Source: Nothopassalora personata (lineage: Eukaryota > Ascomycota > Dothideomycetes > Mycosphaerellales > Mycosphaerellaceae). Taken from it: DNA of 64,000 nt. The notes beneath the pieces were generated by a model. It was not told where the DNA came from. It did not search any database and saw only the letters and a program-made list of their open reading frames with translations. The DNA lies in assembly GCA_033816765.1 (NCBI GenBank), contig CM066290.1:930001-994000 (forward strand). Direction: 5' to 3'. Positions 1-64,000 of the stretch are shown here, in pieces (position 1 is the stretch's first letter; every line of letters begins with the position of its first letter). The translations under genes were made by a program, and so were the position numbers.

Positions 1-1423
1 AAAGAGCTTCTAGCTATTGTTGCTGCTATATAACATTAGAGAGTATATGTCGAGGGCCTACCGAAGTTAACGATTCTTTCTAACTACAAGAATCTTACGT
101 ACTTTACGACGACGAAAGAACTTACCCGAAGGCAAGCCCGCTAGTCGGAGCTGCTAGGACAGTATAAGTTCGAAATTAAATATACTCTAGGACGAGAGAA
201 TGGCCGCGCCGACGGGCTAAGCCGAAGAAGCGACTATATAGAAGAAAAGAAACCAGTGCAACATAAGATATTAAAGACGAACCCCGACGGAAGTCTTAGT
301 ACTAACATAAGAGAATTTAATAACATCGTACGGATATTAGGCGACAGGGACGAACAATTCCCTATATCGCAAGGAAAAAACCAAGTACCTAAGGATCGAG
401 AAGAAGAATGTATACGACAACATTACGACGGACCAACTTATAGACACCCTAGAACTTCAAAAACAATGGACCTAATACAGCGCAGCTTCTCATTCCCATA
501 AATGAGACTTAAGGTATTACGCTACATTAAACAATGCGTACACTACTAACGAAACAAGGCTACGAGACATGTAAAATACGGTTACCTATAGTTTAGGACA
601 CCACCGACGAAACCATAGGACGAAGTCATAATAGACTTTATTACGAAACTCCTACCGTTAAGAGATTAAGTTACGAAACAACTATACGACATAATACTAG
701 TTATGGTTAATAGACTTACGAAATACGCACACTTCATTCCTACATTAGAAACGTACAATGTAGAGTAGCTCGGATACCTCGTACTAGATAGACTTATCCG
801 ATACTACGGATTCCCTTAAGCGTTTATAACGGACAGAGATAAGCTATTCACATTAAACTACTAGAAGACGCTTATAGGAACGATCGGAATCAAACATAAG
901 CTGTTGATAGCATATTATCCGGAAACAGACGGATAAACCGAAAGGATAAATTAAACGCTAGAACAATACCTACGATACTACATCAATTATACACAAGACA
1001 ACTAGGTCTCATTACTGCTAATAGCGCAGATTGCACTAAATAACCACAAATTAGAGACAACTTCAACGACACCATTTTATACGAACTTTAGTAAAGATCC
1101 TAACCTATTTAGAACACCTAGATCCTACCTATAAGCCGAAAGAGCAATCGTGACGACGGATACTCTTAAGGAAGTGCATAAAGAAACACGTAAGGCGATC
1201 GAAGATGCATAACACAAACTGTCTTAACAACGGTAGGACACGAGAAAAATAGCACCTCTACTAAAAGAGAGGGATAAGGTCTATCTCCTTATAAAAAACT
1301 TGAGAACAAGAAGATAGACTAAGAAACTAGATTACGTTAAGGTCAGACCATTTTTTATCGACAAAGTCATAGGACTAGTTAACTACCGCCTACGACTACC
1401 ACTAGACGCAAGAATCCACCTAG
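1..1423 (+). pseudogene. old1 pol fragment: RNase H and integrase, RIP-degraded
   Basis: Reading through stops, the first 240 bases give an RNase H end (KELLAIVAA, then a segment matching LTRRQAR and a GRENGRADxLSRR-like end). Around 420-500 comes the integrase zinc-binding region (HYDGPTYRHP, IQRSFSFP), in which one of the expected Cys residues reads as Tyr. From about 640 to 870 the integrase core is readable (VTKQLYD, LTKYAHFIPT, AFITDRDKLF), followed near 1340-1420 by RPFFIDKVIG and YRLRLPLDARIH. The reading frame continues without loss at 8053 on the far side of the young element, so the two pieces were one gene. Stops at Q and W positions and the scarcity of CpA and TpG indicate RIP. 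Confidence 0.85.
1419..1423. repeat. Left target-site duplication CCTAG of the young element
   Basis: CCTAG lies immediately left of the TGTTAAGG LTR end and is repeated exactly at 8053-8057 right of the other LTR. Removing the element and one copy rejoins the old1 pol codons for ARIHLVFHIS in frame. Confidence 0.95.
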
Positions 1424-1620
1424 TGTTAAGGGGATGTCGCAATGTATAGCACGCCCACGACCTGCCAGTCGTAGATGAACTAATTCTTGCCTTTTGTTCA
1501 AGACGCATCGCGCGTCGCAAGGTGTACTCATGCGTGTCACGTGCGGCTTGGCAGCCGGTCGCGACCGCATGTCACATGCAAGGCCACATGTAGGGGTTAG
1601 CCACTGGGCTGCCCCTTACA
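1424..1620 (-). repeat. 3' LTR of the young element (197 bp)
   Basis: Begins TGTTAAGGGG and ends CCCCTTACA, imperfect terminal inverted repeats with TG...CA ends. Matches 7856-8052 base for base as far as can be seen. Being the left copy of a minus-strand element, it is the downstream LTR. Confidence 0.95.
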
Positions 1621-1637
1621 ATTGCCTCCCCTCCCGT
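1621..1637 (-). other. Polypurine tract of the young element
   Basis: On the - strand the bases directly before the 3' LTR read GGGAGGGGAGGCAAT, a purine-rich run in the standard place for the plus-strand primer of reverse transcription. It fixes the direction of the element. Confidence 0.8.
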
Positions 1638-1793
1638 GCGAGCTGTCCTCAGCTCGCTAGTTGCTACGTAGAGGCTCCTATGTACTTCCAGAACCATAGT
1701 TGCTATGCGGCCCACATGCGGGTTGCGTGCGTGTCGTCATGTAGGTGTAGGTGAGTGAGGCTTGGTTGCCATGCCGACGCAGCTGGTTAGGGG

Positions 1794-1800
1794 CATAAAA
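1794..1800 (+). promoter_or_regulatory. TATA-like box upstream of the antisense gene
   Basis: CATAAAA lies about 125 bases before the ATG at 1925, in otherwise GC-rich sequence. It suggests that the antisense gene has its own Pol II promoter inside the element rather than depending on the LTR. Support is position and composition only. Confidence 0.4.
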
Positions 1801-1924
1801 CTCCAGCCCAACCCAGCCCTTTCTCAGCACGCTCCCCAGCTCATCACCTTCGCCACACCACCACCACGCACCCGCACCGCACCATCATCGCAAGCGCCTC
1901 GCCAGCATCATCATCATCATCATC

Positions 1925-2695
1925 ATGTCGGCCGTGCCCTCCTCGCCGCCATTCTCTGGCCGCTCCGCCTCCTCCAGCAGCACCAGCAGCGACAGCACCA
2001 CCAGCGCCGCAGAAGACGAGCGCCGCCAGGCGGCTCTGGTGCGCGACGCACCCAGAACGCCTGGTGGTCGCAAGCGACCAGCATCACCCTCGCAGCCACC
2101 AACGCCCTCGCCAGCCACCAAGCTCTCGCAGAGAATCAACATGTGCATGCGGTGCCTCCCGTACTTCGTCAGGGGTAAGTCTCCACGCGCGTCGCCTGCG
2201 ATTCGCATGCTAACCACTTGCTAGACGAGGCCGATGACTGTGATAGTGTCACCACCGGCGAGCTCCTGAAGAAGTGTGGCCGCTGCAGGCGCAGCAAACA
2301 CAGCTGCGTGCCCAACACCAGCCACGCCATCGCCTCGCTGGTGAGCCGCCTGCGCGCCGCGCGGTCCCAGCGCGACTTCCTCACGGCCATGATGGGCCAG
2401 GCGCCCACAGACCTCCAGCAGCAGGAGCTGGTGGAGCAGATCCGCCTGTGTGCCCAGCTGGGCAACGACATCAAGGAGGTAAGTCGCTGCTTCGCTCGTG
2501 CGAGTCGACTGCTACTCGCGGGGGAGGGCTCTAGTGCGTCCCCTGTGCTTCGGCTGACCCTTCCTATAGGCCATCAGGCAGTTCAATGCCTACAAGCACA
2601 AGCGTGCCGGGGAGACCCGCATGCGTGCCTCCGCCGCCGCCGCCACCACTGCCGACCAGGCATTCTTGCCTGAGTCACTGCGTGACGACAACTGA
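1925..2695 (+). CDS. Antisense six-cysteine (Zn2Cys6-like) gene carried by the young retrotransposon
   Basis: Three exons, 1925-2174, 2225-2478 and 2570-2695, total 630 bases and encode 209 residues. Introns are 2175-2224 (GTAAGT...TAG) and 2479-2569 (GTAAGT...TATAG), and the phases fit. The first 60 residues are Ser/Pro/Arg-rich. Residues about 75-115 hold C-x2-C-x11-C-x11-C-x2-C-x6-C (MCMRC, DDCDS, KKCGRC, KHSC). A helical segment (SHAIASLVSRLRAARSQRD) and an Ala-rich tail follow. The final C-x2-C-x6-C half resembles the end of a Gal4-type Zn2Cys6 cluster and matches the antisense pseudogene in old1. The gene runs tail-to-tail with pol, leaving 134 bases between stops. Because it is antisense to the element RNA, its introns are not spliced away during retrotransposition. 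Function is unknown; a nucleic-acid-binding regulator of the element or its host is an inference. An ATG preceded by a run of CAT triplets was chosen as start. Confidence 0.75.
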
Positions 2696-2829
2696 GGCGC
2701 TCGCCTCACACGCTGCTCGCGGGCTCCTCGCCTGCTACCACTCTGCGTGGCCCCTGGTGGGCGCGCCACTCTTCAGCTTTTGTTTTGTTTATAGTTGAGA
2801 AAAGTTTTGTTTGTGCTCCAGTGCCAGTC

Positions 2830-5800
2830 TCATTTGCTTCTCCTTGACGCCTCATAGCCGGCTACCATGCGATCCGCATTCGCGAGGCCCTCCGCCGGTT
2901 CCCAGCTGTTGTACTCCTCTGGCCAGTCCTTCCACTGGACTAGATACTGCAGCTTGCCCTTGCGCTTACGCCTATCCAGCACTGCCTCTACCTCATACTC
3001 TCCGTCCTCATTAGCTAGAGGGGGTACGGGTCCATCCTCATCGCTACCGATATACGGCTCGAGGAGAGAGACATGGAAGACGTTGTGGAGCCTTGAGTCG
3101 GCTGGTAGCGCTAGGCGGTACGCCTGCGAACCGACAGCGTCCGTAATGCGGTATGGGCCGATGAACTTCGGACCCATCTTCTTCTTTGGCACTGCCAACT
3201 TGAGGTTCTTCGTTGACAACAGGACTAAGTCACCTACGCGGTAGGTCTTGGCTTGGTGGGTCTTGTTGTAGTAGCGAGCCTGGCTTTCTGCTGCAGCCTT
3301 CCATCGCTCCTCGAGTGTAGCGCGTAGTTTTCGCATGCGACTCGCAGCTGTTACCGCTGCTGGTACTTCCCCCCCCTGGGTCTCGTCTCGAGATCCAGTT
3401 GGTGCAGGGGCAATCTCAGGTCGCCAACCGTGCGCTATTTCGAACGGACTCATCCGCAGTGTTGGGTGGATGCTGTTATTAGCTGCGAATTCAGCAACTG
3501 CAAGCCACTCAGCCCACTCAGTTTGATTGTCACTGCAGTAACAACGAAGGTATTGTTCGAGGGTTTGGTTTGCCCTCTCAGTTTGGCCGTCAGTCTGAGG
3601 GTGAAAGGCCGTGGATAGCTTGCGCTTCACACGCGCCTCGAAGCAGAAGTCACTCCAAAACTGACTAGTGAAGACCGGACCTCGGTCGCTCACTATGCCT
3701 GACGGGACACCATAGTGTCGCACGACTTCGTCTCGCAGGAGCCTCGCAAGCTCCACGGCTGTGCAAGTCTTCGTCGTCGGGATGTACAAGCTCATTTTTG
3801 AGTAGCGATCGACTATCACTAGGATCGCATCATACACGCAACCGGCTCGCGTGCTTGGAGGTAGGTCCGTAATGAAATCCATGGTGATTTCCTGCCACGG
3901 TCGCTCCGGTCTAGGAAGCGGTTGCAGCTCGCCGTAGGGTCGATGGCGCCTCGCCTTCGAACCCTGGCAGGTTCTGCAGGCTTGGACGTATTGTTTCACG
4001 TCCGTGCTAAGTGAGTCCCACCAATAATTACGTCGCAACAGCTCTTCAGTCTTGGTCCTTCCAAAGTGACCCGCGAGGACGTCGTCGTGGTGCATGCGAA
4101 TCAGATGCGACCTGATTGCGTGATCCCTGGGTACCACGATCGCGTCTCCGCAGTACACAAGGTCATCCTTCACATGCCATCCCTTGGCGTCCCTCGCGCT
4201 TGGCGCCTGCGCCAAGCATGCGACACACTGGTCGTCTTGCTGCTGCGCGATCTTCATCAAGAGTGGGATCAACTCACCCGTCGAGCTGTAAGCTTGACCC
4301 TGTATCACTGCAGCGCACACTGCTGCTGGTAAAGACGGCTTGTCTTGATGGGGAAGGTCACCTCTCCGCATTGCCATCGCCGCGCCTATGTCGCCCTGCA
4401 TCGCCTCGCAGGTGGCAAGCACGCGCTTCACCGTCGGCTCGCTTGTCCCTTCCAGAGACTCCTTCCAGAAAGACAGCTTACTTTGCAAGGTAGGCAGCAA
4501 GTTCGAAGTTTGTTGCGTTATGGCTGCGTAGTCACTGCGTCTCGAAGGCGCGTCGGCTGGGTTAGTCTTACCCGGCCGATGCTCCACTACAAAATCAAAA
4601 GACTGCAGGAACGTAGCCCATCGAGCTTGCCGCCCATTCAGCTGCTTTACTGTCATGAAGCCCTGTAGGTTAGCGTGGTCGACTAGCACTCGCACCGCAT
4701 GCGTAGCGCCCTCCAAGTATGGCCTCCAATGCTTGAAAGCCTCAACCACTGCAAGTAGCTCCTGATCGTGCGTCTCGTAGTTGCACTCAGCTGGTATCAT
4801 CTTGCGTGAATAGAACGCGATGGGATGCCACTCAGCACCAAACAATTGGGATATGATACCTGCGATCGCGAAACCTGAGGCATCCGTCTCGACTCGCGTG
4901 CGCAGCGCAGGATCGAAGTGCCTAAGTATTGGTGCACCTAAGAATCCGGCCTTAAGCTGTCGAAACGCCTGCTCTTCGCTTAAGGTCCACGTGAGAGGGC
5001 CGTGCTTCTTGCCGTCCTTGGATCCCTTTAGCAGGTCCGTTAGGGGCTTGCAGACCCTTGAGTATCCTTCTATAAAACGCCGGTAGAAGTTGCAAAACCC
5101 AAGGAAGGACTGGACCTCATGAAAGGTCGTAGGTGTAGGCCATTCCTCGATAGCGGCTACCCTGCTCCTGTCCATCGACACGCCTGCGGCGCTCACGACA
5201 AACCCAAGGAACTCTGCACTCTCCTGGAAGAAGTGACACTTCTTAGGGTTTGCGAACAGGGCAAACTTTCGTAGCCTCTCCAGCACCGCGCGTACGGCTC
5301 GCACGTGTGCCTCACGCGTCTCGCTGTAGATGAGGATATCATCTAGGTAGACCACGCAAATGTCATCAACTAAGCCGGTCAGCGCCTTGTTGATATACCC
5401 TTGAAAGGTTGCCGGTGCGTTGGTTAACCCGAACGGCATCACCAGGTACTCGTAGTGTCCGTATCGCGTGCGAAACGCAGTCTTCCACTCATCGCCTCGC
5501 TTAATAGGGATACGATGGTAGGCGTCCTTCAAATCGATTGTAGTGAAGAACCTGGAACCTGATAGCCTATCTAGCGTCTCGCTGATTAGGGGCAGGGGGT
5601 ATCGGTTCTTCACTGTAATCTCATTCAGGCCTCTGTAATCAACACAGAGCCTAAGAGTGCCATTCTTCTTTGGCACGAACAGGATAGGCGCACCCGCCTC
5701 GCTTGCGGACCGCCTAATCCACCCCTTCTCCATTGCTTGCGCAAGGTACTCCTTCAAGGCCTCCAACTCAGTCAAGGACTGGTGGTACAGCGGCTTGAAA

Positions 5801-6624
5801 GGGGGTTTCTTTCCTTCAACGAGATCAATCGCATGCTCAACCCCGTCGGGCATCTTGCGCTTCGCCTGCTCATTAGGTGCGTATACATCTCGGAAGTCTG
5901 CAAATTCTTCAGGCCACGAGGGGCCCTCTCCTTCAGGTACTGCTGCAGCAATAGCCCGAACACTCATCGCATAAACCTGCTTTGAGCTCTCGAGATCCTC
6001 AAGGAACTCGCGTGCGTCACGCTGCTGAACCGCAGGCGTCTCTGCACCGTAGTACCACTGGTCATCCTTATCGGCCTTCACTATCCGATTACGATGCCGC
6101 CAGGGTCTACCCAAAATCACTGATGGCCTACCCATAGGCACCGCGTAGCAGATGGCGTCACTCACGCGCTCTACTCCCGCGTCATCAGCGAGTCGCAGCC
6201 GAACCGCAAAGGCGCCGTAGCAATACCCTGGGTCATGCGCATACGACTCTAACTTCGGCAGCCTTGCCCCATCAATGGGTTGCATTTGATGTCGGAGTAC
6301 ATACTCATACGACACTAGGCTGAGATCCGCACAGTCATCCAGGAGAAACGTGGCCTCGCGAAAGCCCTCACGAGTCTCGACTGCGCCTCGCAAGTGACGC
6401 GCTGGACACGCATCCACTCGCCTCAAGGGGTCGACTTCAGGAAAACTCGGACTCAGGAGCGACCCACTTATGGTCCTCTGCCTTTTCCCTGGTCGCTGCG
6501 ATGGACACACATCCACTCGCCTCAAGGGGTCGACTTCAGGAAAACTCGGACTCAGGAGCGACCCACTTCTGGTCCTCTGCCTTTTCCCTGGTCGCTGCGA
6601 TGGACACACATCCACTCGCCTCAA
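2830..6624 (-). CDS. pol polyprotein of the young chromovirus
   Basis: An open frame of 1264 codons. In order: a protease-like segment (FLLDDCADLSLVS, where DSG/DTG would be usual), reverse transcriptase with CVVYLDDILIYS, RNase H (ETDASGFAIAG, YETHDQELLAVVEAFKHW), integrase with HH-CC region (AGHFGRTKTEEL, CRTCQGSK), the DDE core (MDFITDLP, IVSDRGPVFTS, HPQTDGQTERAN), and a C-terminal chromodomain (YEVEAVLDRR, YLVQWKDWP, SWEPAEG). The frame opens without an ATG, as expected for a pol made as a gag fusion or by recoding. Its first about 90 codons lie within a 33-residue tandem repeat. It makes element cDNA in the particle and inserts it in the nucleus; the chromodomain probably steers insertion to marked chromatin. 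Confidence 0.93.
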   Translation of the reverse strand: MRRVDVCPSQRPGKRQRTRSGSLLSPSFPEVDPLRRVDVCPSQRPGKRQRTISGSLLSPSFPEVDPLRRVDACPARHLRGAVETREGFREATFLLDDCADLSLVSYEYVLRHQMQPIDGARLPKLESYAHDPGYCYGAFAVRLRLADDAGVERVSDAICYAVPMGRPSVILGRPWRHRNRIVKADKDDQWYYGAETPAVQQRDAREFLEDLESSKQVYAMSVRAIAAAVPEGEGPSWPEEFADFRDVYAPNEQAKRKMPDGVEHAIDLVEGKKPPFKPLYHQSLTELEALKEYLAQAMEKGWIRRSASEAGAPILFVPKKNGTLRLCVDYRGLNEITVKNRYPLPLISETLDRLSGSRFFTTIDLKDAYHRIPIKRGDEWKTAFRTRYGHYEYLVMPFGLTNAPATFQGYINKALTGLVDDICVVYLDDILIYSETREAHVRAVRAVLERLRKFALFANPKKCHFFQESAEFLGFVVSAAGVSMDRSRVAAIEEWPTPTTFHEVQSFLGFCNFYRRFIEGYSRVCKPLTDLLKGSKDGKKHGPLTWTLSEEQAFRQLKAGFLGAPILRHFDPALRTRVETDASGFAIAGIISQLFGAEWHPIAFYSRKMIPAECNYETHDQELLAVVEAFKHWRPYLEGATHAVRVLVDHANLQGFMTVKQLNGRQARWATFLQSFDFVVEHRPGKTNPADAPSRRSDYAAITQQTSNLLPTLQSKLSFWKESLEGTSEPTVKRVLATCEAMQGDIGAAMAMRRGDLPHQDKPSLPAAVCAAVIQGQAYSSTGELIPLLMKIAQQQDDQCVACLAQAPSARDAKGWHVKDDLVYCGDAIVVPRDHAIRSHLIRMHHDDVLAGHFGRTKTEELLRRNYWWDSLSTDVKQYVQACRTCQGSKARRHRPYGELQPLPRPERPWQEITMDFITDLPPSTRAGCVYDAILVIVDRYSKMSLYIPTTKTCTAVELARLLRDEVVRHYGVPSGIVSDRGPVFTSQFWSDFCFEARVKRKLSTAFHPQTDGQTERANQTLEQYLRCYCSDNQTEWAEWLAVAEFAANNSIHPTLRMSPFEIAHGWRPEIAPAPTGSRDETQGGEVPAAVTAASRMRKLRATLEERWKAAAESQARYYNKTHQAKTYRVGDLVLLSTKNLKLAVPKKKMGPKFIGPYRITDAVGSQAYRLALPADSRLHNVFHVSLLEPYIGSDEDGPVPPLANEDGEYEVEAVLDRRKRKGKLQYLVQWKDWPEEYNSWEPAEGLANADRMVAGYEASRRSK

Positions 6625-6700
6625 GGGGTCGACTTCAGGAAAACTCGGACTCAGGAGCGACCCACTTCTGGTCCTCTGCCTTTTCCCTGGTCGCTGCCCT
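6404..6700 (-). repeat. Three tandem 99-bp repeats at the gag/pol junction
   Basis: Near-identical units start at 6404, 6503 and 6602. Each is 99 bp and encodes, in the pol frame, a basic 33-residue unit beginning RRVDVCPSQRPGKRQR. The gag frame ends inside the third unit at 6651. The middle and right units are almost identical; the left differs at a few bases. The repeat keeps the frame, so copy number can change without breaking pol. Confidence 0.92.
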
Positions 6701-7818
6701 TCTCAGTCAGAGCCTTCGCAGCGTCTACCCTGCGAACCGCTTGCGCGCCACGGTCCTTCCACAGGTGCCTGTTCGGGCAATCCGTCTTAATGTGACCCTT
6801 CTTATGGCATCCATAGCACTCCGCTTTGGTCCTATCAAAGGTCACAGACGATCCGCCGGCGTCCCGCTGGTAACTCGCACCCGGGTCGCGCGACGCCTGA
6901 CTATGCTTCTGCTGCTTCGAGCCACGATCGCTTCGCCCTTGGTCGCCCTCAGTCTCTCGCCTGCGGCGACCATGCTGCCCGCGGTCGTGCCCTCCGCTGC
7001 CACGCTCCGTGCTTTCAATGCGCGAAGCCAGGATCACCAGTTCCTCTCTGGTTGTTGGGATGTCATGAAACTTGACGATTGCGGACCGCAGGCCAGGCGC
7101 AAGCTTAGCGAGCATATGTCGCACGCGTTGCGCCTCCGTATAGTCCCCCAACTGATCCTCCATGACATCCAGCTTCAGTCGCAAACTGACGCACTGTCTG
7201 GTTGTCCTTCTGTTTCACCGCCTCATACTCCAACATCACGTTGAGCACGCGGTTCACAGGATCACCGCATGCGTCTCGACAGAACTCCTCAAAGTCCTGG
7301 TATGTATACCCTTTAAGGTCAAGGACGCTATGGTTGGCGTGCCATCGCTCACTTGCCTCTCCGCTTAGGTACATAACCCCATACAGGACCTTTGACTCGT
7401 TCGTCACATACGTGCCGCCTGAGAGGGCAAAGACAAGAGAGAGCTCCCTTAGGAATACCCGTGCTTTCTTGATCGAGTCCCCTCTAAAAGGCGTAGGTTC
7501 TTTGAGACGCAAACGTGTCGCATGCGATGCGACCGCGCCTCGAGCTGCGATATCATCGTCAGTTACTACAGATGGAGGAGGGGGAGGGGGAGTAGGGGAT
7601 AGTTCTCCGCCGGATTCGCCCTGAGGGTCCGCCGGCGGCACGCTTGCGTCCCGCAAGATCTCCAACTGTTCAATCTCCCTCTGTATCTCCTTCTCCTCAA
7701 CCTCTGCCCGAAGGGCATCCCTCCTTGCGACTAAGGCTGCACGCCTCGCTTGTTGCTGGGCCCTAGGGCTCAGGGGAGCCGCAAGCGTAGCGCTGCTGTC
7801 GTCGCGTTCGGACTCCAT
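6651..7818 (-). pseudogene. gag of the young chromovirus, apparently frameshifted
   Basis: The ATG at 7818 starts MESERDDSSATL, followed by a coiled, Glu-rich segment (ALRAEVEEKEIQREIEQLE), a Pro-rich linker and a capsid-like region (TPFRGDSIKKARVFLREL, SERWHANHS). Near 7175 the capsid frame is lost: KQKDNQTVRQFAT continues as LDVMEDQLGDYTEAQRVRHML only in the next frame. One extra base explains this. The second frame holds the capsid end and a zinc knuckle (CYGCHKKGHIKTDC, C-x2-C-x4-H-x4-C) and stops at 6651. With identical LTRs this is either a fresh mutation, a sequencing error or, less likely, recoding. Homologous copies should decide. Confidence 0.75.
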
Positions 7819-7843
7819 GGCGTGTATGGATTGCAACGAAGAG

Positions 7844-7855
7844 AAGAATTAGAAC
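7844..7855 (-). other. Primer-binding site of self-priming type
   Basis: The bases just inside the 5' LTR lack the TGG that a tRNA primer would need. AAGAATTAG at 7844-7852 is the exact complement of CTAATTCTT inside the LTR at 7912-7920. This fits the Tf1/sushi mode, in which the RNA 5' end folds back to prime reverse transcription. It predicts transcription starting near 7920 on the - strand. Confidence 0.5.
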
Positions 7856-8052
7856 TGTTAAGGGGATGTCGCAATGTATAGCACGCCCACGACCTGCCAG
7901 TCGTAGATGAACTAATTCTTGCCTTTTGTTCAAGACGCATCGCGCGTCGCAAGGTGTACTCATGCGTGTCACGTGCGGCTTGGCAGCCGGTCGCGACCGC
8001 ATGTCACATGCAAGGCCACATGTAGGGGTTAGCCACTGGGCTGCCCCTTACA
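7856..8052 (-). repeat. 5' LTR of the young element (197 bp)
   Basis: Same sequence as 1424-1620 by eye, with TG...CA ends. As the right copy of a minus-strand element it should hold the promoter. Confidence 0.95.
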
Positions 8053-8057
8053 CCTAG
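8053..8057. repeat. Right target-site duplication CCTAG of the young element
   Basis: Exact copy of 1419-1423, directly after the LTR end CCCCTTACA. Confidence 0.95.
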
Positions 8058-8294
8058 TCTTCCATATCTCTAAGTTGGAACCCGTAGACGCCGAAACACC
8101 CTGCTAGGAGAGCTTCTATTTCGAACCGAAAGTAGAAAACGAATTCGAAGTCGAAAGAATCCTAGACAAGAAAGGTTAGCGATACCTTGTTAAATGGATA
8201 CGACGAATTAGAAAATACCTGGGAACTAGAAAAGAACCTACAAAACTGTTAACAAAAGATCCGAGAATATTATAAGAAAAACAAAGACCTATAA
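8058..8294 (+). pseudogene. old1 pol C-terminus with chromodomain, RIP-degraded
   Basis: Continues the frame broken at 1423: VFHISKLEPVDAETP, then EFEVERILDKKG, a stop where Q is expected, RYLVKW, a small deletion with frame change, and ENTWELEKNL. The frame ends QKIREYYKKNKDL and a stop at 8292-8294. This is a typical chromovirus chromodomain (EVE...YLVKW...TWE) at the end of integrase. Confidence 0.85.
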
Positions 8295-8296
8295 GT

Positions 8297-8626
8297 TGTT
8301 AGGAACCGCTGTACGTTATCACAACTCGGACTTGGATCTTTGCAGGGATGTCTCAATCAGTTATGAAGGTAGTGGTTCCAAACAGTATATAGTGTATACT
8401 TAAAATGAGTTGAGCACGAGGCTCCTATCTATACTCGTAAAGAAGCGTCGTCTATATAGTGCCATGTCTTGGCGTGACTGATCAGTCGGATCAGTTGATC
8501 TGTCCTGCTCTCTCTGCTCTGTTACAGAGCACGCAGAGCAGAGAGAGCACTCTGCATATCGGATCCTTCCACTAGTGTGTAGGCATCGATTGGTTGGCTG
8601 GAGCTTCTCCGGATCGATTCGTAACA
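8297..8626. repeat. Un-RIPped solo-LTR-like insertion (330 bp)
   Basis: Starts TGTTAGGAAC and ends TTCGTAACA, giving TGTTA/TAACA inverted ends. CpA and TpG are at normal frequency, unlike flanking old1. It lies exactly between the stop of old1 pol and the stop of the old1 antisense gene. The flanks are TAAGT and CCAGT, so no clean duplication is seen; RIP or decay of one copy may have altered it. Inside is a perfect 15-bp inverted repeat (8507-8521 and 8534-8548, GCTCTCTCTGCTCTG). Confidence 0.55.
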
Positions 8627-8633
8627 CCAGTCA

Positions 8634-9187
8634 ACTAGTAGGGAGTAGTTCGGGTACCTCCTAGAACTCGTTACCGAGACCCTTAATAGCACCCTATGTG
8701 CCTAGTAACAAGTTGAGAGCTAGACCCTTACAAGGGATATCCGAAGGAAGTAAAGAAGCCTCTTCTATCTCCTACTCCTCGATCTCCCTTTCCTTAACGG
8801 AAATTGCCTCCTCGGCACGACGATCCACTAGATCCATCTACTAAAGTAAGCGCTCCTCGCGCGCGCGAGCAATCTTTAGATCCTCGAGAGCCTTCTCGTG
8901 AACCCGCATTGCCTCCTCCTAAGCGGACCGAGACTCCTAGATTTTCTAACGAAGACGAGCCTTCTCCTCTACTAACCTCTTAAACTCCGACTAAGTTACT
9001 CTTACATTGCACCTTTAGCCGCGACGAAGACACTTACTACACTTCCCGGAACGAATGTGCACCTTACATACGCGACCATGCTTTTTACACGTTGAGCATT
9101 TCTTAACTATAACTTCTCCCGCGGATTTAACGAACTCGTAGAGACGGCGGCGACGGATAGTGCTAGAAGGGCGTTAGTAGATAGGCA
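8634..9187 (-). pseudogene. Antisense Cys6 (Zn2Cys6-like) gene of old1, RIP-degraded
   Basis: Reading the - strand from an ATG at 9187, the product begins MPIY, has a basic stretch (TIRRRRLYEF), then C-x2-C-x6-C-x8-C-x2-C-x6-C (KKCSTCKKHGRVC, GKCSKCLRRG, RC), which fits the spacing of Gal4-type Zn2Cys6 clusters. A long Glu/Arg-rich coiled coil follows (EFKRLVEEKARLR, EKALEDLKIARAREERL). About ten in-frame stops are all TAG or TAA at plausible Q or W positions, as RIP gives. Original length would be about 184 residues without introns. Position, orientation, cysteine pattern and the sequence after the last Cys (LV..KARL against LV..RLRAAR) match the antisense gene of the young element. Confidence 0.75.
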
Positions 9188-9266
9188 TCGCAAAGGGAAG
9201 AAGCCATACGCGAATACATAGAGGATACCGTTCGTTATAAGTAAGCTTAAGGGACTAAGCTAGGCT

Positions 9267-9279
9267 AGAAGGGGGATGG
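9267..9279 (+). other. Polypurine tract of old1
   Basis: AGAAGGGGGATGG directly precedes the LTR start TGTTACGG at 9280. It shows that the LTR belongs to the + strand element on its left, old1, and that the antisense Cys6 gene lies inside old1. Confidence 0.7.
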
Positions 9280-9666
9280 TGTTACGGTTCGGTCTAAACG
9301 GCAGCCCCGACTAGACACACGAAACACTAATTACTTAGAAACACGTGATACTAATTATCTAGACGCACGTGACACTAATCACTTTACGGACTAATTAGTG
9401 TGATTAGTATGCTTAGTAGGACTAATTAAGGTAATTATACTAAGCTATAGGCTCTACGCCGCGAATCTCCTTTATATTTAGGAACGCTAGAAACCCTTAT
9501 AGTTCTAATGCGTTTAACTTATGTTACTATCTCACTAATTAGAATACAACTCTTATTTCTATTATTCATCTTCGCTTAGCTTACTTCAGCCTCTCTAAAG
9601 AATAATACCGCTACGTGACTTAACTTATCTCTCTTTTAAGACTAGCCCTAGAACGAGACAATAACA
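9280..9666 (+). repeat. 3' LTR of old1, RIP-mutated (387 bp)
   Basis: TGTTACGG...GACAATAACA. Its right half aligns with the un-RIPped LTR at 11673-12054; nearly all differences there are C-to-T before A or G-to-A after T. Left halves differ more, where the younger copy has tandem repeats. Confidence 0.85.
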
Positions 9667-11713
9667 CGTAGTCCTCCTATTTTTAGGCGGTTTCCGCTAT
9701 ACTCGCCTAATATAGGTCCGTGATCTTTTATATCCTTTCCACGAATAACGTTACCCGTTGCGCGGCGTCTAACTAAGAGGTCTCTAGATCCGGTTATAAC
9801 TAAACGGGTAATGGTGCCTCGTATCCGTATACCGCGAAGAAGGGGCTTATTCCTAGCCTAGCGTAATACCGCGCGTTTAGAGCAAGTTGCGCCGTAGGGA
9901 GCTAGCGTTTCTAGTCGGACTACTTATAGTTAATATAGTTACGAAGGTAAGCCTAGACTTCCTAGTTTAACCGTTCCGGGCCTCCGTCGGTTTATAGGTA
10001 GTAGGCGGAGCTAAGCCTCTATTTTATACCGGTTAAACGATAGAAGGTCCTCTAGAAGGTACTCGTCTAGTTAGTACCCCGGTTACTCGTAATAGCTTAA
10101 GGGAGGCTATAGTATCTTACCTAGTAGTCTAAGAATCTTTTAGCGTAGTCCTCGGCTTTTATAGTAGGCATCGCCTCTAAAACGACGGTCTTACTTAGTC
10201 GATCCTTAATTACCTAGAGGTAAGTGTTCCCTTACGACTCGGGTATGTCCGTTATAAAATCTATCGAGATCTCCTAGAAGAATCGGTCGGGGACCGGTAA
10301 GGGTTATAGGAGGCCGTGTTTTTATTCCCTCTACACCTTATTCCTACCGTAGTAGTTATAGTTCCTTAAGAACTGCCTTACGTGCTTAGACTATAGGGGC
10401 TAGTAGAAGTTACGACTTAGTATCGATACTATAGAGTCCCGGCTAGGGTGGCCGTACACTAGTGAATCGTGCACGGATTAGATTAGCTTAGTTCGAAGGG
10501 TGTCGTTCTATAGAATCGCTATGTCCGCTTCCTTATAGTCGGACTCCGTAGAACTAGGAGCTCTAGGTACCTAAATCCTACCGCGGTAGCGAAGATACCC
10601 GTTACGGTCGATACTATAGTTACCTACTTATACCTTAAGTTTCACCTCGCTAGGAAGTAAACGCGCTCCTACCTTAATCGCGCGGTGTACCGCTTAGAAC
10701 GTGCTGTCCTTCTCGATAGTTCTTTCCTAGAGGTCGTTTAGCTCTTAGTCTTAGAAGGGTCCCTATAGTGCGCCCGGTGAATCCGCCTCTTCTATAGCGG
10801 ATAGTCCTTCGAACTGCGTAGCTAAGATTTGTACTAACGAAACCTTTATAGTCGAGCTAGCGTCTACTACCTTCGAGCCCGGCCAATTCTTTACGATGTC
10901 CGGTTTAAGAAACCTACGATACCGTAATAACTTATCGTCCTACCTAAGCGTGTCCTACTCCCTTCGAGAAAGGGCATCCGGCACAATCGCCTCGGTACCC
11001 GGCCTATATACTAGTGAAAACTAGAACTTTACAACTTCCTTAACCTACCGGATCTACCGTTCGGAGAGCTGTCTCTTCGTTATAAAGTATTCTAGGTTCT
11101 TATAGTCCGTCTAGATTATAAAGGGCCTATATGTTTTTAACTCGGGAGCCTATTCCTTAAGACAGGATACTACCGCGAGTATCTCCTTATCGTGAATGTC
11201 GTAGTTAATCTTAGCCTTATTAAGCTTCTTCGAGTAGAATTCTACTAGTTTCACGACTCCGTTCTTTTCTTATAGGAGGGCGCCTCTAAGCGTAAAGCCG
11301 CTACAGTCCGTCTCTAAAAAGATAGGGAGCTCCGGGTTCTAGTAGGCTAAAACTAGTGCTTTGTAGTACTTATCCTTTAGGGACTTAAACGCATTAGCCT
11401 AACAATCTCCCTAGGAAAACACCTTATTCTTGCTGGTTAGCGACGTTAAGGGCTCGGCGAGCTTCGAATAGTTTAGAATAAACATCCGGTAGTAGTTCGC
11501 GAAGCCTAAGAAACGCCGCACTTCCTTCTAGGTAACTAGTGCCTTCTAGTCCTTTACTACTACTACCTTCTCGGGGTTAGGTCCTACTCCTATCCCGTCG
11601 GCATGTATAATAAACCCGAGGTACTTAACCTTCTTCTATGTAAACTTATACTTCCCTAGATCTAGAAAAAGGTGTTACGGAATGATTCCCATGGACCCTG
11701 GAATCATAATGAC

Positions 11714-11751
11714 AAGACGAACACGTGACTCAAAGACGAACACGTGACTCA
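11714..11751. repeat. Two tandem 19-bp units in the solo LTR
   Basis: AAGACGAACACGTGACTCA occurs twice head to tail. Each unit holds CACGTG, an E-box-type palindrome; in an LTR U3 region this could be a transcription-factor site, which is inference. Confidence 0.85.
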
Positions 11752-11778
11752 TCCTGCCTGAGCGCTCAGACTTGGAGC

Positions 11779-11835
11779 GATCAGACTGCTCATGCTCAGA
11801 CTGATCAGACTGCTCATGCTCAGACTGATCAGACT
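11779..11835. repeat. Tandem 24-bp units in the solo LTR
   Basis: Two full units beginning GATCAGACTGCTCATG, with a third partial unit of nine bases. The old1 LTR lacks a recognisable copy. Confidence 0.85.
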
Positions 11836-14569
11836 GATCACCGAGATCTACGAATCTCCTTTGTATTTAGGAACGCTAGAAACCCTTATGGTTCTAATGC
11901 GTTCAACTCATGTTACTATCTCACTGATTGGAATACAACTCTTATTCCAATTATTCATCTTCGCTCAGCTTGCTTCAGCCTCTCCAAAGAATAATCCCGC
12001 CACGTGACTTGACTTATCTCTCTTTGAGACTAGCCCTGGAACGAGACAATAACAAAAGGCCTCTATCCTAAAGCTTCTAGAGCACGATGCGAACCTTCTA
12101 GAAATAGTCCTTTTTTATTCCGTCGGAGTAAATAACGACGTCGTTAGCGTAGGCCGAGGCAAAGTCGTCTAGGTAGTCCCGAAATAAACTGTTAATGTAC
12201 CGCTAGAATGTTACGGGGGCCCCGGATAAACCGAACGGGTATACTAGCTACTCCTATAGACCGAATCTAGTTCGAAAAGCCGTCTTATACTCTTTACCTC
12301 GAGCTATCCGGAGGTAATAGAATGCGGTAATAACGTTAACCTTCGTAATCTATCTAGCGCCCGTTAGGTTCCGAATAGTTTCCGGGATTAATAGAAGCGG
12401 GTAACGGTCCTACTTAGTAATCGAGTTTAGTACTCTATAATCGTAGTAGAACCTAAGTCCTCCCCCGGGCTTCTTTACGAATAGGACGGGAGCCGCCGCT
12501 TCTAAGGTAGAAGGGCGAATGTAACCCTTACGCTATAGCTCCGTTAGCGACTTCCGGAGGATAAGTAGCTCGTCTTTCGATATACTATAGAGCGGTCCCT
12601 AGGGCAATAGTTCCGGGCTTCCGTCGGCTTTCGTCCGTATCTCGATCTTATAGTCAAGGTCGCCGTGGTATAGAGCTAGTTTATTAGCTTCCCTAGTAGA
12701 AAATAACGGTAATATATCCTAAAGTTCTAGAGGTAAGCCCTTCTTAAGTTCCTCTCGCGTAGGCGGCTCCTTCTTACTAAGGGCTTTCTTAATATCTTCT
12801 ACGGTTACCGCGGCAATCGTAGCGAAGAGCTTACCCGACTCGTGTTCTTCGTAGTTACGTCCTTTGGGTACCTATTTCTTTACTAAGCTATAGTAGTACC
12901 GGCGCTTTTTAGGCGTAGTCCGGATCTAGTTATGCGCCTTCTACGGGTTCCCTAGGATTATAGGGAAGTCTAGATTAGGCACGACGTAAGTATAGACTAT
13001 CTAGTAGATCCCGGTAGTTTCTATACGGAAGGCGACTACTCCTTCGATCGAGTTCCGTATCGCCTTCGTAAACCCTATAGCCTTGCGGCTCTCGTTACTA
13101 ACATACATAAGACCGAGGCCTTTCGCTAGGTCTCCGTTAATTATAGCGTAGTACATGCATCCTTTATCGATAAGGGTAAACGTTCCGTAACTTTCGTTTA
13201 GGAGTACGTCGGTATATACAAGATTCCTATTTATAGAACTCTTAACTGCGTTCCACCCCTTTACTAGTGCTTCTTTATCTCCTAGTTCTAGCTTTCGACT
13301 AGGAGCTAGTCTTTTCCTATCTCTCCGGGATCCGACTTAAACCCGTCGTCCTCTAGGATCGGCGCGACCGAGGCCGTATTAATCCTAGTGGGATTAACTG
13401 CTACGGCGTACGGGCATTCCTTTACTCGATATCCGCTCGCTCTATAGCGGAAGTAGAGCTGTTCTTAGCGCCTACGATCCCTCTCCGCGGTGTCTACCTA
13501 TTTTACTCTCTACCTCCCTTTATCCTCCTTCCGATCTCTACGACTTCTAGAGCGGCCTCCGCTTATCCGGGTTAGTGCTATAATAGTGTTACTATCGGTA
13601 TTAACCTAGCTACTAGCCGCTCTCGTAAAAGAACGGGTAGTAACTATAGCGGTCGTACTAGAGTCCTTATTGTTATCCTTCTACCTCTTGTAGACTATTT
13701 TAAACTAGTCCGTGTCCTCGAGGTTAGTTATAATCCGTTCGACCTCCCCCGTAAACTCGTAGTAGTCCTCCTTCTTCGGCATAGCCGCCGTGTACATCCG
13801 AACGGGGTTCGAGAAGGTGTTACGTAAGTAACCGATCTTCGCGTCGTCGCTCTAGTTCTCTCCGCCGGCGCTTAGTAGGAGTCCGTCGAATTTTATCTAG
13901 TAATCGTACTAAGGTTAACCGTTCGTATGTTTAATCTTAGTTAGCTACTCTAGGGCCTTAGCGCGCTCGTTACTATTACCGAAGACTTTCTCGAGTTACG
14001 TAAAAAACGCAACGGGGTCCTTCCTAAGTTCGCCGTCTCCCTTGTCCTAGAAGTGCCGCATCCTAGTACGCTCTCTCGCTAGTAAGGTGTCGTTAATCGC
14101 ATCCTAGTAATACTCCTTAGAGAGCGTCGGTTTTAGGGCGGATCGTACCCTAAAAGAGCTCTTTAACCTTAAGAAGTAATCGCGGAATATCTCTACCTTA
14201 CCGTCCTAGGAAGGGGGGTTCTAACCTCTAGAACCCGACGGTTCTTCTCCGGTGCGCGGCAAGGGCGCGGCGGCGTTTAGCGTCTATAGTAGCTGTCTCA
14301 TTAGGTTACTAGTAGTCGTCTCATTATAAACTAGTAGCGAGACTATAGGTGTTAACTAACGTCGAGCGTCTTCCGATTCTTTTAAAGCGGCGCGCGTTGT
14401 AATTAACTCGGCTTACATCTCTTCCTATCGCTAGTACAGTTACTAAAGCATAAGTTAGAAGTTTTTATTCGGGGCACTAGTCCCGGGGTTCTCGCTACCC
14501 GGCGACGTTATTACGTATCCCGTCTCTTTAATAGTAGATGCCTAGCTAATTCGAATAGATCGAACTTAA

Positions 14570-14731
14570 TGTTACGGGTAAACAACGTATATACTAAAGT
14601 TCTATAAAGTTTATAATAAGTTCGATATAGAAGAAAGGGGAAGTTATATGCTGTCCGAAGAAAAGGTGTCGGAAAGCAATCCGAACGTACAGGCGTAGCC
14701 TATACTAAGAAATAGGGGCCCGCCCCTTACA
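14570..14731 (-). repeat. 5' LTR of old2, RIP-mutated (about 162 bp)
   Basis: Plus-strand ends are TGTTACGGGT and GCCCCTTACA, similar to the ends of the young element LTR. It lies just upstream of old2 gag on the - strand. No matching second copy is in the window, as expected since the 3' end of old2 is missing. Confidence 0.6.
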
Positions 14732-15380
14732 ATTATAGTCTATAAAACTACCGTCTATTAAAATTTAGGGAGACTATCCTTTAAAATCCCTTTAGCCGAG
14801 GGAAACTAGGTAAAATAGAAGGCGAATTAAGAAATAGCTACTATTTGCGATATAGACCAATATAGCCTACTAGGGATTTTATTAATTCCTAAATATAGTA
14901 AACTAAGCCGGGTATAGCCGTATTATATATAAGGGTTAGCTATAGGCTACCCTTATATAATACTTCTTAGTATCGTAGATATAGTAAATGTTTAATACTA
15001 CCGCTAGGCCTAGTAAAGTCTTTAAGTAAGGACTATATAGCTAACTATAATACTCTAGTTTAAGTATTAGGGCTATCGGTGCTAGTAGTATACTTAGAGA
15101 TAAGTAGGCCTGTCTTCTAGACGGTTAAAGCTAGAAAACCTCTTTAAGGATCCTTAAGATAGACTAAACCGTATAGTACGCTAATACGTAACGGTACTAC
15201 CGCTTAGGTAGCTACACTAGAATAAAATAATATTTATCTAGATAACCCGTATCTCTAATTACAGCTCTATAGTACTTGCGTATAGACCTACGTTAGGCCT
15301 AGCCTCTACGTGTTTCGGGAAGGTAATGTCGTGAGCAGTCGCGTTAATACCGGCGCGTGCCGCACGGCTTAGTCCACCTT
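14732..15380. repeat. RIP-mutated repeat of unrecognised family
   Basis: AT-rich, with almost no CpA or TpG, so it was a repeat hit by RIP. No protein similarity can be read in any frame. At 14921-14972 an imperfect inverted repeat (TATATAAGGGTTAGC against GCTACCCTTATATA) could form a hairpin. RIP signs fade from about 15300, marking the edge of the transposon block. Confidence 0.6.
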
Positions 15381-15494
15381 AAAAAATCAGTACTGTACAC
15401 TAGGACCAAAAATTCAAGTAATATATATGAATTTGAATTGTGGCTTCTCATCATACATACAGACGCCGTCCCGAAGTGCGGAGGTCATCTACAT

Positions 15495-15644
15495 GCATCT
15501 ATGGTCTAATGGTTAGGATTGCCGCCTTCCACTCTGTACGGAGAACGTACATTGTTAAGCGGCAGGTTCGGGGTAAGTTCAAGGTGAAAGTCGAGATCAA
15601 TGCAGTGACTAACTTCCTGTGTAGTTCAATTCCCGATGGATGCA
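15495..15644 (+). tRNA. tRNA-Gly(UCC) with a 37/38 intron and a GT-AG insertion in the T-arm
   Basis: Acceptor arms GCATCTA (15495-15501) and TGGATGC (15637-15643) pair with one G-U, with discriminator A at 15644. A-box TGGTCTAATGG is present. Anticodon stem GCCGC/GCGGC encloses loop CTTCCAA, anticodon TCC, split after position 37 by 26 bases (15532-15557), the usual tRNA intron site. T-stem TCGGG (15568-15572) pairs perfectly with CCCGA (15632-15636), but 52 bases (15573-15624) lie between TCGGG and T-loop TTCAATT. Without both inserts the RNA is 72 nt and folds without flaws. G1-C72, C2-G71 and A73 fit eukaryotic tRNA-Gly. The insertion reads as a spliceosomal intron. Alternatively this is a pseudogene killed by a short insertion, but every stem pairs correctly. 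Confidence 0.8.
15573..15624 (+). other. Candidate spliceosomal intron inside the tRNA gene
   Basis: Begins GTAAGT, has TGACTAAC at 15606-15613 and ends TGTAG, 52 bases in all: perfect fungal donor, branch and acceptor, and the usual length. It falls exactly between tRNA positions 53 and 54. Its last G keeps ten of eleven bases of the internal B-box (AGTTCAATTCC) intact. Confidence 0.7.
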
Positions 15645-15658
15645 ACGTTTCTTTCATC

Positions 15659-15663
15659 TTTTT
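15659..15663 (+). terminator. Pol III terminator
   Basis: TTTTT starts 15 bases after the tRNA discriminator, the normal place for Pol III termination. Confidence 0.7.
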
Positions 15664-15921
15664 GCTTATGGCCAACCTTAGCGAGGTTACTAACGAGCAT
15701 TACCGCTGCCCGAACCCGAGTTGAAGCAGATGATTTTTGCGAATGTCCAAATCATGGTATCTACGGAGCCTTCGCATAGGCTTCAACGGGCTGAATGAGA
15801 GAGTTACCATGCCGGCCGCAGACTGCCCACGGGTCACGTTGTATGGATCAGGAAGTAGTCAATGGAACGAAGTTTTGCTCGGGTATCAGTCATTACGTAT
15901 TAACGGTCGTAAACTGACATA

Positions 15922-17626
15922 TCACATTCTCTTCACTAACGCCACAGGCCCATCGTACACAAACCTCCCTTGCACAGCGTAGCTTACCATCGCGACAATG
16001 AAAACACCAACAAAGATAACCGGTGCCCAATTGAACGACTTCAGATTCTCGCTAGTAGTGCCGACCAACGTCGTATTGGGCCAGAAAGTCCAGAAGCACG
16101 CAAAGGCGGAGTAAAGCATGGCAATGAAGTTGATGAGAAGTCCATGTCGCCCAAGAGACCATCGTGCCCTCGGTAACGAATCCGGGTCTTGGATCTTGCG
16201 TATCACCAAGCAAGTGATCGCGATGCAGTAGGACGCCATCAGCGATGACAGTTGTAAGCTCAAAATTGCGTTGAAGGCCACGTTAGACCCCAGATTAATC
16301 AATGATAGCAAGCTCGTGCACGTCAGCGTCAAGCAGGTTGCATTGACCGGAACGTGGACTCGATTGTCCATTTTTGATATCCATTTCGCGCATGGCAGAC
16401 CTCGATCTCGGGCAAAGGCCCAGGCTTGACGAGCACAAGAGGCCGTGAAAGAAATATTGCCGACCATCAGCATCGAGATAGCCGTGATGGTCAAAACATC
16501 TGTGCCGACCACAGTGTTCGGCGTGGCCACTTTGAAAATGTAAAAGAACGGATAGCCGGTTGGGTCGTCGAGAGCATCTTCAACAGATGGTATGGCGAAG
16601 AGGAGGGAGACCAGGAACACTAAGCCAGTACTTCCATTAATGAAGAATGTCCAGACCATGGATCGAGGTACGGAAAGACCGGCATCAGACACCTCTTCGC
16701 TCATATGTGCTGCAGCGTCAGAACCTTAAGTACGAGTCAGTGTGGCTCTCGCTCTTCATAAAGGCAATATACGTACATCCCAGCGATGCGATAGCGCTGA
16801 TCTGGCCAACCATAACGCTCAAGCCCATAGAAGACCAACCGCCCATATCTGAGAACCCTAGGAAGACTTCTCGCGCGGGCGGGTGTGGCGCAAGGACCCA
16901 AAAGACCACTACCACTGCCACAAAACCACTAATGTGGAACAACATGGCGATATTGTTGATGACTGGACACCATTTCGAGAAGAAGATATTGAAGATGCCG
17001 GAGATCAGCACAACGGCCAGTACGCACATTGTGCTTTGCCAGTTCCGCTCTACATATTCCGGGTGATTGACCATGGCAAGATTTTGGATGACCGTCCCTG
17101 CGAGGAAGAAGCCGGAAGCGTTTCCAGCTTGATAGCTCATCGCTGAAAGCCACCCGGTAGTATAACTTAGGAACTTCTGGCTGCTACTAGGCGCAAATTC
17201 GCTGACCCAATGATATTGTCCGCCACTGGTGGGAGCCATCGATGCCATTTCTGCCATACTTCCGATAATGAGACCAAAGCCAACCAGTGTCCAAAGATAA
17301 CTCCAGAAAAGTCCCGCCAAGCCTCCAGCAACCAGACCTTGGGTGTTCGCAAAAAGCAGAAACTCCCAGGTGCCCATGATGAGGCAAGTAAACGACAGAA
17401 TCGAGAACTGCGTGAAGACTCTGCGCATCTCCTGCTTCTTGCCCATTCGCGTCATGTCGAATTTATCATATCTCGTGAGTTCGCCTACCGCGCCACGTAG
17501 GCTCTGTTCGGCAAGGAACATTTCGTCCAGCGTGGCACTCATAGTGCTCTTCCCGCGCATGCTTTTCGCGGTCTCGTGGTACATCTCTGTGAGATCCAGA
17601 GATGTCCTGGAGCGAGTTCGCGGCAT
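15922..17626 (-). CDS. Amino-acid/GABA-type permease (APC superfamily)
   Basis: Two exons, 17626-16777 and 16724-15922, joined across a 52-bp intron (GTACGT...TTAAG), give 550 residues, the usual length. A cytosolic N-terminus of about 75 residues leads to some twelve hydrophobic segments. Family signs are GTWEFLLFANTQGL and APTSGGQYHWVSEFAP near TM1-2 and SDAAAHMSEEV across the splice junction, as in fungal GABA and amino-acid permeases. It would import amino acids, GABA or related amines by proton symport; the substrate cannot be read from sequence. Its 3' end faces the tRNA, and it shares a 1.6-kb upstream space with the rhodopsin-like gene. Confidence 0.9.
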
Positions 17627-19245
17627 GGCTGCTACTTTCTCTTAATCTCAGTATAGGCGAACCGCCACAAAACACAAAGGAGTGTACCTGCATGACAAAA
17701 CGGGGAGGAGGTGGTACAAACGAAAAGTCCAGCCTATGATCTACTTCAGATCCACATCTTGGCCCACGGTTCTCCTTCCGTAGGCGAGGAGCTCTAGATG
17801 TCCTAGAGGCCTACCTCTCCTCGCACGATGCACAATGCAGACGCATCGCCGGCTCCCGGAAAAGAGCTTAGTGAATTTGTCGACGTGGTTAGCCGACCAC
17901 CGGCAGCCGGAACGCAAGGCCCGTCTGCGACGACATGATCCCTGGTCTAGCATTGTGGTCGGCTCCGTATGTGACTCCCTGGCCGGTAGAGGCCTGGCAA
18001 TTGTTTGGCACCGTGGTCCAGGCACGCGGTTTCCCAATTAGTCCGTAAAGGTACACTGCAGCGAATTCCACGAGAAGTTGCAAAGTTCGATGCGGAATAT
18101 CACCACAACGCAACGCCGCATGTCCCAACGGAAAGCACTATCGTAACCGCGAGCCTCCGCTCTATCGTGCAGCAATTTATTCGAGGTGGTAGCGTGGCCT
18201 GGGCATTAAAGTATCGGGTGGGGGGGTGCTGTTACAGTGTAGTGTACGGCTATGGTGAAGCAGCTGGTGGCGATTCGGCAGAATCCATTTCGTGGGCGAT
18301 GGGTGAAACGAAGAGGAGTCTTGGGCCTACTGTAAGGGCTAGTGACATAGTTCGTTGTCACCTGCATTCATCACTGCATCAGTGTGGATGGACAGAGAAG
18401 GAAGGAGATGACCGAGCCGCAAGCGAGGTGGCTTGGCGGATGTGGCGGCAACGACGAGGGAGCGGCACATGGCGGTTTCCGGTGTAAGACACGTTAACGC
18501 GGCGTATGGCCTTTAATTCGACCCCCGTGTTGATCGCTTTCCAGCGCCGTGCCGGGGTCTGCCACTGCCGCTTCACGCTTCGAGACATTGCCTCCCTCCC
18601 TTTCACCATAGCATTAGTTAGCATCATCATCCTCCTCGGCGTGGGACATCTCATGATGGACACCTGAAGGCTTCGCGGCAGATCATAAGACTGCAAATGC
18701 ATCATCACTGCAGGGACTGGCCTCATCTAACCCCCCCCCCCTCCCCCGGTTCACCACGAATGCTCCGACAGTGACATCCTCGGTATGTCTCTGCTTACAC
18801 AGTATGACACGCTAGCTACAATATCGCAGACGCACCGGTCGTCACGATTGTGGGGTTTCGGCCCCTGGTCATGGATAGGAGGGATGCAGCGGCACGCGTG
18901 TTGCAACATAGAATCGATGATGAACGATGCAATACAGTAGTTAGCTTTTCGCAGACGTCCCTCTGGTCTACTGCGAAGGCCAGTGCGTTTGACTCAGTTG
19001 CATTTGGCAACTGCCGCTACAGCCCACGCTGGCCCGACAAGGGGCAGATAGATGAAGTACGTACCATGCTTGATAACTGCCATGCCCGCTTGATCAATGG
19101 GCAGACACCGGAAGGCGGAACGCAGATCGCACATTCCGATTCCCACTTTTTGTGCTAGCATTTCCTGTCGTTTGTGTCTGCCCCAAGGGAAAACATCTGT
19201 CTGACCGATCCTCTCCAACATGGTCTTGAAGAACAGACTCTTACC
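17627..19245. other. Intergenic, no gene supported
   Basis: Divergent promoter space between the permease and the rhodopsin-like gene. Short frames on both strands lack family resemblance. A run of 11 C lies at 18731-18741. Composition is normal, without RIP signs. Confidence 0.6.
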
Positions 19246-20541
19246 ATGTCGAACGGCTACGCGGCGATAGACAAAACGAATTGGTACCCCGGAACACGGT
19301 ACTTCACCCAGGTCACTGAAGAGAATCATGCGGCATGGCTGTACATCATAGCTTTGTTGTCGTTCATCTACCTCATCATAGCCTTCATCATCAGGTTCAT
19401 CGTCAAGTATGGCATGTACGGTCATGATGATTGGGCAGTATTGGCGGCGACTGTCCTCGCCTATGGCCAATACATTGCCACACTGCTAGCAACGACCAAA
19501 GGCCTGGGAAAGGCGTTTCATTTGCTGCATCGCGACCATCTCCAGCAGATGTTACGAGTAAGTGCGATCTGGTCATGCGCATTACGTAGCTGATTGCATT
19601 GGTAGTACTGTGCTGCGCACGCATATCTCTTTGCCCTGGCGCATTGCTGTTCGAAAATCTCGACCGCAGTCCTGACGCAGCGTCTTTTCGAGAATGGGCG
19701 CCGTCGCAATTCGCAAGTGTGCTGGGCTTTGATTGTCGCCTCAGCCTCTTTCGGCGTCGTTGCTGTTCTAGCCTTTTCAGTAGAGTGCCAAAATGCGGGA
19801 TACGTTATCGATAATGCCTCGTGTCCGCACCGAGTAAGTCAATCGTTTTGTCCTTGAAAGTCTTTGGCTAACCTATATTCGTAGTTCAGGAGATGGCAAG
19901 TCATCATGGCCGTCGATCTCGCAACAGAGCTCTTGCTGCTCGTAGTCCCGATTGTGCTACTGCTGGACGTCTTGATCAAGCCCTCGGCGAAAATGACAGT
20001 GACCGCAGTGTTCGCCGTGCGCCTGTTCACCATTCTGTTCGCGGTCTTGAACCTCGTCCACATCGCCAAGATAAAGCACGCCTCAGACGTTGCATTGGGA
20101 ATTATTCCAACCTTTCTTTGGACCCAAACCGAGCTCTTCTGGTCCATCATCGCCGCATCGCTACCCTGCTTGAAATCATTCATGCGGCCCTTCGATAAGG
20201 TCGACGAAAGCACATGGCGCACTCACGACCAGTACTATTCCTCAGCGGCATCTGGACGATCCGGGCGCAGCTGGAGAGACAACCTAGATCAAGATGGAAT
20301 AATGCCATTGGGGAAACTCAAGGCGAACAGAGATGGGAAAGTGCTGAGCGCTTTAGGGCCAGAATCGGTGGGATTGCGACCTGATGTGGCGGGTAATGAC
20401 GTTCAGATCACAGGGCCGGATGGGGGTTCCGAAGAAATCAGGCAGAGCTGGGGCAGCCAGGAGCGGATCATTATCAAGAAGCAGGAAGATTTCGAGGTGA
20501 CAATCGAGTCGAATGGGGGCCGGCCGCATCAGACTCGATGA
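19246..20541 (+). CDS. Fungal rhodopsin-like integral membrane protein
   Basis: Exons 19246-19557, 19606-19833 and 19885-20541 with 48- and 51-bp introns (both GTAAGT, TAG) give 398 residues. Seven hydrophobic segments are visible, with HDDWAVLAATVLAYGQ, the conserved motif of the fungal family (AHCCSKISTAVLTQRLF) and a VMAVDLATELLLL-like helix. A hydrophilic tail of about 130 residues follows. These proteins resemble PTH11-like and Fung_rhodopsin-family receptors of Pezizomycotina; ligands are unknown. An in-frame upstream codon at 19174 exists, but the ATG at 19246 directly precedes the usual short N-terminus. Confidence 0.85.
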
Positions 20542-20719
20542 ACAGCCGAGACACGGAACAGAGTGCCCGGGGTGGCGGTATGGATAATTGAGGGGGCAAG
20601 AGGTTCGAAAGAAGTGATCGGAAGTAGATCCCCAAGTCCGAATGGCGTTGGCTACTTTGCATCTGCTCTACACATCCTTGGACAAAGCGTCCTAACATGA
20701 GTCAAATCGCGCGCCCCAA

Positions 20720-23700
20720 TCATCCACTTTCCACAACCTCCGAGAACCACTGCCTCAGCGCCCCAGCCAACACGCTGGGCAACTCCAACACGTCCCTCAC
20801 AATCAGATAATATCTGAAAGGGAAATGATCCAGATACCGGATCATCTCCAGCTCAGATTCGCCATTGACAGTCGTGAACCTCGCCTCCTTCAGGTCCATG
20901 ATACTCTGCTTCTGATCCGATGCCGCTCCAGTAGCCGGCGCCGTGGCATCAACAACAATGAACACGACCATAATCTGCTCCTCATGTGCTTGCCGTGCAA
21001 GCTGTCGAATGCTCGGATGACCTTCACAGTGGCCATCTGAAATAATCAACTGTAGTTGCCAAAGATCACTAGCCGAACTAGCAGCTCTCAGCCTAGCAGT
21101 CCTGAAGAGCTCAATCGAGTGTTCAAGAAGTTTTCGAACGTCAGTCTTGGTTTGAGTGAAACTGAATTGGCGGTAGACTTCTGCGCCGGCATCGGAGGTG
21201 AAAGGCATGCTGAAGTCGTGGTTGATGTTGACGGTCTGGCCGAAACCAACGATACAGAGTTCGCCAACTTCGAGCATGGACATGGCTTTTGAGACGAGAG
21301 CTAAGGTGTCGAAGGCAAGGCCTTTGCGCTCGCTCTCGTTCATGGATTCGGAGTCGTCGATTGCCAGCATGATCTGGTAGGAGCGCTTGCTGGGCACGGA
21401 GCGACGCATCCAGATCTTGTCGCGCTTGTAGGATGAGGCGATGTAGGGAATGATCTTCTTGATGTTGAGCCGCTTTCCTGTTCGAAAGTCGCCGCGCATC
21501 TTTGTGGCCTGTGTTGGTTGCAATATGAGGCGCAAATGTTCTGTCAGCACGATGGCCATGTTGCGCGTCCTATTTTCGTGCTCGTTCCAGGCTTTACGAG
21601 CGTCCTCGACGGAGAGCAAGTTTGATCGGATAGAGTCCAGGTGGGTAGCTGTCAGCTGCTGATCCATGTCATCGACATCTTCGGTCTCGGAGTGCTGCAG
21701 GTCATCTTCCCAAGTCATATCAACATCCGTAGACTGTCCGACCATGGCCTTGTCTTGCTTTGAGCCCATCTCTGCGCCTTTGCTGTCGGCACCGCCACCT
21801 TCGCCGTCATCTTGATCGTCCTGACTGGCGGATTGTTCGGCCCCAGGTTCGAGATTTGCGGCGTCATCGTGGACTTGCTCGATTGGTTGCGCATTCTGCT
21901 TGTCAAGTGCGCGAGACTGATCAGCGTTGGCGGCGCCGATAGCCTGCACCTCGGTCTCGGCATCGTCGGTGTGCTCAAAGCGAGCATCATCCATTGTCTC
22001 ACGCTCTTCCGTCTGCTCGGTCTGCTCTACATCCTCCTTGGCAGCCTCGATGTTTCGATGCTGATCGTACCATTGCTTGAGCACATCTCCAAGCTGTTTG
22101 TAGGGGAGCGTTCGCTGATCTTCCTGGCCAGCTTCTGCCCGACCATGAACAGTGTCTGCTTGCCGACTGCTGCCACCATCGGCTGAGCCGTCTTGTGCGC
22201 TGGCCTCTTCAGGATCATGCTCTTCTTCCATCTGCTCCGCGCTTGAGAGACCACCCTTGCTTTTGGCGCTATCATCTTGATCTTGCCCTTGACCTGCGTC
22301 CGCGGGAGCTGAATCGAAATTGTCCTGTTCCATTTCATGCTTGTCCAACATTGCAACAACAGACTTCGTGTCTTCATCACTCTCTTGCGCTTGCTCCTTT
22401 TGATCTTGCGCAGTGGCCTCTCCACTTTCTTCAGCTTCATCGCCTTCATTTTCGCCCATCTCTACATCGCCATCGTCTCGTGCAGTATCATCTTTGTTCT
22501 CCAAGGATGCATCGTCCATATCCTCAAGATCACCACCATCATCATCAGAGATCTCGCTGAGCTCGTCCTTGTCACCGTCCATGTTGATGTCATCGGGTAA
22601 CTCCAGATTCTGCTCATCGACCATGTGCGGATCTGCCTTCTCAGTTTCGCCGGGCCCTGCTTCATTGTCGATCTCGTCAGCACCAGCGTTGGCGTCCTCG
22701 TCGGCATCATCTTGCTCCTCCTGCTCTTCCGATGGATCCTCTTCTGCATTCTTCAGCTCTTCTCCAGCCGCCGCAACATCTTCAGTCTTGCCACCTGTGC
22801 CTTTGTCGGCTTCCTTCTCGGGCTCACCGGAGTTCTCATCATTCCAAGTCTTCTCGTCGATGGCTCCACCATCCTCATCAACACGCCCTGCTTCTTCGTC
22901 GACTTCTGTATCGGACTGTTCCCCTCCTTTGTCTTCATCCTCATCGCCCTCAGATCCAGCATCCTCATCAAACTCTCCTCGGAGGTCTTCGTCTGCCATG
23001 TCAACTGCATCCTTCTCAGCCTCGGTTTCGCCTTCTTTGTCCTTTAAAGTAGCATCTTGAGCAAGCTCGGACAGGTCTTCGTTGTCTCCAACGTCCTTGC
23101 TGATATCTTCGCCGCCCTCGCCTTCGCCAAGACCAGTGCCACTCTCAGCTTGACCAGAGTCTTTCTCATTGTCTTGAGACTTCTCCGAAGGTCGGCAGAA
23201 TCCCTGCTGGGAAAGCTCAGTAAACATACTGGCAAGGCGGTGTGCCATCTTGCTGGTAGCTGCATGGAGCTTGCAAGCGTTGTTGACCGCTCGAGAAGAG
23301 ACCTGAACGTAGGCATCCAGGACGGGCATGATTTTGTAGCAGATAGCCGTGAGCTCATCCAAGCTTGTTGTGGTGCTTGCCAATGAACCTAGAAGCTGGT
23401 CAACTTGGCTCGACAATTGATCTAATTGCAGCATATCGATAGTCGCTTGTTGGTGACTTTGTTGCTCAAGTAGCCAGGCTTCCTTACCACGACCCTTCTT
23501 GACAGTCCTGCTGGCGTCGGATAGCACGTCTACATGATTCACCGGCAGATCGTGCAGAGCTTGTAGAAGGGTATGGATGAGCCGTTGAGGGTCTAGCCCT
23601 GTACTGTGCACGATGCCGACTGAGTTGGCCTTCGCAGTCCAGTTAACCGCGTGACAGACCACGGGCTCTAGTTCAGGGCATGTGCCGACAATTTGCTTGA

Positions 23701-26700
23701 TGATATCAGGAATGGTGCTGCCGATAAGTGCAGAATAGCGGTGTTCGGCTGACCTAAGAGCCTCATCGGTGACGAAGACAGGGAGAACAGGCTTCGCCGC
23801 AAGCTCGACCGTGATTAGCTTCAGATCTGTGACGTGACTAGTCAACTCCTCGGTGGCATGTGAGTAGTCCTTCCCTGCGAGCTGGGCCTGGTATTCGATA
23901 CATTGAACAGTGGCCTGTACCACGCAGCTCAGAGACGAGACTTCTGACTCGAACTCCGGGCGAGAACGACTGGATCGTGAGATACGCCGAGGCGCTTCGC
24001 ATGAGGCGAGGTTCTTGAGCTTCTCCACGCCGCTTTGCAAAGTCGCAACGTTCTTGAGATAAGCTTGGAGCTGACTGTGTTGCTCGCAGGCAACCTGCAG
24101 CATGCTCTCGAGAAGTGACTTCGCTCTAGCGACCTCAGCGGGAGTCAGATCCTCATTATGCTTGACGGCACTATCTCGAGCGACAGGCATGACATGCAGG
24201 AGCCTGTGAAACTCTTGATCGGCAATCTGCACATCGGCACTGGCATTGTTCAGAGCCAAAGGTGTTGTCTTGGACAGCACTAAATGCAGCGAGCTCTGCT
24301 GGGCTAGCACATCATCACTGACATTGGCTTGGAAGCCCATCAATTGTACATCCTTGAAGACACTGGCCAGAAGTTTCCGCTTGCGTTGCTTAAGGAACTT
24401 GATCGTCACTTTATTCTCTTCTGTGACTGTGGTCGGAGTCTCCTTCCTAAGCTCTTCACTGTCGTCGTGTAGTTCTTGTAAGAATCTCTCGACCCTTTTT
24501 GTGGCCTTAGCCGACGACTTGTCCTTGATGGTCTTCGCGATAAGATTCTGAGCAATGACACTAGCGTTATCCAAGAGCTCAGCATACGACTTGAGCCATG
24601 GCTGAGTAGGAGAGGCTGCTGCACGCCCGTCTGTGGCCCAATCAAGTACTTTCAGCTCCTTCATATCACCGCTTTCATACTTCACCATGGCAAATTCGGC
24701 CTGCACAATTGACGTGACAGGCTCGGCAAGGAGTTGTCGATACTTCCTTACAACTCGAAACAGCTTATTGTGAGAAGCTTTCGCGCTTTTCTTTATCGTC
24801 AGAATATTCGTGTCCTTCCAGCTGGCCACAAGTACAGCATTCGAAATGTCCTTCTCGAGCTTTGCGCGTCGCTGGTTCAGCTGCTCACTCACTGCCGTCT
24901 CGAACCGAGTGTAGAAGGAAATGGTGTTGGCAAGTGCTTCTCGAACTTTGATAAGTGTGGGCTGATGTACAACGCGGATTGCGAGACTTGCTTCAAAGTC
25001 TCGTAGCAGACGCAGACGAATGCTGTACTCCCCTAGACCACAGTTGCTGAGGAAGTCGCCGAGAGTCTTGACCAGATCACAGGTGAATTGGCTCAAAGCA
25101 TCCGGTCGCTGGGCTGCGTCTCCCGAGGCCACGACGATGGTCTCAAATGCAACGAACCACCAAGAGGCAGCCGTCTGTCGGCACTGTTCGTCCTCGTATC
25201 CAAACATCCTGTCCCAGGTGGAAAGCTCAAGCTTGCGCCAGCCGATAATCAAATTGGTGATCTCGTCGAGTAAAGTCGCCGCAGAGAATTCTGAGCTTGC
25301 TACCTTCTGCCACTCATTCACAGTAGCATGCAGCTTCTCCACCGAAGGCAGGTAGCGCATCAGAGGCTCAGCATGACCAAGAGTCAGAATCTGTTCACAT
25401 GCTCGCAGCACTTCTATCGGAGTGGCGTGCTCTGGCCATACTTTATTGATGTCACCGAAGCGATTCTGTAGTTTGTGAATAAGCTGTACAAGGACTCTGC
25501 TTTGCTGGATGTTCGGTTCCGTATACACATTGGCCTTACGTGAGTGCACTTCTGTCGGAGCAAGCTTGGCGGTCGGGCTTTGCAGGGCGCACAAGACTGC
25601 TGTGATGTCCTTGTTATCGCTAGAGGTGGCTGGCAGTGATGCTGCGATCGTGGCAAAATCACGAAGCAGATTGAGCAACTTCTCTGTGGATATATCACCT
25701 GAGTTGTAGACAGCATGGTACAGCTCAGCCAGTCGTGGAGCCAGATCTTGAGCCTTTAGTGTCGCAGAGATAGAATTGATCGCTTGCTGCCTGTCGTTCT
25801 CACCATCATCATATGTTGGAAACAGCTCGTTAAGTTGCGCTTGTTCGACCTCGTCCTGGTCATCGTCATTGCCCCGGTACTTGAACAAGCTCGATTTCGC
25901 AGCGTTGAGTCTCTGCTCAGAGCCAAGCTCGATCTTCCATGCCCTGTAGAAATCGCCAAAAGCGTTTTCAATGGCGTTTTGCATTGCCCCGGAAGCTCGA
26001 GACGTGGGCAAAACAGAGCACCGCACACCCACAGCAGCGAGCCAGAATAGCTGTTCTTGGCGAGTCGAACGAGCTCCTTGGACCTCGATGAATTGGTCGT
26101 CTGAAGTATACTGCGAGAAGGTAGCACCGGCGAGTGGCACAATATTCCCAAAGGATACGTCTCGGCTTCCAACGGGAGCTTCATTCTCGGCGACTGACAT
26201 GAGCCCTCGAGCTACCAGCAGGCAATCGATGAAACCACATACGGGAGTGGTCAGATCTGCGTAGGGTCGATACTGTTCCGAGAGGCGTGTTCTGATGACC
26301 AACAGATTGTCCCATGCGCCAGGCTCCGTGGCAACCAGCTCGCCGCCCTGGAGAAGTCCTTGTATGACCCGCATGAGTGCTTGGAATTCGCTGTGCAGCT
26401 GTGACAATTGTGAAGTTTGCGGCCTGCATATTTGAATCGTCTCTGGACCTTGACCCAGCGCTTCAAGATCGTCCTGTAGGATACGTGCTCGTAGCGAGTC
26501 GGCGCTTCCAGTCCACAGTAGTCGGAATGCGCGCAGAGCAGTGAGCTTTCCCTCTAGATAATCTTTTGCTTGATCATGTACAATTCTGCGGATATCTGCC
26601 ACTTGGACAGGATCGAATAGTTGCTCCGGTACAAAGTGGTCCAGGCAAGTTACTGCGAAAGTTGCCCACGCCTGAGCTTGGTGTCGAGCGCTCATGCTCG

Positions 26701-29700
26701 GAAGATCCGCAGATAGGGTCGCTGGAAGGTCAAGGTTCTGGGATCGTATACAAGACACCAGGTCGTGAAGACAGGTCCCTAGTATTGGTACGCTGTCATC
26801 TTGCAGCCGATGCGCATGTGACGCAAGCGTCCGGCCGAGATGCTGAAATTCATCGTCAAGAAGAGCCATGCCGCGCAAGCTCACCGTTGCTGCGCGAGGC
26901 AGGCTTTGTAAGATCTCTCCGGTAATCGTGGATGCTCCAGTCGCTCTCCCGAGGTTTGAGCCCAATCGCAGCAGACGTAGCGTGCGCTGGACTTTTGCCA
27001 AATTTTGCAATGTTCCGAATGAATCCCTCGTCTTCCTCTGCGCAAGCACTTCCAGCGCGATGACCTGACGTGTTGGCATAGGTGACTCTCGCATAGCAAG
27101 AAGCGCAAAATGTTGACAGATCTTCTCGAAGCTGCTCATGAAGTGTGGTCGCACATGAGCAGCATCATCATGTGCCCTGTCCGCTGTGTCAATAGGGATC
27201 AAAGCCAATGCCTTTGCTGAGATGTCGTCCAGGTCGGAATCTACACGCGAGCTCAGGGTCATAGTCTGATGGAAAGCCTGTCGCAGGTCGACGATCTGGT
27301 CAAGAGGAAGGTGAAAGTTTGCCGTTGCAGTGTCGAAGCGCTCGACGACAGCTTCAAAGCGAAGTATAGCCTGTAATCGGTCCATGCTTGTGGGCATCTC
27401 TGGCCTCAGAGTCCGCCAAAGGCTGTTGTAGGCTTGGCTTCCGCTGCCCTTCGTTGTGGTCGTAAGCTGAGAAATTGCTGATGCAAACGCCCCAAGTAGG
27501 TCTGTAGCTGTGCTAGACAGTTTTCCGTCTGCTTGACTGCAGATAGCTTTTCCAGCGAGTAGATATGCTGTCAGGGAAACGTGATCGAGTCCGTCGAAGA
27601 ACATCGCCTGTGCAAGGACTCGTACAAAAGAGACCACTTTGACAACGACGACCTTCAGACTTGACAGCTCAACAGCACTGCTTGACTCAACAGGCTGCTG
27701 CAGATGTCGTCTGACCAGCTCGAGCATTTTCTGTGTAGCATCAAGAACCGCGTTGCCCTTAGCTTTGCTCCCGCTGCTCAGTGCTTGACCCAGGGAGCGC
27801 CACAGTCGTGCCAGGCGCTCCGTGCTCTTGCGATCTGTGCGGAGCTTGTTGAAAGCTTCGTGACTAAGTTGGTAGAGATGGCTAAGATCATGCTTCGCTG
27901 CCAGTGAGCGCGAAACAATAAATGTCTGTTGATATTGTTGCACCAGTGGTTGATTATTGAGAGGGTGAAGGGTCTGGAAGAAAGGCTTACCGTCAGCATC
28001 AATACTTACAGGAAGAGCTGGGCGACTGACCTGTACACAAGAATAGTCAGCAGGCACCTGCATGTGGCTTATCGCTTGGTTGTAGAAGGCCTGTAATTGA
28101 TCCTCGGGCTTTGTCAAGGAGTGCAAATCTGTGAGCTGGACCAGACCGCCGTCAATGTTGGCAAACAGCCCTGCATCCAGCTGGCGCTGCATCGTGGGGA
28201 GCAAATTCTCGTCGGCTGAGCTCAGGTGGTCGCGAGCAGGCGCGTGTGTGGCCAAGTCAAGACCAGCAGTTTTGACTGCGTGAAACCTGGCCATAGCGGC
28301 CTCACAATCCAAGCCATCCGTTACTCTCGGCCCTGCATGCTCGTTGGTTAGGTAGAGCTCAACAGCGCGGTTGCGCATAGCTCGAGACAGCTCGCCCATC
28401 CTAGGATCGACCGTGAGGAAGATCCTGAAGCTGGCATGTGGTCGAAGCACACGAGCCTGACCGTCAGCATTGCAATTCTCATTGATGATAAGCTCGCCGT
28501 CCGGTTCTAAAAGTGAGTTCAATCGGTCTAGTACCGAGGGGCTGCAAAGATTAGCATTGTCAAGGACAAGCCATTTGCCTTGATGCAGGACGTCAACAAG
28601 CGGACCGTCGATCCACTCGAATCGTGCCTTGTCAATCGCTTTGGCGCTGTGCACTAGTAGGCGTAAAGCATGGCTCAAGTCATCCCTAAGATCCGCGGGC
28701 GAATGATGTAGGAGCTCCTCGTGCGTTGCTGGCTTAGCAGGATCCAGAAGCGATAAAGCTGATTGCAGGGTGGCGGCTTCGTTGGGACAACCTGCTGAGA
28801 TTAGGGCTTTGCACTGGAGGTCGACCTTGGCATGTATCGAATGCAAAGCCTGCGATGACTGTCGATGGGGATCAGCCTGCTCGTAGCCTCCAATGAGATC
28901 GAGAGCATCTGTCTCTGCACTCATATTGAGTGTGAGAACATCAGCACCAACGCAAGCAGCAAGCCGCTCGACGAGCTTTGTCTTGCCAGCGCCGGAAGAT
29001 CCAACCAGTACGACTGGCCAGCTTTGCTGTACGGATAGCATGATTGTCTGTAGTAACTCGAGACTGCTGCCACCAGATGCCTCAGTTTCGAGCCAATTGT
29101 CTTGAGGAACCGCAGTTAAGTCATCTCGTTGAAGCAGTCCCAGGCCAACTTGTAGTGTTCGTGGCGACACATTGCGGAACAGATCGGCCGCACGAACGTC
29201 TGGGCCGAAGATGTTATCGAAGAGATCGATGACGCACATTCGGTCTGTAGAAGTCCGGAAGCGTTGCAAGAACAGTGACTGCACAAAGTCCTTCGAGGTT
29301 CCAGCTTGCAGCAGGCCCTGATTCGACGAGGCTAATGTGAGCCAGCGCTCAACGTCACGGAGGTTAAATTCCCAAGGGCCACCACTGGCTCCAAAGGATT
29401 TCCTGTGAGCGACTTCGTTGTTCAGTCGGGTCGTGAATGCCACTGCTTTCTGCAGGTATTCCTGGTCAAGGTTGGAGAACTTGCCTCCACAAATGACTAA
29501 CAAATCATCATGCCGCAGGGACTCGGCATGAACAACGGTGAAGCGATTGACGAACGATGCAGGAAGACCTTTTCGCCCTCCACCTTGATGATGTGGGTTT
29601 TGTGCAGCGAAAAGTCGGAATTTGGGGTGACGCGTGAAGCTCTGTCCCAACTCTGGCACATAGACTTCGCCACGATGATCTAGGCATGCATTGAGGCCTT

Positions 29701-32700
29701 CCAGCACGGACTGGGAAGCGAGGTTCATCTCATCAAGAAGAACCCATTCTCCGTTCTTCATGGCCCGGAGAAATGGTGCGTCGCGCCAGACAAAAGCGCC
29801 GGTCTGAGCTCCTTCGACTGGGGCGTCAGAGCCAAAGAGATCGAGCAAATCTGTCTGATCGGAAAGGTTGATGCGAGTGAGTGGCATGCCCACAGACTTT
29901 GCGATAGCAGCGACCAGTGTAGTCTTGCCAACGCCAGGACTACCCTCAAGCATGACTGGCTTGCTGAGTTGCAATGCTCGAATCACGCGCATCGCGTTTG
30001 ACCGAGTTGTCTGTGGATGGAAGGTGAACGTGTCGTTGGCGATGGTTGATGTTGACGTTCTCGGAACGCTGAAAGGTCCAATGGCGAACGCAGAATCGCT
30101 CGACGTGACCTGAAAGGTATGGCCGTAAATCATACTTGCATCGACGTTCAGTAACCGTCCAAGCCAAGTAAGACATGCCTTGCGTTCGTCGTCAAGGCTC
30201 TGCGAAGTGAGCGTCATCAGTCCCGCAGGGTTCGCACCCAGGGTATCGATGTATACCATTGCTGCACCATGAACAATGGCTGCCGTAACGTCCAGCTTAG
30301 CGAAAACATTGACGAAATCGATCCAGGCCAACGTGTCTCGGATGGAGACAGACGCACTTGCTGAGGTGTCGAATCGTGACTTGAACCAGCTTGCAAAAGC
30401 CACCATCGCATCTGCGTGAGGATGTGCCACGTCAGTCAGTTTTGCCCGAACGATCTGCTGCACATCGTTCATGTCGGAGAGTGCTGGCACCCATATCTCC
30501 GTGAAGCGATTCCGCAATGCAGGAGATAGCTCACGCTTCCCGTAGTCGCCACCAGGATTCATTGTAGCAAAGAATTGGAAGCCTGGGGCCGCAGTGACGG
30601 CCGAGTCCAAGCTGCCCTTTTCTGCAAGTAGAATCGTCCTTGAAGATTCAAGAACGCTGTTGATCCTCTCAAGGACTGAATCATCTGCTAGAGATATTTC
30701 GTCAAGCAAGAAGAAGTCGCCGTTGCGCATAGCATGGACCAGGCCTCCATCGGCCCACTCGAAAAGTGCCTTCCATCGCGTCCGCGCAGCTTGTATCTCG
30801 AGGTGTGTGGCGCTGGCCATGTATCTAGCTTTCTGCTCTGGCTCTGCAGAAGCAATTGCGTGGTCGTATGCGGTCAGGAGCGCATCAGTGGAATGTATGG
30901 CACCGTGTGCAGATACTCGCAAATTCGAGGAGTTGAGTAGCTTTTCTCTCAGTTCTGCCTCGATAGCGGCGCGATTGCGAATGGGCCGCTGCGAACCAAT
31001 GAGGTCACCTGTTTCGGTATTCTGGTGCGCGTTGATCATATGGAGCTCATGCTTCAAGGCATCTGCGATCATCTGGCAGACAGTTGTCTTACCACAGCCG
31101 GTCTCGCCCACGAGCAGTACTGGCTCATTGTTTGCGATCGCGCGCTCAACGAGGACGTACAGTCTTCGCATAGCGCGAGTCCATACGACACCCTGACTGG
31201 TGGCATTTTGCTTGTATTTGTGAATCTCGGGCGCGACGTCGCTGTATAATGCTTCCTCGTCGATTCGCACCTTCGGTCCCTTCTCGCTCATGACCTTCTC
31301 AATCGTACTTTTCAGTGCAATGCGTTCTTCGGCCTTCCTGACACGCTCACAAAGGAGCATGAATCCATTCGCAGCAAGCTGCTCTATGGTGTCATTAGGC
31401 CGCAGCGCCCATCTAAAAAGATCTCGAAGAGTCGCAAAGCTTTTCTGCTCGAAGATGCGATTCTCTTGACGTAGGATTGACAGTTCTTTGTATACGCCCA
31501 CAATCCGTCTGCATCTAGACTCCGGCAACTGTGTTCGGCGATGGAGAATCTCTTGAAGCTCGTTGACTGGAATATCGTCAAAGTGTAGCTCAAGAAAACG
31601 ATTTCGAAATGCTCGTGAGAGGGATTTTCGTCCGCCGTACAGTCCTGCTGGGTTCTGCGTAGCGAAAAGCATAAAATCGGGGTGAGGTCGTATCACTTCT
31701 TGTGTTTCCGGAATGAGAAGTTCTCGATTATCGTCTAGTAGGCGATTGAGAGCCTCGAGCACGTCAGTGGACGCCAGATTGAGCTCGTCCAGCACGATCC
31801 AGTGTCCCTCTCGGAGAGCTTTGACTAAGACGCCTATATTCAGATGCATTAGTTGTGTTTCAAAGCCACGCGACAGTGGCTCAGCGGAGAGTGGTAGTGT
31901 GGAGAGGCAGCGCACCGCACGCCCATGCCCATGCCTCTCCAACTTTGGCTCTTTCTAATGCGCTGATCAGATCTCATGAGTCATTACGTACCTTCTTGGA
32001 ACTGCAGCCTGCCATCCGTGCCAGATATGTATGTGCCTAGATACTCTTGAAGATCAGTGTGTTCGTGGTTGTTGATACGGGTGAAATTATGACCAGTGCG
32101 CTTGGCGAGGTACTCTATCATGCTCGTTTTGCCACTGGAAGTCGGTCCTTGTATCAATACAGGGAAGCGGCGAGTGCTTGAAGCCCGCACGAGATTCTCC
32201 AAATTGCGCTCCACGAAGTCGGTAATGATGTAGTGCTGCTGGTCTTGCAGTGGGTTGCTACCTTGGCGCAGCCAGTGCTTGCTTCTGGGATGACCTTGAA
32301 CGTAAGAACGACCATCGTCGGGCTTTCGAAGCGCCTGGGAAGTAGTGTTAGTTACAAAGACCAAAAGTGAGTGAGCACCTCAGGTCAAGCGTGCGTTTCG
32401 CTTCGAATTTATCCGCAGCTGCTCAAGCAGTCGTGCAGCGCTGTCGCGTTACACAAAAACGTACCTTTTTGAGCTCTGCAGCAACGTTCGTTCGCTTGAA
32501 CAGATGCTGCTCGATTAGGGGTTGCACCAGATCAACCGATTCCAGATCCAGGAAGGTCAGAAAGCTCATCTGAAACCCTTCATACAGAGCGCGACGCAAG
32601 CTACACATCGATTCTATGGTCTTAGCGTAGCTGAGTGTCCTCGTGAGTGTGCGAAGCGAGAAGTGTGGCTTCTGTCCAGCACCATCGACAAGCTTGTTGG

Positions 32701-35386
32701 ATTCAGCTAGTGCGACAATGCTCTGGTATAGCTTGGTCACATCGGCTGGAATAGAAGCATCGGCCGCGCTCTCTTGTCTGAGATAAGCTCTAACGATACT
32801 TTGCAAGCTCTTCGAATCTTTGTCAGGGCTTTCCACGTGAAGTTCAGTGAAGCGAGAACGAATCCCAGGCGGCAAGTCCTTCTTGCCTACGTCTGTGGCC
32901 GGATTCATGGCAGCGAACACGCGAAAGTCGGGATGGGCCTTGACGCGCTCGATCTCACCAGACTCGGTGAGTAGCAAAGATGGCGCATCCGCATCGAGCA
33001 AGTCAGCTATCGACTCCAAGGTGTCTGAGGAAGCTAGGTTGATCTCATCTAAGAGCACCCAGTCTCCCTCGCGAAGCGCTTTGACGATGTTGCCCTCTAC
33101 GAACGTGAAGGCAAACGTCTCGCCACTGGTGGTAAGTTTTCGCTCAACACTTTCAACATTCTTAGCGAAGCGATCCCATCTCGAAAAGTCGATGGCGCGT
33201 TTGGTGTCCATTTTGCGCTTCTTGGCAGGACCTTCCCCTTCTCGTGGCGGTGGTGAGTCGGCACGTTGCTGGTCCACCATCTTCAAAGCCTGTCGCCACA
33301 GCTTGCAAACCTGCTTCCAGTTGCCTCTGACCATCTGCTTCGCCAGGAGATCCACGAACTGCTTGTTCTTGCTTGCGCTAAAGCTCTCACGGAAAAGCTC
33401 ATCGAATTCGTCTTTCATGGGCACTAACAGAGTCCGAGCATTCACTGGCTTGAAGCCACCCAAGAGGTCGCCAGCTTCACTCTGCTGGGACAGATTGAAC
33501 GGCACAAGTTTCCTGCCAAGGTGGGTAGCGAGATGTTGTACAGCGGTCGTCTTGCCAACACCGGTCTCGCCGACCAGCAAAAGAGGCTCGCGATTGACGA
33601 CAGCCGCGGCGACGCTTTCCAGCATACGGGTGGTGTGAGGGTCGGTCGAGAACGAACTGTCTCCAGGCTTCATGCTCCGAGACTTGGGCAGTGAGTATCG
33701 GCCGATTGTGATATGAGCCTTGTCTGCGTTATATGGCACTTCCCGCGATCCCAATAAGTAGTCTCGGCGCTGTGGGTCAACTCTGAGCTCTTCAGCGATG
33801 ACCTCGGATGAGGTCGTACGCGCAGAACTCTGAGGAAGCGCGCCGACGAAGCAATCCAGAGCTTCCAGGTAAACATCGTCGACTTCACGGGGGGAGAAGT
33901 TCTCACGTGCTCTCAGCAGTTCCGACACTCGTTGACACCACTTGAACAAGTCCCGCGGACTGATGGGCCTCGCTACGCCAGTCTTACTCTGACCGGCAAG
34001 TCGCTGCCGTGTGTCCAGAAGTCGTCCATACACTGTCATAAATTGCGGAAGCAATTTGCTGAGGTTTGGATACAGTGCCTGAGCTATTGACGAAAGCTCT
34101 GAAGGAGCAGGCATAGTGATGGGTACATTTTGCCAGTGCCTAATACCAAGCATGTGCGATAAGGGCTTAGTCTCTCCTCCGTGGTGGTTCAGAGTGCTGC
34201 GTGCGGTAGCTAGGATCCGGAAGCCTTCAGCAGCATAGATGCTCTGCTTGCGATTGGGGATCATAAGTTGACGCTTCTCGATCAATGGCAAAAGTGTGCC
34301 CAGGACTTCGTTTGGTGCTCTATCAAGATCCTCGATTAAGACCCAACGTCCTTCCTGAACAGCAGTGGTAAGAACTCCGGGCTTCCATAGAAATGATCCA
34401 GGCGTGTTGCCAGTGGTGTAGACCCCAAGCAGGAGCTTGGCATCACTCTGCTCATTCAGATGTAGTGTGACCATCGAATCTAGCTTTCCAAGGGTTTGCG
34501 CAACCCGGCGCACGAGAAGTGTCTTGCCCGAGCCTGACAGACCCCAAAGAAGCGCGGGCTGACTCGACCTGAGTGAGCGCGCGACTCGCCGGAGGTTCTC
34601 CGAGGCGGTGGGTGTGCTGATGAAGCCTACGGTCTCCTCTTTGGCATGGCTTGTTGCGGCGCGTGGTAGTAGGATATCGCCGACTAGAGCAACTGATGGG
34701 TGGAGAAGCTCCAGTGGTACGGTGCGGTAGTGCTTCGTAGGAGCTGAAGATTCTAAACGTTTCGACTCCTCTCGGAGGCGAAGTACCTTCTCATGTCGAT
34801 CCTCCTCCCACAGGCTCAAGAATCGATAGTTGATGGTCTTCTCATCCCATGTTCCTTCCAGTTTGTCGGCTTTGTCGCCCAGATAGTGCTTCAGAGTAGT
34901 TTCGAACCAGTTGTCTGATGCCTCGTGATATATCTGCAATATGCGTATGACGAGATACTTCGCAGCTGAGCCTACCGTACTCAGCGCTTTGGTGAGCTCA
35001 GCACATCTCACATATTTCCGAAATAGGCGATGATTGACGCGGAGTAGTCGCCATAGACCCAGAAGGTAAACGAGGTCCTCATCGCCACCAAGTGAATATC
35101 TGTCATTCTCGAGTAAGTGTCTCGCGTATGGTGCGAGGTACTGTGCATATGCCAATAACCGTCCGAGGAGACCAATGCACGACGCGCTGCTCCCACGCGA
35201 CGAAGCGCAGATATGAGGCAGAAGGTCCTCGCAATGCGCGAGCAGGGTGTATGTGTATCGAGCGTCCAGTGCTGTCTGGGTCAAAGCTAGCAAATACTGC
35301 TCATTGCTGCCATTCCGAATAATCTCGAGCACCTCTCCAGGAAGGTCACTGCAGCCAAGCAGCGCATCGTCCCACTTGCAGTCCAT
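20720..35386 (-). CDS. MDN1: Midasin, AAA ATPase of 60S ribosome assembly
   Basis: Three exons, 35386-32465, 32334-31992 and 31833-20720, with introns of 130 and 158 bp, encode 4792 residues; yeast Rea1/Mdn1 has about 4900. Six AAA modules show their Walker A loops in order: GLSGSGKT, GETGVGKT, GPTSSGKT, GETGCGKT, GSPGVGKT and GSSGAGKT. A long helical linker leads to an Asp/Glu-rich region (encoded about 21.7-23.1 kb) and a C-terminal MIDAS domain (MLAIDDSESMNESE). Midasin pulls Ytm1 and Rsa4 off pre-60S particles in nucleolus and nucleoplasm; the MIDAS domain grips the UBL domains of those factors. The ATG at 35386 (MDCKWDD) was chosen because the frame above starts with TTG. It shares a 242-bp divergent promoter with mitochondrial bL12. 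An apparent in-frame start at the exon-3 end of intron 2 is only the frame running into the intron. Confidence 0.97.
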
Positions 35387-35628
35387 TTTCGATACCTGCA
35401 ATTGTATTATGCGACCAAGCGACGTGCTCGGGCGAGGAAAAGTGCAAGGTCGCCATCACAGGATGAAGTTTTGTGCCAAGACATTTACCAGACGTGGCTA
35501 GACCGAATTTGGTGCCGGACCGCGGAGGTGCTGCTCTGAACTTCCGGGCGCTGCTGCATTGAAGACGCACACGATAGTTGGTTGCATCTAGGTCGCCCAT
35601 CGACTGCACGACTGAGATCACGTCCACC

Positions 35629-36252
35629 ATGTCTCTGGTTCCATCAGTCGTCGCACGACAGTGCACGCAATGCCTCCGATCAGCGCGCGCCACCACACTC
35701 CGATACGCAGCCACGACACCACGGAGACGACACGAATCGAGGCGATGGCACTCCACAGAGGCAGCGGCCGCCGCCGCAGTCGACCCCAAGATATCCGGCA
35801 TTGTTGATCAAATAAGTCAACTGACGCTTTTGGAGACGGCAGATCTCGTCTCAACGTTAAAGGTGCGCACCCGGCTACCAATAAGACCCCCAAGCCCTCG
35901 TCTAGGTACTAACATATTGCAGTCCCGCCTGAACATCCCCGACATGCCCATCGGTGGCTTCGCCGCAACAGGACCAGCACCAGCCGCAGCAGCACCTGTC
36001 GAGGAGCCCGAAGAAGCCGCACCTAAGCAGGAGGAGAAGACTCTCTTCAACCTGAAGCTGGAATCATTCGATGCCGCAGCCAAGCCCAAGATCATCAAGG
36101 AGATCAAGGCAATGCTGGGACTGAGTTTGGTGGACAGCAAGAAGTTTGTGGAAAGTGCGCCGAAGATGATGAAGGAGGGAGTGCCCAAGGAGGAAGCTGA
36201 GAAGATTATCGAGACACTGAAGGGCTTGGGAGGTGTGGTTAAGATGGAGTAG
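35629..36252 (+). CDS. MNP1: Mitochondrial ribosomal protein bL12m
   Basis: Exons 35629-35862 and 35923-36252 with a 60-bp intron (GTGCGC, TACTAAC, TTGCAG) give 187 residues. An Arg-rich N-terminus with RRWHSTEA looks like a mitochondrial targeting signal. Then come the dimerisation region (ISQLTLLETADLVSTLK), an Ala/Pro hinge, and the C-terminal L7/L12 fold (EKTLFNLKLESFD, KIIKEIKAMLGLSL, EEAEKIIETLKGLGG). It forms the mitoribosome stalk that recruits translation factors. The intron is a multiple of three and has no stop, so retention would insert 20 residues; the join TLK-SRLNIP matches the family. Confidence 0.93.
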   Translation: MSLVPSVVARQCTQCLRSARATTLRYAATTPRRRHESRRWHSTEAAAAAAVDPKISGIVDQISQLTLLETADLVSTLKVRTRLPIRPPSPRLGTNILQSRLNIPDMPIGGFAATGPAPAAAAPVEEPEEAAPKQEEKTLFNLKLESFDAAAKPKIIKEIKAMLGLSLVDSKKFVESAPKMMKEGVPKEEAEKIIETLKGLGGVVKME

Positions 36253-36683
36253 AGCGCCGTGTACAGAGTATTTAGGAAATGGCGTTGGGGAGGGTGAATA
36301 CCACGAGCAGATCAACAGCAGCTGATGTACAGTATGGACTTCACGTGAGGAACTCATCAACCCAACCAAGATCGTTGCATGGAGTTATCACCACATCGGT
36401 CGAAAGAATATGAGTACACCTATGAGCAAAAGAAGGCCCCATCACCGTATGTGGAGAAGAATGAGGGCCATTGGCAGAATATATTTCTCCAAAAAGAGGG
36501 CTAGCGCGCGACCTCCTAAGGCGTCGCTAGTTTCCAGGCATACCGTGATATACTCGAAGCAAGGCGCATCGCTGTCAAGGATCGATTGCTATGTATTTGC
36601 ATCTTGGAGCCATTGGTGGGGAAAGCTTGGATCGGTACCACAGGCTCTACATCAAGAACTGAGGCAAGCACATATTACAGTAA

Positions 36684-38033
36684 TTGACACATTGGCAGAC
36701 TATACCAAGCCATGGAGTACATGCATTCTGCACGTCACCTCGCGTGGTAGACTTCTTGGCCGCCCTGGCGCGGCATTCCGGGCAGTACCTTGGTCCTCAC
36801 TTCGTTGACAGATATTTGAATAACATACCCATGTCAGAGAATACTCTTCCCTTGGCAGCAAGCAAAGCTACAAACTTGCCTAGAATGTTGGCGCATGGCG
36901 AAGACGTGCCTCGAGAATGGCCTCGTCGAGGCGAAGAAAATATCTTGAGACAGGTAACTTCTCAGCAACAACAACTTCCCAGCCGTGCTATATCTAGACC
37001 CGATAACCGATCAAGAAAGCGAATACGGCTGGATAAAGATACGCTATGTACGAGTAAGGATGGGTTTCGACCGAGCTTGCCTGGTCGAGGGCAATTTTAT
37101 GTGAGGTTCTAGGAGTTACAGGCTGAGTGGGCGGCTGCTGCTACGATTCCGGGTGCGATCATCATGATGCTCTTCTTCTTCGAGAGTGAGATTAGCAGTA
37201 TCATATGCACAGTTAAGCGCTACGGTATGAAGAAGCCTACGGGGTACGCGCAGGATGTCGTTCTTCTCGGATTGACGAACGCGTTGTGTGGGGTCCTGGG
37301 CATTCCACCTGCTAATGGACTCCTTCCTCAAGCGCCACTGCATTCGGAGAGTCTGATGCATGATGTTAGGGAAGAGTATCTGGAGGAGGAAGTTGTGGAT
37401 AAACACGGCGTTAAACGTCTAGCCCAGGTACCGGTCCAGGGAGTCTACGAACAAAGATGGTCGCACTTCCTGCATGCTGCAGCGATTCCGGTCTTCCTTG
37501 CGCCTCTGCTGCAATATGTCTTGGGGCTTACGCCAACATCTGTTCTGGCAGGATTGTTTATCTTCATGGGTCAACGAGCGCTCAGCGTCAATCCGATCCT
37601 ACAGAGGACTTTTCGAATTCTCACGCCAGCTAATGAACTTCCACCGCTACCGCAGGGCATCAAAAACTGGTGGGCTGTGCATTCACACACTTTGTTCGAG
37701 ATCACAATGGCGGTGGTCGTCTTCATCGTCACGATGACAGTGGCGGGTACTGCGTTTCCTGTCATCATCGTGGCTCTCGTGCCATTTCGCTTGTTAGTGA
37801 TGCATAAGATCTGGAGCAAGGATGTCCTAAAGTATGTATATCGATGGGCTTGCAGGGAGGATTGGCCAGAGGATGTAAGGGCGGATGGATCAATTGGCTC
37901 GGCAGCACAGGCGAGGGACGAAGAAGTTGAGGTCGGAGGGAAAGACGTTGAAAAGGATGCTGTCGAGCACGAGAGCGTTGGTGCTAGCAGTACAGTCGAT
38001 GAAGCTGCGGGAGCGCTTGGCCTCGAGCGTTGA
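36684..38033 (+). pseudogene. BOR1/SLC4-like anion transporter, broken
   Basis: From 37113 to the TGA at 38031-38033 the frame gives the C-terminal half of a fungal borate/bicarbonate transporter: SEISSIICTVKRYGMKKPTG, CGVLGIPPANGLLPQAPLHSESL, then membrane segments and a charged tail. Just upstream, in the same frame, PSLPGRGQFYVRF is followed by TAG (37110-37112) and ELQAEW. The family usually has FWEL there, so TAG most simply replaces TGG, a RIP-type change. Above about 37050 homology fades, and the N-terminal half of about 300 residues with its first membrane helices is not present in any one frame back to bL12m. A GTAAGG...TTCTAG intron could bypass the stop, but no upstream half exists for it to join. 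Confidence 0.7.
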
Positions 38034-38613
38034 TGCGAGGACTCTTAACAAGAATGGGTGCCGCTCCAATGCCTTCTATCGACAATCTTTGCATAACCAT
38101 AAAATTGGCTACTAGCTAGCAGAGCAGATGCGGTGATGCGCTCCATGCCTCACGCTCGATATCAGGGCTGTGCGTCGCTGCAGTGTGCCCGCGAGTTCGA
38201 GCAACCTTTATTTGGCGGAGAAGATGAAGCGCTCAGCGGCACAGAACCCTGTCAAGAGGCCTTGAAGTGGGTTCTGCTGAGCTGTCCGAAAGGCTGATAA
38301 TTGAGCGTTACGATGTGCCGGACGTATGCGCCAAACAACTCGTTCTTGATACTGACCTGTGCCTCCATCGCAGGTGAGATTCCCCAAGCCCAACGATTCG
38401 GCTGGTGATTGACCAAGTCGGCACGAAGCGCAGAACGCTCGTATCTCCTCCAATGGCGCTTCTCGCAACTCGGGCGCATATATTGGTGCGAACCACTTAA
38501 TATGGTCATCTTCCAGGTGGGATGTCCTGGAGCGACGGGCAGGCTTTCAGTGGATGGCCGATATAGCGACCTATCGTTACGATCTTGTGGACGTCATCGT
38601 GTACGGCAACCAC
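38034..38613. other. Intergenic, nothing recognised
   Basis: Space between two convergent 3' ends. Small frames have no family resemblance. No RIP signs. Confidence 0.6.
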
Positions 38614-39348
38614 TCAATCAGCATCGCTCATTTCATCGGCACTTCGCTTCCTCGAGCCCTCCTCGTGATGTCCGTTTCCGTTGACCTGTACTTCCTCCAC
38701 TTCTCCTTCGCTTGCCTCTTCAGCCTCTTCCTCTTCACGGTCAAGCTCTTCTAGCTCATCCCCCAGCGCACTCTCTCTCGGTTCCAGCCTATCCTCATCC
38801 TCCAGGAACGTCCGCGGGTTGATCTTCGGTAAGGTGGTCGCGCAGACCCTCGTCTTCACAAGCAGATCATCGATGAACTCATCAACGTGTGTGAGAGTGT
38901 AGCTCTCCCTCGTCCGCCTCTTGAGCTTCCTGCCATCAGACATGTACGGCTCCAGCGTAGTGTAGACTTCCTCATCTTTTTCCCACGCTAGCCGAATGTA
39001 GAATGCCGCGAGCGCCCTGAGGTATTTGAACTCCTCACCCGCTTGCTGGAGGTAGAACAGTATAATCTCCTTCTCCGGCGTCAGCTGCAGCAGCTTGAAG
39101 GCGAGACAGAGGAAAGCTGTTGGTCTTTGCGCAATGCCGTATGTGCCACCGATGAATGACAACTCTACTGCGCGGTCCAGGATTGTCGCGGCGTTTAGGC
39201 CGAAGCATTGTTCTTTCCAGTAATATGAGTCGACGATGCGGTCGCGGACGGGCTTTTCGAAGAGTTTCAGAGGGTTGTCGCCGCGGATGAGTTTGCCGTA
39301 GTAGCCGCGTTCGTCGAGCGCTCGTTTGGCGTCTGCTTGGTGGGACAT
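38614..39348 (-). CDS. PRP38: Pre-mRNA-splicing factor 38
   Basis: A single exon of 244 residues. The PRP38 domain covers residues about 10-180: RGYYGKLIRGDNPLKLFEKP, DSYYWKEQCFGLNA, FIGGTYGIAQRPTAFLCL, FKYLRALAAFYIRL, HVDEFIDDLL, LPKINPRTFLED. An acidic tail ends in EEGSRKRSADEM. Prp38 is a U4/U6.U5 tri-snRNP protein needed for activation of the spliceosome. The ATG at 39348 is preferred; the longer frame begins with GTG. The gene shares a 195-bp divergent promoter with the GT8-like gene. Confidence 0.96.
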   Translation of the reverse strand: MSHQADAKRALDERGYYGKLIRGDNPLKLFEKPVRDRIVDSYYWKEQCFGLNAATILDRAVELSFIGGTYGIAQRPTAFLCLAFKLLQLTPEKEIILFYLQQAGEEFKYLRALAAFYIRLAWEKDEEVYTTLEPYMSDGRKLKRRTRESYTLTHVDEFIDDLLVKTRVCATTLPKINPRTFLEDEDRLEPRESALGDELEELDREEEEAEEASEGEVEEVQVNGNGHHEEGSRKRSADEMSDAD

Positions 39349-39543
39349 GTTGAGATGGTGGTGAGGGTGGAGTATCACCGAGGCCACTCTCCGCTGGACT
39401 GTGAAATTTTGGCAGGGTTCAAGTCAGCGATCGAGATTGTTGCTCTGCCGACAATCAGATCAACACTTTCCCGCGCGTCACCCAGGCGTCCACCTCCATG
39501 GCCAAGCTAGCATTCCTCACAGCGGCACATTAATGTACCGATC

Positions 39544-40701
39544 ATGCCTTCGCGATTATTGCTATCGCAATCACAAGTATCCGTGGTAGTTTCTTCAACA
39601 GTCGTGGTCTTCTTCACACTGCTGCTCTTCTTGGCCGGCTACTCAATACAGCAACGCGAAGTCCACGGCTTGAAGATTGCCATACAACCACGAATACCGA
39701 GGCGACCGCCGTCTCTAGCCACACCAGAAGATTCGACACAGCGGCATTTTGAGCCTTCGAGACTGTTTGGGAAACGAGATGGACGGATCGCATACACCGA
39801 TTTCGACCGAGATGTGCATTCGAGCGGCGCTGGCGCCAACATCGACTGGCGGAGGCTAGCACATGTCCAGCTTGTGCGAAGACATCACGATGTGTGTAGT
39901 GCAATCATGGTCCTGGCGGAGCTACATCGAATGCGATCGCCCGCAAGAAGGGTGCTGCTCTTTCCAAAAGCTTGGGCAGAAGAGAAGAAAGCGGGAAAGG
40001 GAGACATTTCAGATCCTTACCTAGACAGCACGAGACGGCTGATGAAGCTTGCGGCGAGGAGGTATCACGTCGATCTACAGCCTATAGATCCTGTCAGAAC
40101 AAACGAGGGTGGGGACACGTACTCCCTAGCCAGCGCATACGCCTTGACCAACGATTTCGATCGCATGTTGATGATCGAGACACCTGGACTCCTGCTTGAT
40201 GCAGAACCACTCGATGCGATCCTAGGCTTCACAGAAAGCGCACCCTTCGTCATGCTGCACGATACAAATACGAAAGACGGCGTCCATTCAGAAGACCTCT
40301 TCCTCCTCGAGCCCTCCAAGAGCACATACGCCGACCTCTCCACGCGTCTATCGACCTCCGAAATGTCCAACTACAACGACACACACCTCTCGACTCTCTT
40401 CACAGAGCCAATTCTACTAGCCTCAAGTAACGAGAACACCGCTCTGATACGCTCCGTCGGCGCCTTGCACGATGCGGGAGAGGACTTCAACAAGACTGCA
40501 TTCATGTCTGATGTCGCGTACATACGCTTCTCGGACCCCAAGCTGCCAGGACCAGAATATGAAGTGCCATGGGTGGACAAGGTCGCGGCAAGACCGAAGA
40601 ACAAGGATGCAGATTGGGCATGGACGAGCCTGTACGGCGACTTTGCACAGAGGAGGATGGAGATCTGCGGGCTGGACCTGGAGACTTGGAGAAGGTACTG
40701 A
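39544..40701 (+). CDS. Type II membrane glycosyltransferase-like protein (GT8-like)
   Basis: 385 residues, intronless. A single membrane helix near residues 12-32 (VVVSSTVVVFFTLLLFLAGY) is followed by a lumenal domain with HVQLVRRHHDVCSAIMVLAEL, RRVLLFPKAWAEE, SLASAYALTNDFDRMLMIETPGLLLD and PWVDKVAARPKNKDADW. Order and spacing resemble fungal glycogenin/GT8-type proteins and GlcNAc transferases of the Golgi. The metal-binding DxD expected where MLMIETPGLLLD lies is not obvious, so catalysis is uncertain. Donor and acceptor are unknown. Confidence 0.65.
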   Translation: MPSRLLLSQSQVSVVVSSTVVVFFTLLLFLAGYSIQQREVHGLKIAIQPRIPRRPPSLATPEDSTQRHFEPSRLFGKRDGRIAYTDFDRDVHSSGAGANIDWRRLAHVQLVRRHHDVCSAIMVLAELHRMRSPARRVLLFPKAWAEEKKAGKGDISDPYLDSTRRLMKLAARRYHVDLQPIDPVRTNEGGDTYSLASAYALTNDFDRMLMIETPGLLLDAEPLDAILGFTESAPFVMLHDTNTKDGVHSEDLFLLEPSKSTYADLSTRLSTSEMSNYNDTHLSTLFTEPILLASSNENTALIRSVGALHDAGEDFNKTAFMSDVAYIRFSDPKLPGPEYEVPWVDKVAARPKNKDADWAWTSLYGDFAQRRMEICGLDLETWRRY

Positions 40702-41312
40702 GTGGGTAATTGGACTGGGAAGCGAGGGCGTTGGGCGGAGTCAATATGTAATAGACGGCATCTGGAAGTAATATGGCTCTGGACTGATGTCGCCTTGTCG
40801 CTACCATCAGTGGGCATGAACGACGATCAATTGACACCTAATGATGCATCATGTCACTGTACTCGCATAACGCCACGATATGCACATCGGGTTTGGTGCG
40901 ATGATCGCAGGTCCGCACCTTACAGACATTACTTAGTGTGAAGGCGATTGCAGCGAATGGCTCCACTGGCGTTTATGACAACTGAGTGAACGACGTGGGA
41001 GGTGTCAGCCTGTCGCATTTCGTCCAATCGCAGATAGACGTTACATTGCACGCCATGACCTGCTCGCACTGTTTAGACCATACTTGGCATATTGGGTACT
41101 GGCACGCGTTGTATCCGTCCCGTCCAGTCGCTGCTGTGGACCAGTGTGACAAACACACACTGCAGGTGACAAACACTCGCTAGAAGTGTCCTTGTCGACA
41201 CTTTGTGAGGAATTTCTTTCAAGTACGCTGAGGCTCACTCGACCATGAGCCGTTCGTTAGCCAGTCACACCTCTCACGTAAATTGACAAGACATACCATT
41301 TCAACAGCCAAT
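40702..41312. other. Intergenic, probable promoter of the chromodomain gene
   Basis: No gene supported. At 41147-41180 the phrase TGACAAACAC occurs twice about 20 bases apart; no known site is recognised. Confidence 0.5.
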
Positions 41313-43310
41313 ATGCCGCCAATCACTGGACTAGCGATACCGGTATACCGCGCTTCACCAGAACGGCCACAGGCATCGCCATCACGTCTACCTACAAAGA
41401 CAAGGAATCCGCGTAGAGTCTACCCAGATGGGCCTCTTCCGATTAGACTCTCAGATCATGCGCCTCGACAGGCGCAAATCACTGGCAGAGTGGCAACGCC
41501 AGATAAAGTTGCATACTCTATAGAGATCGGCGGCGTGACCATGGACGATATCGGAATCGACGAGATCCTGGACTATGTTTCGCCATGCGAGCTCGAGCGC
41601 TTCGAGACTCAGCAATTCGAGGAAGAAATCGAGATTGACAGGATCGCACAGAAAGCCGCGGATGCAGAGGCCGAACGCAAGCTCGAACGACAGAAGCTTA
41701 GAGCGCAGCGGAAAGGTGTTGTGATCTTTCGAGATCTGGACGACGATGCTGCCGAACTGGCGGAACCCGTGGACGCTGGTAAATATGGTCGCGCTCGCCC
41801 CACGTACAAGCACATGTTCAAGAAGATGAAGGAGCGCAGACGCAGGAAGCGCGATCCACTTACTGGTGAGCTCATGCCGTTGAGCGGTGATGAGGACGAG
41901 AATGCTGCAGATCTTGAGAGCAGTTCCGGTGGGGAGCAACCTGAACCAGCGACGATGCAGGCGGGACTGCCCGAGGGCGCAAAGCGTAGACGCAGGAAGC
42001 GTGATCCTCGCACTGGAGAGCTGCTATCACTTGACCCTGTGCCACCGTCGTCGAGCTCGAGAACGAGGAACGAGCCCGATGAGGAGCTTGCACTTGGTGT
42101 GCCCTACAAGCGTCCGCGCCGAAGACGACACCCGATAACCGGTGAGCTTATGCCGCTCGGCTGGCGTTACGATCCGGAAGCAGAACAGGAGGTGCGCGCC
42201 GGCGGCAAAGGCAATGCGAGCGTCGATTCTATGAAGCGATTGAGTATTGCTCGTGAGCCAGAATCAAAGCGTCCGCGACTAGCATCAGCATCAGCGTCAA
42301 CATCTTCATCAGACCGTAAAGCACAGTCCGTTGACCCACTTCGCTCGTTCTTGAAGAATGGCGGAAAGCAGTCTACGGCACCGCCAAAGCCAAGCAACAT
42401 TGTTGTCGAGATCAACTCTTCTGACTCAGATGAGTCGGAGGATCAGCTGCAACGTTCTTCGCCTGCTAGACCGACACCGGCCGGAAAGACATCTGTGACC
42501 CAGCCAACACACAAATCCGCAATCTCGTCAGCAGCAGCGTCTTCACGCGAACACTCTTCACCGGAGCCTATAACGCTAGCATCGTTCCTAAAGTCTTCAA
42601 AGATACCAAAGCAAAAACAAGCAAGCTGTGACGAGGAGAGTTCTTCAGATAGCAGTGCAGCTCCGGTCAAGAAGATGCCGACGCCTGGGAAGACCAGCAT
42701 CATGAATCCGACTGGTTCACAAACAGTGAAGCCAGTGGAAGAGGACACAGACGAGGATGATCTCAATGAAGACGAGTACATCGTTGAGTCTATCCTCGGT
42801 CATCATATGAGCGATCCTCGAAGCCACCCAGGCAAGAAGCCCACTATGTTGTACAAGACGAAATGGGAAGGCTTTCCTGAGCCCACCTGGGAGCCTGCTG
42901 AGAGCTTTCCGGATTCCAGCATCATCGCATCGTATCGCAAGCACGTTGGTTTGGATGGTCCAGAAAAGGCGAAAGTGTCTACCTTGGTGACTGGCATGAA
43001 GAAGAACGAACTCCCGATGAAAAGTAAAGCACCTCTCAGGCCGTTCAAAAAGCCAACCGTTCCAAGCCAGAAGGCGACTAGTGTTTCGGAGCATGACGAG
43101 GAAGAAGAGGACGACGAGGAGGCCTACGAAGTCGAGAGGATCTTGGCGCATCACAAGTCTGATCCTCGGACGCATCCAGGCAAGCCTATCGTCATGCTGT
43201 ATCAAACGAAGTGGAAAGGATATGCAAAGCCCACATGGGAACCGGCTGACAGCTTCACGGATCGCAAGATGCTGCACGACTACCAGCGGAGGGCTGGCTT
43301 GAGGTCTTAG
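41313..43310 (+). CDS. Nuclear protein with two chromodomains and a triplicated basic motif
   Basis: Intronless, 665 residues. Two chromodomains lie at residues about 485-540 (DEYIVESILGHH, YKTKWEGFPEPTWEPAESF) and 600-655 (EAYEVERILAHHKSD, YQTKWKGYAKPTWEPADSF). Both keep the aromatic cage Y/W/W positions and share an unusual insert, SDPRxHPGK, between the first strands. Upstream, at about residues 173, 224 and 268, a basic motif of the form RRRRKRDPxTGELxxL occurs three times. Long Ser-rich, acidic linkers are probably disordered. It should bind methylated histone tails through one or both chromodomains; target mark and role (silencing, HP1-like bridging) are inference. The ATG at 41313 was chosen, since the longer frame starts with TTG. 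Confidence 0.85.
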   Translation: MPPITGLAIPVYRASPERPQASPSRLPTKTRNPRRVYPDGPLPIRLSDHAPRQAQITGRVATPDKVAYSIEIGGVTMDDIGIDEILDYVSPCELERFETQQFEEEIEIDRIAQKAADAEAERKLERQKLRAQRKGVVIFRDLDDDAAELAEPVDAGKYGRARPTYKHMFKKMKERRRRKRDPLTGELMPLSGDEDENAADLESSSGGEQPEPATMQAGLPEGAKRRRRKRDPRTGELLSLDPVPPSSSSRTRNEPDEELALGVPYKRPRRRRHPITGELMPLGWRYDPEAEQEVRAGGKGNASVDSMKRLSIAREPESKRPRLASASASTSSSDRKAQSVDPLRSFLKNGGKQSTAPPKPSNIVVEINSSDSDESEDQLQRSSPARPTPAGKTSVTQPTHKSAISSAAASSREHSSPEPITLASFLKSSKIPKQKQASCDEESSSDSSAAPVKKMPTPGKTSIMNPTGSQTVKPVEEDTDEDDLNEDEYIVESILGHHMSDPRSHPGKKPTMLYKTKWEGFPEPTWEPAESFPDSSIIASYRKHVGLDGPEKAKVSTLVTGMKKNELPMKSKAPLRPFKKPTVPSQKATSVSEHDEEEEDDEEAYEVERILAHHKSDPRTHPGKPIVMLYQTKWKGYAKPTWEPADSFTDRKMLHDYQRRAGLRS

Positions 43311-44471
43311 GATCCGAGGCGCTTGTGATGCTTCGACTTGCTCACAGAGCGATCAACACTTGGCACAATAAGGCTGGTTCTGCTACGTCCATGCTATCTT
43401 GATTCGGCCAAGCAATCTTATGCGCGATCATACGAGTTTCCCCATCATCGTCATCAAGCATGCCTCCACAGTCTGCTGATAGCAACACTGTCGCAGTGAT
43501 TTGGGTTCAAGCTCCACTGCGCTGCTCGTTGCTCTGCCTTGATGGGCCCGAGGTGCCATGTACTAGCTTTGAACAGTCGTTATTGACACGAGGCCTACAA
43601 AGCACTCCAATAGGTCCCCAAAATCGATTCTCGCTCCAGAAATTTGACATGCCATGTTATCGACGTTTCTCTGTCTGATCATTGTGGCTGCATTGAGCAC
43701 AGAGAGGGAAAAGAGAATGTGATGAAATACAAAGGTCACCGGACTGATCATGTCAGCATACCTGTGCTTGAGCAGTATGAACGGGAGCAGATGGAGGAGA
43801 GCATGATCGAGCGGGATTGGGGAAGTCATACCCCTGACGAGTCGCCTTTCTTTCCTGATTGAAGGGAGAAGTGGCATCGACAGCAGGGGGTTTGATATGG
43901 GCGCATGGGGCAAGCCGGGGGGGGGCGGCAGCTCTACCGAGGTACCGAAACATGGACGTTCATGCTCCAAGAGTCCCACAAACACGCGTGTCCCTAGGAA
44001 GGTGTGAGATCCTCGCGGTTCATCTCTGTCAATATTCGCGACCGTCGAGAAATGAGATGAACAGTAATTAAGGTACTGTACTGTATCGCAAGTAGGGCCC
44101 GCGAGTCATGCGGCAAGCCGTTGGGACTTACCCGAAACATGCCACACCCCTCCACTTTCTCCGCACCCTCACGTCGTCTGGCGCTGGCACGCATGCATTT
44201 CCGGAATCTATACCCGCGCGTGTCATAGGCGCTTGGCTCATGTTGGTACAGTACACTGCATAAGATCCGAGGATGCAGAACTTCAACCTCCTTTGAGGCG
44301 TCGACAGGTGGGTTTCGAGGACATACACGTAACTCTTCCTGCTTCCTTTCTTTCTACCTTGTTCACAAGACAAGATACTGCTCCTTTACTCGCTTGCTTG
44401 ATCCATCCAAGTCATTCATAGCTTTCAGAAGCCACCGACGAAAAGCTCTACACTCATTCCCTCCTGTCATC
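43311..44471. other. Intergenic, no gene supported
   Basis: 1.2 kb between the chromodomain gene and the flavoprotein gene. Open frames up to 140 codons exist but show no recognisable protein. A run of nine G lies at 43917-43925. The last 200 bases, CT-rich, probably hold the flavoprotein promoter. Confidence 0.5.
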
Positions 44472-46552
44472 ATGGCTGGAGACCTCCCGTGGCCCCAAGT
44501 GCCTATTGGCAACAGGAATCATGCAAATGCAGCTGTAGTGATTATCGGCGGTGGTATTAGTGGCATGTGTGTAGCCATTGATCTGCTAAAGCGCAATAAC
44601 TGCCGAAACTTCATCATTCTCGAGAAGAGTGCAGGACTTGGAGGGACATGGTATGGTTAGTGTCTGACCAGTACAGCCACACTCTAAGTGCCAGTAGGAA
44701 CGACAACAAATACCCCGGCTGCTGCTGCGACGTTTGGTCCCAACTCTACAGCTACAGCTTCGCACAGAATCCCGACTGGTAAGAGCGACCCTCACAATCA
44801 GACCTCGCTGCCACGCGCGATGATACTGAAAGCCCATGACAGGACCAGAGAGTACCCCGGTCAAGAAGAGATCCTCTCGTACCTCCAGCGCGTAGCACAA
44901 GAATACAAGCTCCTTCCACATTTCAGATTCAATACCGAGGTCAAAGACGCGACGTGGGACGAACGCGAGAAGAAGTGGAGAGTCAATGTCGAGACCGCGT
45001 CTGGCAGTAAAGAAGCAGAGTACAACCCAGAGTACGAGATCAAGACGGATTTCCTGGTCAGTGCTGTGGGACAGCTGAACGTGCCGCAGTGGCCACAAAT
45101 CGCGGGCATCGAGAAGTTTGAGGGGAAGAAGATGCACTCTGCAAGATGGGATTGGAGTTATGATGTTACTGGGAAGAAGATTGCGCTGGTGGGAAATGGT
45201 ATGTGGGCTTGGAGATTGACTGGAAAAGCCGTGCTGACGATACCATAGGCTGCACCGCAGTTCAGATCCTACCTGAGCTCGCGAAGGTCGCGGAACATGT
45301 CACGGTCTTCCAGCGCACGCCGAACTGGGTCGTGCCGCGCGCGGACGCTCCAGTGAGTGCCACTTGGAGGAACATCTACAAGTATGTGCCTGGAGTCATG
45401 GCGCGCAAACGAGCAGCGTTGATGGACTTCCGGGAGTGGACTCATGGCTTCGTTGCGGAGTGAGTATCATTCCCAGCTACTACGAAGGGGAGACGAGAAG
45501 ACTGACAGAATCGACACTCAGTGCCAACTCCGACACCTCCAAGATGTTTGCCTCCATGTCGAAACAAATGCTCGAGGAGCAGCTGCCAAATAGACCCGAC
45601 CTCCACGAGAAGCTGACACCAAAATATCAACTCGGCTGTAAACGCATCATTATCAGTGATGACTATTTCCCAGCCATTGGACAAGAGAACGTGACACTCG
45701 AGACGCGCCCCATCTCTAGCATAGACGGCCACAGCGTCAAAGTCACCGATCCAAATGGCTCCCCAGTGTCAGCACGAGACGACTACGACCTTCTCGTCTG
45801 TGCCACAGGCTTCAAGACCGTGGACTTCATGCACCCGATTAAACTCACCGGCAAGAACGGGCGCTCTATCGGCGAAGTCTGGAAAGACGGCGCCCAAGCC
45901 TTCTACGGCATAACAGTCGAAGGTACGTACTCGAAGACAACCAGGCATGGGGCCGTGGCGCAGAGAGTATATTCGTATTTGAGACAAGACAATACCACCC
46001 GTTTCTCGAACACAACTAACACGCTGCTATTCAGATATGCCAAACTTCGGCATGCTCTACGGCCCCAACACAAACCTCGGCCACAACAGCATAATCCTGA
46101 TGATCGAAGCGCAATCCCGCTACATCAACGGCCTCATCACACCCGTCCTCGAGGCTCGCAAAGACGGCGGCGCCATCAATCTCACACCCCGCAAAGAACC
46201 GCTAGACGCCTACAATGCGCAAATCCAGAAAGAGCTGGCACACAGTGCTTTCAACGACCCGAATTGTCAGAGCTGGTACAAGAATGAGAAAGGGATCATC
46301 ACGAATAATTGGAGCCGGACTGTGGTGGAGTACCAGAAGATGGTGGAGGATGTCAAGTTTGATGAGTATGATTTCGAAGGGGATAGAGGGGAGGAGGTAA
46401 AGAGGAAGAGGATTCATGTGGGACGGGTGAGGGAGGAGACGGCGGTTAGCGATCGGACGTTGATGGTTCTGGGGGCGTTGGGAACGGCTGCGGCTGTGGG
46501 TGGGTGGGTATTGAGGAATTCGAGGTATTTGCAGAGTGTTAGGGTGAGGTAG
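44472..46552 (+). CDS. FAD-dependent monooxygenase, Baeyer-Villiger type
   Basis: Six exons: 44472-44650, 44698-44778, 44843-45198, 45249-45459, 45522-45922 and 46035-46552, phases consistent, giving 581 residues. The FAD site is GGGISG at residues 26-31, then [16 protein letters not shown] across the first splice. The BVMO fingerprint F-x-G-x3-H-x3-W-D is present ([12 protein letters not shown]), and the second nucleotide site reads VGNGCTAVQ. A C-terminal hydrophobic segment ([18 protein letters not shown]) suggests a membrane anchor. It would insert or add oxygen to a ketone or similar carbonyl using NADPH and O2; the substrate is unknown. The first donor, GTATGG at 44651, was preferred over GTTAGT because only it restores the WNDNKYPG frame. 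Confidence 0.88.
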
Positions 46553-46704
46553 TAGGTGTGAAAATTTGAGATGGGTCACGCATGAACTGAATGGATGGGC
46601 AATACGATCTCTATACCGTGCTCATAGCAGGGCCATTGTGTTTGCGCCTCTGACGTCCGGCATCACGATTTGTAGTAGGGTGCAATTAATCGTCTCTACA
46701 TCCA

Positions 46705-47733
46705 TTACAGCTTACCCTCCTCCTTCGCCCTATCCCTCTTCTCCTGCGCCTTCTTAATCAACGCATACATAGTCTGCAACCTCGGCATCTCCAACCCCTT
46801 CTCCCTCGCAATCCTAATCGGATTCCCCAAGATGACCTCCACCTCCATCCTATTCCCCTTGTCCCAATCGAGCCACATGCTCGGCTTACTCCCACTCGAA
46901 TTCTTCCTCGTCGACTGCAAGATTCGCTCAGCACCCGCCAGCGTCGAGGGCAGCGGCCGCCCCAAAACCTTTGGCGCCGTCTCCAGAACTTCCCGCATGA
47001 TCCCTTCCAGGTGCCGCGAGAGTTCGGGGTCGAGGGACATTTCTTGGTTCCCGCAGCCGCCCGAGAGGACGGAGCTGGGGTTCATCGCGGCGTTGATGGC
47101 GATCTTGTGCCAGCGGACGAACTGCAGGCCGGCGTGATCGTAGGATTCTGCGTCGTTGATGCCGACGTCTTGGAGCAGGCCGACCAGAGCACGGGTCTTC
47201 TCGGTGGCGAGCTTGTCTGCTTCCGCGGCGCCGCTCCCGCCGTGGTCGAGATGAGGCAAGTAGGGACCGATGGATATTCGGGTCCATCGGTTGTGCTGGA
47301 TCACGCCGTGGCGAGGTTGTGCTGCGGAGGCGATTGTTACCGCGCTGAGGATTGACGCCCGGGGGAATCGCTTGTGGTACGGCTCTTCTACGCCTAGCCC
47401 GTTTTGCACGAGCACGATGCTTGTGCCGTCGCTGACGAGGCCGTCTATTAGAGCGCTGTCATCGCTCACATCTGGCAGGGCCTTTGTTGCCACTAGGAGA
47501 TAGTCCCATTTGATGTTGGCTTTCCGTGCCTCATCAGGTGAGCTGAAGACGTATTCGGGCCTGAAGACTTGCTTGCCGTATTTGGGAGATGTGACTCGGA
47601 AGCCATTGGCTTTCACGGCTTGGAAGTTGGATCTGCAGAGGGCTGATACGGCAGTGTTGGGAGCACAGGCGAGTCTTGCGCCATAGAACGCTCCTATGGC
47701 GCCGGCGCCAACAATGAGGATTCTTGTTGGCAT
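46705..47733 (-). CDS. 2-dehydropantoate 2-reductase family protein
   Basis: Intronless, 342 residues. The N-terminal Rossmann fold starts MPTRILIVGAGAIGAFYG; VLVQNGLG is conserved, and the C-terminal helical domain has RWHKIAINAAMNPSSVL with the family Lys and Asn. The fold is that of ketopantoate reductase (ApbA/PanE), which makes pantoate for coenzyme A with NADPH. Filamentous fungi have several paralogues, some in secondary metabolism, so exact substrate is open. The start at 47733 gives the normal N-terminus; the longer frame begins with GTG. It is convergent with the flavoprotein gene. Confidence 0.88.
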   Translation of the reverse strand: MPTRILIVGAGAIGAFYGARLACAPNTAVSALCRSNFQAVKANGFRVTSPKYGKQVFRPEYVFSSPDEARKANIKWDYLLVATKALPDVSDDSALIDGLVSDGTSIVLVQNGLGVEEPYHKRFPRASILSAVTIASAAQPRHGVIQHNRWTRISIGPYLPHLDHGGSGAAEADKLATEKTRALVGLLQDVGINDAESYDHAGLQFVRWHKIAINAAMNPSSVLSGGCGNQEMSLDPELSRHLEGIMREVLETAPKVLGRPLPSTLAGAERILQSTRKNSSGSKPSMWLDWDKGNRMEVEVILGNPIRIAREKGLEMPRLQTMYALIKKAQEKRDRAKEEGKL

Positions 47734-48196
47734 ATCTACTGAGGTGACGCTGTTTTTCCAATGGTAGTTCGACACGTTAATGTGATTGATCCTAATGTCC
47801 TCGCAGCACGACTATCCCACTGGGGGGGGGGGTGGACGTTGCAACTCGCAGCCTCGGCAAAAGTCGGGGGCGAGGGGTGTACAGTAGCTATGTAGCATGC
47901 TCAGGTCACTGCATACTGCCTCCTCTGTCAGGCGTTAAGACGTCGTCAAATACATTCTCTCCCAGAACGGCAATGAGCTCTGTCTGTGCGGCGGCCTAAT
48001 AACATCATGCACCTATTCCATGGCGAGAAACATGGCGCTCGACAACGCGTGATTCGACATGTCTATGTCCTCTCTCCGCCCACAACATTACTGGGATATC
48101 CTCCCATCGAAACAACGAGTAGACTCATACACGGCTCACAAAACAATCTCGATGTAAGAGCCAGCATGGCTTTGGACGGATACGGTACTTGTTATC
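47734..48196. other. Intergenic
   Basis: Upstream of the ketopantoate-reductase-family gene and downstream of D-amino-acid oxidase. A run of 11 G lies at 47822-47832. No gene supported. Confidence 0.5.
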
Positions 48197-49502
48197 TCAA
48201 AGCTTCGCACTGACAGCTTTCTTTGCCGACTTCCCAAGACCCTCCTGAACCAACCTCACCACCTTCCTCGCACACCCAATCGAATTCTGGTACCCTCCCC
48301 CAGCATGTCCATACGCATGCACCACCTGCCTCCCACCCACGACCTCCCTCTCCGTCCGCGGTCCTTCCTCCCTGGCCGGCCTCAAGCCAGCCTGCGCACT
48401 AATCACCTCAAACCCACCATCCTCCCCCGTCAACAACTCCGGCACCATCCACCTACACCTCTCCAAAATCGTCTTCGTAGTCTCCGGATCGGCCTCCCCA
48501 CTCCAATCTCCCCTTTCTTTCGTCCCGCCGAGAATGCTAGTTCCACTGCCAGGCCGCGGAATGCAATATGAGCTTACCCCAGACCCAATGGCGCCCGCGT
48601 GGTAACGAGTCCGTGTGGCTTTCGCTTCGCCTTTCACAAGGACCGTCTGTCCTCTGACCGGGAACATTGAAACGTCTTCGCAGAGCTTCATGGCTCCGAG
48701 ACCGGTGCAGTTGACGAAGCAGTCGACTTCCGCTCTGCCAGTGGCTCGGGCAATCCCTTCAGCGGCCGTGAGAGCTTTTTCGAGACCGCCGTCGGTGGGA
48801 AGGCGGGATTGCAAGACGAGAGCGCCGTTCTTTCGTGCACGTTCTTGGAGGTAGAGGAGGTATTGTGGGACGTTTATGGAACATGCTCGCGAGGTCGCGC
48901 CCCAGATGATTTCTGGAGCGTTCGCCGGGCGATGGCGGTTGATGGAGAGGATCGGGTCGTGGTAGAGGGATAGCTGCTTGAAGTCTTGGACGATGGGAGC
49001 CCACCAGAGGTCTTCTTGGATGTCGGTATCCCAGTAGTGGATCGATTCTTGCATCTGTGGCGCGCAAGGTTAGTGCTGATGGTGTAAAGGATCTAGGCTC
49101 AGGAGGATCGTCGTGCCTTCAGACCACTTTTCGGCAGTTTAGAATCTTTCTCTTCATCTTCGAGAATTCGAAGCCAGTATTGGAAAGTTTGGGCGTCCCA
49201 GTCGCACTGTTCTGGTGTATGTGTTGTGGCATGAGTTCGCCAGTGTGCGCCGGCCCTGATCGTGCGTCAGAAGTAATTGGCGTAGCGAGAGTGTAGGACG
49301 CAGATACCATGGCGACGTGTATTCTATGCTCATGTCACCCGGCACATGTGCAGCTATGACAGTGACAATGTAGCCAGCCTCAGATAGGAAGACGGCATTA
49401 GTAAGACCGACGACGCCGGCGCTGGACTCAGTCAGTTCTGGTGATGTTAAGAGGGAAATGTTCAACGAACCCCAGGATTACCACATGCTGTTTCGAAGAC
49501 AT
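48197..49502 (-). CDS. D-amino-acid oxidase, peroxisomal
   Basis: Four exons: 49502-49471, 49421-49308, 49255-49125 (last donor uncertain by a few bases) and 49047-48197, about 375 residues. Joining the first two restores the FAD loop VVILGAGVVGLT; the next join gives SPWAGAHWR. Later come SINVPQYLLYL, VDCFVNCTGLGA, PVRGQTVLVKGE, the RPAREEGPRTE motif and HAYGHAGGGYQ of DAAO. The C-terminus is AKL, a type 1 peroxisomal signal. It oxidises D-amino acids to keto acids, ammonia and hydrogen peroxide, and allows growth on them. The large last exon alone looks like a full gene but lacks the FAD loop. Confidence 0.9.
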
Positions 49503-49777
49503 CGTGCCATCGATCAAGACATGCCATAAAATATCTAGTGTTGGAACTTCATAACGTTATATAGCCGACCGCCGCGGCCGTCCGCGGCCCTGCTGTTCCT
49601 TGGCCGCTTGGGCCGACCGAAAGTGACAGAAGTCGGCTCGGAACATTCACACCGTTGCGCAGGAAAAGGGTATCTACAAAAATGCTGCTGTCGTCGCTGC
49701 ACCCCATGGTAAACGCCAGGTCGTAATGCTGTCCTCCCAACACCGCGCTAAATGACAACAAATCACACACTGCCTCG

Positions 49778-51845
49778 TTACTCCTGTTCGCCTGCTTGAT
49801 CCTCAACAGATGGCGTGGTAGGAAGTGCAGATATTGCCTTCTGCACTTCCTCATTCGCGACTTGCTGCCACTTTTCCCGCGATTCCTGATCAGCAAGCGC
49901 CGATACATCTCCTACCAGATCGTACATCTTCCTGCTAACATCTCGATTGATATCTGTGTACTGGTCTTTGGTCACTTCTTTTTCCCAATATTTCGCTCCG
50001 AGTGACAGCTTGACCATGCGCTGTATCTCTTCTTTGGCTGAATAAGAAAGCGCCCGCGAGGGCGACGAAGATGACTGTCTGCCGTTGGCGACCGCGTTCC
50101 CATCGCCTGGTGAGGCATCGCGAGCATTTCGCCTCCGGCCACGACGTTGTGCTCCAGCCGGCGACTGGTTCAAGTCCAATCTTGGAACAGCTGGTGAGAA
50201 CGGCGAAAACATTTGGTTCAAAGGTGAAATCGCCGGCATGATCTGAGAAGACAGCGGAGGCGACAATGGCCTGTGTGGTGGCGGTGTCGTTGCCACAGGT
50301 GTTCCATCTTCCGAAGAGGCCGGCGATTGTACAGGTGAAGAATTACGGGGTGAGAAGTGTCCGCAAACATGATCTGATGCAGCCGGAGAAGAGGCAGAGG
50401 TAGCTTTGTTCTCGACCTCGCGGAGCAGGGATGACAGGAATGTTTGCTCGTCCCCGTTTCTGCGAGCCGCGGCAGCAGAGGACTCTGGCTGTTCGGGGGC
50501 GGCATTTCGTGGACGGCGCAGTCGCGGGCGCTTGAGTTCTGGTTGTGCGGATGATTGCTCAGGTTCGCGAGATGGAGCAGGCGACTGTGTTGCTCTGCGC
50601 TTGCGACGTCTTGCGTTGGCTGGAGCCTCTTCATGCGACTCTCGAGCTTTGTCAAAAGCGTTCCAAGCACGAAGCTCATCTTGAGACTCCGGCGTGGATG
50701 GCACGATACGTTGGCCGTTGATCCTGGCTTGTGCAATGCCGCGCAGACGATTCGATGCGCCTTGTCGATCCGCAATGTTGAACCTTGCCTGCCAGCGCTC
50801 GAATTCTCTTCGCTGCTCTTCTGTTCGTGTATCTGCAGGCTCTTCGTCGTATGGGAAGTCCAGATCCATGTCAAGACGTCGATTGACCTCCTGCCAGACC
50901 CGAGCCCACATCGCATCGTCGTTGCGGCGGCGGCGCGGACGGGCGGCATTACCACGACCGTTGCCATTCGCTACACGGCGTCTTCTGCCTCTTCCGGCAG
51001 CGGATGCAAGGCCAGGTAGATCGGCATCCGCCTCGAGGTGTCCAAGACAGCTCTCGCAATACCATACTTCTGGCACGTCTGCGTCAAATCCCGCACAGAA
51101 GATGTGGACGCTCCGATCACATCCGTCACAATACATTGCTCCAAGACCGTCGGTCGGGACCTCGCAGATGAGACATGGCTCGGCCATTTCCACCGCGAAC
51201 AACTCATCGTCAACAACCATCGTTGGATCGACTTCCGCCTCTTGCGACTTGTCCATGACAGCATAGCTGTCGAGAACTTGACCACCTACGGTGCGGCTGA
51301 CTTCGACCATGTTGAACACCGTCCGACATATCGGGCAGCTATTAGCGCGCTCGACCCAAGGCTTCAAGCATGAGTTGTGCAGGTCATGTTTGCAAGGTAG
51401 TAGGTGGGCTATGGCTTCTTCGTCGGTCTGTATGGTACTGAGACGGAGGTCAGCAAGCATTCTTTCTTGGGACCATACTGGAGGCCTCCAGTCGCTTCGC
51501 ATCAAAGTGCAAGCTTTGGGGTAACCTCACCTTCCAAACTCATTCGGCGAATATCTGGTAGATGTTCAAGCCGTCCAAGATAGGAAGCATGGCGCAAAGA
51601 CACCGAGGCGGTGGCGAGGCGGGTAGGCCCGGAGACCTCCAGTAAGGTAAAGCCGCAAAGACAGCAGGGTGGAAGTTCGTTCAAAGCGGTTCGGGTATAT
51701 ACCTTTGGTCGTTGTGAATTGGAGCTCGCTTGGCATCGCTCTCGTTGCCAGCATCATCAGCGGGTACATCGGCAGCTCCCGGCGGTGGATCTTCGTCCAC
51801 AGTGGTCCGTAGGTCTCCTAAACAGACAATACACGTGTCTGCCAT
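49778..51845 (-). CDS. RING and PHD finger protein
   Basis: Exon 1, 51845-51703, begins MADTCIVCLGDL, the first RING cysteines. After a 265-bp intron, exon 2 (51437-49778) carries the rest of the RING (LLPCKHDLHNSCLKPWVE, CPICRTVF) and a C4HC3 PHD finger (PCLICEVPTD, MYCDGCDRSVHIFC, WYCESC). About 600 residues in total. A 33-base cassette exon inside the intron is possible. Basic, Pro/Ser-rich linkers and a conserved C-terminal helical block (KEEIQRMVKLSLGAKYWEKEVTKDQYTDIN) follow; this block resembles the C-termini of PHRF1-like proteins, which bind the Pol II CTD. It is probably a nuclear E3 ubiquitin ligase acting on chromatin or Pol II. Confidence 0.82.
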
Positions 51846-52435
51846 CTTGTGTTGAGCTCGAGGGAGTCTTCTGAAGTGTGGTGTGAAGTATATTCATGAG
51901 TTTGGTGGTGTCGAGTTTGGTGGGTTGAAAGAAGGGAAGATCGATAACTGCGGAGTGAGATGTTATAAAGAGGCACGCTAGGCCGGAATTGGTGCGCAGC
52001 CACCAATCGTAGCTTCTGCTTCATGCAATCAGCAGGCACCATACTTTCCTCGTGATATCGCGTGCCGGAATACAGATGCGGTGAGTCAGTTGACTGTTCG
52101 CACGAGATAGAGCCAGTCACTCAGCATCGCGTCGCGACGTGGCGACGCCATTTCGATGGTAAAGGTGCACGTGGTTTTACGTGGATTCATTCGTTCGTGG
52201 ACGGAGAAAGACGGCCTGCAGTGCTGGATTGGAAGGCTCGTGTAAGCTCCTTGACATCCTGCGTTGGCCGGTGTACGAAGAAGGTGGGGAAAAGAAGAAG
52301 ACAAAAGTTCGGTCGTCTGCGACACTTTTCATTCGTGCATTTCGCTAAGAAACCTGCTCTTTTGCTGTGTCCATTTCCAGCCTGATGAGCGCAGTAACGC
52401 CGTAGAAGCCTCCCAATGCAAGCAAAAGTGCCCAC
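51846..52435. other. Intergenic
   Basis: Promoter side of the RING/PHD gene and 3' side of eL43. Small frames lack resemblance to known proteins. No feature supported. Confidence 0.5.
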
Positions 52436-52951
52436 TTATACCTCGGCGATCTCGCGCAGACGACGGATGGTCGACCGTGTTGCAGCGGCGGCTGGTGTCC
52501 TGTGGGGAAGATAGCGGTTAGTGATGCACCGTCGTCTGTCCTCGAGTGGTTCCCAACATACGATACAGTGTAGGCTCCACCGGCAACAGTCTTTCCACAC
52601 GACTTGCAGTCCCAGATACCAACGGCGTTACGCTTGACGGAGACCTTGCCGCAGAAAGTGCATGTGTAGCGAGCGTGCTGGGAGATTTCGATCTTCTTGA
52701 CTTGCTTACGCAGCGAAGCACCGTAACTATTTCACTCGTCAGAACTGCATCAACTTGGCACTGCCGTCAAATTCGCGCTTCTTCTTCCGCCGTCTCGTGT
52801 GGTACAAAAGACCAGGCCGCCCGGTCCTTCACCACCCTTCTCTTCCTCGTCCACTTCCTCGAGATGCGCGTGGGGCTTCGATGTCCAGGGAGCGTGCATA
52901 CCGTGTACCGTATTTACCGGTGATTCCGACCTTCTTGGTGCGCTTCGTCAT
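52436..52951 (-). CDS. RPL43: 60S ribosomal protein eL43 (L37a)
   Basis: Exons 52951-52902, 52726-52562 and 52499-52436 with introns of 175 and 62 bp give exactly 92 residues, the family length. The sequence starts [20 protein letters not shown], holds the zinc finger ([26 protein letters not shown]) and ends [10 protein letters not shown]. It is a structural protein of the large cytosolic subunit. The first intron close to the start is typical of ribosomal protein genes. It shares a 495-bp divergent promoter with the SCCPDH-like gene. Confidence 0.97.
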
Positions 52952-53446
52952 TTTGGCGGTATTGTGTGTTTGACGAAAGGTGAGGTGGAGTACGCTGAGA
53001 TTGTATCCGATCCTGAGTTCTGTGGGACATTTCGACTTCGTTTGGCGTGCTTGGCGCGATCGGGTGTATCCGCTCTTCGTCACGGTGGAGAAGGTCTCCC
53101 CTTCAATACTCAATGGAATCCATGAATATTTGACGACCACCCTGGACCACCAGTTCTGGACGATCACCAGCGTTGACATTGCCAGGAGGCAGTCGCCGCC
53201 AGCTATTGCTCTGTGTCGTTACTGCTATCTCCATTCATATGTCAACACAACGGACAGCTCGCCTCGGCTGTCAATGTTGGCAGCATAAGACGCTGGCCAG
53301 GCACGAAGATGTCGAAACTCGAAAGCTCCATCGGGCGTCATCTCCTTCTGTTGCCTGCTCCGAATGATGCATACAAGTAGCACGAGCACTCTCCTAACAT
53401 TCTCCCTCTTCCCTTCATCAACCGACACCCTCCTGCACCTCACATC

Positions 53447-54946
53447 ATGTCTCAAGAACAGCGCCAGTATGAGTGCGTACTCTTTGGCGCGACCGGCTAT
53501 ACTGGCAAGTACACGGCCGAGTACATCACGAAACACCTGCCAACCGACTTCAAGTGGGCCATCGCGGGTCGAACAGAGAGCAAGTTGAAGTCAGTCGCCG
53601 ACGAACTCCGCACCTTCAACCCAGATCGTGTTCAGCCTGGGATTGAGCTCGCTCAATTGAGCAAGGACGACCTCGTGAAGCTAGCTAGGAAGACCAAAGG
53701 TGCGTCGCAGAATTGAGCCATGGATGGGATGGCTGTGTAGTTCTCGCGAGTATTCCTTTTTCGGCACCTTTCGTTGAGAAGTCGACCATTGCACGAAACT
53801 ACGCTCTCGAAGATCACGGCTGATAAATGGTCCGTGACTAGTGTTGATCAGCACCGTAGGCCCGTACCACAAGTATGGGACTGCTGCGTTCGAGGCATGC
53901 GCAGAGAATGGCACGCACTACGTCGACTGCACTGGCGAGGTGCCGTGGGTGTACGAGATGACCAAAAAGTACGATGCTCTAGCGAAATCAACCGGAGCGA
54001 TCATGATTCCACAGAACGGTGTCGAGAGTGCGCCAACAGACCTGGTACGATAGCATCGTGTGCGCCATTCCTTACTTGGCTGACATAAAGCAGATGTGTT
54101 GGATGCTTGTAACACACATTCGCCAAACACTCAATACTGGCACAGCAGAGTTGATCGACATTATACACGATCTCAACTCTGCCCCAAGCGGCGGTACTCT
54201 TGATACTGTCTTGAGCTTGTTTGAAACATACAGCCTGAGCCAGGTCGCTAAAGCCATGTCGCCATTCTCGCTATGCACCGTTACACCACCCAAGCAGAAT
54301 CGCAGCAAGCCAATTATTGAACTTGTCACAGGTCTTCGCACTGATGATGTGTTGGGCACTCTGACCACCAGCATACAAGGACCGACAGACGCACCCATTG
54401 TCAATCGTACCTATGGTCTGATCGATGGTGGCAAGTTCTACGGCCCCAACTTTCAGCTCACGACGTACATGCGTGTAAGCAACAAAATCAACGGCTTCCT
54501 GGTTCATCTGGCACTTACGTTGGGTTTTGCCGCACTGATCCTGCCACCTTTCAGATGGCTGGCCAGAAGGTTCGTATACGCTCCAGGCTCTGGTACACCC
54601 CGAGAGTAAGTCTTCTTTATCGTGCAAAAAGCGCCACTATCTCTCTAATGCACCTACCAGGCAAGCCAGCAAAGAGCACTGCGAATGGCGAGCACTTGCG
54701 AACGCTGATCAGAGCGACGATTCGGAGGATCCCAAGCGCGCCTATGGTCGTGTTCGATGGAACGGATCGATGTATGATTTGACCGGCACGTTCCTCGGGG
54801 CAGCAGCATACTGTTTGAGTCGAGAGACCAAGACGCTTGCCCATGAAATCGGCGGCGGCGTACTTACGCCAGCATCCCTGGGCACGTCATATCTATCTCT
54901 GCTGCAGAGTGCGGGACTCGAGACGGAGACTAGGATGCTACCTTAA
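53447..54946 (+). CDS. Saccharopine dehydrogenase-like oxidoreductase (SCCPDH family)
   Basis: Four exons: 53447-53699, 53842-54044, 54094-54605 and 54661-54946, 417 residues with consistent phases. The Rossmann fold shows FGATGYTGKYTAEY and AGRTESKL. VLISTVGPYHKYG and THYVDCTGEVPWV are family hallmarks, followed by MIPQNGVESAPTDL, TAELIDIIHDLNSAPSGGTL and a hydrophobic segment (VHLALTLGFAALILPPF) before the tail. These are membrane- or lipid-droplet-associated proteins of unproven reaction, not the lysine-pathway enzyme itself. Intron 1 is long (142 bp) and contains a short open stretch, but the direct join KTK-VLISTVGPY matches the family. Confidence 0.88.
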
Positions 54947-55330
54947 GCAGACTATTTGAGCGGTGAGGCTCCCGATTGTCTGGTTGTTGACCAATCCCGC
55001 CAACCATCGCAGAAACAGATCCAGATGACTCGCTCCCGCAGCAGAGGCAGGGTCACCCAAGCCTCGGGTCACAACGAAGTTCTTCCTATCCGCCGACTGC
55101 GATTCTATTTGTTGTCTCACTTCCTCTTTTCAACTTCGGCATATTTGTTGTTGCCAATTTGTTGTCAAGTCTCCGAGCTTAGCGTCTTGCCTCGCTGACA
55201 CTACAAAGATGGCCTGAACGCCACAACACTATTCCGCCTAGCAATGGCACACCGCCGTCTGAGAGTTTCGATATCAAGCTTACGCTGATTCAATTTCATA
55301 CCCGGTGCGATCTGGAAACCCATCTTGGCC

Positions 55331-55810
55331 ATGTGCTTGGGTACATACGTCGTGTCCTACAGTTGTGGACACACCTCATACAAGAACAATGTCTGTCTAC
55401 AGGATGTGGACCCACACTACCGATGTGAACCACGAGGCATGAAGATTACACAACCGACCGGACGATGCGTTGAATGCTTTGCGAGAGATCTTGCGCCTCA
55501 TCAACATCTGACGACGACTGTTCGATTCAACCCCGATCCGAGTGTTGCGATAGAGGTACCACAGCCTTTATCGCCGCGAAGCAGTGTTTCTAGCTCCGCG
55601 AGCGAGCGCAACGATGCTATCATCAAGTGGTATGAGTTGTCTGGGAAGGTGTCAAGACAGCCAGACGACACACTAACAAAACGACAGGGTCATGGAGGTC
55701 CCGACTTCACCAGGTGTAATACGCATCGAACGAGAGATACGACAAACTGTTTGCTCTCTGGGTCAGACACTGCCCGAGAAAGACCACCGCCACGACCGAT
55801 GTCTACCTAA
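55331..55810 (+). CDS. Hypothetical Cys-rich protein, structure uncertain
   Basis: An ATG frame of 159 codons. The first 60 residues hold six Cys with paired spacing (MCLGTYVVSYSCGHTSYKN, VCLQDVD, RCEPRG, GRCVECF), a pattern of small Cys/His-rich fungal proteins that may bind zinc. A Ser-rich linker follows. The C-terminal third may be wrong: from about 55690 another frame reads more naturally (VIRIEREIRQTVCSLGQ, EADDDDES), so an intron starting near GTGTCA at 55641 is likely, but I cannot find phases that join. Not recognised. Confidence 0.4.
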   Translation: MCLGTYVVSYSCGHTSYKNNVCLQDVDPHYRCEPRGMKITQPTGRCVECFARDLAPHQHLTTTVRFNPDPSVAIEVPQPLSPRSSVSSSASERNDAIIKWYELSGKVSRQPDDTLTKRQGHGGPDFTRCNTHRTRDTTNCLLSGSDTARERPPPRPMST

Positions 55811-56646
55811 AGCACATGCGCGACACTGTCGGCGATTCTCAGACTTGCAAGGATACGAGGCGGACGACGATGACGAAAGTATGTGATTTGTCTTGTATGG
55901 CTCGTCGCCAACAATGCGGCAGGCATACACATATCCTCTGCTTGTCCGTGGTACAAGCAACAACCTCCACGCCAATGCGAGATTGTCTCGGCATTGCAGC
56001 TCTTGGTGTAAGTCGGCCTGGAAGTTGAGCTTAAATGTTAATGCTGACCGTGGTACCCAGTGCGCGCGATTCGCGCAGTTCCTGCAGAACATGTCTGAGA
56101 CATGCAGAAAACGGCCTGCTGCAATGTTTTCGGGGGAGATATATCTGAGTCCCGACCTTGGATTCCCAGCTGGACCCTTGACTTCACGTCCTCTTCGTGA
56201 GAGGAATTTTGTCGGGCATGAGTACGCTCATTGGCTCTCTAAGAAGACAGCGGTCGATGTGATGGAGCTGGAAGTCTCGGTATACTATGGTCGACATGAT
56301 GGTTCATCATCCACCAGACCTGTGAGACGCAGTTGCCACGGACGAGAAAGCAAAACCGACAGGTGTGCGGTCGTCGATGTGACGACACTAAGCAGAAAAG
56401 GACATGTTCGAATTGTGCGTGTGGTCGTGTAAAACACAATACTTCACAAGTCCCATGGCGGGAAGCAGAAATCTTGAAAAGGCCGGCACAGAGTAAACAG
56501 CGCTTCGCATAGAAGGGATACGAACGGCGAACGAAGGCTATCTGCTGAAAAGCGCTCTGTACAAAATTGCAAACGCAAAGTGAACGCTTGATCAACTAGT
56601 AAACAAAAGGGTATTCGACGAAGACAGAAACCACGTCGTCGTCATA
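55811..56646. other. No gene supported
   Basis: Contains a 180-codon frame at 55893-56432 without recognisable features. It could be the 3' part of the preceding gene or non-coding. Confidence 0.4.
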
Positions 56647-58437
56647 TCACCACCTCACCACATCCCTACTCTCCATCCACTCCTCAACAGCAGCACTCGC
56701 CAACGCCCTCATCTGCCTGATATCCTCCTCGTCGTTAACACCACCATCCAATTTCGTCAGCCAAATATTCATCATCCCCATCACCTCCGGATCTCCCACT
56801 TCACCATACATACTAATCAGCCTTGTCGTATCCTTTACAGAACTCATAAACAGCCCGGGCTGATTCGTCGCTAGCAGAGTCCACACGAGATGACGCAGAA
56901 CATCCAAACCCTGCGGCATCGTCTGCATCGCCTGGATGGTCTGGACGATGTGCCGCCGCTTCGTCTCGAACACAAGACTCTCATCCGGGGCAGGGATGTT
57001 CAGATCCGACGCCAGGCGGAGCACCACATTCTGGAGCCCGACAAAGGACTTGATATCGGCGCTGAAGCGATGGAGACGATCTATGGCGTCTGCGATCGTA
57101 GCGTTATGCGCCAAATTCTGGTCGTGAACAATGGCGATTGTGCGAGGGATTTTCTCGCGGCGGAAGTACTCCTCGACGAAATTTTCCTGGCGGGCGCGGA
57201 GGATTTCATCGTGAATTGCGTTGATTCCGGCAGTGTAGAGATGCAGTGGACACCAGAGTTCACGCGCTAGGATCGCGATTAGGTGCGCGCGCTGCTGCTC
57301 GTTGAAGTCGGCGGAGGCTTGTTGGATTTCTAGGTTGAGGACCTCAGTATTGTAACCTGGGGGAATGTATACGATGCGGTCACCTACGTAGCGGATTTCT
57401 GATTGTGTGCCGAAGGAGGCTTCGGTGGCCAGCGCGATTATGACGGGAGAGGGGATATCTGGACCCACGGCGGCGTTGAGGTCGCAGGGTTCTGAGCCGG
57501 CTGCAGTCATGGCTGCGATGAGTTGGGATTTGATGGTCTCGACTTGGGCGTGGCTGACGAGGAAGGACCAGTCGTCTACGTCGAGGATTACGCGAGGCCA
57601 GTCTTTGCCGGCGTAGGTTTCGATCATTTTTTGGAGGCTGTCCCAGGCTATGTCGTGTTGTGTGGCGAAGGCGCGGAGGTCTACTGGGTTTGTCGTGGCG
57701 TCTAGTTTCAGGATCTGAGCGATAGTTTCCATCTCTGGCCAGGTGATTATGTAGCTTCCATCGCCATTGAGGTATAGCTGTGGTTCCAGAGGTTTAAGTA
57801 ATGCTTCTTCAATCGTGGGATCGACTCCGAGAAGAGAAGTCAAAGTAGTCTTCTCAATGCGGAAGTGCTGTGTCTCGATCAAACGCTTGAAGCGAGAGAT
57901 GACTTCGCCTGAGCTCATCCAGTGTTCCCCCGAGTAGCTCCGCAAGACTGTCGGACGTTGTTCTGTGAAGCTCAAGGGCGCGAAGTTTGAGACCAAGGTG
58001 CTCGTTGTCGAGTGCCTCCAGGTACTGGTTTGGCTCGGGGATTCCACAAGGTCAGGCTTGACATTGTCCGATGATGTTGAGCCTCTCGCGGAGTCATACT
58101 GCTCGGCCGGCGGCGAAGCTTCCTTGATAGTGAAAAGAGGCTGGGGGATGAGCTTGTCCACAGGTGTTGTTGGTCTACGCAGGTCATACTGGTCCACGTG
58201 TGATTCTAGCGGTGACCAGATGCTCTCTGAATTGCTCGTTGATCTGGTTGATTCAAGCGAATCTGCCTGTCCCAGCAAAGATCCGTCGCTGGTGCCTGAG
58301 GATATCGATCGTCTGTCAACTGGAACTGGCTTCCGCTTAATGGGCTTGGGCTTGACCGGTTTCCTGCTGAAGTTCAGTGCCTTGGGCATAGGAGTCGATG
58401 GCATTATCGTCGCAGGCCTCCAGTCTGTGCTCGTCAT
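56647..58437 (-). CDS. Conserved-looking protein of unknown function
   Basis: An intronless frame of 596 residues from the ATG at 58437 (MTSTDWRPATIMP). The first 190 residues are Ser/Pro/Lys-rich and probably disordered (KPVKPKPIKRKPVPVD). From about residue 200 a folded, mostly helical region begins (SSGEVISRFKRLIETQHFRIEK, NGDGSYIITWPEMETIAQILKL), then DDWSFLVSHAQVETIKSQL, IVYIPPGYNTEVLNLEI, LARELWCPLHLYTAGINAIHDE. The middle has a winged-helix look. No family is recognised. Good codon continuity over 1.8 kb argues that it is real. Confidence 0.75.
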   Translation of the reverse strand: MTSTDWRPATIMPSTPMPKALNFSRKPVKPKPIKRKPVPVDRRSISSGTSDGSLLGQADSLESTRSTSNSESIWSPLESHVDQYDLRRPTTPVDKLIPQPLFTIKEASPPAEQYDSARGSTSSDNVKPDLVESPSQTSTWRHSTTSTLVSNFAPLSFTEQRPTVLRSYSGEHWMSSGEVISRFKRLIETQHFRIEKTTLTSLLGVDPTIEEALLKPLEPQLYLNGDGSYIITWPEMETIAQILKLDATTNPVDLRAFATQHDIAWDSLQKMIETYAGKDWPRVILDVDDWSFLVSHAQVETIKSQLIAAMTAAGSEPCDLNAAVGPDIPSPVIIALATEASFGTQSEIRYVGDRIVYIPPGYNTEVLNLEIQQASADFNEQQRAHLIAILARELWCPLHLYTAGINAIHDEILRARQENFVEEYFRREKIPRTIAIVHDQNLAHNATIADAIDRLHRFSADIKSFVGLQNVVLRLASDLNIPAPDESLVFETKRRHIVQTIQAMQTMPQGLDVLRHLVWTLLATNQPGLFMSSVKDTTRLISMYGEVGDPEVMGMMNIWLTKLDGGVNDEEDIRQMRALASAAVEEWMESRDVVRW

Positions 58438-58943
58438 AGTGAGGAAGTAGGTAACATTGGTAAGAACCTGAGCCACTCTTACACTGTGATCTACAAGGCA
58501 TGTGCAGTCAGCGCCACAGGTGTGGATTGACGTAACACGCAGCATGACCGAGCTGTGAATCAGGTTTGGGCCGAGGCATCGTCCCAAGTCGTCACGTGCA
58601 GGTTGCTGCAAAGAAAGTACGAGCAATGGCGGGTGACAAAGTGGAATGCCGCGCCATATCTTCGAGCGTGTCTTATCGAACCGCGGGAGAGCGTGAGCTG
58701 AAGCTGGCTATGCATAGCAGGACGCGTCGTTTCGCGTGGACTGATATTGTCCTAGCTATGTAGTTGCTTGCCAGCATGTTCAAGCGCAGGCCTGTGTTTG
58801 GACCATATATCAGATGGAGCGCTCGGCGGCCACCACTTGTTGCATCTGTACATTTCTGGTACTGCACCGCGTCAGCTGACACTCTGCCCCCCTGTCACCG
58901 CATTGCTGTGTATAATACAATTCTGTCTCAGTTCCTGAGCCGC
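58438..58943. other. Intergenic
   Basis: Promoter of the unknown protein and 3' side of uS7m. An in-frame extension upstream of 58437 starts only with TTG or with an ATG at 58545 in Cys-rich, non-conserved sequence. No other gene supported. Confidence 0.5.
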
Positions 58944-60105
58944 TCATCTCCTGCCTCGATTACCATATGTCAGGTTTGCTCTTGCCGTAGTCGCCAACTT
59001 GTGCACACCCGATCTCTTCTCCCACACAGTGCTCTTGCCCTCCACAATTGCGATCAATTCGTCTGCAACCTTGGTCGCGAACATATCGTTCCCACTTCCG
59101 CGCGACTTCCTCTTCACTGCCGCATCCAGAATCCATTCAAATGCTTGCCGCCTTCTCTGTCGTAGACCCAAGGGCACAGGAATCTGCAGTGCGACACCAC
59201 CGCCCGCCGCGCCCCTTTGCGAGCGAATGCGAAGCAGCGGTGCCACGCTGTCCACAGCGAGCGTGAGATACAACGTTGGATTGAGCGGTAGATGGCTGGC
59301 AGGTGGCGCGCCCGGTAGCAAAGGTCGCGCGGGGCTATACGTCGGGGCAGGCGATGTTCGTAGAATGTTCAGGATCGTAGACATGTTGCGTTGTGCGACA
59401 GACTTCTTGCCGTCTTGCATCAGCAGATTCGTCACTTGCTGCACAACGGGATCGTATCGGTAGTCTTTGTGCATTTGTTGGTGGAGAGGTAGCTCGGGCA
59501 GAGGAAACTTATGGCCCGGGCCTACTTGTGGTACGGGCAGGTTCGATGAGGCGTCTAGTTCTGTGTCGTAGTTGGCTTGCTCAGCGGCTGTAGGGAGCAT
59601 TGATGAGTCTAATGATTCTGACGGCTCGGAGGCAGGAGTCAGCTCTACCTGTCGCCGTGCAAGCGTCGAGAATGGTCTTGTGCCTGGCTTTGGCCCGTCT
59701 TTGCCCTTCTGCGCCTCTTCCTTCATCACTTGCGGCGCACTCTGGCGCGTATCCTTCTCGTTCTTGAGGATCTATGCAGACGTATTAGTACCGTTAATAC
59801 CCTCCGACGCTACTTCCATGACTAACATCTTGCACCGGTGTTCCTTGACCCTCAATGTCTGGCCCTTCTCCCCCCTGGATCTTCGCCATCTTCGCCGCCT
59901 CCTCACTGACGTGCTCCGCCTGGTCCATGTTGGGTCCTTTGTCGCCCTGTTCTGCCTCGGGGAGCACGTTGCTTTTGTCGTCCGCGAAGGACCGGTATGC
60001 TGGCCGCTTGACTCCTATCACCGCATTCTGTGGTCGGAGGACAGACGCGCGTGGCCGGAACGCACATGCGCGCAGTACTGAGGACGGGTTGAGTGCGGAT
60101 GCCAT
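58944..60105 (-). CDS. RSM7: Mitochondrial ribosomal protein uS7m
   Basis: Exons 60105-59827 and 59771-58944 with a 55-bp intron (GTTAGT...GCATAG) give 368 residues. A basic, Asp-poor N-terminus (SVLRACAFRPRASVLRP) looks like a mitochondrial presequence. The S7 fold begins near residue 215 (DPVVQQVTNLLMQDGKKSVAQRNMSTIL), with PVPLGLRQRRRQAFEWILDAA and MFATKVADELIAIVEG towards the end. It nucleates the head of the mitoribosomal small subunit. It shares a 296-bp divergent promoter with the chromo/Cys6 gene. Confidence 0.92.
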
Positions 60106-60401
60106 TGCAATGGTTGGCGAGGCAAGTGTAGAGATCGAGGCAGTGATGTGGAAGCACGGGACATTGACGAGTGGGAAAGTCTGCAAGGATGTCATGGAAC
60201 TGGTCTACGCCAAGATTCCGAGGCTGCCGGTTGTGAATGACATGAGCATTTGAAATACCATAATATCAAGTCCTACCGGGACACGGTAATGAACCCCCGT
60301 ACCTCCCGTCTGACTTTAGACGCTTGAGAGGTTCTGCTATCTTGCTTGTCAACCACAATGGCCGTCATCTAGGACGGCCTTTCGTTGAACACCAGAACGT
60401 T

Positions 60402-62477
60402 ATGTACGCCGGCGCATCCCTCAAGATGAAGCGGAAACGCGCAAGCGCTGCCGCAGTGGAAGCTGAGGAATGGGAGGTGAATGCGGTCACGGATTCTCGC
60501 CTCAAGCTGGAGTACACGGTCCGGTGGAATGATGGCTCTGTCACAATTGAACCAAGGGAGAACCTCATCCCAGGTAGCGAAGAAGCAGTGAATGAATTCC
60601 ATCGACTCCATCCCGGAAGGCCTACCTTAGCTAGCATCAATCACGTCTACCAGTCGGAACAGACGGCCAAGCAGCTCCTTGATCTCAGAGAACAGTATGG
60701 CTTCCTCTTGGCCGAGAACCAAATGCTCAAAGCCCACCGTCTTCCAGATGCCATACAGACGGCTCTCTTCATCCCGCATCAGGCAGTCGTGCTTGATGAA
60801 AATGCGCAGCTCAAGAGATATTGCCAGGATCTACAAGACCGTGTCAACGAAGCAAACGCCAGGGCTCAGCACTGGAAGACGCAGACAGATGCCTTATCGG
60901 GTACGGTAGATCAGCAGTCACAACACATGGTGGCATATATCGAACGCCAGCTGGCACAAAATCCACACTCCGTCACGCACTTCAGGGCCAGCGCTGCTAA
61001 CACATCTTCCGACGCTTCAAATCAGAATGCGGCCCGATCGCAATCGCCCGACACTCAAGTGCCAGCCACTCTGACAGCTTCGAAGGACATGTCGAAGGAC
61101 GTTGTGGCGCATTCAGCTCAAGAATCTCCTCAGATTTCAAACTCATGTGGCGGGTCTCGTAGCATCACACAGCCATTGAACACTACATCTATACCCCTAC
61201 AGAGCCAGACGCCTATCACTCCTGCCCAATCTTTAACGAACACCACACTCGCGAGTGAGAGCCGAACAGTATCTCGAACTCTAAAGCCATCATCTATAAG
61301 CTCACCCATCCCGCAAACTGATTACAACACGCTCGCGGTATCGAAGTGCCACCACTGCTATCATGAACATTCGAGGTGCTCTTATGCGTCAGGAGTGAAG
61401 TGCGCCACCTGCGAAAAGTTTGGAAGGACATGCAGGGAGCTGGCGCGCAACGAGGATGGCAGCTTTCCCCTACCGCGAGCGACAGTAAGGCAACACAAAC
61501 TGAGGGACGCAAGACTAATGCAAATCGAGCAAGCAAAGTCTCAAGGCGATGACAGCCACGCAGTTGTGGAAGTGATCAAAAGCGCAGACAGAGCCCCGAA
61601 TTCGACACGTACACAAGACGCGCCTCTAGAGGAGCCTCATACACAGCTTCAAGAGCAGAAAGATGAAACCCCCACCTCCTTGTTCATACCCGAACCAAAG
61701 ACCGCTCCAGGAGGCGTTCCAGAGCAACCCGCACAAGCTACTCCAGCTGAACAGACCCTACCTACCACACGTAAGCCCGGCAACGGGAAGTCAGACTGGG
61801 CGGCAGCGGCAAAAGTGCGTTGCCATGCTTGCTACCACCAGGGCATCGAATGCACGTATGTACCTGGGCAGGCATGCTACCAATGCTCTCGAACCGTACA
61901 CCGTGTCTGTCAACCAGTGATGACGTACAATGGCGTCGCACCACCACCGCAGAACGTAATGGGAGCGGAGCGGGCCAAGGAGAGACTCCGTAACCCCAAC
62001 GAAACTCCTACCACGGCCGCAAAGAGTGCGCCTGTCGCAGTCACGAACAGTGCACCAATCGCGGTCGATACACTTCCCAGCTTGCAAAAGGAAAAGCAAG
62101 CCCTCACCGCTGAAGTCCGGGCGCTCAGAGCCGCTCAAGAGGCCATCGAAGATATATGGATCAAGCAGATCTCACTGCTCGAACGAGCACTTTTGAAGTA
62201 CTCGGTTGACAGCAGCATTTCAACTGAGCCGCTACCAAGATGCCGCAACTGTGGCGGAACCGAATCCGTCGGCTTGCGCGAGGTGCCCAACGGACGTCTA
62301 CACTTGTGTCATGCTTGCGGGCTGCAGCAGGCTCGGCAAGGCAAGAACCCAGAGCCACAGCATGACCATGGCCTAGGGGAGGAGACCAAGCGTCTGAAGG
62401 CAGAGAACATCGCTTTGAGCAGCGAGGTGACTGCCCTGAAGAAACGTAAGCAAATCTCCATGTTCGACTTGATCTAG
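60402..62477 (+). CDS. Chromo-like protein with two Cys6 modules and a GATA-like zinc finger
   Basis: Intronless, 691 residues from the ATG at 60402 (longer frame starts with TTG). Residues about 20-70 look chromo-like (EEWEVNAVTDSRLKLEYTVRW, IEPRENLIPGSEEAVNEF). A coiled coil follows (LLDLREQYGFLLAENQ). Two six-Cys modules lie at about 316-344 (KCHHCYHEHSRC, KCATCEKFGRTC; C-x2-C-x6-C-x7-C-x2-C-x6-C) and 474-503 (RCHACYHQGIEC, ACYQCSRTVHRVC; last gap 7), with Zn2Cys6-type spacing. Near 614-640 a GATA-like finger reads CRNCGGTES...LCHACG. Leu-rich coils follow each module. Likely a chromatin-linked DNA-binding regulator; targets unknown. Its modules resemble the antisense genes of the retrotransposons in this window. 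Confidence 0.8.
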   Translation: MYAGASLKMKRKRASAAAVEAEEWEVNAVTDSRLKLEYTVRWNDGSVTIEPRENLIPGSEEAVNEFHRLHPGRPTLASINHVYQSEQTAKQLLDLREQYGFLLAENQMLKAHRLPDAIQTALFIPHQAVVLDENAQLKRYCQDLQDRVNEANARAQHWKTQTDALSGTVDQQSQHMVAYIERQLAQNPHSVTHFRASAANTSSDASNQNAARSQSPDTQVPATLTASKDMSKDVVAHSAQESPQISNSCGGSRSITQPLNTTSIPLQSQTPITPAQSLTNTTLASESRTVSRTLKPSSISSPIPQTDYNTLAVSKCHHCYHEHSRCSYASGVKCATCEKFGRTCRELARNEDGSFPLPRATVRQHKLRDARLMQIEQAKSQGDDSHAVVEVIKSADRAPNSTRTQDAPLEEPHTQLQEQKDETPTSLFIPEPKTAPGGVPEQPAQATPAEQTLPTTRKPGNGKSDWAAAAKVRCHACYHQGIECTYVPGQACYQCSRTVHRVCQPVMTYNGVAPPPQNVMGAERAKERLRNPNETPTTAAKSAPVAVTNSAPIAVDTLPSLQKEKQALTAEVRALRAAQEAIEDIWIKQISLLERALLKYSVDSSISTEPLPRCRNCGGTESVGLREVPNGRLHLCHACGLQQARQGKNPEPQHDHGLGEETKRLKAENIALSSEVTALKKRKQISMFDLI

Positions 62478-62816
62478 TACTGACTGTGTACCTAGGGCTT
62501 GCTACAGCAGAGAATGCTGTGGTTGGCTGGGGAGCGCCGCCGACCGCCTCTGGTTACGATAAGGTCGTTGTTGATCTCACGGCAGACTGATGGCAAAGGC
62601 TTCAGGCTGATTGCACTCATCTGGATAAGCCCAAGATACACATGGCGCACTCATACAGCTGCTTTGGCTGCCTTTATCACAGGGTCGTTGGGGTCACAAT
62701 GGTGCATCTTTCGAATGACTCATCGTATCGCCGCTCATGCATACCTCTTCACGCACCGACATACAGTCCACCCTACATGATCAGGCTACCTCCAAGATCC
62801 AAACCCGGCAGGGTCC
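62478..62816. other. Intergenic
   Basis: Space between convergent genes; no feature recognised. Confidence 0.5.
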
Positions 62817-63281
62817 TCATTCTCGTACACCACCATTTCCCGCCCATCCGCCTAAACTCCACAATACTAACGCTTGACCCTCCGGAATCCCCAAGCTGAC
62901 TGCTCGCATCAACAACTCCGCCTTTCCCTCCCTCACATCGATCCCGCAAACATCCGTGTCGACGACTTCGTTCCGATATCCGGGACAAGCAGCTGCCAAA
63001 GACTTCCACTGGTCGAGGAGCGTGATTAGTGACATGGCTTTTTGGTGGCTGATGTCGATGCCAATGTTGTCTAGGAGTGGAGGCTTGCCGTAAGGCTCAT
63101 TGCGGAAGGATGCAGCATAAGAAGTCCATGGGTCCTTTGAGATGTCGAAGTTGCGAGAGTCAATGGCTTCGAGTGAGGAGAGGATGATAGTGGTGAGGTA
63201 GCGTCCTATTGCATCTTTATTTTGCGCACGGCTAAGCGTGATTGAGCTTTCCTCACAGTCAGGCTCTGAGGTACAAGCCAT
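62817..63281 (-). CDS. Small protein, possibly NTF2/SnoaL-like
   Basis: An ATG frame of 154 residues. The central part (TTIILSSLEAIDSRNFDISKDPWTSYAASF, then VCGIDVREGKAELLMRAVSLGIPEG) has the helix-then-beta order of NTF2/SnoaL-like folds, as in many small fungal hypothetical proteins. No catalytic residues can be named. The reading frame ends GGWAGNGGVRE and a stop; a further 3' exon is possible. Confidence 0.5.
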   Translation of the reverse strand: MACTSEPDCEESSITLSRAQNKDAIGRYLTTIILSSLEAIDSRNFDISKDPWTSYAASFRNEPYGKPPLLDNIGIDISHQKAMSLITLLDQWKSLAAACPGYRNEVVDTDVCGIDVREGKAELLMRAVSLGIPEGQALVLWSLGGWAGNGGVRE

Positions 63282-63750
63282 GAGTAGAGACTCTCTTCAA
63301 TCGTGAGGTGAACTGGACATCACATCTGCAGTGCAACACCGTCGAGTTCCCGCATTGCCCGCTGTACGACTCACACACGTCCTGATGCCACGAGCAGCAA
63401 CACGAGTAGGATTGCTTGTGCACGAGAATCCGTCCGCGTAGTCTCAGCTGCCACTGCAAGCTTTTCCGCAGGTACATACAGATACTGTTACCTCAGATCA
63501 TCCTAGGAAGGAGGCTGGGTGGCTTCAGGCTATCACGTGCCCGAAGCTTCTTCCTTTGCTTGTGCCGATCAAGCAAATTCTCTTGGTGATCTGCGCACCA
63601 CCCAACTTTCATCACGATGCACAAATGCGTTGACGTCAGGGCAGCCCAGTTCGCATGCATATATCTACATTCTACAGTACAAGAAGCACGGTAAGTCTTT
63701 GTGACTGCGTTTCGTTGTCCCTGCCCTCCTGGTCCATATTTTCCGTCAAG
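63282..63750. other. Intergenic, divergent promoter space
   Basis: Between the NTF2-like candidate and the secreted phosphatase. A 154-codon frame on the - strand (63493-63957) runs across the phosphatase start and is taken as a shadow. Confidence 0.5.
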
Positions 63751-64000
63751 ATGCTTCGCGCAGCTTTCCCTCTGCTGGCACTCCCGGCGCTGTCGCTGGC
63801 ATCGAGCCAACAGCAGCCACTGTACTCGGAGTACTCCTTCAACCCACTGGAGCATCTCGCGGGCGTAGCACCATATTTCGAGCCAAGCGATCCACCGCGA
63901 GACCCGAATCCCCCGCAAGGCTGCGAAGTCACTCGCGCGGCATACCTTGTTCGCCATGCTGCGATCAATGCCAACGACTTCGACTACGAGTCCTACCTAG
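63751..64000 (+). CDS. Secreted histidine phosphatase (clade 2), 5' part
   Basis: Starts MLRAAFPLLALPALSLASSQ, a signal peptide with probable cleavage near residue 19. After a short Pro-rich segment comes GCEVTRAAYLVRHAAINAND, the position of the RHG motif of histidine acid phosphatases and phytase-like proteins, here RHA followed by AINAND instead of RHGxRxP. At least 83 residues are seen; the gene runs out of the window. Canonical enzymes cleave phosphate from extracellular esters such as phytate; the changed motif makes activity uncertain. Confidence 0.75.
   Translation, partial: MLRAAFPLLALPALSLASSQQQPLYSEYSFNPLEHLAGVAPYFEPSDPPRDPNPPQGCEVTRAAYLVRHAAINANDFDYESYL

Follow-up and report, generated by a model that had tools for sequence, protein, structure and literature searches.

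The only tRNA-Gly(UCC) gene that we detected in the genome assembly of Nothopassalora personata has its T-arm split by a 52-nt segment that carries the signals of an mRNA-type intron, and we consider it likely that the spliceosome removes this segment from the Pol III transcript of the gene. A second intron occupies the canonical 37/38 site, and with somewhat more reserve we favor the further proposal that maturation of this nuclear tRNA obligatorily requires both the spliceosome, acting on the T-arm, and the tRNA endonuclease, acting at 37/38. The maturation of Pol III-transcribed tRNAs and the splicing of mRNA are viewed as distinct pathways. They would be linked by a single-copy tRNA gene containing an intron of the mRNA type, such that a splicing defect would deplete one tRNA directly.

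Results

Anatomy of the interrupted gene

The window analyzed here is a 64,000-nt stretch of contig C4 (positions 930001–994000), within an assembly of 54.5 Mb and 40 contigs. The Rfam tRNA model RF00005 aligned to window positions 15495–15644 along its entire length (model positions 1–71 of 71), with two long inserts located in the anticodon loop and the T-arm. The score of 29.7 bits barely exceeds the cut-off of 29, which counts against the spliceosomal interpretation developed below. Excision of 26 nt at 37/38 and of 52 nt at 53/54 yields a tRNA-Gly(UCC) in which every arm is paired (Table 1). The restored T-arm consists of TCGGG, the loop TTCAATT, and CCCGA (5/5 pairs), while direct reading of the acceptor arm gives 7/7 pairs, including one G-U. 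The 72-mer obtained by removing both inserts and retaining A73 folds into a cloverleaf (-27.2 kcal/mol), although its minimum-energy model gains an eighth acceptor pair at the cost of one T-stem pair.

With the intron set at 37/38, the anticodon loop reads CTTCCA, followed by the 26-nt intron and A, giving the anticodon UCC. In the raw gene ARAGORN recognized no tRNA; after excision of the 52 nt it reported one, which it labeled Asn(GTT) owing to a different placing of the anticodon-loop intron; the Gly(UCC) identity is our reading with the intron at its canonical site. The locus thereby combines a cloverleaf, the anticodon UCC, A and B boxes and a T-run terminator, as would a nuclear tRNA-Gly(UCC) gene. 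An initial sequence-only reading had proposed a tRNA-Gly(UCC) gene at this locus with an additional intron at the usual 37/38 site; the former is borne out by the end-to-end RF00005 match and the latter by sequence and fold.

Table 1. Positions of the tRNA-Gly(UCC) gene, its predicted signals, and the intron-like segments of the interrupted U6 locus (window coordinates unless prefixed L126).
Feature	Position	Strand	Basis or remark
tRNA-Gly(UCC) gene with two introns, A73 discriminator included	15495..15644	+	Rfam RF00005
A box TGGTCTAATGG	15502..15512	+	Sequence; putative function
Anticodon TCC, positions 34–36	15528..15530	+	Sequence, intron set at 37/38; ARAGORN differs
26-nt intron, canonical 37/38 site	15532..15557	+	Sequence and fold
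52-nt spliceosomal-type intron between T-stem base 53 and T-loop base 54	15573..15624	+	One of two T-arm-restoring registers
5' splice site GTAAGT	15573..15578	+	Sequence
Branch site TGACTAAC, predicted branch A at 15612, 12 nt before intron end	15606..15613	+	Sequence
3' splice site TAG	15622..15624	+	Sequence
B box AGTTCAATTCC, completed by last two intron bases	15623..15633	+	Sequence; putative function
T5, predicted Pol III terminator	15659..15663	+	Sequence
U6 segment 1, GTGAGT..CCTAAC..CAG, 51 nt	L126:1472-1522		Separates core from 5' hairpin GTGCCTTCGGGCAT
U6 segment 2, GTACGT..ACTAAC..TAG, 53 nt	L126:1577-1629		Separates core from ACAC

The T-arm segment has the signals of a fungal spliceosomal intron

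We enumerated excisions of at least 20 nt after the anticodon arm that leave a T-stem of five pairs, a TTCRA loop and a variable region of 4–5 nt. Exactly two, one base apart, restore the T-arm, and one of these corresponds to GTAAGT...TGACTAAC...TAG. In this register the segment shows what is expected of a U2-type intron, namely consensus 5' splice, branch and 3' splice sites at fungal spacing within 52 nt, together with an exact excision that restores the product. In its signals it resembles a textbook fungal spliceosomal intron, and its removal is predicted. The suggestion of a spliceosomal-type intron placed exactly at 53/54 is thus supported by both the register and the three consensus signals.

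We then gauged how often such signals arise by chance, using first-order random sequence with the composition of the window (20 million positions). There were two occurrences of the exact 52-nt form GTAAGT..CTAAC..TAG and 83 of a relaxed form. A loose intron pattern matched the window at 15 places over both strands, 15573–15624 included, compared with a shuffle mean of 6.6 per strand. As this pattern is not enriched, the evidential weight lies in the exact placement and register.

The sequence AGTTCAA occurs at both ends of the T-arm intron (window 15577–15583 and 15623–15629), and may reflect chance or a trace of insertion. We give this repeat no weight, because PMC11782384 reports that every one of the 213 introns it examined has direct repeats close to its borders. 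Duplication of the 3' half of the tRNA as the source of the segment was also considered and is unproven (shuffle p = 0.27 for the 3' end with trailer, and 0.12 for all exons).

Promoter and terminator

The B box AGTTCAATTCC is composed of the closing AG of the intron and TTCAATTCC, differs from the uninterrupted form by one mismatch and lies 121 bases past the A box; it survives because the 52-nt segment ends in AG. Together, the two introns add 78 bases, while canonical eukaryotic tRNA introns are described as 6–133 nt long (PMC4090602). No TTTT occurs inside 15495–15644. The A and B boxes would be expected to work as the promoter, and their presence, along with a T5 run downstream, agrees with what the sequence-only reading had described.

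The searches detected no tRNA-Gly(UCC) gene other than the interrupted one

Searching the assembly with a Gly-UCC pattern (up to 3 mismatches) returned the interrupted gene and one other place, L123, with no match in the reversed control. A second Gly-UCC pattern (2 mismatches) returned the interrupted gene, the Gly-CCC gene and L123 (control, 3). A looser A-box..TTCC pattern matched at 50 places, including the interrupted gene, vs 45 in the reversed control. When ARAGORN was applied to 50 loci (the 49 other A-box..TTCC places and L123), it reported a single tRNA, Gly-CCC, which was also the only one of the 49 places with a full acceptor stem and T-loop; L123 was judged by ARAGORN alone. A TAGT variant of the A box was found at 129 places (86 in the control), and among the 100 listed none appeared tRNA-like by eye. 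With the joined exons as the query, a DNA search of the assembly matched only the two halves of the interrupted gene. Across the 54.5-Mb assembly, searching by pattern and by DNA similarity, with A-box variants and joined exons included, thus returned neither another Gly-UCC gene nor an uninterrupted copy, either of which would have spoken against a functional role.

The uniqueness of Gly-UCC rests on these patterns, as the Rfam tRNA scan of the genome assigned scores to 63 of its 2063 first-look candidates. In our reading, at least 56 of these look to be copies of a single tRNA-like repeat, and 3 others, located on the small contig C17, look organellar. This dispersed repeat (ggctaggtagctcagtggtagagcg...) scores above the Rfam tRNA cut-off, occurs on many contigs (L005–L031 and L040–L072), and is probably a tRNA-derived SINE.

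A positive-control search recovered five Gly-GCC genes (5 places; control, 1). All five have an anticodon-loop intron and an uninterrupted T-arm, CCGGGTTCGATTCCCGG; ARAGORN assigned three to Gly and, owing to its placing of the intron, two to Tyr. These loci (L127–L131) share a common tRNA body, and their anticodon-loop introns vary in sequence and length. Including the Gly-CCC gene, the T-arm is uninterrupted in all six other Gly genes found. Two genome patterns for a 53/54 intron, both requiring CTAAC, identified no other tRNA of this kind, each matching one place, the interrupted gene (reversed controls, 1 and 3, respectively).

In six long ORFs of the window, defined from stop to stop and not all proven genes, 93 of the 382 Gly codons are GGA. 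Under standard wobble rules, decoding of GGA needs a UCC tRNA, and such a tRNA should therefore be needed here. The interrupted gene, the only Gly-UCC gene detected, is probably essential.

Other intron-like segments in the same genome

Two U6 loci scored above the Rfam cut-off, L125 (61.4 bits) and L126 (55.3 bits). L125 (contig C3, 3902167–3902266; L125:1501–1600) contains an uninterrupted U6 that is diverged upstream of ACAGAGA and is followed by a T7 run. L126 (contig C6, about 4370255–4370412) contains a conserved U6 core, and the model fits well only in the middle. Two segments set this core apart from its flanks (Table 1), and L126 appears to be a U6 gene with two spliceosomal introns, sized like the T-arm segment. 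The working U6 may be the higher-scoring L125 rather than the interrupted L126. The 3' end of L126 is ambiguous, and a further intron 3' of the core is possible. An amino-acid permease gene adjoining the tRNA gene, on the minus strand, contains a 67-nt GTACGT..CTGAC..CAG intron whose excision leaves one open frame.

Sequence similarity between the T-arm segment and the two U6 introns was at the level of chance (p about 0.15 each). Nine identical bases, TCTGTACGG, are shared by the 37/38 intron (window 15533–15541) and the first U6 intron of L126 (shuffle p = 0.011, one of eight comparisons).

Discussion

The data suggest the following order of events. Pol III would transcribe the gene by way of the A box and the B box that the intron completes, and would terminate at T5, after which the spliceosome would excise 15573–15624 in the nucleus and thereby allow the T-arm to fold. 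RNase P, RNase Z and the T-arm modification enzymes would act afterwards. Finally, the tRNA endonuclease, measuring from the mature tRNA body, would cut out the 26-nt intron at 37/38, and tRNA ligase would join the halves. Spliceosomal removal is favored by the exact register, the consensus signals, the single detected Gly-UCC gene and the occurrence of introns in the L126 U6 locus and the permease gene of the same genome. The anticipated need for two splicing systems is likewise supported by the signals and the anatomy of the gene.

A more conventional explanation is that the gene is dead or dying, its T-arm destroyed by the insert while another Gly-UCC gene, missed by our searches, serves the cell. 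T-arm inserts in eukaryotes are usually read as pseudogenes, mostly affecting one of many synonymous genes (PMC4090602), and a genome scan that scored 63 of 2063 tRNA candidates leaves some room for this view. However, our pattern and DNA searches returned no synonymous copy, neither half of the gene nor any of its arms is damaged, and three consensus splice signals fall in one useful register, which together make a dead gene unlikely. Cleavage by the tRNA endonuclease via a bulge-helix-bulge (BHB) at 53/54, as for ectopic introns of the archaeal or red-algal type, is less probable again. The use of 53/54 in tRNA-Ile(UAU) of Cyanidioschyzon merolae (PMC9602550) and in archaea (PMC4090602) speaks for this possibility and against the spliceosome, as does the ability of eukaryotic endonucleases to cut BHB substrates (PMC4090602). 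Yet the best h-H-h' score at the junctions was 6 of 10, a value equalled by 3169 of 8986 control spans, such that a BHB spanning both junctions does not emerge above chance, and BHB cleavage would leave GTAAGT, TGACTAAC and TAG unexplained. The 37/38 intron itself reaches no more than 6, and its counterpart in Gly-CCC reaches 7, so the score argues against a clear BHB rather than against ruler-type cleavage.

A different origin, with the same spliceosomal removal, would apply if the segment were a recent copy of a multiplying introner-like element, as had been raised at the outset ("perhaps a young introner"). Introner-like elements have been described from Fulvia fulva and species related to it (PMC4457414). 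A search of the assembly for similar 52-base sequences returned one match, the segment itself, with no second copy; it shares its size with the two U6 introns, but resembles them only at the level of chance. Several similar intron copies, as expected of an introner, are thus not seen in this genome, and we regard a young introner as quite improbable. Introners reportedly come to look just like regular introns (PMC4457414), and the segment may be an old, decayed element of this kind. Least credible of all is an assembly artefact, in which the 52 bases are absent from the living genome, or an accidental mimic of an intron. The evidence comes from a single assembly, but the gene lies within a 4.46-Mb contig. 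We reject a chance origin on the basis of the exact placement and the low random frequencies given above, even though matches to the loose intron pattern are in themselves frequent in the window.

Spliceosomal removal of the T-arm segment would have its closest parallel in the spliceosomal introns known from fungal U6 snRNA genes (PMC10484740, PMC5832005). As described there, these are also mRNA-type introns in a small, structured Pol III RNA, and one U6 locus of the present genome seems alike; here, in contrast, the host is a tRNA gene, the promoter is internal, and the 37/38 intron needs another machinery. Fungal U3 snoRNA genes, which also encode a small RNA, likewise have introns with GT-AG borders and a branch site of the CTAAC type, with reported branch-to-acceptor distances of 6–36 nt, compared with 12 nt here (PMC5832005); U3, however, is not a tRNA, and its introns average 92 nt (PMC5832005). 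The tRNA-Ile(UAU) of C. merolae is described with introns at 12/13, 37/38 and 53/54 and with BHB motifs (PMC9602550). It and the archaeal introns share with our gene the identical position and the accompanying 37/38 intron (PMC9602550, PMC4090602), but are described as BHB introns for the tRNA endonuclease, whereas the signals here are spliceosomal. The introner-like elements of F. fulva and its relatives resemble our case as spliceosomal intron gain in related fungi, and differ from it in that the segment here has no second copy and resides in a tRNA gene (PMC4457414). In the titles and opening lines of abstracts of the top-ranked papers in the literature searched, whose scope excluded subscription papers and preprints, we found no report of a tRNA with a spliceosomal intron, and passages of a study of Amoebophrya (PMC7789003) showed neither a tRNA intron nor a U6 intron.

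If the proposal is correct and GGA is decoded by this tRNA alone, every GGA codon would hinge on the spliceosome for its translation. It would also follow that an internal Pol III promoter can be hit by intron gain as long as the end of the new intron recreates the B box, and that a tRNA precursor, short and structured as it is, can serve as a substrate for the spliceosome. Our results further suggest that tRNA gene finders may miss genes interrupted in this manner; in tRNAscan-SE 2.0, the search for non-canonical introns is described for archaeal-model candidates (PMC8450103).

Genomic surroundings

A midasin segment of 601 residues has its best named match in F. fulva (78%), followed by Zasmidium cellare (55%), among 66 proteins. 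These matches support a Dothideomycete origin of the window, likely within the Mycosphaerellaceae, a group from which introner-like elements have been described (PMC4457414). On the minus strand of the window, an open frame at 2830–6702 encodes reverse transcriptase, RNase H, integrase and a chromodomain, and is a Ty3/gypsy-type element. Between window positions 8001 and 15000, the G+C content is 0.42–0.47, below that of the rest of the window.
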